Positions 1 through 42,056 of a stretch of 42,056 bases of DNA are shown here, piece by piece. The notes below the pieces were generated by a model, which was not told the DNA's origin, did no database searches, and saw only the letters and a list, made by a program, of their open reading frames with translations. The first letter of the stretch is position 1. Each line of letters opens with the position of its first letter. Source of the stretch: an uncultured Bacteroidales bacterium (GTDB lineage: Bacteria > Bacteroidota > Bacteroidia > Bacteroidales > Bacteroidaceae); contig CAMGHE010000002.1 of the NCBI GenBank assembly GCA_946055775.1, positions 1-42,056 of the forward strand, in the 5' to 3' direction. A program made the translations under genes and the position numbers.

Positions 1-378
1 ACACTGCGGATGAAATCGGCGGGGCGGAGGATGGCCTTCAGCCATCCACAGAGCCGCTAATGGGCTTGTCGCTTTGAAATCACTGGTGGCAGAGTACATA
101 GAGACTGTTTACCGGACAGCAATAAACTTCTATAAATCTTTCGTGGTGTTTGAGCGGGGAAGGGATGGACGATTCTGTCGGAAAATACCCCTTCATCCAC
201 CCCTTGATGCGGCGCAGCGCACAGAGCCCGTTTTCTGCGGAATGTGCCGAAATAAGCGGTGATTAGCGAAATTTGGATACCCGATTAACGAAAAATGGAC
301 ATATCCAAAAGGCCTTTAGCGAAAGTTTTACATGAGATTGTGGCATCTTTGCAAATAAATGTAAAACCAGTAAAAGTG

Positions 379-1323
379 ATGACAATGAAAAAGAGCATGA
401 GAACGTTTTTCGTGACCCTGGCAGCCCTCTGTGTCTGCTGCTGCACCGTGAGTTTCATGACAGCCTGCAACGACGACGATGACGCGCCCAAGGTCAACGT
501 CAAGATAGGTACCCTCCGTGTGGATATCAATATCAAGGAAGTCTATAAACAGATGGACTATCTGAACGAGGCTCAGGCGTTGTTGGATAGCCAGCGCGTA
601 ATCGGCGCGGCCGTCTTGATTTATGACGAAGGAAACAAACTGGTCAGGGCGGACTTGGCCATCACCTCTAAGTTGGACACCGTAAGCTTGGATTTGCCCG
701 ATCTCAAGGCCGGCACCTATACCGTCTTGGCCGTGCAGCAGATGAGCGGTGAAGACAAGATTGGATTATGGCGGTTTAAGGACTACCAAGACCTCACTAC
801 CTTCCGCGTGATGTCCGACCGCTTCCCCTTGCCCGGCTATGCCATCCTGGCCATTGACCGACAGAAGGTGACCCTCGACGGCGATTCCACCATCACCCTC
901 ACCCCGCAGTCGATGGGCAGCCTCGTCCTCTTTGCCTACATGGGCCTGCCTGAGGATAAAGCGTGCGAGGAAGTATTCCTCTCTACCACCAACCGAGCCC
1001 GTGGCCTCTGGATGGACCCTGCCCGTCAGGGCGATGACCAGCTTTGGCGCGACGAGGATGCCGCCGAAGGCCTGCCCTACTACCTCGCTCAAATCAAGGG
1101 TGAGCAGGAGGGACAACGTCCGCCCAAGATGGGCTGGCAAGAGGTGTTCACCCTCGACCGAGGCACGCAGCGGACCGGCATGGGATTCAGCGACGATGAC
1201 TACATTGAAGAGACTATCGTCGACTTCGAATTCCAACCGGGCAACCATTACTATTTCTTATACGACTTCGATCGTCTTGAGGGGCAACGCTGGGGCTATG
1301 GCAAGGGCATAGTCATCCTCTAA
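379..1323 (+). CDS. Putative surface lipoprotein of unknown function (start moved from ORF 295 to ATG 379/385)
   Basis: Signal peptide MKKSMRTFFVTLAALCVCCCTVSFMTAC followed by NDDDD, a lipobox plus acidic export-signal-like stretch; the rest looks like beta-rich repeats. Confidence 0.6.
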   Translation: MTMKKSMRTFFVTLAALCVCCCTVSFMTACNDDDDAPKVNVKIGTLRVDINIKEVYKQMDYLNEAQALLDSQRVIGAAVLIYDEGNKLVRADLAITSKLDTVSLDLPDLKAGTYTVLAVQQMSGEDKIGLWRFKDYQDLTTFRVMSDRFPLPGYAILAIDRQKVTLDGDSTITLTPQSMGSLVLFAYMGLPEDKACEEVFLSTTNRARGLWMDPARQGDDQLWRDEDAAEGLPYYLAQIKGEQEGQRPPKMGWQEVFTLDRGTQRTGMGFSDDDYIEETIVDFEFQPGNHYYFLYDFDRLEGQRWGYGKGIVIL

Positions 1324-1435
1324 TCCACACGGATTGTTACTGTTGTCCGGTGAACAGCTCGCCCCCCCCGGCACTGTTTCCGGACAGCAATCACCTATTA
1401 TAGACCACAAAGCATACTGCATTAACACCCGGCTT

Positions 1436-2512
1436 ATGAGAATCAAAGCATTCCCTATCACCCTTCGGCCGGCCCTGCCCACTTCCGGGAAGATGTTGAC
1501 CATGCTGTTGGCCTTGTCCATGCTGCTGACGCTACCCATGCTGACGGCGTGTGATGACGACGACGCGGCCGCTGCCGACGGCAGTTGGACTGTGACGGCC
1601 ATCATGAGCGCCAACGGACTGGGCGACAGGAGCTACTGCGACCTCATCTACTCGGGACTGCGGCAGAGCGAGAACGCTCTGGACATCAATCTGCAGGTCA
1701 TCGTGCCCAAGAGCTACGCCGAGGCCGAGCAGTATTTTGACGCCTGGCTCAACGACGACCGTCACACCGATGGTCACCGGCTGCTCGTGGCCGCATCGGG
1801 CGAATACGAGGCCTATCTCCAGACCAAGGCCGACCGCATCCCCGACGAGGAAAAGGCCCGCGTGTTGCTCTTGGAGAGCGAAACCACGGATGCCCCCTAC
1901 TACACCCTGCGCCTTCCCTTCTACGGGGCCGGTTATACGGCGGGCTATATCACGCCCCTGCTCCATGGAGGCGACAGTACGGCCGTGGTGCTGGCCAATA
2001 CCAACGAAGCCACCATCACCGACTGCTACGCGGCCTTTCGCGACGGCTTCCTCGATGCCGGCGGCCGACGCCTCGATGTCTTTCCCCTTGCCGACGACCA
2101 GACAGGCTACAGCATGGCCGACTCCCTCTACCACCTCTGCTTCTCGCTGCGGGGGCACTACGGCGTGGTACTGCCCATTGCCGGCGGCAGTTGTCAGGGG
2201 GTGCTGCGCTACACCCGCGAATATCCCACAGACTTCTACACCATCGGGATGGACGTCGATCAGCAAGAGTCGTCCTACGCCGTGGCCTTCTCCATCCTGA
2301 AGCATATCGACCGGGCCGTGCTCGGTTTCATCACCTCGTGGCGCCGGGGCGAGAAACTGGAGCGCCACTACAGTTACGGGCTGGCCACAGGGTACATGCA
2401 GGTGCTCGTGGCCGACGGCAGCCGCTTTGACCACCTGCGCCAGGCCGTGGAGGACGTGCGCCAAACAGCTATACTACAGGAAGAAGCCTATGAAAAGAGA
2501 AAAGAGAAATAG
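1436..2512 (+). CDS. BMP/PnrA-like periplasmic-binding-fold lipoprotein
   Basis: Lipobox LTAC-DDDD; 'IMSANGLGDRSYCDLIYSGL' and 'YTIGMDVDQ' resemble BMP-family binding proteins; likely start ATG 1436. Confidence 0.6.
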   Translation: MRIKAFPITLRPALPTSGKMLTMLLALSMLLTLPMLTACDDDDAAAADGSWTVTAIMSANGLGDRSYCDLIYSGLRQSENALDINLQVIVPKSYAEAEQYFDAWLNDDRHTDGHRLLVAASGEYEAYLQTKADRIPDEEKARVLLLESETTDAPYYTLRLPFYGAGYTAGYITPLLHGGDSTAVVLANTNEATITDCYAAFRDGFLDAGGRRLDVFPLADDQTGYSMADSLYHLCFSLRGHYGVVLPIAGGSCQGVLRYTREYPTDFYTIGMDVDQQESSYAVAFSILKHIDRAVLGFITSWRRGEKLERHYSYGLATGYMQVLVADGSRFDHLRQAVEDVRQTAILQEEAYEKRKEK

Positions 2513-4616
2513 ACTGCACCGAAGCCTGCTCACCCTCTGCCGGGCAGTGCTGGCCTGCCTCATCCTAACCGCCTGCACAGACGACAAGGAGGAGCAGCAG
2601 GTCACAAAGACCCGGTTCACCACCTACAAGGTGGCCGTGGTCATGCCCCTCGATACCTACAGCAAGCCGCGCTACGAGCGCACTGCCGAGTGGGCGCTGG
2701 AGAACATCGTCGCCGCCCAGGAGGGATTGCCCCGGGGCGTAAAGATAGCCTTAGAGTGGTACGACGAGAACAGCGAACAGATGGAGGAGCTCGGCAACCG
2801 TCTGGTGAACGACAAAGACATTGTGGCCGTCATCGGCCCCTACAGTTCGGTCGATACCTATGCCTTGGCCAATGCGTTGCTCCGCAAGGGCAAACCCCTC
2901 ATCACCCCCTCCGCCTCATCGGCACAGCTCATCCGCGGGTTCTCCGGCATGGGCTTCCTCTGGGCGCTGGCCGAGAGCGACATCTCACAGTGCGAGGTGC
3001 TGCTGGCCAAGGCCTACAACAGCGGTGCCCACCGCGTGCGCCTCGTTACCTCGGACGACATCTACGGCGAGACCTTCAAGGACTGGTTCGCGTTTCAGGC
3101 CAAGGAGATGGGGCTCACCGTGGATGACGTGGCGATCTACGAGCCGGGCCAATGCACCAACGTGCTGACACAGGCCCTTCAGGGAGGGTCCGACTGTGTC
3201 ATCTTCGTGCCCTCCGACCGGGACGACGTGCTCACCGCCGCACGGCTCCGCGCCACCCTGCCCGCCGCCTCGCCCATGCTGATGAGCGACATGGCTTACG
3301 ACATGGCCCTGCCCGCACTGGGCGATATAGCCGAAGGAGCGGAAGGCGTGTGCATGTTTGCCAGCCCCGAGTCGGGATTCGAGGTGGCCTATCAGGCTAA
3401 GTTTGGCGATGGCGCCCCCACCGTTGAAGAGGCCAACATATACGATGCCCTCATGCTCCTGGCCTTCGCCCTGCGCGAACAGGAGCGCACCGGGGGCTAC
3501 GACCTCAACGAGCAACTGCGCACCATCGTCAGTGCAGAGGGGACAGACCTCATCGCCTGGGATGTCTGCGGCATGAACCTCGAGTTTCAGGCCATCGACG
3601 CCGGTAAGCCCTATAACATCTATGGCGCCGGCGGACCGCTCGACTTCGACAAGAAGGTCTATACCAACGTGCTCCGGTCCACCTACATCAACTTCGTGGT
3701 CCACAACGGCCACTTCGTCATCCAGGGTTTTGCCTCCACCGACGGCAGCAACCGCACCGATGCGGCCCTGGCGGGATGGAACTGGAAAGTCAACCATGTC
3801 GATTCGTTGGAACACGACGTCAATATGGAGTACCCCAAGTTGGGTGAGCGCTGGGCCCTGCTCGTGGCTGCCTCGACCGGCTGGAGCAACTACCGCCACC
3901 AGGCCGATGTACTCCACATGTACCAGATACTCAAGAGCCGAGGCTACGACGACGACCACATCGTGCTCATCATGGAGGACGACCTTGCCTACCACAAGGC
4001 CAATCCCCACCCCGGCAGCGTGAGCGTCTCGCTCACGGGCGACAACCTCTACCACGACGTGACCATCGACTACCACCCCACGCAGCTGCGCCCCACGGAC
4101 ATCGAGCAGATACTCAGCGGCAAACCCTCCGTTGCCCTGCCTCAGGTAATCCGCTCCACCGCCGGCGACAATGTGTTCGTCTTCTGGAGCGGCCACGGGC
4201 TCAACGGGCAGATGGTGTGGTGTGACGAGCCGGAAGGCATCACCACCGAGCGCATGAAGCAGATGGCCGAGGCCCTCCATGCCCAAGGGAACTACCGCAA
4301 GATGGGGTGGTTCGTAGAGACCTGCTTCTCGGCCAGCGTCATGAAGAGCATCGAAGGAATCCCCGGCATGATAGCCCTCACTGCCGCCGACGAACAGGAG
4401 ACCTCAAAGGCCGACGTCTATAACGCGGAACTGAAGGTGTGGATGACCAACCGCTTCTCCTCCACCCTCACCGAGTCGCTCACCGAGCACCCCGACATCA
4501 CCTTCAAGGACCTCTACTACCGGCTCACCACCAACACCATCGGCTCGCACGTCCGCCTCCTCAACCAAGCCTGCTTCGGCAATCTGAACACGACCACGAT
4601 GAAGGAGTGGCTCTGA
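2490..4616 (+). CDS. Lipoprotein: LivJ-type ligand-binding domain fused to C13 (legumain-like) cysteine peptidase domain
   Basis: Lipobox LTAC; N-terminal 'VAVIGPYSSVDTYALANALLRKGKPLITPSASS' is typical of Leu/Ile/Val-binding proteins; C-terminal 'WALLVAASTGWSNYRHQADVLHMYQILKSRGYDDDHIVLIMEDDLAY', 'NVFVFWSGHG' and 'MGWFVETCFSAS' match legumain-family motifs. Start ATG 2490 overlaps the upstream gene by 23 bp. Confidence 0.8.
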   Translation: MKREKRNRLHRSLLTLCRAVLACLILTACTDDKEEQQVTKTRFTTYKVAVVMPLDTYSKPRYERTAEWALENIVAAQEGLPRGVKIALEWYDENSEQMEELGNRLVNDKDIVAVIGPYSSVDTYALANALLRKGKPLITPSASSAQLIRGFSGMGFLWALAESDISQCEVLLAKAYNSGAHRVRLVTSDDIYGETFKDWFAFQAKEMGLTVDDVAIYEPGQCTNVLTQALQGGSDCVIFVPSDRDDVLTAARLRATLPAASPMLMSDMAYDMALPALGDIAEGAEGVCMFASPESGFEVAYQAKFGDGAPTVEEANIYDALMLLAFALREQERTGGYDLNEQLRTIVSAEGTDLIAWDVCGMNLEFQAIDAGKPYNIYGAGGPLDFDKKVYTNVLRSTYINFVVHNGHFVIQGFASTDGSNRTDAALAGWNWKVNHVDSLEHDVNMEYPKLGERWALLVAASTGWSNYRHQADVLHMYQILKSRGYDDDHIVLIMEDDLAYHKANPHPGSVSVSLTGDNLYHDVTIDYHPTQLRPTDIEQILSGKPSVALPQVIRSTAGDNVFVFWSGHGLNGQMVWCDEPEGITTERMKQMAEALHAQGNYRKMGWFVETCFSASVMKSIEGIPGMIALTAADEQETSKADVYNAELKVWMTNRFSSTLTESLTEHPDITFKDLYYRLTTNTIGSHVRLLNQACFGNLNTTTMKEWL

Positions 4617-4667
4617 TTGCAAGGGCGGAATACATAGAAGAAGTAATACATTAAAACCACAGAAACA

Positions 4668-6290
4668 ATGATGCACATCATGAAGATGAAGAGAATGATG
4701 GCAGCCCTCTGCTGCCTCTTGGCCCTCACCCTATGGACCGGATGCTCCGGCGACGATGAAGGCGACAATAACAGCCGGAAGCCGGCCGCCACGACCCTCT
4801 ACCGGGGAAGTCTCGAGCTGAAAAGTTGGGCCGACTCCACCAAGATTGCGGTGGAGATGCCGGCTATCGAGGAGACCTTCCTGCAGTACCTCGGCGTGAA
4901 GAGCCTCAAGAACTTCACCGTGAGCGAAGGCGACGAGGCTACCAACGATGCGGCCGTCGTACATCAATGCCAGTTGGCCGCAGCCGTGCTCGGCAAGGCG
5001 GAGTACGATGGCGACTATAAGTTGACCATCCTCAAGGCGGAGAGCAAAGACACCCTCTTTGTGTTCCGGCCTACGCCGGCCAACTTCGGGGCTTCAAGAC
5101 CCCTACGCGAATATCCTTCCTACCCGCCTGCAGAGGGGGAAGATGATATGAAGTACATCAGCGAGGTGGCCGTGGCAGCCTCCGCCTCAGCCAACGGCGC
5201 ACAGGTCGAACTGGCCAATCACGGCTTTATCGTAATCAACAACGACCTCAACGCAGGTCTGGGCGGTGACTACGTCTATATGGGCGTGAAATACACAGAC
5301 GACATCTGCGACGCCATCACCGGCTTCTACATCGTGGTGGATGCCCGCCCCGGCTATTTTACCAAAGACGGGCTGAAATACAATGCCGTGACCGCCTTCG
5401 GCAACAACAACGGCTCGCTCAACAGCAATACCGGCGGCCGGAATATGTGGCTATACGCCACCAAGGAGGGCACCTCGTGCGTCAACTGGATAGACATCGT
5501 AGAGGATGATAACCGTATGCAGGCCGACAACCTTGTCAAGGGTCTCAACAGCAGCCTAGGCAGATGGGACCAGTACAATGGGGTAGATATCAATACGGGT
5601 GCCGGCGGCAGCTACCGCTACATCCGCATTTGGTTCTCGGGGAAGTCCAAGCCGGCTGATGCCGGCCTGAGCGAGCTCCGGGCCGTTGACATGGGGCTGA
5701 GCGTGAAGTGGGCCTCGATGAATGTGGGAGCCGAGAAAGTGACGGACTTTGGCTCCTTCTTCGCCTGGGCCGAGACCAAGGGCTACAGCAGCACGAACGT
5801 CAACGACGGCCGCGACTTCTCCTTCAACGCCTACGTGGGCAACAGCGCCAACTACAAGATTGGAGGCACCACCGTGCTCACCGCCGCCGACGATGCGGCT
5901 ACCGTCAACCTGGGCGGAAAGTGGCGCATGCCCACGAGGGAGGAGGTGCAGGAACTCTGCGACACGCGCGTCAGCCCGGCCTATTCATGGGAATGGAAAC
6001 AGAACTATGGCGGCGTGGAAGGCTGCTATGGCTACCTCATCACCTGCAGAGGCAACGGCAACGCCATCTTCCTGCCTGCCGCCGGTGCCCGCATAGACAA
6101 TCGCATCGTGGACCAAGGCAAAGTGGGCTGCTACTGGTCCTCCACGGCGGACGACGAGCCGGTAGAAGACTTTTCTGATGTCACCGCTGAAGCCTGCAAG
6201 TTGGTGATAAGCCATTCTGCTCCCTACTCCGATGTCAACACCGACGCGTTTGTCTATGGCTTCTCAGTCCGTGCGGTGCAACCTTATTAA
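4668..6290 (+). CDS. Surface lipoprotein, paralog 1: N-terminal unknown domain, beta-prism-like three-fold repeat, C-terminal FISUMP/DUF1566-like domain
   Basis: Lipobox LWTGC-SGDDEGD; GGDYVYMG/GGRNMWLYA/GGSYRYIR repeats; 'AVDMGLSVKWASMNVGAEKVTDFGSFFAWAETKGYSS...GGKWRMPTREEVQELCD'. Confidence 0.65.
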   Translation: MMHIMKMKRMMAALCCLLALTLWTGCSGDDEGDNNSRKPAATTLYRGSLELKSWADSTKIAVEMPAIEETFLQYLGVKSLKNFTVSEGDEATNDAAVVHQCQLAAAVLGKAEYDGDYKLTILKAESKDTLFVFRPTPANFGASRPLREYPSYPPAEGEDDMKYISEVAVAASASANGAQVELANHGFIVINNDLNAGLGGDYVYMGVKYTDDICDAITGFYIVVDARPGYFTKDGLKYNAVTAFGNNNGSLNSNTGGRNMWLYATKEGTSCVNWIDIVEDDNRMQADNLVKGLNSSLGRWDQYNGVDINTGAGGSYRYIRIWFSGKSKPADAGLSELRAVDMGLSVKWASMNVGAEKVTDFGSFFAWAETKGYSSTNVNDGRDFSFNAYVGNSANYKIGGTTVLTAADDAATVNLGGKWRMPTREEVQELCDTRVSPAYSWEWKQNYGGVEGCYGYLITCRGNGNAIFLPAAGARIDNRIVDQGKVGCYWSSTADDEPVEDFSDVTAEACKLVISHSAPYSDVNTDAFVYGFSVRAVQPY

Positions 6291-6314
6291 TTACAACGAT
6301 TAAATGATGCCCCT

Positions 6315-7940
6315 ATGAAGACGATGAAGAACATCATGGCAGCCCTCTGCTGCCTGTTCGCCCTCACCCTTTGGACCGGATGCTCCGGCGACGATGACGG
6401 CGACAACAACAACCCGAAGCCGGCCGCCACGACCCTCTACCGAGGAAGCCTTGTGCTGGAGAGCTGGATCGACTCCACCAAAATTGCGGAGGAGATGCCC
6501 CGCATCGAGGAGACCTTCCTGCAGTACCTCGGCGTGAAGAGCCTCAAGAACTTCACCGTGAGCGAAGGCGACGAGGCCACCAACGATGCCGCCGTGAAGC
6601 ATCAGTGCGCCCTGGCCGCTGCCGTGCTCGCCAAGGCAGAGTATGATGGCGGCTACAAGCTGACCATCCTCAAGGCGGAGAGCAAAGACACCCTCTTCGT
6701 GTTTCAGCCCACGCCCTCCAACAGACCCACCCTGGACCCCCTGGACGGCATGGCCCACTCCGTATTGCCCGAGGATGACTACAGCCGTCCTACGAACTAC
6801 TACATCAGCGATGTAGCTGTGGCAGCCTCCGAATCGTCCAACGGCGCTCAGGTGGAACTGGCCAACCGTGGCTACTCCATCATCACCACAGACCTCAACG
6901 AAGGGCTGGGAGGCGATTACGTTTATCTGGGCATCAAGTACTCCACCAATGTCCATGATGCCATCTCCGATTTGTACATCATGGTGGGTACAAGGTGGGG
7001 CGGCGACTTCACCAGAGACGGCCTCACCTTCAGCCCCGTGAATCACTACGGCAACAACGACGGCTCGCTCAACAGCAACACCGGCGGCAAGGAGATGTGG
7101 CTCTATGCCACCAAAGAGGGAAAGAAGTGCCTCAAACAGCTCTCCGTGGTGGAGAGCGAAGACCGCATGGAGGGCGATGACCTCGTCAGGGGCATCAAGA
7201 GCGACATGAGCCTCTGGGACAATTACCGCGGCGTGGACATCAACACGGGTGCCGGTGGCAAGTACCGCTACCTGCGCAACGTCTTCTCAGATGTGACCAA
7301 GCCGAGCAAGACCGCCCAGATGGATAGCCGTGCCATCGACATGGGGCTGAGCGTGATGTGGGCCTCGATGAATGTGGGGGCAGAGAAGGTGACGGACTTT
7401 GGCTCCTTCTTCGCCTGGGCCGAGACCAAGGGCTACAGCAGCAAGGACACCGGCGACGGACGCTCCTTTACCCCCGATACCTACGTGGGCAACAGCGACA
7501 ACTACATTGTCGGAGGCACCACCGTGCTCACCCCCGACGACGATGCGGCTACCGTCAACTGGGGCGGAAAGTGGCGTATGCCCACGAGGAAGGAAATGGA
7601 GGAGCTCTGCAACACGCGCGTCAGCCCGGCCTACTCCTGGGAATGGAGACATAATTATGGCGCCGAGGGGTGCCATGGCTACCTCATCACCTACAAGGCC
7701 AACGGCAACGCCATCTTCCTGCCCGCAGTGGGTTTACGCTTCATGGACTTCATCATTGACCAAGGCAAGGTGGGCTGCTACTGGACCTCCTCGGTGGAGG
7801 AGTTAGAAGAAAATGAAGATTCCGATGTCTCCCTTTATGCCCACATGCTGATTTTCTGCGAAGGGGAGCCCTATGCCGAAGTCGGCTATGATTGTTTTGA
7901 CACCGGTTATTCCATCCGTCCGGTGCTACCGGTGGAATAA
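6315..7940 (+). CDS. Surface lipoprotein, paralog 2 (same architecture)
   Basis: Near-identical signal peptide and domains to the 4668-6290 gene. Confidence 0.65.
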   Translation: MKTMKNIMAALCCLFALTLWTGCSGDDDGDNNNPKPAATTLYRGSLVLESWIDSTKIAEEMPRIEETFLQYLGVKSLKNFTVSEGDEATNDAAVKHQCALAAAVLAKAEYDGGYKLTILKAESKDTLFVFQPTPSNRPTLDPLDGMAHSVLPEDDYSRPTNYYISDVAVAASESSNGAQVELANRGYSIITTDLNEGLGGDYVYLGIKYSTNVHDAISDLYIMVGTRWGGDFTRDGLTFSPVNHYGNNDGSLNSNTGGKEMWLYATKEGKKCLKQLSVVESEDRMEGDDLVRGIKSDMSLWDNYRGVDINTGAGGKYRYLRNVFSDVTKPSKTAQMDSRAIDMGLSVMWASMNVGAEKVTDFGSFFAWAETKGYSSKDTGDGRSFTPDTYVGNSDNYIVGGTTVLTPDDDAATVNWGGKWRMPTRKEMEELCNTRVSPAYSWEWRHNYGAEGCHGYLITYKANGNAIFLPAVGLRFMDFIIDQGKVGCYWTSSVEELEENEDSDVSLYAHMLIFCEGEPYAEVGYDCFDTGYSIRPVLPVE

Positions 7941-7982
7941 AGCGAGAACTGAACACCTTACAACGATAAAACAATACCCATT

Positions 7983-9005
7983 ATGAAGACGATGAAGAAT
8001 ATCATGGCAGCCCTCTGCTGCCTGTTGGCCCTCACCCTATGGACCGGATGCTCCGGCGACGATGAAGGCGACAACAACCTGAAGCCGGCCGCTACGACCC
8101 GGTACCGGGGAAGCCTCGTGCTGGAGGCATGGTTAGACTCCACCAAAGTGGCGGTGGAGATGCCGCATATCGAGGAGACGTTTCTGGAGTACCTCGGCAT
8201 AAAGAGCCTCAAGGACTTCGCCGTGAGCGAAGGCGATGAGGCCACCAATGATGCCGCCGTCCTACATCAATGCAAACTGGCCGCCGCCGTGCTCGGCAAG
8301 GCGGAGTATGAGGCTTTATACAAACTGACCATCCTCAAGGCGGAGAGCAACGACACCATCTTCGAGTTCCGGCCCACCCCATCCAACGTGTTGCTCCGTC
8401 CACAAGATGTCATCGAAACGGGTCCAACGTTTGATATCGGCGAAACGGCTCCATGGTTAGACCCTGACTCAGAAAAACCACGCAAACCTGTGAACTGGTA
8501 CATCTGCGACGTGGCCATTTCGGCTGACGCTTCCGCGAGTGCTGCCCAGGTGGTACTGGCCAATCAGGGCTATACCGTAGTGACCACCGACCTCAACGAA
8601 GGCCTGGGAGGCGATTACGTCTTCATGGGCATCAAGTGCACAACCAATATCTATGATGCCATCTCCGATTTGTACATCATGGTGGGTACAAGGTGGTGCG
8701 GCGACTTCACCAGAGACGGCCTCACCTTCAGCCCCGTGAATCACTACGGCAACAACGACGGCTCGCTCAACAGCAACACCGGCGGCAAGGAGATGTGGCT
8801 CTATGCCACCAAAGAGGGAAAGAAGTGCCTCAAACAGCTCTCCGTGGTGGAGAGCGATGACCGCATGGAGGGCGATGACCTCGTCAGGGGCATAAAGAGC
8901 GACATGAGCGCCTGGGACAACTACCGCGGCATGGACATCAACACGGGCGCCGGTGGCAAGTACCGCTACCTGCGCAACGTCTTCTTCGATGTGACCAAGC
9001 CGTAA
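7983..9005 (+). CDS. Surface lipoprotein, paralog 3, lacking the C-terminal FISUMP-like domain
   Basis: Same N-terminal and beta-prism-like regions as paralog 2; stop directly after VTKP; remnant C-terminal sequence downstream. Confidence 0.65.
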   Translation: MKTMKNIMAALCCLLALTLWTGCSGDDEGDNNLKPAATTRYRGSLVLEAWLDSTKVAVEMPHIEETFLEYLGIKSLKDFAVSEGDEATNDAAVLHQCKLAAAVLGKAEYEALYKLTILKAESNDTIFEFRPTPSNVLLRPQDVIETGPTFDIGETAPWLDPDSEKPRKPVNWYICDVAISADASASAAQVVLANQGYTVVTTDLNEGLGGDYVFMGIKCTTNIYDAISDLYIMVGTRWCGDFTRDGLTFSPVNHYGNNDGSLNSNTGGKEMWLYATKEGKKCLKQLSVVESDDRMEGDDLVRGIKSDMSAWDNYRGMDINTGAGGKYRYLRNVFFDVTKP

Positions 9006-9107
9006 AAACCGCCAAGACCGATGCCCTCGGGCCTTTGACTCGGGGTGTGGAGGAGTGGTTGTTCCGTCCGAAAGGTGCTATCGGCCGAATAAAACGGAAA
9101 TAATGCC

Positions 9108-9115
9108 TATCTTTG
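9108..9115 (+). promoter_or_regulatory. Candidate Bacteroidota -7 box (TATCTTTG) for the TPR/AraC gene
   Basis: TAnnTTTG consensus 50 bp upstream of the TTG start; no clear -33 box. Confidence 0.4.
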
Positions 9116-9164
9116 CGCAAGAATCAATCACGTCATCGCGACAGAAAGAGAAATAACACACGTC

Positions 9165-10931
9165 TTGGAGAGAATCTTTTGGATTATAGTGCTTGTCACC
9201 CTCGTGGGGTGTGGCGGTCAGCATAGTGAGCAGTCGGCCCCCGAAGCCGGCACGAAGCAGCAGACGGTCCGGTTAGTGACCGACATGGCTGTGGCAGACC
9301 CGGCGCGGGCGCTGACCACGATAGACAGTATCGAGCAGAAGGGGACGTTGGCCACGTATGATGTCAACGCACTCCGGGCTTTGGTCTATCACAACGGATT
9401 GCAGCAGTACCGCCTCTCTTCCTACTATGGGGAGAAGGCCTACCGCGATTCGGCCTTTCTGGCCGACGACCCCGCTGGCTGGCTCGACAACCTGGAGGTG
9501 CTGGTCAACCATTGCCTTTCGGAAAAACGCTGTGCCGACGGCCTGCGCTATGCGCACCGAGGCGTCGAGGTGGCCCGAGAAAAGGGCTTGTACTGCAAAG
9601 AGGCCAAGTACCTTTTCTACACGGGGCTCTTCAAGGTCGAGTCGGAGGGCACGTCAGATGGCTATGCCCCGCTGCATCAAGCCATCAGCCTCATGGAGCA
9701 GCACCTTGGCCCGAAGCCCGGATATGCCGAGGCCGACGATCTAATCTACATCATCGGCATGACGATGAACGTGATGACCCGCCGCGACGACACTGCTCAG
9801 GCCATCGAACTCACGCCCCGTCTGCTCCGGGCCCTCCGGCTGCTGGAACAGGCCCCCGACGCCACGGAGGAGGTCATCGACATGAGGCGGGCCATGACCT
9901 ACGCCCAGTTGGCCGGCAACTATGCCAAGGCCGGCCGGCACAACGAAGCCCGTCGCTACGAGCAGCTCTGCGGCGAGACGGCCTTCTCACAGTCGCCCTT
10001 TGGCACCCTGCTTCTCTCCGACCAACTGCTGGCCACGGGGCAGCACCAGCGCCTTCTGGAGCAGATGCAGCAGGCCCTTTCCCTCTTTGGTGAGGACCAC
10101 AACCTCCGCATCGACATCTTCACCGTGAAGCGGCAGACCTACGAGGCCATGGGCAACAGCAAGATGGCGCTCGCCATGGCCGACAGCATCATCGCCGAGA
10201 AGGACAGCGCCAGGGCGCAGAGCCTGCGCGACGATGCCATCCAGCTGACCAAAATCTACGAGGTCGAGGAGAAGGATGCGCTTATAGCCCGTCACCAGTC
10301 GGCCCTCACCCTGCACCGCATCGTAACCGCCTTCGTCGTGGCGGTAGCCCTCCTGCTCGCTTTCATCCTCTGGTACGGATGGCATCAAAGGAGAGTCATA
10401 AAGCGTAAGAACAAGGCCACTACCGACACCATCCGGGAGATGCTCCGCTACAAGGAGCAGTCTGAAATCGCCTCCTCCGCCTCTCCCGAGGCAGCCGAAA
10501 CAGCAGCCGAAACAGCAGCCGAAACAGCAGCCGAAACGGCAGCTGAAAGCGTAGTAGATGCGGCGGCAGCGGAAAAAGCTGAGGCAGCACCTTTGGCAGA
10601 AGAACTCTTATTCCGTCGCCTCGACCAGCTCATCAAGAACAAGCGCCTTTACGCCGATCCCAAGATGACCCGGGCCGACGTCGCCGCAGCCGCCAAGGTG
10701 CCGCAATACCAGTTCGCGACCCTCTTCCAGACATACACCGGCCTGTCGTACAAGGACTACATGACCAATCTGCGGATGGAGTATGCCGCCCAGTTGTTGC
10801 GCGACAACGACAACCTCAGCATAGGGGGCATCGCCAACATGTGTGGCTATGCCAGCCGCCAAGCCTTCTACAACCAGTTCACCAAGAAGTATGGCCTGAC
10901 CCCTATCGAGTATAAAGAGTCGCTGACCTAA
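9165..10931 (+). CDS. Membrane-anchored TPR sensor with C-terminal AraC-type HTH domain
   Basis: N-terminal lipoprotein-like signal (LVTLVGCGG), TPR-like helices, TM segment 'IVTAFVVAVALLLAFILWYGW', C-terminal 'SIGGIANMCGYASRQAFYNQFTKKYGLTPIEYKE'. Confidence 0.75.
   Translation: MERIFWIIVLVTLVGCGGQHSEQSAPEAGTKQQTVRLVTDMAVADPARALTTIDSIEQKGTLATYDVNALRALVYHNGLQQYRLSSYYGEKAYRDSAFLADDPAGWLDNLEVLVNHCLSEKRCADGLRYAHRGVEVAREKGLYCKEAKYLFYTGLFKVESEGTSDGYAPLHQAISLMEQHLGPKPGYAEADDLIYIIGMTMNVMTRRDDTAQAIELTPRLLRALRLLEQAPDATEEVIDMRRAMTYAQLAGNYAKAGRHNEARRYEQLCGETAFSQSPFGTLLLSDQLLATGQHQRLLEQMQQALSLFGEDHNLRIDIFTVKRQTYEAMGNSKMALAMADSIIAEKDSARAQSLRDDAIQLTKIYEVEEKDALIARHQSALTLHRIVTAFVVAVALLLAFILWYGWHQRRVIKRKNKATTDTIREMLRYKEQSEIASSASPEAAETAAETAAETAAETAAESVVDAAAAEKAEAAPLAEELLFRRLDQLIKNKRLYADPKMTRADVAAAAKVPQYQFATLFQTYTGLSYKDYMTNLRMEYAAQLLRDNDNLSIGGIANMCGYASRQAFYNQFTKKYGLTPIEYKESLT
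10491..10550 (+). repeat. 12-bp tandem repeat (GCAGCCGAAACA) encoding AAET units
   Basis: About five direct copies in the linker before the HTH domain. Confidence 0.85.
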
Positions 10932-11049
10932 CGCCTGCGAGACGATGCGTGTAGGGCACAAAGCCTGTCAGTGCCGCTCCTGTCGGCGTGGTAGGAAACA
11001 CGCCCTGCTTGACGAAGGCCTTTCCGGGAAAATGGCCGAAAGGCACCAT

Positions 11050-11080
11050 TTGCATTTCGGCGCTTTTTGTATTATCTTTG
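11050..11080 (+). promoter_or_regulatory. Orphan Bacteroidota promoter TTTG-N19-TATCTTTG
   Basis: Exact -33 and -7 boxes with 19-bp spacing; no convincing downstream CDS. Confidence 0.55.
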
Positions 11081-11086
11081 CACTGC

Positions 11087-11349
11087 AACGTGTATAGGGC
11101 GGTGTGTCATAATTGCCAATCTGCTGCGTTGCTATCGTCTTCGGGCTTGGTCATGTACTTCAGTACACTCCCTGCGCCCTCATCCTCAGCGCCTTGCATC
11201 TTGACCATTCTGACGCACCTTTGAGTGCGCGTCAAAATTTGCATTTTGACACACCCTCCTTTTTCGTGCCCCAAAAGGCCGTTTACTGTTTGGGCGACAG
11301 AAAAAACAGTCGCCCAAACAGTTTTTTCTGTCGCCCAAACAGTTTTTTT
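11087..11349 (+). ncRNA. Candidate small RNA between orphan promoter and intrinsic terminator
   Basis: Promoter at 11050-11080; 14-bp perfect stem plus T6 at 11285-11327 and an alternative 16-bp stem plus T7 ending at 11349. Confidence 0.35.
11285..11349 (+). terminator. Twin overlapping intrinsic terminators sharing one 5' arm
   Basis: ACTGTTTGGGCGAC(AG) at 11285-11300 pairs with GTCGCCCAAACAGT (11309-11322, then T run) or CTGTCGCCCAAACAGT (11328-11343, then T run). Confidence 0.65.
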
Positions 11350-11488
11350 AGTAACCGAGACTGTGATTTCAGTTGCCCAAGCACCCCCTTCTATAAAACT
11401 TTCGTGGCGTCAGTGCGCGAAAAGGATGTATAATTCTACATGCTTGCTGCCAGGTAATAGTATGCTTATTGCCAATCTTGGGAATCCC

Positions 11489-12544
11489 CTATTCTTTCGG
11501 GCACCGCACCATCGGCATCCACAGGCGGTTGCCCGTGCGCCAGGCCGGATAGCCCGCTTCGTCCGTCTCTTCCGTCCACGGGCCTTTGGGCAGGGGGTGG
11601 GCGGAACCGCCGTCGGCAGGGAGGAGCACCAGCGGCCCGCTGCATAGCGCGTTGCGGCTGCCCACCGTCTGCGGCCGCGGACTGAGGGGCCATTCTATCA
11701 TCACCTCGTCGCCGTTGCGCCAGCGGCGGTCGATGATCACGTAGCCGTTGGCATAGGTCACGCCGAGGGCCTCGCGCCCGTTAATGTAAACCATGGGCGC
11801 CCCTTTGGGCAGACCTTGCTGCGTGCTACGGCCGTTGGGTCGTACCGCCCATGCGGGTAGGCGCAGGTGCAGGACGATGCGTTCCTGACCACGGCGCACC
11901 GACGTGAGGCGTACCTTGTGACGCGGACCGAAAGGCATGGCCGTGAGTTGGTCCACGACGCAGGCCAGGTGGGCCGTGCGGATGCGTGTGGTGCTGTTGG
12001 TGAAGAAGTTAATCCACAGGCTATTGCCAGCTGTGGCGTAGATGCAGCCCGTGCTGGCGTAGAGTGCCTGCGCTGCCAGACGGCGGTCGGCCTCTGGCGC
12101 CGTGCTGTCGAGAGCGCAGGTCAGCATATCGTTGTAGAGTGCACGCTCACTGGCGTCCATCAGGTTGCCATCGGCCGTCAGGCAAAATAGGCGTGCGGCC
12201 TCGTGCAGCATGGCCGCTGTAGTGGTTATGTGCTGGCGGCGGGCATGACGGCTGTGAGGCGGCAGCAAACCAGCGGGGCCCAGAAGGGGCGCATAAACGC
12301 TTTGCCACTGCTGCAGTAGGCGGCTACTGTCGGCCGGAGAGGCAGGGACGATGGCTGCCGCGGCATCGGCATAAGTCTGCAATGCCATGCCGCGCAGGTC
12401 GCTCAGGCCCTCGCCCCACACCACGACGCTGTCGGCCGGGACGTAGGTGAGAGGCTGCGGCAGGAAGCGCTGTGCGCGAAGGACCGTACAAGGCAGAGCC
12501 AACAGGAAGACCGCCGTGAGCAGGCGGAGAAGGTGACGGCGCAT
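11489..12544 (-). CDS. GH127 (beta-L-arabinofuranosidase)-like protein, short form
   Basis: Signal peptide; 'MLHEAARLFCLTADGNLMDASERALYNDML...GCIYATAGNSLWINFFTNS...LRLPAWA' resembles GH127/DUF1680; only 351 aa. Confidence 0.5.
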   Translation of the reverse strand: MRRHLLRLLTAVFLLALPCTVLRAQRFLPQPLTYVPADSVVVWGEGLSDLRGMALQTYADAAAAIVPASPADSSRLLQQWQSVYAPLLGPAGLLPPHSRHARRQHITTTAAMLHEAARLFCLTADGNLMDASERALYNDMLTCALDSTAPEADRRLAAQALYASTGCIYATAGNSLWINFFTNSTTRIRTAHLACVVDQLTAMPFGPRHKVRLTSVRRGQERIVLHLRLPAWAVRPNGRSTQQGLPKGAPMVYINGREALGVTYANGYVIIDRRWRNGDEVMIEWPLSPRPQTVGSRNALCSGPLVLLPADGGSAHPLPKGPWTEETDEAGYPAWRTGNRLWMPMVRCPKE

Positions 12545-12679
12545 GATGCAGAGAGAAGAAGAGAGGGTGGGATGAAAAGAAACGGGGCTGCCCGTCGCCG
12601 GACGTCGCGGTCCGCCGTGCTGGCTTCCAGCATGGGCGGTGGCGGCCAGAGAGGGGCAGCCCCGGAAAGGGAGTAGTAG

Positions 12680-13387
12680 TCAGAACATCCTACGCAGCCA
12701 GCGCGGTGAAGAAACGATCAAGGCGATGACGATGATGAGGATGATGAGGCAGACGATGAGGCCCGTGATGGCCATGCCCTTCTTGGGACGGCACAGGCCG
12801 ACGATGCTGAACACCAGGGCGATAATCCATCCCAGGACGAAGCCGACCAAAGGAATCCAGTTGATGAGTGAGATAAGGGCCAGCACCATACCCGTCATAC
12901 CGGCCGCATTGAACGGCACGGTGGCGGCCGGAGTCTCTGGGCGTTCTACGGTGTAGTTGTCTTCAGCCGGCTGCACGTTGATGGGCGTCGTGGTGACCAC
13001 CTGCGGTTGCACAGGCTGGGTATATATCGGCTGCGGTTGTACGGGCTGCGGTTGCACGACGGGCTGCGGTTGTACGGGCTGCGGTTGTACGACGGGTCGC
13101 GGCTGCACCACCGGTTGCGGCTGTACCACTGGCTGCGGCTGCACGATGGGCTGCGGCTTTACGACGGGCTGCGGTGCGGGAGCAGGTTGGGGAGCGGGTT
13201 GGGGTGCAGGAGCCTGAGCAGGCAGCAGGGCGGCAATCTGCGGCACCTGTTTGGCGGGCGTCCAGGCCGGGAGGCCAGGCATCCAGACCAGCGTATCGGG
13301 GGTGATGCCGGCGGCTTTGAGTTGGTCTTCGTTCACGGGACCTTTCTTCTCGCGGGTGGGCGAGAGATAGAAGATGTTGGTCAGCAT
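12680..13387 (-). CDS. GYF_2/DUF4339-like domain protein with PQPV-repeat linker and C-terminal TM segments
   Basis: 'IFYLSPTREKKGPVNEDQLKAAGITPDTLVWMPGLPAWTPAKQVPQIAAL'; PQPVVQPQP repeats; two hydrophobic helices; start ATG at 13387. Confidence 0.6.
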   Translation of the reverse strand: MLTNIFYLSPTREKKGPVNEDQLKAAGITPDTLVWMPGLPAWTPAKQVPQIAALLPAQAPAPQPAPQPAPAPQPVVKPQPIVQPQPVVQPQPVVQPRPVVQPQPVQPQPVVQPQPVQPQPIYTQPVQPQVVTTTPINVQPAEDNYTVERPETPAATVPFNAAGMTGMVLALISLINWIPLVGFVLGWIIALVFSIVGLCRPKKGMAITGLIVCLIILIIVIALIVSSPRWLRRMF

Positions 13388-13467
13388 GGGGGATGTGTTT
13401 GGGTGACGGTGAGGCCGCCACGAGTGTATAAAAATTGGTGTCTTGAGGAAAGGCTGGCGTCGTGCCT

Positions 13468-14373
13468 TCAGGCGATGACGTGGCGCTCGTTGGCCTTGTG
13501 TATCTGTATGGTGTAGCCCGAGGTCCAGTTGATGCCCGGCTCGGCACAGTTGATGTACGGGCGTTCGGTCAGCGGGCCTTCGAAGCCGATGGGGTCGCAG
13601 AGGCCGTGCCAGGGTTCGATGCAGATGAAGGGCGTGTGGACGCCCTGCGGCGACCAGAATAGCCATACGGGGGCTTGGCTGGTGACGGTGAGGATGGGCT
13701 GCTTCTGCTTGTTGCAGAGGGTGGCGGCCTTCAGGCGGTTTTCGGCGAAGATGAGGGCCTCGTTGGCGAAGGTGCCGGTGATGACGGGCACCATGCCGTC
13801 GGCCGTATGGGGCACGGGGAAGTGGTCCGGTTCGGTGCATCCCTGTTCGGTGGCGCGCAAGACGGCGCTGTCGTCGCCCTGCAGGCGCAGGTAGGCGTCG
13901 GCCTCGGTTTCGGTCTCGTCAAAGTCGGGCAGGACGAAGGCGGGGTGGAAGCCGGCCTGGAAGTACATGGGGCTGTGGCCGCCGTTGACGACGGTCAGCG
14001 TGAAGGCCAACTGGCGGCCGACGAGGGTGAACGTGGCGTGCAGGACGAAGGGCCAGTGGAAGTGCACCCACGTCTCGTGCGTGCTCTCGCAGCGCAGAGT
14101 CAGGCTGTGGCCCTCGTTTTTCTCCACCTGCCAGGGCATCTGGCGCACGAAACCGTGCTTGGGCATGGTGTAGGTCTGGCCGTTGTGGCGGTAGGTGCCG
14201 TTCCACAGTCCACCCGTAGCGGGGAAGAGGATGGGGCAGTGGCCGTGCCACCAGCGGGCGTCGCCGTGCCATAGGTATTCGTGGCCGTCGCTGAGGCGCT
14301 GCAGGCTGACCAGTTCGGCGCCCATCTCGTCGATGGTGGCGCGCAGATATTGGTTTTGGATGGTGTGTGTCAT
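13468..14373 (-). CDS. Aldose 1-epimerase family protein
   Basis: 'MTHTIQNQYLRATIDEMGAELVSLQRLSDGHEYLWHGDARWW...CPILFPATGGLWNGTYRHNGQTYTMPKHGFVR'. Confidence 0.8.
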   Translation of the reverse strand: MTHTIQNQYLRATIDEMGAELVSLQRLSDGHEYLWHGDARWWHGHCPILFPATGGLWNGTYRHNGQTYTMPKHGFVRQMPWQVEKNEGHSLTLRCESTHETWVHFHWPFVLHATFTLVGRQLAFTLTVVNGGHSPMYFQAGFHPAFVLPDFDETETEADAYLRLQGDDSAVLRATEQGCTEPDHFPVPHTADGMVPVITGTFANEALIFAENRLKAATLCNKQKQPILTVTSQAPVWLFWSPQGVHTPFICIEPWHGLCDPIGFEGPLTERPYINCAEPGINWTSGYTIQIHKANERHVIA

Positions 14374-14439
14374 GGTATATGTCAGATTAGGGTTAGGTCT
14401 TTCACGGCAGTGTCAGCCTTCACTTGCGCTTGCGCCCCC

Positions 14440-15207
14440 TCAATTGCGCTTCTGGCGCATGTCCTCGGCCATCTGGCGGAACAGGTCGGAGGCGAAGATG
14501 AAACTGCTGAGGTTCTCGTTCTTGCTGTCCAGCACCTGGTCCTTCGTGCCCTGCCATTCGGGCTGCCCCTGGTGCAGGAACAGGATGTGGTCGCCGATGC
14601 TCACCACGGAGTTCATGTCGTGGGTGTTGACGATGGTGGTGATGCCATACTCGGCCGTGATGCTGTGTATCAGTTCGTCGATGACGAGCGAGGTCTTGGG
14701 GTCGAGGCCCGAGTTGGGCTCGTCGCAGAAGAGGTAGCGCGGCGATGGTGCCACGGCGCGGGCAATGGCCACGCGCTTCTGCATGCCGCCGGAGATCTCG
14801 CCGGGATATTTGGCGGCGGCGTCGGCCAGGCCCACGCGGTCCAGGCAGGCCATGGCGCGGTCGGTGCGGCCGCGGAGCGTGTCGTCAGAGAACATGTCGA
14901 GGGGGAACATGACGTTCTCCAGTACGGTCTTCGAATCGAAGAGGGCCGCGCTCTGGAAAATCATGCCCATCTCGCGGCGCAGCAGGGTGCGCTCACGCTT
15001 GCTCATGTGCACAAAACTGCGGCCGTCATAGACCACGTCGCCCGAGGTGGGCTCGAGCAGGCCCACGATGCACTTCATCAGCACCGTCTTGCCCGAGCCG
15101 CTGCGGCCGATGATGAGGCTGGTCTTGCCGTCCTCGAAGGTGCTGGTGATGCCGCGCAGGACGGTCTTGTCGTCGAACGACTTGCGGAGGTCTGTTATTT
15201 CTATCAT
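14440..15207 (-). CDS. mlaF: ABC transporter ATP-binding protein, MlaF-like
   Basis: 'IIGRSGSGKTVLMKCIVGLLEP' Walker A, 'SGGMQKRVAIARA' signature, 'LFCDEPNSGLDP'; ATGA overlap with the permease gene. Confidence 0.85.
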   Translation of the reverse strand: MIEITDLRKSFDDKTVLRGITSTFEDGKTSLIIGRSGSGKTVLMKCIVGLLEPTSGDVVYDGRSFVHMSKRERTLLRREMGMIFQSAALFDSKTVLENVMFPLDMFSDDTLRGRTDRAMACLDRVGLADAAAKYPGEISGGMQKRVAIARAVAPSPRYLFCDEPNSGLDPKTSLVIDELIHSITAEYGITTIVNTHDMNSVVSIGDHILFLHQGQPEWQGTKDQVLDSKNENLSSFIFASDLFRQMAEDMRQKRN

Positions 15208-15950
15208 GAGAGCAATCGCGTGAGAAACAAGTCTGAGAATAGGATGAGCATACTGCTCGACACCACCGAGCGCGTGGCGGCCTTGCCCACCTCGACCGAG
15301 CCGCCCTCGACGGTGTAGCCGAAGAATGCCGATACGCTCGAGATGATAAAGGCGAAGAAGAGCGACTTGATGACGCCCATCCAGAAGAACCACTCCGTAA
15401 ACTGGTGCTGCAGGCCCAGCGTCAGGTCGGTCGGCGTGAGGATGTGCCCGATGTAGGCCGTGGCGTAGGCGCCGATGATGCCGCTTACCGTGCTGAAGAT
15501 GACCAGGAAGGGTATCGTCGTGACGAGGCCCAGAATCTTGGGCAGGATGAGGTACGAGGCCGAGTTGACGCCCATCATCTCGAGGGCGTCAATCTGCTGC
15601 GAGGTGCGCATCGTGCCCAGTTCGGAGGCGATGTTGGAGCCCGCCTTGCCCGCCAGGATGAGGCACATGATGGACGAGGAGAACTCGAGGAGCATAATCT
15701 CGCGTGTGGTGTAGCCCGACACCCATACCGGCATCCAGGCGCTCTGGATGTTGAGCTTAATCTGGATGCAGATGACGGCGCCGATGAAGAACGAGATGAG
15801 CAGGACGATGCCTATCGAGCCGACGCCCAGGGTGTACATCTCTTCAAGGTACTGCTTGAAGAACATGCGCATGCGCTCGGGGCGCGAGAAGACGCGCCCC
15901 ATCAGGCGGAGGTAGGCGCCGAAGTCTTTGAGGGCATTGATGATGAACAT
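15204..15950 (-). CDS. mlaE: ABC transporter permease, MlaE-like
   Basis: MlaE-like TM pattern, 'MCLILAGKAGSNIASELGTMRTSQQIDALEMMGVN'. Confidence 0.85.
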   Translation of the reverse strand: MFIINALKDFGAYLRLMGRVFSRPERMRMFFKQYLEEMYTLGVGSIGIVLLISFFIGAVICIQIKLNIQSAWMPVWVSGYTTREIMLLEFSSSIMCLILAGKAGSNIASELGTMRTSQQIDALEMMGVNSASYLILPKILGLVTTIPFLVIFSTVSGIIGAYATAYIGHILTPTDLTLGLQHQFTEWFFWMGVIKSLFFAFIISSVSAFFGYTVEGGSVEVGKAATRSVVSSSMLILFSDLFLTRLLS

Positions 15951-16011
15951 GTTGTGGGGGATGGAGCAATAGGGGGTGGCTTGTTAGCGCGCGGCGTTGG
16001 GGTAAAAGCAG

Positions 16012-16046
16012 GCGAGGGAGTACGCCCGTTCGGGGTACTCCCTCGC
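16012..16046 (-). terminator. Hairpin downstream of tRNA-Leu
   Basis: GCGAGGGAGTAC...GTACTCCCTCGC 12-bp perfect stem; on the minus strand a CTTTT tract follows. Confidence 0.6.
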
Positions 16047-16054
16047 TCTGTCAG

Positions 16055-16140
16055 TACTCGAAGTGGGACTTGAACCCACACGACCATCACTGGCCAAAGG
16101 ATTTTAAGTCCTTCGTGTCTACCGATTCCACCATTCGAGC
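16055..16140 (-). tRNA. tRNA-Leu(UAA)
   Basis: Minus strand GCTCGAATGGTGGAATCGGTAGACACGAAGGACTTAAAATCC...GGTTCAAGTCCCACTTCGAGTA; TAA anticodon, long variable arm, T-loop GGTTCAAGTCC. Confidence 0.92.
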
Positions 16141-16161
16141 CTTAGCGCCGGAACGCACGTG

Positions 16162-16192
16162 CAAAGATAGGCTTTTATCGCAGAGTGGCCAA
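16162..16192 (-). promoter_or_regulatory. Promoter of tRNA-Leu: TTGG-N19-TATCTTTG
   Basis: Plus-strand CAAAGATA 16162-16169 and CCAA 16189-16192 with 19-bp spacing. Confidence 0.6.
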
Positions 16193-16245
16193 TTTTTTCA
16201 TGCTTTTTAATCATTCGGCGTCGGCGCAGGGGTCTCGCAGGGGTC

Positions 16246-17784
16246 TCAGACCTGTGTGTCGTGGCCATCCTCCAGGCGGTTGAGCATCTTGATGGTGGCC
16301 TTGATGGCGGCGCAGGTCTGGTCGGCGTCGAGGGCGCTGGTGCGGTAGGTGCGGCCGTCCATTTCCCAGGTGATGAGGGTCTGGACGAAGGCGTCGGTGC
16401 GGCCGCCGGGGGGGATGGTGACGTTATAGTCGGTCAGCGTGGGGAAGGGGCGGTGCAGGCGGCGCGTGTAAATCTTCCGCAGGGCGCGGACGAAGGCGTC
16501 AAACTGGCCGTCGCCGGCCGACTGCGCCTGGTACGGGCGGCCGTCGATCTCTACCTTAATAGAGGCTGTGGGCTGCAGGCCGTGGGCCGTGGTGACGAGG
16601 TAGCTCACCAGGCGGACGCGGGCCTCGGGGGCATCGTGGTGGAGCACGTCGGCCACGATGTAGGGCAGGTCGTCCGGCGTGACGCGCTCCTTGCGGTCGC
16701 CCAGTTGGATGATGTGCTGCGTGACGCGGCGCGTCTGCTCGGCCGTCAGTTCCAAGCCCATGGCCTGCAGGTTGCGGGCGATGTTGGCCTTGCCGCTGTT
16801 CTTGCCCAGGGCATAGGCACGCTGGCGGCCGAAGCGCTCGGGGATGAGGGCGTTGCAGTAGAGGCCCGACTTGTTGTCGCCGTCGGCATGGACGCCTGCT
16901 ACCTGCGTGAAGACGTTGCGGCCCACGATGGGGCGGTTGGCCGGGACGGCAATGCCGCTGATGCTCTCCACCAGTCGGCTCATGGCATAGAGGCATGCCT
17001 CGTTGATGTGCGTCTGCAGGTGGAAGTGGTCCTTGAGGATGGCCTGCACGCTCGATAGCGGTGCGTTGCCGGCGCGTTCGCCCAGGCCGTTGACGGCGGT
17101 ATGGATGCCCTGGATGCCCGAGAGGATGGCCGCCGAGACGTTGGCGATGGCCAGGTCGTAGTCGTTATGGGCATGGAAGTCGAAGTGGCAGTCGGGGTAG
17201 CGCGAGCGCATCTTACGGAAATAGCCGACGGCCGAGAGCGGGTCGAGCACGCCCAGCGTGTCGGGCAGCATGAAGCGGCGCACGCCGTGGTCCTTGAGAG
17301 CATCGACCAGGGCGAAGACATACTGCTCGTTGTCGCGTATGCCGTTGCTCCAGTCTTCCAGATAGACATTGACGGTCATACCCTGTGCTGTGGCGTAGCC
17401 TATCTCGTCGAGGATGTCGGCGATGTGCTCTTCGGGGGTCTTGCGCAGCTGTAGCGTGCAGTGGCGGTGTGAGCCCTTGCACAGCAGGTTGACCACGCGG
17501 CCGCCGCAGGAGCGTATCCAGTCGATGGAGGCGTGGCGGTCGATGAAGCCCAGCACTTCCACGCGGTCGGCCATGCCCTCCGAGGCTGCCCAGCGGCATA
17601 TCTGGCTCACGGCGTCGTGCTCGCCGTCCGAGACGCGGGCCGAGGCCACCTCGATGCGATCTACGCCGACGTCGCGGAGCAGTTTGCGGGCAATCTGCAG
17701 TTTTTCGTGCGGCACGAAGGCCACGCCGTCCGTCTGTTCGCCGTCGCGCAGCGTGGTGTCCATGATTTCTATCGCTTGGCTCAT
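16246..17784 (-). CDS. 2-isopropylmalate synthase/citramalate synthase family protein (second LeuA-like paralog)
   Basis: '[16 protein letters not shown]', 'FDFHAHNDYDLAIAN', 'VNGLGERAGNAPL', C-terminal LeuA regulatory-like region. Confidence 0.85.
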   Translation of the reverse strand: MSQAIEIMDTTLRDGEQTDGVAFVPHEKLQIARKLLRDVGVDRIEVASARVSDGEHDAVSQICRWAASEGMADRVEVLGFIDRHASIDWIRSCGGRVVNLLCKGSHRHCTLQLRKTPEEHIADILDEIGYATAQGMTVNVYLEDWSNGIRDNEQYVFALVDALKDHGVRRFMLPDTLGVLDPLSAVGYFRKMRSRYPDCHFDFHAHNDYDLAIANVSAAILSGIQGIHTAVNGLGERAGNAPLSSVQAILKDHFHLQTHINEACLYAMSRLVESISGIAVPANRPIVGRNVFTQVAGVHADGDNKSGLYCNALIPERFGRQRAYALGKNSGKANIARNLQAMGLELTAEQTRRVTQHIIQLGDRKERVTPDDLPYIVADVLHHDAPEARVRLVSYLVTTAHGLQPTASIKVEIDGRPYQAQSAGDGQFDAFVRALRKIYTRRLHRPFPTLTDYNVTIPPGGRTDAFVQTLITWEMDGRTYRTSALDADQTCAAIKATIKMLNRLEDGHDTQV

Positions 17785-17807
17785 GATGTAGGGTGTTTAG
17801 GTGTAGG

Positions 17808-17846
17808 GTGAAAAAGTGTGCCGCCCGGCGGGCTTGCCGGGCGGCA
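17808..17846 (-). terminator. Intrinsic terminator between leuD and the leuA paralog
   Basis: TGCCGCCCGGC-6 nt-GCCGGGCGGCA 11-bp perfect stem; on the minus strand followed by CACTTTTT. Confidence 0.7.
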
Positions 17847-17893
17847 TAGGGGAGTAGGGGAGTGGGGGCTCTGGAGATCAGGTGGCGGCAGTA

Positions 17894-18484
17894 TCAGCAG
17901 GCGCCGGCCTGTTCCCAAGCCTCGGTCTTATCCTGGTTGCGGATGAGGAAGTCGATGTCGTCGAGGCCCTCCATCAGGCAGTACTTCTTGTAGCCGTTGA
18001 TTTCGAAGTGCTCCGTCTCGCCGCTCGCCGTGTTGGTGATGGTCTGCTCGGGCAGGTTCACCACGACGTGCATCTGCGGGTTGGCCTTGATGTCGGCGAA
18101 GAGGCGGCTGAGGAAGGCTTCGCTCACCACGACGGGCAGGACGAAGTTGTTCAGTTCGTTCTGCTTGTGGATGTCGGCGAAGAAACTGCTCACCACCACG
18201 CGGAAGCCGTAGCCCGCGATGGCCCATGCCGCATGTTCGCGGCTCGAGCCGCAGCCGAAGTTTTTGCCAGCCACGAGGATTTGGCCGCCGTAGGTCGGGT
18301 CGTTGAGGACGAAGTCTTTCTTTGTGCCGTCGGGGTTGTAGCGCCAGTCGCGGAAGAGGTTGTCGCCGAAGCCCTCCTTGTCGGTAGCCTTGAGGAAGCG
18401 GGCGGGGATAATCTGGTCCGTGTCCACGTTCTCGAGGGGAAGGGGCACGCAGGTGCTGTCTATGATATTGAATTTCTCTTTCAT
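17894..18484 (-). CDS. leuD: 3-isopropylmalate dehydratase small subunit
   Basis: 'VDTDQIIPARFLK', 'GKNFGCGSSREHAAWAI'. Confidence 0.95.
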   Translation of the reverse strand: MKEKFNIIDSTCVPLPLENVDTDQIIPARFLKATDKEGFGDNLFRDWRYNPDGTKKDFVLNDPTYGGQILVAGKNFGCGSSREHAAWAIAGYGFRVVVSSFFADIHKQNELNNFVLPVVVSEAFLSRLFADIKANPQMHVVVNLPEQTITNTASGETEHFEINGYKKYCLMEGLDDIDFLIRNQDKTEAWEQAGAC

Positions 18485-18524
18485 GTTACGCTTGGTAGGA
18501 AGGGGGGTGAAGGGATGGGAAGGA

Positions 18525-19901
18525 TTACATCAGCGTGCGCGGGTCGGTGATGACGCCCGTGACGGCGGCCGCCGCTGCGGTGAGCGGCGAAGCCAGGCAG
18601 GTGCGCGAGCCCGGTCCCTGCCGGCCTTCAAAGTTGCGGTTGGACGTGGAGACGCTCAGACATCCGGCCGGAATCTTGTCGTCGTTCATCGCCAGACAGG
18701 CCGAGCATCCCGGCTGGCGCAGTTGGAAGCCCGCTTCTTCGAGCACCTTGTCGATGCCCTCGTCGATAATCTGCTGACGCACGCGCCATGAGCCGGGCAC
18801 GAGCCATGCGGTGACGTGGTCGGCCTTGCGGCGTCCCTTGACGATGGAGGCGAAGGCGCGGAAGTCTTCGATGCGGCCGTTGGTGCAGGCACCGAGGAAG
18901 ACGTAATCGACCTTCTTGCCCACCATCTTCTCGCCGGCGGCGAAGCCCATATACTTCAGGGCCTTCTCGTCCGATGCCGATGCCGGAGCGGGGATGTCGG
19001 CGCTCAGGCCGATGCCCATGCCCGGGTTGGTGCCGTAGGTGATCATCGGCTCGATGTCGGCGGCGTCGAAGGCCACCTCTTTGTCGAAGACGGCATCGTC
19101 GCCGCTGCGCAGCGTGCGCCAGTAGGCCACGGCCTTGTCCCAGGCTTCGCCCTGCGGGGCGTTGGGGCGGCCCTTGATGTAGGCGAAGGTCTTCTCGTCG
19201 GGGGCGATGAAGCCGCCGCGGGCGCCCATCTCGATGGAGAGGTTGCACAGCGTCAGGCGGCCCTCCATCGACAGGCTTTCGATGGCCTCGCCGGCATACT
19301 CGACGAAGTAGCCCGTGGCGCCGCTCGTGGTGATGCGGCTCATGATGTAGAGCGCCAGGTCCTTGGCCGTCACGCCGTGGCCCAAGGTGCCATTGACGCG
19401 GATGCGCATCGACTTGGGCTTGGCCTGGAGGATGCACTGCGAGGCCAGCACCATCTCCACCTCGGACGTGCCGATGCCGAAGGCCACCGCACCCATGGCG
19501 CCGTGCGTCGAGGTGTGCGAGTCGCCGCAGACGATGGTCATGCCGGGCAGCGACAGGCCCATCTCGGGGCCTACGACGTGGATGATGCCGTTGTTGGGGT
19601 GCATCATGCCGAAGTGGGTCAACCCGAAGTCGGCCGCATTGCGGGCCAGCGTATCCACCTGCTTGCGCGATACGGGGTCCTCGATGGGCTTGTCCTGGTC
19701 GTGTGTCGGCGTGTTGTGGTCGGGCATGCAGTAGATGTGGTCGGGGCGGAAGGCTTTGAGGCCGCGCTCACGCATGCCGGCGAAGGCCTGCGGACTGGTC
19801 ACCTCGTGCATGTACAGGCGGTCGATATACAGTTGGTCGGGCCCATCCTGGACGTGTTGCACCACGTGGCGGTCCCAGATTTTGTCGAAGAGTGTGTTCA
19901 T
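18525..19901 (-). CDS. leuC: 3-isopropylmalate dehydratase large subunit
   Basis: '[13 protein letters not shown]', '[15 protein letters not shown]', '[14 protein letters not shown]', 'GCSACLAMN'. Confidence 0.95.
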
Positions 19902-19978
19902 GGGGGTATAGGGGTTGGGGTGTTTTTTTCTGTGAAGGAAAGGAGGGGGAATGGCTTGAGGCTGCCGTCTGTCATTTG

Positions 19979-20266
19979 TCAGACGAAGGGCAGCACGGCA
20001 CTGAGCACCGCCAGGACGTCACCCAGCAGGATGATGGCCGTGCCGCTCTTGTAGAAGCCGCGGCGGTAGCGGTCCAGGCCGGGGAAGAACAGATAGACGG
20101 GCAGCGCCCACAGCAGGTTCTGCGCCATGTAGAGCAGGAAGTTGACGGCCGTCCAATCGGTGTAGCCGAAGAGGTGCATGCCGCCGAAGAGGTAGAGCGG
20201 ACTGACGAAGACGGGCGCTACGCTCAGAAAGGCCAGCACCAGCAGCCAGCGGGGAAAGTCGTTCAT
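19979..20266 (-). CDS. Small (95 aa) membrane protein of unknown function within the leu operon
   Basis: Hydrophobic ORF with 2-3 TM segments in the same orientation, tightly packed between leuA and leuC. Confidence 0.55.
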
Positions 20267-20281
20267 GGGGCAGAGGCGTAG

Positions 20282-21802
20282 TTAGAGTTCGTCGTCGGCG
20301 GTCGGCGCCTTGCGGAATTTGTTGATGCAGTCGATGTAAGCCTCCACGCTGGCGGTGACGATGTCGGTGTTGGCGCCGAAGCCGTAGTAGATATGTCCGT
20401 CATACTCTACCTGCATGTGCACCTTGCCCACGTCGTCGCTGCCCTTGTTGATGGCCTGGATGGTGAACTCGCGGAGCACCATCTTGCGCTTGATGATCTC
20501 CTTGAGGGCGTTGATGGCGGCATCGACGGGACCGTTGCCCTCGGCGGCGGCATGAAACTTCTCGCCGGCGATGTCCAGATGGATGGCCGCTACGGGGCGC
20601 ACGCCGTGGCCGCTGGTCACCTGCAGATAGTCGAGTTTGATGCTGTGCTGCTCGCTGCGCTCGGCGCCGGCCAGCACCAGCACGTCGTCGTCGGTAATCT
20701 CCTTCTTCTTGTCGGCCAGGCGCAGGAAAGCCTCGTAAATCTTGTCCAACTTCTTGTCCGATACGGTGATGCCCAGCACCTCCAGACGGTGCTTGAGCGC
20801 GGCGCGTCCCGAGCGGGCCGTCAAGATGATGGCGTTGTCGTCGATGCCCACGTCCTTGGGGTTGATAATCTCGTAGGTCTCCACGTTCTTGAGCACGCCG
20901 TCCTGGTGGATGCCCGACGAGTGGGCAAAGGCGTTGCGGCCCACGATGGCTTTGTTGGGCTGGACGGGCATGTTCATCAGCGAACTGATCATGCGGCTGG
21001 TGGCGGCAATCTTCGTCGTGTTGATGTTCGTCTGGATGTCCAGGTCGTGGTGGCACTTCAGGATCATCGCTATCTCCTCCTCGCTGGTGTTGCCCGCGCG
21101 CTCACCGATGCCGTTGATGGTCACCTCCACCTGACGGGCGCCGTTGAGCACGCCCTCGAGGGTGCAGGCCGTGGCCATGCCCAGGTCGTTGTGGCAGTGG
21201 GTGGAGAGGATGGCGTTGTGCACGCCATCGACGTGCTCCATCAGGTACTTGATTTTCTCGCCATAGACGCGCGGCAGGCAGTAGCCCGTGGTGTCGGGGA
21301 TGTTGACCACGGTGGCGCCGGCCTTGATGACCGCCTCGACCACGCGGGCCAGGTATTCGTTGTCGGTGCGGCCGGCGTCCTCGGCATAAAACTCGACGTC
21401 TTCCACATAGCGCTTGGCATACTTCACGGCGGCCACGGCGCGCTCGATGATCTCCTCGCGGGTGGAGTTGAACTTATAGCGTATGTGGCTGTCGCTCGTG
21501 CCGATGCCCGTGTGGATGCGCTTGTGCTTGGCATACTGCAGGGCCTCGGCGGCGCAGTCGATGTCCTTTTCCACGGCGCGCGTCAGGGCGCAGATGGTGG
21601 GCCAGGTCACGGCCTTGGAAATCTCGATGACGGAGTTGAAGTCGCCCGGGCTGGAGATGGGGAAGCCCGCCTCGATGACGTCCACGCCGAGGGCCTCCAG
21701 TTGCTTGGCCACCTGAATCTTCTCAATGGTGTTGAGTTGGCAGCCGGGCACCTGTTCGCCGTCGCGCAGCGTGGTGTCGAAGATGTAGAGTCTGTCGCTC
21801 AT
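20282..21802 (-). CDS. leuA: 2-isopropylmalate synthase
   Basis: '[19 protein letters not shown]', '[13 protein letters not shown]', '[14 protein letters not shown]', '[11 protein letters not shown]'. Confidence 0.93.
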
Positions 21803-21848
21803 AGTTATGGTTGTGTTTTTTGTTTAGAGAGAGGGGTTGGTAAAGCAA

Positions 21849-21882
21849 CAAGCCTTTCGCACGTTGAAGTGAGAAAGGCTTG
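21849..21882 (-). promoter_or_regulatory. Attenuator terminator hairpin upstream of leuA
   Basis: Minus strand CAAGCCTTTC-T-CAC-TTCAAC-GTG-C-GAAAGGCTTG, then TTGCTTT; 8-nt antiterminator complement lies in the leader ORF (21930-21937). Confidence 0.6.
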
Positions 21883-21911
21883 CTATGCTATGCTTGTCAT
21901 CCGCCGCCCCG

Positions 21912-21995
21912 TCAGGCACGGGTGCAGGGCTCACTTCCATGTTGTTGTGGACATAGAATAAGGCTGCGCAGTCGGAGGGTGCGGAGAATGTTCAT
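21912..21995 (-). CDS. Leu-rich leader peptide MNILRTLRLRSLILCPQQHGSEPCTRA
   Basis: 27-codon ORF with five Leu and two Ile codons in positions 3-14, just downstream of a promoter box and upstream of the terminator and leuA. Confidence 0.6.
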   Translation of the reverse strand: MNILRTLRLRSLILCPQQHGSEPCTRA

Positions 21996-22023
21996 GGTGG
22001 TCTGTTGTGGGGTTTGTTGGCCG

Positions 22024-22031
22024 CAAAGATA
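22024..22031 (-). promoter_or_regulatory. -7 box (TATCTTTG) of the leu operon
   Basis: Plus-strand CAAAGATA; 29 bp upstream of the leader peptide start. Confidence 0.5.
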
Positions 22032-22220
22032 GCGATTCTTTGACAAATGACCTATTATTTGCCAAGAAAAATGACAGATGGCTGAAAGTTGGGCCTCTAA
22101 TCCGCCCTTCATCGCCGCGCCGCGCCGCCCGTTTGCCCTGCCTCGCGCCGCCCCGCTTGCCCCGCCGCGCGCCGCCCCGCCGCCGCGTCGTTTCGGCCAA
22201 TGCTCGGCCATCCATAGAAA

Positions 22221-22571
22221 TTCCCAAGCCGCTTGGGAACACGATTCCCAAGGGCTGGGAATTCGATTCCCAAGGGCTGGGAACATGATTCCCAAGGGCT
22301 GGGAACACGATTCCCAGCGGCTGGGAATTTTGTTCTCGGTGTGCCGGAAAATTCTCCATGCGCTGGTACATCGAGTGTCGGCCCTTGGTACATCGAGTGC
22401 CAGCCGCGGGTACATCGAGTGCCGGCCGCTGGTACATCGAGTGCCAGCCGCTGGTACTTCAATTGCCAGCCGCTGGCAATTCAATTGCCGGCCGCGGGCA
22501 ATGCGATTGCCAGCCCTTGGCAATGCGATTGCCAAGCCCGGTGGTAATCGCTTTGCCGGGTCACGTGGCCA
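22221..22571. repeat. Array of about 15 tandem 22-bp palindromic units (three sequence families)
   Basis: Units at 22221, 22245, 22267, 22289, 22311, 22333, 22353, 22375, 22397, 22419, 22441, 22463, 22485, 22507 and 22529; each is a 6-bp inverted repeat with a 5-bp loop. Confidence 0.95.
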
Positions 22572-22724
22572 TTCCAAGGTTATGTCTGTGCGGCCAGCCA
22601 CGCCAGTGTGCGGCGGTTGCCCTCTTCGCGACTGACGGGAAGAGCGGGGGCGATGCGCTGCGTGGCGTGTGCATGATGGGGCGGGATGAGGGTTCAGGAG
22701 CGGGGGAGGGGTAGGATCGCGAAA

Positions 22725-22772
22725 GAGCCACTGCCCTATCCGCACGGGGTGTGCCGGACAGGGCAGTGGCTC
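22725..22772 (-). terminator. Hairpin at the end of the exopolysaccharide operon
   Basis: GAGCCACTGCCCT...AGGGCAGTGGCTC 13-bp perfect stem; CTTTC follows on the minus strand. Confidence 0.6.
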
Positions 22773-22826
22773 AGTTAAGCAGCGATGGGCAGGCGGCAAG
22801 CCTTGCCCGGGGTCACGAAGAGGAGA

Positions 22827-23651
22827 CTATGCTTTTTCGGAGGGGGTGGCGGCAGACTGTTTGCCCTTCAGCCGGCCGTAGTGGAGGCGCTTGAGGGTAT
22901 TGATGCCGAAGAGGGCGATGACGAGGCGCTTGGTCAGGTCGAAGGACACCATATATATATAGTACCATACGGCGCGCAGCCGGCTGCCGCCGTTGTTGGT
23001 CACGACGTGCATGATGTCGTAGCGCTTGCGGTAGGACCAGGCACCCGACACACCGCCCAGGCGAAACTCGGCGATGTCGGTATCGACATACTTGAACGTG
23101 GCGCCGCGCTGGTAGAAGCGCGTCAGCAAGTCGTAGTCCATCATGTAGCGAAACTTCTTGTCGTACAGTCCGTAGCGCTGGTAGGCCTCTGGAGTGATGA
23201 ACGTGCCCTGATGGGCGCAGCGTATGGTGAGGGGCGCCAAGGGGAAACGCATGGAGGGCACCTCGCGACCGCGGTAGTCGGTGTCGGCATTGGCCACGAT
23301 GACGTTGCCGCGATAGACGTCGGTGCAGCCGTCGTAGGCCCGGGCCACGCTGGTCAGGGCGCCCGGCAGCAGGATGTCGTCGCTGTTGATCATGACGATG
23401 AGGTCGCCCTTGGCGGCGGCGATGCCCTTGTTGAAGGCGTCGCTGATGCCCTCGTCGGGCTCGGAGACGAAATAGCCCAGACGGTCGCGGTAGCGCGCGA
23501 CGATGTCGAGGGTGCGGTCCTTGCTGCCACCGTCGATGATGACATAGTCGATGTGCGGGTAGTCTTGCGCGAGGACGCTCCGGATGGTGCCCTCGATGCA
23601 GGCTTCGCTGTTATAGCAAATCGTGATGACAGAGATGAGAGGCTGTTTCAT
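22827..23651 (-). CDS. GT2-family glycosyltransferase
   Basis: 'PLISVITICYNSEACIEGTIRSVLAQDYPHIDYVIIDGGSKDRT'; start ATG 23651 overlaps the upstream stop. Confidence 0.9.
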   Translation of the reverse strand: MKQPLISVITICYNSEACIEGTIRSVLAQDYPHIDYVIIDGGSKDRTLDIVARYRDRLGYFVSEPDEGISDAFNKGIAAAKGDLIVMINSDDILLPGALTSVARAYDGCTDVYRGNVIVANADTDYRGREVPSMRFPLAPLTIRCAHQGTFITPEAYQRYGLYDKKFRYMMDYDLLTRFYQRGATFKYVDTDIAEFRLGGVSGAWSYRKRYDIMHVVTNNGGSRLRAVWYYIYMVSFDLTKRLVIALFGINTLKRLHYGRLKGKQSAATPSEKA

Positions 23652-24580
23652 GCTTGTGGCGTGGTTGGCTTGTGGTTCAGCACTTCCCGGCGGAAGCGGG
23701 TGAAGGCTTCTTCGTAGGTCGGGTCGATGGGGCGGCGCAGGCACTTCTTCAGGCGCAGTTTCATGCCGACCCACCGCCAGTAGAGGCCGCGCGAGGCGAT
23801 GCGGTGCTTGCGCAGGTAGTAGTCCGTTGATTGGAGGAAGGCCAGATAGCGGCTGGCGGGCACCTGGCGGCCGTGGCCCTCGAGGTGGATGATGCGCAGC
23901 GGCAGGATGCGCAGGCGCCGCTCCGGCAGGCGGCGCATAAGGTCGGGCTCCTCGTTGCAGAGGAAGATGTTCTCGTCGAAGCCCCCGGCCGCCTCAAAAC
24001 GACGGCGCGACAGGGCGAAGGCGGCGCCCCAGGGCCAGGCGATGCGGTTGACGGGGCGCAGACGGTTCACCGAGCCCAGGAACGAGAGACGCTCCAGCAG
24101 GTGGAGCAGGGGGAAGATATAGACGTATTCGGGGAAGTAGGAGTAGGTGTCGTTGCGCCGCCCCTCGGGGTCGGTCAGCGAATAGCCCAGCACGAGGCGG
24201 TCGTCGTCCTCCAGCATACGCACCGTGGTAGAGAACACGTCCTCGGTGACGATGGTGTCGGGGTTGAGGAAGAGGATCTGCGGCGCGACGGTATGGGCCA
24301 CGCCGACGTTGTTGCCGCCGCCGAAGCCATTGTTGCGGGCGTTGGCCACATAGCGCGGGCAGAAGGTGTAGTGCCTCTCGGCCATGGCTGCCTCGAGGCC
24401 CGTGTCGGGCTTGTTGTCCACGACGACGACCTCCAGCGCCGTGCCCATCGGGTTGTGGCGGCTGATGCTGTCTAAGCAGGGCAGGATGACGGCGTTGCTG
24501 TCGTAGGCCACGATGATGACCGCCAGCCGGGCGCCGGCCGTCGTGTCGCCGTGCTGCGAAGAGGATGTGGGGTGTGTCAT
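23648..24580 (-). CDS. GT2-family glycosyltransferase (rhamnosyltransferase-like)
   Basis: 'LAVIIVAYDSNAVILPCLDSI', 'ARNNGFGGGNNVGV', 'FLNPDTIV'. Confidence 0.88.
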   Translation of the reverse strand: MTHPTSSSQHGDTTAGARLAVIIVAYDSNAVILPCLDSISRHNPMGTALEVVVVDNKPDTGLEAAMAERHYTFCPRYVANARNNGFGGGNNVGVAHTVAPQILFLNPDTIVTEDVFSTTVRMLEDDDRLVLGYSLTDPEGRRNDTYSYFPEYVYIFPLLHLLERLSFLGSVNRLRPVNRIAWPWGAAFALSRRRFEAAGGFDENIFLCNEEPDLMRRLPERRLRILPLRIIHLEGHGRQVPASRYLAFLQSTDYYLRKHRIASRGLYWRWVGMKLRLKKCLRRPIDPTYEEAFTRFRREVLNHKPTTPQA

Positions 24581-24588
24581 GGCGAGGG

Positions 24589-25680
24589 TTATTTCTCCAT
24601 CAGGAACAGGTACTCCTTGTTCTTACCGTTATCGTTTATCCATTCGTTGGTCCAGCAGAAGCCGGACATGACGTTCTTCTTATAGTCAATCTCTTTGGCA
24701 GAGACCAGACGGCCGTGGGTGTGGATGATGTCGTAGAGTTCCTGTCTGGTGGCCCTGCCTCCCGAACTGTAGGAGAGGAGGATGTACCGGGCGTTGGTCT
24801 CGGAAATCATGCGGTCGATAGCCTGCATGGCGATGAACCTGCCGCTGTCGTCCCTCCTGAACTCCTCGAAGACGGAGGCCGAAACGACGTCGTGGGTGTC
24901 GTCCCTGCGGTTGGCCTTGCCAAAGAGGGTGGGGCGGTCGTTGAGGATAATGGTCTTCCAGAGGTGGTAGTAGGAGGCGTAGCGCACGCGGCTCGGCGGC
25001 ATCTTCTCGTTGTTTGAGCCGTAGGGCGGGTCAAGGTACACCAGGTCGTGATAGGTCTTTATCGCGTCGAAGATGTCGCCCTTCATGGTCTTGTTTTCTG
25101 ACGTGCGGCGGAAACGCTTGGGCAACTCCATCTTCATGGTGTGGTACGACCGTGCGGACCAGCCCGACAGGTAGGCCACGAAGTGCCCCAGCGTGTTGTC
25201 GACAGCGTCCATGGCGCGTATCAGACTGGTCAGGATGACGCACTTGTCGATGTAGTCGAGGTGCAGGTCGTCGATGCGGTCGCGGATGGCGTCGAGTTTC
25301 CGGGTGTTGTGCGCTTGGAACGGCCTTTTGCCCTTCTCGTCCTGACCGCCATAGTGCTCGGTGAACCAGCCGTCGTACCCTTCCAGACTGTTCAGTTCGT
25401 CGATGATTTCGCGGTAATAGGCGTCGGGCTTGTCGGCCACCAGATAGCAGTTGCCAAACACCTCAGACCACTCGGCGATGTCGTTGCTGGTGGTTTGGTA
25501 GCCCATCTGCGCGAAAGCCTGTGCCACCCTCGTGGTGCCGGCGAAGCCGTCGAGGACGCTGCTGACGTTGAGGTCCTGTATGGTGCTGACGATGTGGGGT
25601 AGCAGCTTGAGCTTCGATCCAATGTACTTTATCCCCTCAGTCTGCGGGGTTTCTATGTCGCCAAAGAGTCCTCTCTGCAT
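24589..25680 (-). CDS. D12-class N6-adenine DNA methyltransferase
   Basis: 'IKYIGSKLKLLPHI', 'VLDGFAGTTRVAQAF' (SAM motif), 'LVYLDPPYGSNN' (DPPY). Confidence 0.85.
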   Translation of the reverse strand: MQRGLFGDIETPQTEGIKYIGSKLKLLPHIVSTIQDLNVSSVLDGFAGTTRVAQAFAQMGYQTTSNDIAEWSEVFGNCYLVADKPDAYYREIIDELNSLEGYDGWFTEHYGGQDEKGKRPFQAHNTRKLDAIRDRIDDLHLDYIDKCVILTSLIRAMDAVDNTLGHFVAYLSGWSARSYHTMKMELPKRFRRTSENKTMKGDIFDAIKTYHDLVYLDPPYGSNNEKMPPSRVRYASYYHLWKTIILNDRPTLFGKANRRDDTHDVVSASVFEEFRRDDSGRFIAMQAIDRMISETNARYILLSYSSGGRATRQELYDIIHTHGRLVSAKEIDYKKNVMSGFCWTNEWINDNGKNKEYLFLMEK

Positions 25681-25681
25681 G

Positions 25682-26554
25682 TCAGTGTGATGTGGAAAAG
25701 AAGCGGTCGATGTCTTCCTGAAGTATGGTGTTCGCGGCGTGGTGTCCTTGGGCTGTGGCATTGAGAGCCAGTCGGAACAACTTCACCAGCGCGTCGTTGT
25801 GCTCGTATGAAATCCAACCGTTGGTCAGACTCTTGAAGTAACTATAAGCGTATTGGGTATGTGTCCACAGGCCACGTTGAAGCGCGTTGGCCTCCGGACC
25901 TCCATATCTCACCTCGCAGATATAGCGTCCATGCTCGTCGAGGAAGAGGTAGATAGGGTGCTTCCGCGTATAACTTTCAGATAAGGTCTGGGTCTCGGTA
26001 TTGTAATGGTAATCCTTGGGGACGTAAAGAATGCGCCTCGTATCGCGCACCATCTTCTCGAAGTCAAACACCATGATGTTGCACTCGAGTTTCTTCTCTT
26101 TGTAAATCAGAGGTAATACGTTGATTTGTGATAAGCCTTTGAAGGCGTCGGAAGAGAAGATTTTTGCGATGCCCTCTAAATCAGAGATATCTTTTCCGCG
26201 TTGCTCCAGTTCAGGAAACATTTTGGCCTCCTTGTCCGTAGAGAGTTGGAGCGGTCCATCGCCGTAAGCTTTGATACTGACGGGGAAGGACGAGTTAGAG
26301 AGTTCGTCCTTGATGACGATGTCCTCCTCGTGTGTCTTGGCGCGAAACCTTTCCTTACCCACGTGCAGGCAGTCGTAATTGTACATAAACTGGTGTATGA
26401 ACTCAGTGAGGCCAATTTCCGCCATGTCTCCATGTGTCTTGTTGCCGACGAGACGCATGGTGAAGATGTTGGAAAGCGTGTTGACAATCAATTCCGGACG
26501 CTTCTTGGCGAGGATTTGAAAGTGTGCCTGAAAGTCTTGATAGTTGGCAGCCAT
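25682..26554 (-). CDS. Putative type II restriction endonuclease partner of the methyltransferase
   Basis: 1-bp gap to the methyltransferase; 'EEDIVIKDELSNSSFPVSIKAYGDG' compatible with a PD-(D/E)xK-like core; lower GC than neighbours by eye. Confidence 0.5.
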   Translation of the reverse strand: MAANYQDFQAHFQILAKKRPELIVNTLSNIFTMRLVGNKTHGDMAEIGLTEFIHQFMYNYDCLHVGKERFRAKTHEEDIVIKDELSNSSFPVSIKAYGDGPLQLSTDKEAKMFPELEQRGKDISDLEGIAKIFSSDAFKGLSQINVLPLIYKEKKLECNIMVFDFEKMVRDTRRILYVPKDYHYNTETQTLSESYTRKHPIYLFLDEHGRYICEVRYGGPEANALQRGLWTHTQYAYSYFKSLTNGWISYEHNDALVKLFRLALNATAQGHHAANTILQEDIDRFFSTSH

Positions 26555-26576
26555 AGTACTTCTGGAGTTAACCGTG

Positions 26577-27617
26577 TTATATCTGCAGCAATTGCGTGTA
26601 GAGCACGTCGATGAGGAAGATGCCACAGACGTAGATGAGGATGAGGAGGCGGGCGGCCCAGACGGGGCGGATGATATGGATGAGCAGCGGTACCATCAGA
26701 ATCTCCACGAAGCCGAAGAGCTCGCTGATGCGGGCGGCATAGACGGCGATGAAGTTGAACACGCCCAAGCAGATATACGACAGAGCGAATATCTTGAGCA
26801 GCAGCGTGATGTAGGGGCAGTGGGCCTTGACCTCGTCATACTTCCAGAGCAGGACGTAATAGACCATCATCTTGAGCATGATGGCGGCGTTGAAGATGTT
26901 GATCTGCTCCACCTCGGCCAGGCCCTTGTCCTTGATATCCTCGTAGAGCATGAGTTTGTCCTGGACAAAGTCGAGGGGGACGAGGGTGATAAAGTCGATG
27001 TTGTACAGTACCGATGCGAAGGCCATGCACGGGGCGAAGGCCAGCACCACGCGGTGCCAATTCTTCAGGTCGTTGTTGCGGAAGAGGAGCATCAGGAAGG
27101 CCATGATGGCCGTGATGTGGAAGAAGATGGCTACGCCGAAGAGCGCCGCCGTGACCCACCGCTGGCGCTGCACCATGAAGTAGAAGCCCAGAATGATGAA
27201 GGCCACTGCCGCACCCACACGGATCTGTGTCATGTCGTGCAGGATGAGGAAGTGGCTCATATAGACCGCGATGAGCAGGAAGTAGTCCTTGTTCAGGTGG
27301 GTGAAGATGAAGCACTTGAGGGGAATGGCCAGCAGGGCATAGACGATGAAGATGCCCTGCACGTCGCCCAGCGTGGCGCGCACGCTCTCGCTGATGAAGA
27401 TGAAGGTGGGCTCGACCATGTCGTCGAAGTTGCCCAGGTAGTAACTGTAATACTGCAGCGAGTCTTTGTCGATGCCCAGGGGACGCAGGCCGGCCATCAG
27501 CGTGATACTGGCAGCTATGCCGGCATACACCAGGATGCGCGTGACGGGCCGCTCGTCTCTGAGAAAAGAGAAGGCGACCGCCGTGACCATGAGCAGGAAG
27601 AGTAGGGCAACGAACAT
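26577..27617 (-). CDS. EpsG-family polysaccharide polymerase (Wzy-like)
   Basis: Polytopic; 'AGLRPLGIDKDSLQYYSYYLG', 'TQIRVGAAVAFIILGFYFMVQRQRW...FHITAIMAFLMLLF'. Confidence 0.75.
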   Translation of the reverse strand: MFVALLFLLMVTAVAFSFLRDERPVTRILVYAGIAASITLMAGLRPLGIDKDSLQYYSYYLGNFDDMVEPTFIFISESVRATLGDVQGIFIVYALLAIPLKCFIFTHLNKDYFLLIAVYMSHFLILHDMTQIRVGAAVAFIILGFYFMVQRQRWVTAALFGVAIFFHITAIMAFLMLLFRNNDLKNWHRVVLAFAPCMAFASVLYNIDFITLVPLDFVQDKLMLYEDIKDKGLAEVEQINIFNAAIMLKMMVYYVLLWKYDEVKAHCPYITLLLKIFALSYICLGVFNFIAVYAARISELFGFVEILMVPLLIHIIRPVWAARLLILIYVCGIFLIDVLYTQLLQI

Positions 27618-27692
27618 GGGGACTTGGGCAGGGAGGACTTAGACGGTGGGGGGTGGCTGTTGGCGTTGGGGAGAGATGGAAAGGTGGGCGGG

Positions 27693-28847
27693 TCAGTTGG
27701 TCACTGTTACGGTCACGGTGTTGTCAGGGTCCTTGTCGGCATCGTGACCGTCAGTCTTAGGGGCGTCCTCCTGCTCCTCGTCCTCGCGAGTGCGTAACAG
27801 AATGAGGATGCTCCTGATGACGAACACCAGGAAGGTGAGTGCCGCTACGTTGAACATGCGCTTTGGCCCGGCGTGCTTCACCGGCACGCTGGCGTTCTGC
27901 AGTACCGTGAAGGCTGGCGTGCGTTCCAACACCTTCGACTCGGCCATGATGCGCTGCTGGGCCAGCGAATTGTAGGCCGTGAAGGCCATCTGCATCTCGT
28001 TCTCAAGCTGGTCCTGACGGTTCTTGTAGGTCTGGAGCACAACGTCCTGGTGGGCGTCCACGAAGTCGGCATAGGCGGCGCAGGCCTTCAGGTACTTGTC
28101 GTGCGCCTCCTGACACAGGGTGGTGACGTGGTCCAGGTCGATGCGGGCCTTCTTCGTGCGGTATTCGGTGATGAAGTCTTGCAGGCGGGCCATCACGGTG
28201 TCGGCCATGCAGGCGGCCACGAGGGGGTCTTGTGCCGTGGTGGTCAGGGTGATGACGTCGGTCTTCTTATCTACGGCACAGCGTATGCTGCCGCCTATGC
28301 CGCGCACCACCTTGTCTTCCATCTCGGTCAGGCGGAAGGGGTCGGGGCGGTAGTCCTTGTCGGTGTTGAGCGTGCCCGGCTTCTTGAGCATCGCCTTGAC
28401 CTTGATCATGGCCCAGGTCCAAAAGGGTGCCTTCTGGTGCTGGGTGAGGTAATCGACGTAGCGGCCGCGGAAACTGCCGTCGGCCGTCTGTACCTGCACG
28501 TCCATGAGCGGCACGAGGAAGTCGGTGGAGTTGATGACGTCGGGGTAGAACATGGGCGTGATGGCATCGGACGAGTTCATGCTGTTGAGGTTGATGCCCA
28601 CCATCGAGGCCATGCTGCTCAGACCGCCGAGGCTTCCGCCACCGTTGGTGTATTCGGGGGCCAGTTTGACTTGCACCTGATAGTAACGGGGGATGCAGAG
28701 CATGATGGCCGACGTCAGGACGATGGTCAGGGAGATTGGCAGGATGTACTTCTTGCGGTTGCGATAGAGGGTGGCGACGATGACGTCTAAGCGTATCTTT
28801 CCGCCGAACGAGGCTTGGAGCGTATTGCGCGAGGCTTTCTGTGACAT
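27693..28847 (-). CDS. Wzz/chain-length-determinant family protein
   Basis: Two terminal TM segments, Wzz-like N-terminus 'YRNRKKYILPISLTIVLTSAIMLCIPRYYQVQVKLAPE', coiled-coil middle. Confidence 0.8.
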   Translation of the reverse strand: MSQKASRNTLQASFGGKIRLDVIVATLYRNRKKYILPISLTIVLTSAIMLCIPRYYQVQVKLAPEYTNGGGSLGGLSSMASMVGINLNSMNSSDAITPMFYPDVINSTDFLVPLMDVQVQTADGSFRGRYVDYLTQHQKAPFWTWAMIKVKAMLKKPGTLNTDKDYRPDPFRLTEMEDKVVRGIGGSIRCAVDKKTDVITLTTTAQDPLVAACMADTVMARLQDFITEYRTKKARIDLDHVTTLCQEAHDKYLKACAAYADFVDAHQDVVLQTYKNRQDQLENEMQMAFTAYNSLAQQRIMAESKVLERTPAFTVLQNASVPVKHAGPKRMFNVAALTFLVFVIRSILILLRTREDEEQEDAPKTDGHDADKDPDNTVTVTVTN

Positions 28848-28910
28848 GGTGTGTGGGGGTATGGGTGAGCCGCCATGGCGCGCGATGTGTCTGTGGCGGC
28901 AGTGGTTTCC

Positions 28911-29552
28911 TTATTGTTCGATGGTCTTGATGACTTTGGCGGGCGAGCCTACGGCGATGCTGTAGGGCGGGATGTCGCGCGTGACGACGGAGCCGGCGCC
29001 GATGACGCTGTAGTCGCCGATGGTGACGCCGGGCATGACGCATACGCCTTCGCCCAGATGGACGCAGCGCCCTATCTTCACCGGTCCGCGACTGACGAGC
29101 GGGCGGTGGCGTGGCGGCATCTCCAGCTCGGCGCGTGTCGTGCCGCCGTGGGTATGGTCGGTGATGTAGCAGCGGGCGCCCATCGTGGTATATTCGCCAA
29201 TCTCCACGTGGTTGATGCAGCCCACGCGGCTCAGCGGCGCCAGCACCACACGGTCGTGGATGATGAGGCGGGGCGTGAAACGCTGGCCCGCATTGTCCCA
29301 GCGGTCCAGGCACTGCAAACGCACGTCGAAGCCCATCTCGACGTGGTGACCCAGCGTCATGTGCTTCATGCCGGAGAGGTGCAGGCGCGTGCTGCTCAGC
29401 GCCACGCTGCCGCAGCGGCCGAAGCACTGCTTGATGTAGGCGGCGTAGATGTTGCGCCATAGGATGGACAGTTTGGCGCAGAGCCAGGGCCAGCCCAGGT
29501 GGGCGAAGGGCCAGGTCAGACAGAGGAAGAGGAAGCGGATGATGCGTTTCAT
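28911..29552 (-). CDS. Left-handed beta-helix acyltransferase (serine acetyltransferase-like)
   Basis: Hexapeptide repeats; 'VHLGEGVCVMPGVTIGDYSVIGAGSVVTRDIPPYSIAVGSPAKVI'. Confidence 0.85.
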   Translation of the reverse strand: MKRIIRFLFLCLTWPFAHLGWPWLCAKLSILWRNIYAAYIKQCFGRCGSVALSSTRLHLSGMKHMTLGHHVEMGFDVRLQCLDRWDNAGQRFTPRLIIHDRVVLAPLSRVGCINHVEIGEYTTMGARCYITDHTHGGTTRAELEMPPRHRPLVSRGPVKIGRCVHLGEGVCVMPGVTIGDYSVIGAGSVVTRDIPPYSIAVGSPAKVIKTIEQ

Positions 29553-29616
29553 ATCATAGGAGGGGATTATGTCGGAGTGGGGTGGAGCATGCGGAGGAGG
29601 CGTCTGCCCGATGTGA

Positions 29617-31140
29617 TCACCGCATCAGATGCAGCCGCCGGAGGACAAACTGCCGCTCGCTGCTCTGCAGACCGAAGACGAAGGCTATCAGCCCTGTCCA
29701 GCCCACGGTGAGGGCGCAGAACAGCAGGTGTGCCCAGAGCCCCTCGGGCGTGACATAGTGGAGCACGGCGGCCGGCAGACCGACGCTCAGGGTGCCCACG
29801 ATGATGATGCGTGAGAGCACGCGGCGTACAAACAGCCGGGCGGAGAAGCCGAACAGCCCGCGGCACAGCCAGATACGGATGACCTGTGCCGCCAGCGTCG
29901 TGGCCAGCAGGACGACGAAGATGAGTGCGGGCTCACGCGTGGCGTGCAGCGTGAAGTAGCCCACGGGCAGCGTCAGGAGCAGCGTCAGCCCGATGCTGAC
30001 GTAATAGCGGCGCACGCGCCCCGTGGCGGCGGCGCCGATCATCATGGGGTTGGCCACGCAGTCGATGAGCGACACGCACAGCAGCAGGCGCACGAAGGTG
30101 GCGGCATGGGCCGGCACGACGGGCAGCCACAGCTGCAGCACGAAGTCGGTGTCGAGGGCAAGGGGCACGGCCATGAGCAGCATCAGCATGAACGACAGCC
30201 GTGACGACGTCAGCACCAGACGGTTCATCTGGCCCACCTCGCCCTGAGCGTAGGTCTTGGTAATCTGCGGGTTGATGGCGGTCTGAAAACTGGCTATGAA
30301 CGCTGTCACCGCCGTCTGTATCTGAAACGCCACGCCGCGGGCTGCGTTGACCAACGGACCGAAGAAAAAGTTGAGCATCAGGTTGATGCCCTGCGTGTTG
30401 GCCACGAGCGACAGATTGCCGAAGGTGCTCCACCCCGTGAAGGCCAGCATCTCGCGGTAGAGGGCGCCGTCGCGCATGAGGCGGAAGCGTAGGGTACGGT
30501 AGCGCAGGCGGCAGTAGAGCCAGTAGATGGCGCGCACGACGGCCGCCTCGGCCAGCATCAGCAGGGCATAGACGGCCAGGATGTGGTCGGCGGGGAAGAG
30601 GTAGAGGCTCAGCGTGACGCCCAGTTTGAGCAACACATCGACGATGGTGATGGCGGCATAGGCGCCCATGTTTTCGTGGGCAATGATGGTGGCATTGCAG
30701 GGCATACTCATGATGAGCAGCATGCCCGAGAGCAGCGAGCAGCCGAACACCATATAGACCTGCATGACCTTCTCGGGCGGGCACACCAGAAAGGTGTGGA
30801 TGTACCACGTCCCCAGGGCACCGCCCACCACGACCACGCCGATGCCCAGCAGGGCATGGATGACGGTGGCCGCCGAATAGACGCGGTTCAGATAGTCGGC
30901 ATCGCCGCGCCCCAGCGCCACGGTGATGAAGCGCTGCGTGCAGGTGGTCATCGAGTTGTTGAGAAACATCAGCACCACCACGATGCCGCCCACCACGTCG
31001 TACAGGCCATAGTTTTCCACACCCAGCACGTGCATCAACACGCGCGAGGTGTAGAGGAATACGGCCATTTGGAAGAGCATGCGGAAATAAAGGATGAGCG
31101 TGTTGCGCGCCACCCTGCGTGTGTCTGCTTGCTGTGTCAT
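29617..31140 (-). CDS. Polysaccharide flippase (Wzx-like)
   Basis: Polytopic MATE/Wzx-like; 'RNTLILYFRMLFQMAVFLYTSRVLMHVLGVENYGLYDVVGGIV'; start ATG 31140. Confidence 0.8.
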   Translation of the reverse strand: MTQQADTRRVARNTLILYFRMLFQMAVFLYTSRVLMHVLGVENYGLYDVVGGIVVVLMFLNNSMTTCTQRFITVALGRGDADYLNRVYSAATVIHALLGIGVVVVGGALGTWYIHTFLVCPPEKVMQVYMVFGCSLLSGMLLIMSMPCNATIIAHENMGAYAAITIVDVLLKLGVTLSLYLFPADHILAVYALLMLAEAAVVRAIYWLYCRLRYRTLRFRLMRDGALYREMLAFTGWSTFGNLSLVANTQGINLMLNFFFGPLVNAARGVAFQIQTAVTAFIASFQTAINPQITKTYAQGEVGQMNRLVLTSSRLSFMLMLLMAVPLALDTDFVLQLWLPVVPAHAATFVRLLLCVSLIDCVANPMMIGAAATGRVRRYYVSIGLTLLLTLPVGYFTLHATREPALIFVVLLATTLAAQVIRIWLCRGLFGFSARLFVRRVLSRIIIVGTLSVGLPAAVLHYVTPEGLWAHLLFCALTVGWTGLIAFVFGLQSSERQFVLRRLHLMR

Positions 31141-31145
31141 ACGCG

Positions 31146-31153
31146 CAAAGGTA
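31146..31153 (-). promoter_or_regulatory. -7 box TACCTTTG immediately upstream of the flippase start codon
   Basis: TAnnTTTG with a TTGG at about -33 spacing; box ends 5 nt before the ATG. Confidence 0.45.
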
Positions 31154-31302
31154 CGTTTTTTATCGCAGCGGCCAATGTTTGGTGCCATGAAAGTGTGCAG
31201 TTGGCGCCCATATATGACGCTATGGCGCGCAATGGGGTTGAGGCGCGAGGCCGGACGGCGGACGTCCGTGAAACCAAACCCCACACTGACGCGCCCACAA
31301 AG

Positions 31303-31340
31303 CGCAGCGCCGTGCATGTGGGGACATGCACGGCGCTGCG
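31303..31340 (-). terminator. Terminator of the acyl-CoA dehydrogenase operon
   Basis: 17-bp perfect stem CGCAGCGCCGTGCATGT/ACATGCACGGCGCTGCG with 4-nt loop, 15 bp after the stop. Confidence 0.65.
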
Positions 31341-31354
31341 GGTGGTGCGACGGC

Positions 31355-33064
31355 TTATGCCTGACGGTAGTCGGCGAGACTCTCGGTGGTGAGGTTCATC
31401 ACGAAGGTGTGGTGCTTGGCAATCTCCGCCTCGACGAAGTTGGCATAGACGCGGGCGCTGCGCTCGAAGAGGGCGGCGTCGGCCGAGGCGTTGTAGATGA
31501 GCAGGTGGAGCATGATGACGTCGGCAGCCATCTCGACGAGGTGGCGTGCGCAGAGGTCGTGATACTCCTGGTCGGCAGCCTCCTTGACGCGGGCCACGGC
31601 CTCTTCAAACTTGTCGGCCATGACCTTGGCGCGGGCCTGGATGGCCTTCATCGCCTCGCTGCACTCGGCCTGCTCAAACTCGCGCATCTGGGCCAGGTAG
31701 GAGCCGTTGGTGACGTAGCGGATGGCGGCTACGACCTGCAGCTGCGTCGTACCCTCGTAGATGCTGGTGATGCGGGCGTCGCGGGCATAGCGCTGGATGG
31801 GGTAGTCCATCATGAAGCCCGAACCGCCGTGAATCTGCAGGGCGTCGTAGGTGTTCTGGTTGCAGTACTCAGAGTTCATGCCCTTGGCGAGCGGCGTGAG
31901 CGAGTCGGCCAGTTTGGCATAGAGTTTCTGCTCCTTGCGCTCCTCCGGCGTGAGTTTGCGCTCGCGGCTGATGTCGTCTAATGCCTTGTAGATATCGACG
32001 TAGCGTGCGCACTGGTAGAGCAGGGCGCGACCGGCATCGAGCTTGGCCTTGATGGTGGCCAGCATGTCGGCCACGGCGGGGAAGTTGATGATGGCTTTGC
32101 CAAACTGTTCGCGGTCGCGGGCGTAGGCCAGACCTTCGTTGTAGGCGGCCTGCGAGATGCCCACGCTCTGTGCGGCGATGCCCAGACGGGCACCGTTCAT
32201 CAGGGCCATGACGTACTTGATGAGGCCCATCTTGCGGTCGCCCACGAGTTCGGCCTTGGCATTCTTATAGACCAGTTCGCAGGTCGGCGAACCATGGATA
32301 CCGAGTTTGTTTTCAATGCGGCGCACGTTCACACCGCCGTCGCGCTTGTCGTAGATGAACATCGAGAGGCCGCGGCCGTCCGTCGTGCCCTCTTCCGAGC
32401 GTGCCAGCACCAGGTGCAGGTGGGCGTCGCCGTTGGTGATGAAGCGCTTGACGCCGTTCAGACGCCAGCAGTTGTTCTCCTCGTCGAAGGTGGCCTTGAG
32501 CATGACGCTCTGCAGGTCGGATCCGGCATCGGGCTCGGTGAGGTCCATCGACATGGTCTCGCCCTCGCACACGCGGGGGATGAAGCGGGCGTGCTGGTCG
32601 GCATCGCCAAACTCGTAGAGCGTCTCGATGCAGTCTTGCAGCGACCAGATATTGCCGAAGCCGGCATCGCTGGCAGCCACCAGTTCGGCACACATGGTGT
32701 AAGGCGTGATGGGGAAGTTGAGGCCCTTGTAGCGGCGCGGCATGGTCATGCCGTTCATGCCCGCCTTGACCATGGCGTCAAGGTTGCGGTCGGTGCCGCT
32801 GGCATAGTTGACGCGGTCGCCGACGTGGTGCGGCCCTTCCAGGTCAACGCCCTCGGCGTTGTCGGCGATGGTGGTGCCGGCAATCTCGCCGACGATGTCG
32901 AGCACGCGGTCGTAGTTGTCCATGGCGTCGTCGAAGTCGATGGGGGCATAGTCGTAAGCGTCCTTCTCGGCGAAGCCACGCTCCTTGAGTTCGACGATGC
33001 GTTTCATGAGCGGGTGGTTCATTTCAAACCTCAGCTCGGGGTGGTCTGTATAGTTGTTGGCCAT
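31355..33064 (-). CDS. Acyl-CoA dehydrogenase family protein
   Basis: 'MSMDLTEPDAGSDLQSV', 'GLSMFIYDKRDGGVNVRRIENKLGIHGSPTCEL', 'YEGTTQLQVVAA'. Confidence 0.92.
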   Translation of the reverse strand: MANNYTDHPELRFEMNHPLMKRIVELKERGFAEKDAYDYAPIDFDDAMDNYDRVLDIVGEIAGTTIADNAEGVDLEGPHHVGDRVNYASGTDRNLDAMVKAGMNGMTMPRRYKGLNFPITPYTMCAELVAASDAGFGNIWSLQDCIETLYEFGDADQHARFIPRVCEGETMSMDLTEPDAGSDLQSVMLKATFDEENNCWRLNGVKRFITNGDAHLHLVLARSEEGTTDGRGLSMFIYDKRDGGVNVRRIENKLGIHGSPTCELVYKNAKAELVGDRKMGLIKYVMALMNGARLGIAAQSVGISQAAYNEGLAYARDREQFGKAIINFPAVADMLATIKAKLDAGRALLYQCARYVDIYKALDDISRERKLTPEERKEQKLYAKLADSLTPLAKGMNSEYCNQNTYDALQIHGGSGFMMDYPIQRYARDARITSIYEGTTQLQVVAAIRYVTNGSYLAQMREFEQAECSEAMKAIQARAKVMADKFEEAVARVKEAADQEYHDLCARHLVEMAADVIMLHLLIYNASADAALFERSARVYANFVEAEIAKHHTFVMNLTTESLADYRQA

Positions 33065-33127
33065 TTGGGTGTAGTGTTTGGTGTGGCAGGGGAGTACGCC
33101 GACGAGACGCCGGCGTGCGCGGAGCCA

Positions 33128-34150
33128 TTATTTGCTGTTCTCTTTATACGATTTGATCATCTTGGGCACGACGTCCTCCACGCTGCCCGTGATGACGTAG
33201 TCGGCAATCTGGTTGATGGGCGCTTCGGGGTCGGTGTTGATGGAGATGACGATGCCGCTCTCCTTCATGCCGGCCACGTGCTGGATGGCGCCCGATATGC
33301 CGCAGGCAATATAGACCTTGGGCCGCACGGTGACACCCGTCTGGCCAATCTGACGGTCGTGCTCGCAGAAGCCGGCATCGACGGCGGCGCGGCTGGCGCC
33401 CACCTCGCCGTGCAGTTCGTCGGCCAACTGGTAGAGCAGGTCGAAGTTCTCCTTAGAGCCCACGCCGTAGCCGCCGGCGATGACGATGGGCGCACCCTTG
33501 AGGTTGTTCTTGGCCTTCTCGACATGGCGCTCGATGACGCGCACCACATAGTCCGTGTCGGGCACATACTTGGCCACGTCCTCATAGACAATCTCGCCGT
33601 TGTAGTACTCAGCCACCTTCTCGGCCTTCATCACGCCCGAGCGCACCGTGGCCATCTGCGGGCGGTTGTCGGGGTTGACGATGGTGGCGACGATGTTGCC
33701 GCCGAAAGCCGGGCGAATCTGGTAGAGCAGGTTGTCGTAGTGCTTGCCCTGCTTCTTGTCGTCATAGTCGCCAATCTCAAGCGCCGTGCAGTCGGCCGTC
33801 AGACCGCTGGTCAGCGACGAACTGACGCGCGGGCCGAGGTCGCGGCCGATGACGGTGGCGCCCATGAGGCAAATCTGCGGCTGCTCCTCCTTGAAGAGGT
33901 TGACCAGGATGCTGGTGTGGGGCTTCGAGGTGTAGGGGTAGAGGCCCGGGGCGTCAAAGACGTGGAGCTTGTCCACACCATAAGACAGGATGTCCTTTTC
34001 CACCTTGCCCGTGATGCCGCTGCCGGCGGCGATGGCTTCGAGCTGTACGCCCAGTTGGTTGGCCAGTTTGCGGCCTTTGGTGAGAAGTTCGAACGACACT
34101 TCTTCGACGGCGACGCCGTCTATCTCGCAATATACGAATACGTTGTTCAT
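33128..34150 (-). CDS. etfA: Electron transfer flavoprotein alpha subunit
   Basis: 'GYGVGSKENFDLLYQLADELHGEVGASRAAVDAGF', 'QIGQTGVTVRPKVYIACGISGAIQH'. Confidence 0.93.
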   Translation of the reverse strand: MNNVFVYCEIDGVAVEEVSFELLTKGRKLANQLGVQLEAIAAGSGITGKVEKDILSYGVDKLHVFDAPGLYPYTSKPHTSILVNLFKEEQPQICLMGATVIGRDLGPRVSSSLTSGLTADCTALEIGDYDDKKQGKHYDNLLYQIRPAFGGNIVATIVNPDNRPQMATVRSGVMKAEKVAEYYNGEIVYEDVAKYVPDTDYVVRVIERHVEKAKNNLKGAPIVIAGGYGVGSKENFDLLYQLADELHGEVGASRAAVDAGFCEHDRQIGQTGVTVRPKVYIACGISGAIQHVAGMKESGIVISINTDPEAPINQIADYVITGSVEDVVPKMIKSYKENSK

Positions 34151-34173
34151 AGTGATGAGAGAAGTTACAGAGG

Positions 34174-35049
34174 TTAGCCAATGGTGTGGCTCTCGAGGAG
34201 TTCCTTCACCAGTCCTTCAATATCAGCTTCGCTGCCCGTGAGGCGCTTGCTTTCCTTGGCCTTAAACACGATGTTCTGCACAGCCTTTACCTTCGTCGGC
34301 GAGCCCGCCAGACCACACTGAGCCAGGTCGCCATCGACGTCGGCCACGCTCCACTGCGTCACCGTCAGGTAGGGCTTCTTTTCATATTCCTCGGCATAGG
34401 GCATCTGACCGTCGGCCGGACGCTCCATGGGCGCCGTGGCGCGCTTGTACTTCATCACCAACTTGGCGTTGCGCGGGCGGCAGGGGGCAGCATTGCCGTT
34501 GACCGTGAGCAGGATGGGCAGCGGCGCTTCCACACGCTCAATGCCGCCGTCGATGCTGCGCACCAGGGTGATCTTGCCGTCCTTCACGCTCTCGATGGCC
34601 GTGACGTAGGTCACCTGGTTCAGGTCGAGCTTCTGCGCCACCTGCGGGCCCACCTGCGCCGTGTCACCGTCGATGGCCTGACGGCCGCCGATGATGATGT
34701 CGGGCATACCCATCTTGCGGATGGCCATCGACAGGGCATAACTCGTGGCCAGCGTGTCGGCGCCGGCAAAGGCGCGGTCGGTCAGCAGATAGCCGTTGTC
34801 AGCGCCGCGGAACAGACCTTCGCGGATGACATCGGTGGCACGGGGAGGGCCCATCGTCAGGATGGAAACGCTCGAGCCCGGGTGCTCGTCCTTCAGACGA
34901 AGGGCTTGCTCCAGGGCGTTGAGGTCCTCTGGATTGAAAATGGCGGGGAGGGCAGCGCGGTTGACCGTTCCTTCAGGCGTCATCGCGTCCTTGCCCACAT
35001 TACGGGTGTCGGGCACTTGCTTGGCAAGCACAACAATTTTCAGACTCAT
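34174..35049 (-). CDS. etfB: Electron transfer flavoprotein beta subunit
   Basis: 'MSLKIVVLAKQVPDT', 'NPEDLNALEQALRLKDE', 'GRQAIDGDTAQVGPQVA'. Confidence 0.93.
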   Translation of the reverse strand: MSLKIVVLAKQVPDTRNVGKDAMTPEGTVNRAALPAIFNPEDLNALEQALRLKDEHPGSSVSILTMGPPRATDVIREGLFRGADNGYLLTDRAFAGADTLATSYALSMAIRKMGMPDIIIGGRQAIDGDTAQVGPQVAQKLDLNQVTYVTAIESVKDGKITLVRSIDGGIERVEAPLPILLTVNGNAAPCRPRNAKLVMKYKRATAPMERPADGQMPYAEEYEKKPYLTVTQWSVADVDGDLAQCGLAGSPTKVKAVQNIVFKAKESKRLTGSEADIEGLVKELLESHTIG

Positions 35050-35112
35050 AGTTTGCCTATATTATATATATGTGTGTTTCTCTTGGCGGGCATCTTCAGC
35101 GGCAGCCTTCGA

Positions 35113-35194
35113 TTATGCTTGGCTTATGCTTGGCTTACGCTTGGCTTATGCTAAGCCTGGCTTATGCTTGGTCTATGCTTGGCTTATGCTTGGC
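35113..35194. repeat. 11-bp tandem repeat (TTATGCTTGGC), seven units, one carrying a 5-bp insertion
   Basis: Units at 35113, 35124, 35135, 35146 (16 bp), 35162, 35173 and 35184. Confidence 0.95.
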
Positions 35195-35303
35195 GGACTT
35201 CTTTCGGCGGCCTTCGCTGATGTGTTTCTCGTGGCAGTTCGCCCCGTGTGCAACGTGCGTCTGGCATTGCACAGAGACGCGGCAAAGGTGCACAGAGGCG
35301 CGG

Positions 35304-35335
35304 CAAATTTAGATAATTCCCGCCAAACGCCCAAA
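35304..35335 (-). promoter_or_regulatory. Candidate etfBA-acd promoter: TTTG-N20-TAAATTTG
   Basis: Plus-strand CAAATTTA 35304-35311 and CAAA 35332-35335; places the 11-bp repeats in the 5' UTR. Confidence 0.45.
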
Positions 35336-35404
35336 AATGGCTGCGCCAATTTTCCCGCGCCGTGTTGCGCAGGCCACATTTCATGCAAATTTTGCAAGAA
35401 AGGT

Positions 35405-35435
35405 TTTGCCAATCAGACAAAGGTCTCTATATTTG
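35405..35435 (+). promoter_or_regulatory. Candidate distal exbB promoter TTTG-N19-TATATTTG
   Basis: Exact boxes and spacing. Confidence 0.5.
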
Positions 35436-35544
35436 CCTTTAGAAACTGCGCTTGGCAAAATAAGACCTTGGGCCAAATGCACCCTTTTGCGAAAAAAGCC
35501 CTAAATACGTCCCGATAATTGCTTGCAGAGAAAAAATAAATGGG

Positions 35545-35552
35545 TATCTTTG
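35545..35552 (+). promoter_or_regulatory. Candidate proximal exbB -7 box TATCTTTG
   Basis: TAnnTTTG with TTGC about 18 bp upstream. Confidence 0.5.
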
Positions 35553-35682
35553 CCCGCAAATCCCCGAAAGGCCCCCAACGCCTCTGCTTCATGGAAAGCA
35601 AGATGTAGAGAAAGCCTGCACAGAAGGAAACAGTAAACAAACATTCCATAACAAACAATCTACAAACTAAAACTTCAAAACA

Positions 35683-36552
35683 ATGGCAACTACAAATGCT
35701 ACCGCACCTAAGAGTGCGCCCAAAGTAAAAAAGGAATCCCAGGGCTTTCAGGGAATTAAGGCCGGTTGGGCCGTTATCGTGGCCTGCGCTGTAATCGCCG
35801 TATGTATTTACCTGTTCGTGTTCGGTGCTGCCGGCAACTTCAAGGGCGACATCGGTGCTCCCTTCGCCTGCATGTCTGACGCCGAAGCCATGGAGCCCGC
35901 CGGTCTTGTAGGTACGGTTTACATGGGTGGTTTCGTGGTGCCCATCATCTGGACTCTCTGCTTCACCGTTATCGCATTCGCCATCGAGCGCTTCTTCGCT
36001 ATCCGCAACGCCTACGGCCGTACCAGCCTCGTGAAGTTCGTGGCTGACATCAAGAAGGCTCTCGAAGCCAACGACCTGGACAAGGCCAACAAGATCTGCG
36101 ACGTACAGCGCGGTTCTGTAGCCAACGTCGTTCGTGCCACCCTTCGCAAGTATGCCGAGATGGAGCAGAATACCATCCTCACCAAGGAGCAGAAGATTCT
36201 CGCCATCCAGAAGGAGCTCGAAGAGGCTACCGCCCTCGAAATGCCTATGATGCAGGAAAACCTCCCCATCATCGGTTCTATCGTTACTCTGGGTACGCTG
36301 ACCGGTCTGTTCGGTACGGTGCTCGGTATGATCAAGTCGTTCTCCGCTATGTCCGCTGGTGACGGTGGTACCGACTCTACCGCTCTGGCAACGGGTATCT
36401 CTGAGGCTCTTGTAAACACCGCCTCTGGTATCGCTACCGGTGCCCTCGCCGTTATCGCTTACAACTACTACACCAACAAAATCGACCGCCTCACCTTCAG
36501 TCTTGATGAAGTAGGCTTCTCCATCGTACAGACCTTCTCCGCTACCCACTAA
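35683..36552 (+). CDS. exbB: MotA/TolQ/ExbB proton channel family protein
   Basis: 'LPIIGSIVTLGTLTGLFGTVLGMIKSFSAMS...ALATGISEALVNTASGIATGALAVIAYNYY'. Confidence 0.93.
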   Translation: MATTNATAPKSAPKVKKESQGFQGIKAGWAVIVACAVIAVCIYLFVFGAAGNFKGDIGAPFACMSDAEAMEPAGLVGTVYMGGFVVPIIWTLCFTVIAFAIERFFAIRNAYGRTSLVKFVADIKKALEANDLDKANKICDVQRGSVANVVRATLRKYAEMEQNTILTKEQKILAIQKELEEATALEMPMMQENLPIIGSIVTLGTLTGLFGTVLGMIKSFSAMSAGDGGTDSTALATGISEALVNTASGIATGALAVIAYNYYTNKIDRLTFSLDEVGFSIVQTFSATH

Positions 36553-36575
36553 TCATAATTAAGGTAACATAAACA

Positions 36576-37184
36576 ATGGGACGATTTAAAATAACAAAGC
36601 AAGACACGTTCATAGACATGACGCCTATGAGCGATGTCATGGTCCTGCTGCTTACCTTCTTTATGCTTACTGCGACGTTTGTCAAGGAAGAACCCGTAAA
36701 GGTCAATGCTCCCGGTTCGGTGTCTGAAGTGAAAATCCCCACCACCAAACTCCTCACCATCTTCATCGAGAAGAACGGTAAGGTGTTCCTCAACCTCGAT
36801 TCTCCCGCAGCGATGCGCCGTGTGGCCAACGCACTGAATGAGAAGCAGGGCGCTGAGGTGATTTCCGACATCAACGAGTTTGCACAGGTGCCCATGTTCG
36901 GTACGCCCCTCGACCAGGTCAACGCCTGGCTCAAGCTCGAAGACCGCAATGGCTACCTCGCCAAGAACCCCAACGCAGGCGTTCCTTGCGACAGCGTCAA
37001 CGACGAACTTAAAGTATGGGTGCGCGCAGCAGTCGAAGCACTCGGTGAGGACAGTATCCGTATCGCCATCAAGGCCGATAAGACTACGCCTTACAAGAAT
37101 GTGAAGTATGTAATCAACTCCTTGCGCTCAGAGCACCAGAACAGATATAATCTGATCACCTCTCTGTCCGGTGCAGAGGACTAA
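36576..37184 (+). CDS. exbD: ExbD/TolR family protein
   Basis: 'FIDMTPMSDVMVLLLTFFMLTATFV'. Confidence 0.9.
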   Translation: MGRFKITKQDTFIDMTPMSDVMVLLLTFFMLTATFVKEEPVKVNAPGSVSEVKIPTTKLLTIFIEKNGKVFLNLDSPAAMRRVANALNEKQGAEVISDINEFAQVPMFGTPLDQVNAWLKLEDRNGYLAKNPNAGVPCDSVNDELKVWVRAAVEALGEDSIRIAIKADKTTPYKNVKYVINSLRSEHQNRYNLITSLSGAED

Positions 37185-37196
37185 AGTAAGAGCATC

Positions 37197-37811
37197 ATGG
37201 CAAAACAAGTCAAGTCTAAACAGAAAAAAATGAACGCCCGCGTGGACTTCACGCCGATGGTGGACATGATCATGCTGCTTGTGACGTTCTTCATGCTCTG
37301 TACCTCGCTCCTTAAGCCTCAGGCCATGCAGCTCTCCATGCCCTCCGACAAGGAAGACCAGCAGGATGAGCAGCGCAGTCAGGCTAAGGCCTCCGAAGCC
37401 GTGACGATTCTCGCCGCACCTGGCGACCGAATCTTCTACTTCGAAGGAAAGGCAGAGAATGCCGCACAGACCATCGTTGAAACCAAATATGGCAAAGACG
37501 GTATCCGTGCGTTCCTTCTCCAGAAGAATGCCAAAGCACAAGCGGAAGTAGAAAAACTCAAGAAAGAGTTTGAAGTACGCGACATCAATGAAGAAAGCAA
37601 GAAGGAGTATAACGAACGTCTCTCCGAAATCAAGAGCGCCAAGGGTACTCCCACCGTCATCATCAAAATTAACGATGACGCCAGCTTTAACAATATGATG
37701 AAGATTCTCGACGAGATGTTGATTTGCAACATCGGTAAGTACGTGATTGACAACTTCTCTGAGGCTGACAAGGAACTCCTTGCCACCAAGGGCGTACAGT
37801 TGGCACATTAA
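37197..37811 (+). CDS. exbD: ExbD/TolR family protein (second copy)
   Basis: 'ARVDFTPMVDMIMLLVTFFMLCTSL'. Confidence 0.9.
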   Translation: MAKQVKSKQKKMNARVDFTPMVDMIMLLVTFFMLCTSLLKPQAMQLSMPSDKEDQQDEQRSQAKASEAVTILAAPGDRIFYFEGKAENAAQTIVETKYGKDGIRAFLLQKNAKAQAEVEKLKKEFEVRDINEESKKEYNERLSEIKSAKGTPTVIIKINDDASFNNMMKILDEMLICNIGKYVIDNFSEADKELLATKGVQLAH

Positions 37812-37837
37812 TTTTATAAGTAAAGTATCGCTACATT

Positions 37838-38683
37838 ATGTCTAAAGTTGATTTAGCATCACGCGGCTGGTGCGACCTCGTATTCGAAGGACGCAACAAG
37901 GATTACGGCGCTTATAAAATGCGTGCCCGTTCCGGTAGCCGAAACCTTCGCGCCATCATTGGCCTCCTCATCCTCATTGCCGCCATCGGCATCATTGTCC
38001 TCTTTAAGGCTGGTATCGATGCTGTAGGTGGAAACAAGGTCGAGGAAGGCGCGTCGCTCGAACTTCAGCAGCTCCAGAAAGAGGAGCCCAAGAAGAAGGA
38101 AGAGAAAAAGATTGAGGTGGAATACGAGAAGCCTGAAATCCAGAAAGTACAGGTGAAAGCCTCTATCCAGTTTGACGTGCCCAAGATTGAAGACGATAAC
38201 CTCGTTGACGAGACCAAGCAGGTGAAGAGCCAGGACCAGGTGACAAAGAGTAACATCTCCATCGCTGCCCAGGACTACGCCGGTGACGGTGAGGGCGGTA
38301 TCAACATCGACGACCTGAAGGACAACCAGCGCGCCGGTGGTACCGAAGCGCCTAAGGAAGAGGAAGTGCTCGCCAACGAAATCGTGGAAGTACAGGCTCA
38401 GTTCCCCGGCGGCGAACGCGCCCTCCTCAAGTACGTGTCTGACAACCTTGTCTATCCCTCCATCGCTCAGGAACAGGAACTCCAGGGCGTCGTTACGCTC
38501 CGCTTCCGCGTAGAGAAGGATGGTACCGTAGGTAAGATTGTTGTAGTCAAGGGTCTGTCGAAGGAGTGCGACCAGGCTGCCGTCAAGGTGGTCAGCTCGC
38601 TGCCTCGCTTCACCCCCGCACGTCAGCAGGGTCACCCCGTTCCCGTATGGTTCACCCTCCCCGTACGTTTCCGTCTGATTTAA
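37838..38683 (+). CDS. tonB: TonB family energy transducer
   Basis: Single N-terminal TM, charged linker, C-terminal 'YPSIAQEQELQGVVTLRFRVEKDGTVGKIVVVKGLSKECDQAAVKVVSSLPRFTPARQQGHPVPVWFTLPVRF'. Confidence 0.9.
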   Translation: MSKVDLASRGWCDLVFEGRNKDYGAYKMRARSGSRNLRAIIGLLILIAAIGIIVLFKAGIDAVGGNKVEEGASLELQQLQKEEPKKKEEKKIEVEYEKPEIQKVQVKASIQFDVPKIEDDNLVDETKQVKSQDQVTKSNISIAAQDYAGDGEGGINIDDLKDNQRAGGTEAPKEEEVLANEIVEVQAQFPGGERALLKYVSDNLVYPSIAQEQELQGVVTLRFRVEKDGTVGKIVVVKGLSKECDQAAVKVVSSLPRFTPARQQGHPVPVWFTLPVRFRLI

Positions 38684-38708
38684 TCCTACACAGGCAAAGC
38701 AAGTCCTT

Positions 38709-39647
38709 ATGAAAACACCATGGCTCATCGCAGCCGTCGTGTGCACCCTATTGGCCACCTCGTGTGGTAACCATCGGAAGTCTGCCGACTGGCGGACTTC
38801 CGATGAAGTGCATATAGCGGTTGACCAAACCTTCCAGGATATCATGGAGGACGAACTACAGACGTTCGCCCGCATCCATGTCGATGCCGTCCCCCGTCCC
38901 GTCTTCGTCAGCGAAGATTCTGCCTTATGTCTCCTGCTCAACGATAGTGTGCGCAGTGCCCTCGTCACACGCCCCCTAACCGACCAGGAACGACTCATTG
39001 TCGAGAGCCACCGCCTTGGCGTCAAGCAGGCCCTCGTCGCCTACGACGCCTTCGCCCTCATTGTCAATAAGGCCAATACCGACACGCTTATTTCCGTTGA
39101 TGAGGTCCGCGACATCGTCTCCGGCCGCATCACCCGCTGGGAGCAGCTGCGGTGTGCCACACGCAGCGGCGAACTCAAGCTCGTCTTCGACCAGTCAGGC
39201 TCCAGCACCGTCCGTTACATGCGCGACTCTCTGCTCGCCGGCGGTGAACTCAAGGGTAACCTCTACGCTCAGGGTGGTAACCCCGATGTCATCGAGACTG
39301 TCAAGCAAGACCCCGAGGTGATTGGCGTGGTTGGCACCAACTGGCTCAAGGAACGCGGCGACAGCGCCCTAACTTCCTTTGATAACCTCGACGTCAAGGT
39401 GCTCAAGGTCACGCGAAAATACGATGAAGACCCCATCGGCTGGCGGCCCTACCAGTATCGCATCATGACGGGCGACTACCCCCTTGTCCGTTCCGTCTAT
39501 CTCATCTGCACCGACCCCTTCCGCAAGTCGAAAACCACCACCTTCTTCTACTTCCTCAAGGGCGATGCCGGGCAGCGCATCATCTGTAACGACTCGCAAC
39601 TCCTGCCCAAGATGCAGGTTCAGTTTCGGTCCGTAACCGTACGCTGA
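38709..39647 (+). CDS. PstS-like phosphate-type substrate-binding lipoprotein
   Basis: Lipobox LATSC; 'VAYDAFALIVNKANTDTLISVDEVRDIVSGRITRWEQL', 'DQSGSSTVRYMRDSLL'. Confidence 0.8.
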   Translation: MKTPWLIAAVVCTLLATSCGNHRKSADWRTSDEVHIAVDQTFQDIMEDELQTFARIHVDAVPRPVFVSEDSALCLLLNDSVRSALVTRPLTDQERLIVESHRLGVKQALVAYDAFALIVNKANTDTLISVDEVRDIVSGRITRWEQLRCATRSGELKLVFDQSGSSTVRYMRDSLLAGGELKGNLYAQGGNPDVIETVKQDPEVIGVVGTNWLKERGDSALTSFDNLDVKVLKVTRKYDEDPIGWRPYQYRIMTGDYPLVRSVYLICTDPFRKSKTTTFFYFLKGDAGQRIICNDSQLLPKMQVQFRSVTVR

Positions 39648-39669
39648 GCACCGCAAATCCAACCCTTCT

Positions 39670-39720
39670 AACCTTCCGTCTGCATAGTCCTCGTCCGACT
39701 TCCAGGCGGAAGGTTTATTT
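39670..39720 (+). terminator. Terminator after the exb/tonB cluster
   Basis: AACCTTCCG...CGGAAGGTT then TATTTT. Confidence 0.6.
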
Positions 39721-39967
39721 TGTGAGATGCTTTTGCCTCATGACCGCTGGCTTTCCCCATGTTCGCGCCGTCTATCTCATCTTCACCGCATCCTAACATC
39801 GGCCGCCCTCGCCCTACTCCCCCCCCCTTGGTGTATATTGCCAATCCCCACCCTAGGTAAGCGTATCGCTGGGCTTCTTGTTCGCGCCAATCTGTTAAAA
39901 TCATTCGCTGGAGACCCTAATCTGACCAAAAAGCAACCAAAAGCCTTGCCACCTTGATTTTTATGCG

Positions 39968-39975
39968 TATTTTTG
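39968..39975 (+). promoter_or_regulatory. Candidate -7 box TATTTTTG for the TPR gene
   Basis: TAnnTTTG with a TTGCC 18 bp upstream. Confidence 0.45.
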
Positions 39976-40072
39976 CAGAGTGCGCCGACGCCATGCGTCC
40001 AGTACTGGTCTGGCAGCAGGTCACGCCCTCTGCCGCAAGACTTTCACATCCCGACAAGTACCAACAATAGAT

Positions 40073-41539
40073 ATGAAAAAGAATTGGATTTCCAAACTCG
40101 CTCTGGCAGCGCTCCTTCTTTGCGGTGCCGGACAGGCACAGGCCCAGAAGGGCTATGACGTGCCCGCCCTCAACCCTGAACTGCAGACCATGGCAGACCA
40201 GGTGATTGACATGCAAATCTCCTCGCCCGACAAGGCCAACAAAGCCTTTGTCAAACTGATGATCAAGGTCAAGAAGAACAAGGAAGACCTCCTCAGCCTG
40301 GGCCAGTACTTCCTCGACAAGAACATCTACCCCTGTGCCATGCAGTGCGCCAAGCAGGTCTATGAAGCCGATCCCACTTATATTCCTGGCCTCATGTTCA
40401 ACGGCGAGGTGTGCATGATGCGCAAGGACTACGGTAGCGCCGGTCAGATGTTCGACGCCGTCCTCGTGCAAGACAGCACCTACGTTCCCGCCCTCAAGCG
40501 CAACGCCTTCGTTTATAAGAACGTTAACCCCCACGTGGCCATTGAGATGCTCCAGCGCATCCAGCGCGCCGAGCCCGACAACCATGTAGCCAGTCGCGAC
40601 CTCGGCGACATCTACTACGCTCTCGATGAATATAAAGACGCCGTCAAGCAGTATGGCAACTACTTCTCTAAGGTCACCGAGAACGACTCTACCGACATCC
40701 GTCCGGGTGAAAACTACGTACAGTCGCTCTTCGCCACCGCCGACTTCTATGATATCCCCGAATTGTGCGAGCGTTTCAGCAAGCTCGACAATAAGACCAT
40801 CGTCTTCAAGCGTATGAACTTCTTCGCACAGGTGGAGAACCTCAAGGCCGACAAGGCTCGTGCCGCGATGAGCTACATTACGGAGAATCAGTATGCCGAC
40901 AGCATCTACATCTATCTCGACTACATTTACGCAGCCAACTTCCTGGCCGACGAGGACTCTATCTCTGACGCTATCGTTTACTGCGAGAAAGCCGTAGCCC
41001 GCGACACCACCAAGGTGGGTGCTATCAAGCAGTTGGCTTCGCTCTACCGCCGCAACAAGGAATACGACAAGGGTATTCAGACCTTCAAACTCTATCTCCA
41101 AAAGATGGGTCCCAAGGCCGACCTTTCCGACAAGTTGCTTCTTGGACAGCAGTATCTTGGTGCCAGCCAGCAGGCCGACATTACGCCTGAGCACCGTGCA
41201 GAACTCGTGAGCCAGGCTGACGAACTCTTCTTGGCTATCCTTGCCGAGCGTCCCGACGCCTACCAGGCCGTCCTCATGCGTGCCGCCCTCCACATCACCG
41301 ACGGCAGCAAGCCCGAGGAAGAGCCCAAGCAACTCTACGAAGAGGCTCTCCGCATGATGGAAGGTAAGGAGAATACCGACAACGCCAAGTTGACGGCCCT
41401 CCGCTACCTCGCCTTCTATCATGTACAGAAGGATGAACTCGACGAAGCCCGCAAGTGCTGCGACGGCATGCTCGCCATCGACGCCGAGAACGCCTTCGCC
41501 AAGCAGATTGATAGCTATCTCAAGACGCAGAATAAGTAA
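40073..41539 (+). CDS. Periplasmic TPR-repeat protein
   Basis: Signal peptide MKKNWISKLALAALLLCGAGQAQAQ; multiple TPR-like helix pairs; start ATG 40073. Confidence 0.8.
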   Translation: MKKNWISKLALAALLLCGAGQAQAQKGYDVPALNPELQTMADQVIDMQISSPDKANKAFVKLMIKVKKNKEDLLSLGQYFLDKNIYPCAMQCAKQVYEADPTYIPGLMFNGEVCMMRKDYGSAGQMFDAVLVQDSTYVPALKRNAFVYKNVNPHVAIEMLQRIQRAEPDNHVASRDLGDIYYALDEYKDAVKQYGNYFSKVTENDSTDIRPGENYVQSLFATADFYDIPELCERFSKLDNKTIVFKRMNFFAQVENLKADKARAAMSYITENQYADSIYIYLDYIYAANFLADEDSISDAIVYCEKAVARDTTKVGAIKQLASLYRRNKEYDKGIQTFKLYLQKMGPKADLSDKLLLGQQYLGASQQADITPEHRAELVSQADELFLAILAERPDAYQAVLMRAALHITDGSKPEEEPKQLYEEALRMMEGKENTDNAKLTALRYLAFYHVQKDELDEARKCCDGMLAIDAENAFAKQIDSYLKTQNK

Positions 41540-41689
41540 GCCCCCCCAATTCAGGTCTTGAACCGATAACAAGTATGCCCTGCGTTGCATCAACGTGGGG
41601 CATATTTGATTTAGTGGCGACGCGAAAACGTCGCCAGCACCGTCCCACCATTCTCACCCAGCAATTCCCTACCTCACAACTACACAAAC

Positions 41690-42056
41690 ATGAAGAAAAC
41701 CCTTCTTGCCCTTATGGCTACAGCAGCACTGGCTTCCTGCACCACCAGCAAGCAGAATCCCTTCCTCAGCGAGTGGGACACGCCCTACGGCATCCCGCCC
41801 TTCAATGAAATCTCCGTCGATGACTATATCCCCGCCATCCAGGCCGGCATCGACCAGCAGAACAAGGAGATCGATGCCATCATTGCCGACACCGCCGCTC
41901 CTACCTTCGCCAACACCATCGAGCCCCTCGAACGCTCGGGTAACATTCTGGCCAAGGTGCAGGGTGTCCTCTTCAATATCCATGAGACCGACCGCACCGA
42001 TGCCCTCGACTCCATCGTCAACCTGGCCCTGCCCATGCTCACCGAACACGGCGACA
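41690..42056 (+). CDS. M3-family peptidase (Dcp-like), truncated by the window end
   Basis: Lipoprotein signal MKKTLLALMATAALASC; 'NPFLSEWDTPYGIPPFNEISVDDYIPAIQAGIDQQNKEIDAIIADTAAPTFANTIEPLERSG' typical of the M3 N-terminus. Confidence 0.85.
   Translation, partial: MKKTLLALMATAALASCTTSKQNPFLSEWDTPYGIPPFNEISVDDYIPAIQAGIDQQNKEIDAIIADTAAPTFANTIEPLERSGNILAKVQGVLFNIHETDRTDALDSIVNLALPMLTEHGD

Follow-up and report, generated by a model that had tools for sequence, protein, structure and literature searches.

Genes of the DUF6078 family (PF19555) are genetically linked to arrays of 22-bp repeats, a linkage that is strongly supported and points to an undescribed protein–repeat partnership. One such array spans positions 22221–22547 of the window, by which we mean the whole 42,056-nt stretch of contig CAMGHE010000002.1, from an uncultured Bacteroidales bacterium, that was analysed here. 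With a probability of roughly two in three, the window array is a scattered copy from a repeat family belonging to a DUF6078 gene, the protein of which would bind the half-sites of the repeat.

Within the window array, half-sites of the TNCC(A) type alternate in orientation, giving a dyad every 11 bp and a unit of 22 bp; over 22222–22547, their spacing alternates 10/12. TRF called period-22 arrays at 22220–22327 and 22361–22520, and 220 of the 329 positions compared in 22221–22571 match at lag 22, against 85 on average and at most 113 in first-order Markov simulations (n=1000), bearing out the 22-bp periodicity and the alternating half-sites at 11-bp dyads of the original prediction. Its three repeat families are indeed clustered in the order A, B, C. 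Block A (22245–22333), delimited by sequence, TRF and lag/half-site analysis, consists of TTCCCA-N5-TGGGAA units in 22-bp steps and is separated by a decayed stretch with degenerate half-sites (22334–22374; sequence and half-site analysis) from block B (22375–22458; sequence, TRF and half-site analysis), whose GTGCCA-N5-TGGTAC units have incompletely complementary arms. Block C (22463–22523) follows with TTGCCA-N5-TGGCAA units. Arms pair at 43/43 scored arm positions in block A and at 62/79 in blocks B and C. The array is bounded by end units at 22221–22239 (TTCCCA-N7-TGGGAA, preceded by AAA) and 22529–22547 (TTGCCA-N7-TGGTAA), both defined from the sequence and the latter also by half-site analysis; their 7-nt loop (CCA-N7-TGG), which contrasts with the N5 of the internal units, is also present at the ends of many other arrays. 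None of these array features is assigned to a strand.

The neighbouring genes are leuA (20282–21802, minus strand; HMGL-like and LeuA_dimer domains) and a glycosyltransferase family 2 gene (22830–23774, minus strand; gene call and domain match). A leu promoter had been placed 190 bp from the array but was not confirmed: the start of leuA lies at a distance of ~420 bp, and a search for sigma-70-like sites, with a consensus unsuited to Bacteroidota, found none. Likewise, the EPS operon terminator proposed upstream of the array was not confirmed. ORFs cross the array on both strands, but a coding role was rejected because the frame changes from one 22-bp unit to the next and arrays are almost all intergenic according to the gene calls. 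The remainder of the window also contains a GC-rich 24-bp tandem repeat of 2.5 copies on the leuA side of the array (22121–22180, TRF); about seven intergenic 11-bp direct repeats (TTATGCTTGGC) at 35112–35195, which are not inverted and apparently represent another kind of repeat; a second LeuA-like gene (16246–17784, HMGL/LeuA_dimer) downstream in the leu cluster; and, at 24589–26626 between glycosyltransferase and EpsG genes, a D12-class adenine methyltransferase gene beside a 314-aa ORF without a Pfam match, a pair resembling a restriction-modification cassette within the EPS operon.

The search for further genomic copies that the original prediction had called for returned ~25 other loci in the source genome matching the window array DNA, the arrays being intergenic. 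A two-unit pattern in which only CCA and TGG are fixed (CCA-N5-TGG-N11-CCA-N5-TGG) matched this genome 50 times on each strand and its reversed control 0 times, which excludes a chance origin genome-wide. CCA-N5-TGG is the recognition sequence of PflMI; a restriction site was set aside as an explanation once array families with other half-sites appeared. The source genome is a draft (85 % complete) with many arrays at contig ends (C19, C32, C33, C64, C80, C117, C138 and C140), a location suggesting that arrays probably break short-read assemblies. The sister species G029, most of whose flanks are ~97–98 % identical to those of the source genome (G000), shares many array sites with it and, as the proposed comparison of relatives revealed, differs in the number of units at them. 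Other species of the genus possess arrays with other sequences, the geometry being common to all, and further Bacteroidaceae likewise combine this geometry with sequences of their own. A strict three-unit pattern was detected in 10/400 Bacteroidaceae genomes, representing 5 genera, and, outside the Bacteroidaceae, in one genome only among 399 drawn from the phylum. All except one (a two-unit match) of ~80 arrays in fifteen genomes lie between genes as called by a simple script. Relative to other intergenic regions of the same stretches (86 tandem, 19 convergent and 48 divergent), array contexts (40, 20 and 12, respectively) are more often convergent and less often divergent (p 0.005).

An all-against-all comparison of 538 array-near proteins yielded one family that directly adjoins arrays (22–57 bp) in three genera, seen in G000, G029, G016, G065 and G309. 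This family is DUF6078, whose members are ~145 aa long and share four invariant cysteines, and it is the sole family that repeatedly adjoins arrays across genera. DUF6078 occurs in 172/400 Bacteroidaceae genomes and in 9/10 strict-array genomes (p 0.003); in G048 (87 % complete), an array is present and DUF6078 was not found. The source genome yielded one DUF6078 gene (contig C4) with an array 3′ of it, and the half-site of that array (TTGCCA/TGGCAA) is that of block C in the window, while blocks A and B have no gene match in this genome, 85 % complete and with that one DUF6078 gene found. Searches of PDB, PADLOC, NCBIfam and PHROG with DUF6078 returned no significant relative, and a literature search covering few subscription journals returned no paper naming DUF6078 or PF19555.

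The reverse test supports the same linkage. A 22-bp-periodic array lies within 350–450 bp of 70/98 DUF6078 genes pooled from three samples, compared with a lag-22 array in 1/84 control flanks of other genes at the same loci (Fisher p 1e-15, counting the 84 control flanks as 42 genes). In the first sample, the threshold of 26/40 lag-22 matches, applied within 350 bp of the DUF6078 gene, is passed by 50/70 loci, and lags other than 21–23 give 0–2; most of these loci came from genomes without CCA/TGG arrays, and 1/70 (G065) had originally been found via its array. The second sample was drawn from records of plasmids and phages, including B. finegoldii, P. distasonis and the spirochaete T. saccharophilum; its loci have an array in 9/9 cases, all 3′ and within 450 bp, and the third sample returned a lag-22 array at 11/19 loci. 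Several of the 28/98 loci lacking an array at threshold fall narrowly below it. The linkage thus extends to Parabacteroides, which belongs to another family, and to Treponema saccharophilum, which belongs to another phylum; on pTS1 of the latter (L382), the 22-bp array lies directly 3′ of the DUF6078 gene, reflecting either inter-phylum transfer or an ancient system. Arrays are positioned 3′ of the gene in 45/54 gene-linked cases, and a group of similar DUF6078 genes (L304, L305, L307, L323, L357, L358 and L366) has them 5′ instead. It is highly improbable that these are ordinary minisatellites, i.e. slippage repeats without a partner protein that lie near DUF6078 by chance. Such an origin is compatible with the varying unit number at the same sites in G000 and G029; however, the DUF6078 link is repeated in three samples, the 22-bp period is fixed despite unrelated sequences and the half-sites are selectively kept. 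As a full explanation, the minisatellite account is refuted by the linkage statistics.

Gene-linked arrays have a half-site specific to each DUF6078 type. The mean cosine between array k-mer profiles is 0.05 below 40 % protein identity and 0.83 above 85 % (Mantel p 0.0005), and 11/12 within-genome pairs of DUF6078 paralogs have unrelated arrays (cosine 0.00–0.04), the exception being a 75 % identical pair. Ortholog arrays agree (GTACC in G309, G404 and G287; GTGCC in G309 and G287), an agreement for which shared descent of the gene and its neighbouring DNA partly accounts. For proteins that are 40–85 % identical, the similarity of their arrays tracks C-terminal identity (partial r 0.38), and no such relation holds for the N-terminal half (−0.05). 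One naturally occurring DUF6078 chimera (L356, G108), whose array lies 240 bp from the gene, is 97 % identical to L321 in its N half and 43 % in its C half, and the array half-site differs; the chimera agrees, though only suggestively, with the C-terminal half setting the half-site.

Families of gene-linked arrays are dispersed through their own genome in P. distasonis and in genus g3. Using a TGCC-type pattern taken from gene-linked arrays, dispersed copies were predicted beforehand in five genomes and found in 5/5 (8–34 matches), while the reversed control gave 0 matches in all 24 genomes. Five further genomes also match (3–22 matches): in G275, TGCC arrays lie beside two DUF6078 genes; G263, G355 and G383 possess two to five DUF6078 genes each, a subset of which was examined; and G404 has TGCC arrays, yet 0/3 of its examined DUF6078 loci are of TGCC type. 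The two DUF6078 genes of P. distasonis TSDC17.2-1.1, a strain with records that are labelled ‘plasmid’ but resemble pieces of chromosome, have linked arrays of GTTTC and AGTAC type. The arrays beside these two genes match 28 and 12 places, most of them unannotated and all from Parabacteroides records. A phage origin of the arrays was considered and rejected: in each of 13 viral contigs the pattern matches once, with no array beyond that, and no DUF6078 relatives were found in viral contigs. Six ‘phage’ records with DUF6078 are unannotated faecal contigs and may be bacterial.

The half-sites are better conserved than the DNA between them. In the arrays of G309 (genus g3), most half-site positions carry 1.6–2.0 bits and most spacer positions 0.0–0.3 bits, and orthologous arrays of different species differ at 21/210 half-site versus 77/252 spacer positions (p 5e-8; one array entered two comparisons). 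Low divergence of half-sites beside drifting spacers therefore indicates that half-sites are under selection or are preferentially copied.

Two options had been offered for the window array, a multi-site protein-binding array or a series of hairpins under pairing selection, and the former fits whereas the latter does not hold as a general rule. The arm covariation that was to be sought in relatives is present in the source genus, where the base beside CCA/TGG is paired at 0.67 against 0.39 expected; however, this base is anti-correlated in G065 (0.25 vs 0.45) and G279 (0.06 vs 0.48) and is never paired in G048 and G027, which have the geometry of the window array. Some gene-linked arrays join two unlike half-sites (e.g. 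GTTTC with GTGCC in L329), and half-sites are not always self-complementary. We consider it improbable that the arrays act as transcribed RNA hairpins, whether as stabilisers of mRNA 3′ ends, terminators or RNA-binding sites for DUF6078. The predominantly 3′ position of gene-linked arrays (45/54), the enrichment between convergent genes and the frequent complementarity of array arms would all suit such a role, but sense-strand mismatches show no excess of G-U over A-C, either in tandem contexts (107 and 105) or in arrays 3′ of DUF6078 genes (56 and 91). Moreover, several families have unlike, non-complementary half-sites, arrays also occur between divergent genes and 5′ of one DUF6078 gene group, and an Rfam search with the array gave no match near the gathering score. 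RNA hairpins were set aside on the absence of wobble asymmetry; together with the unlike half-sites, this argues for DNA, and a protein that reads half-sites on DNA would fit better than pairing selection on hairpins.

Several known systems bear comparison. The view that the array is not a CRISPR holds: its units are tandem and palindromic, as in CRISPR, but array spacers are ~5–8 bp rather than unique 20–40 bp sequences, and are repeated across arrays with none unique, the arrays occur at many sites per genome, and no cas genes were seen beside the window array. Iterons and multi-operator arrays likewise present tandem sites about two helical turns apart to a dedicated protein, often near its gene. 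Iterons, however, are direct repeats at plasmid origins, whereas DUF6078-type arrays consist of alternating inverted half-sites at many chromosomal sites.

A closer likeness is to the ‘REPtrons’ formed by REP/BIME sequences and RAYT (TnpA-REP) proteins, in which palindromic repeats flank the gene, related copies are scattered over intergenic sites, the repeat diversifies together with the protein and several families occur per genome (PMC2817692, PMC8266576). DUF6078 arrays are similarly gene-linked, dispersed in the genome and co-diversifying with the protein, a likeness rather than membership. RAYTs are Y1/HuH tyrosine transposases to which DUF6078 is unrelated, and REPs are single 20–40-bp hairpins with a GTAG-type head; here, this head and the one imperfect palindrome per unit are absent, and the units are contiguous 22-bp repeats with gene-specific half-sites of 5–6 bp. 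No Y1 transposase (PF01797) was found in G309 (one contig, 99 %), G065 (three contigs, 99 %) or the draft G000, and a RAYT as array partner was rejected on its absence from the array-rich G309 and G065. Protein family, repeat architecture and the lack of Y1 in G309 and G065 together exclude REP/RAYT membership.

DUF6078 might still drive a selfish REP-like family, spreading or maintaining arrays for its own persistence, with dispersed arrays lacking a host function. Gene-linked repeats, dispersed copies and lineage-specific families are what REP/RAYT pairs display, unit number changes between sister species, and the excess between convergent genes and deficit between divergent ones place arrays where insertions harm least. 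We nevertheless regard this as unlikely, given that half-sites are kept at dispersed orthologous sites while spacers drift, a retention unexpected for idle copies unless gene conversion maintains them, and that no nuclease or transposase family matches DUF6078.

The resemblance to Porphyromonas MITE tandem repeats that had been suggested did not survive comparison, as the BrickBuilt consensus AGAYCATARTATCCTCTCRTRTG of P. gingivalis is 23 nt long and lacks alternating inverted half-sites (PMC4596501). Both are intergenic, dispersed tandem repeats of about 22–23 nt that break assemblies; however, BrickBuilt differs in sequence and is part of elements that carry IS-type terminal inverted repeats, and a DUF6078 link is unreported for it (PMC4596501). 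An unsystematic look at array edges noticed no IS-family terminal inverted repeats.

The simplest reading of these sequence comparisons would be direct recognition of the half-sites in double-stranded DNA by DUF6078. The small, four-cysteine protein would bind its own half-site, probably with each half-site taken up by a single subunit and the subunits lined up on the same face of the helix, and its C-terminal half would set which half-site is bound. Least certain are the consequences: once occupied, intergenic arrays may act as platforms for regulation or for organising the chromosome, and the array linked to the gene may permit autoregulation of DUF6078. Selection on half-sites would be expected if arrays have a part in regulation or in chromosome organisation, and the spread of arrays if their cycle is selfish and REP-like. 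The broader proposal, for and against which we see the case as evenly balanced, is that DUF6078 proteins are small proteins of metal-binding type with private, fast-changing half-sites, which build or read arrays beside their gene and genome-wide as an addressing system in at least two phyla.

These results tie an uncharacterised family, present in 172 of the 400 sampled Bacteroidaceae genomes, to a specific candidate DNA partner and account for one class of repeats that break assemblies of gut bacteria. Natural DUF6078–array pairs number in the dozens and, with same-cell paralogs and a chimera among them, constitute a data set on how DNA specificity changes; if the proposal is true, they would represent readable protein–DNA co-evolution within a genome-wide addressing system.
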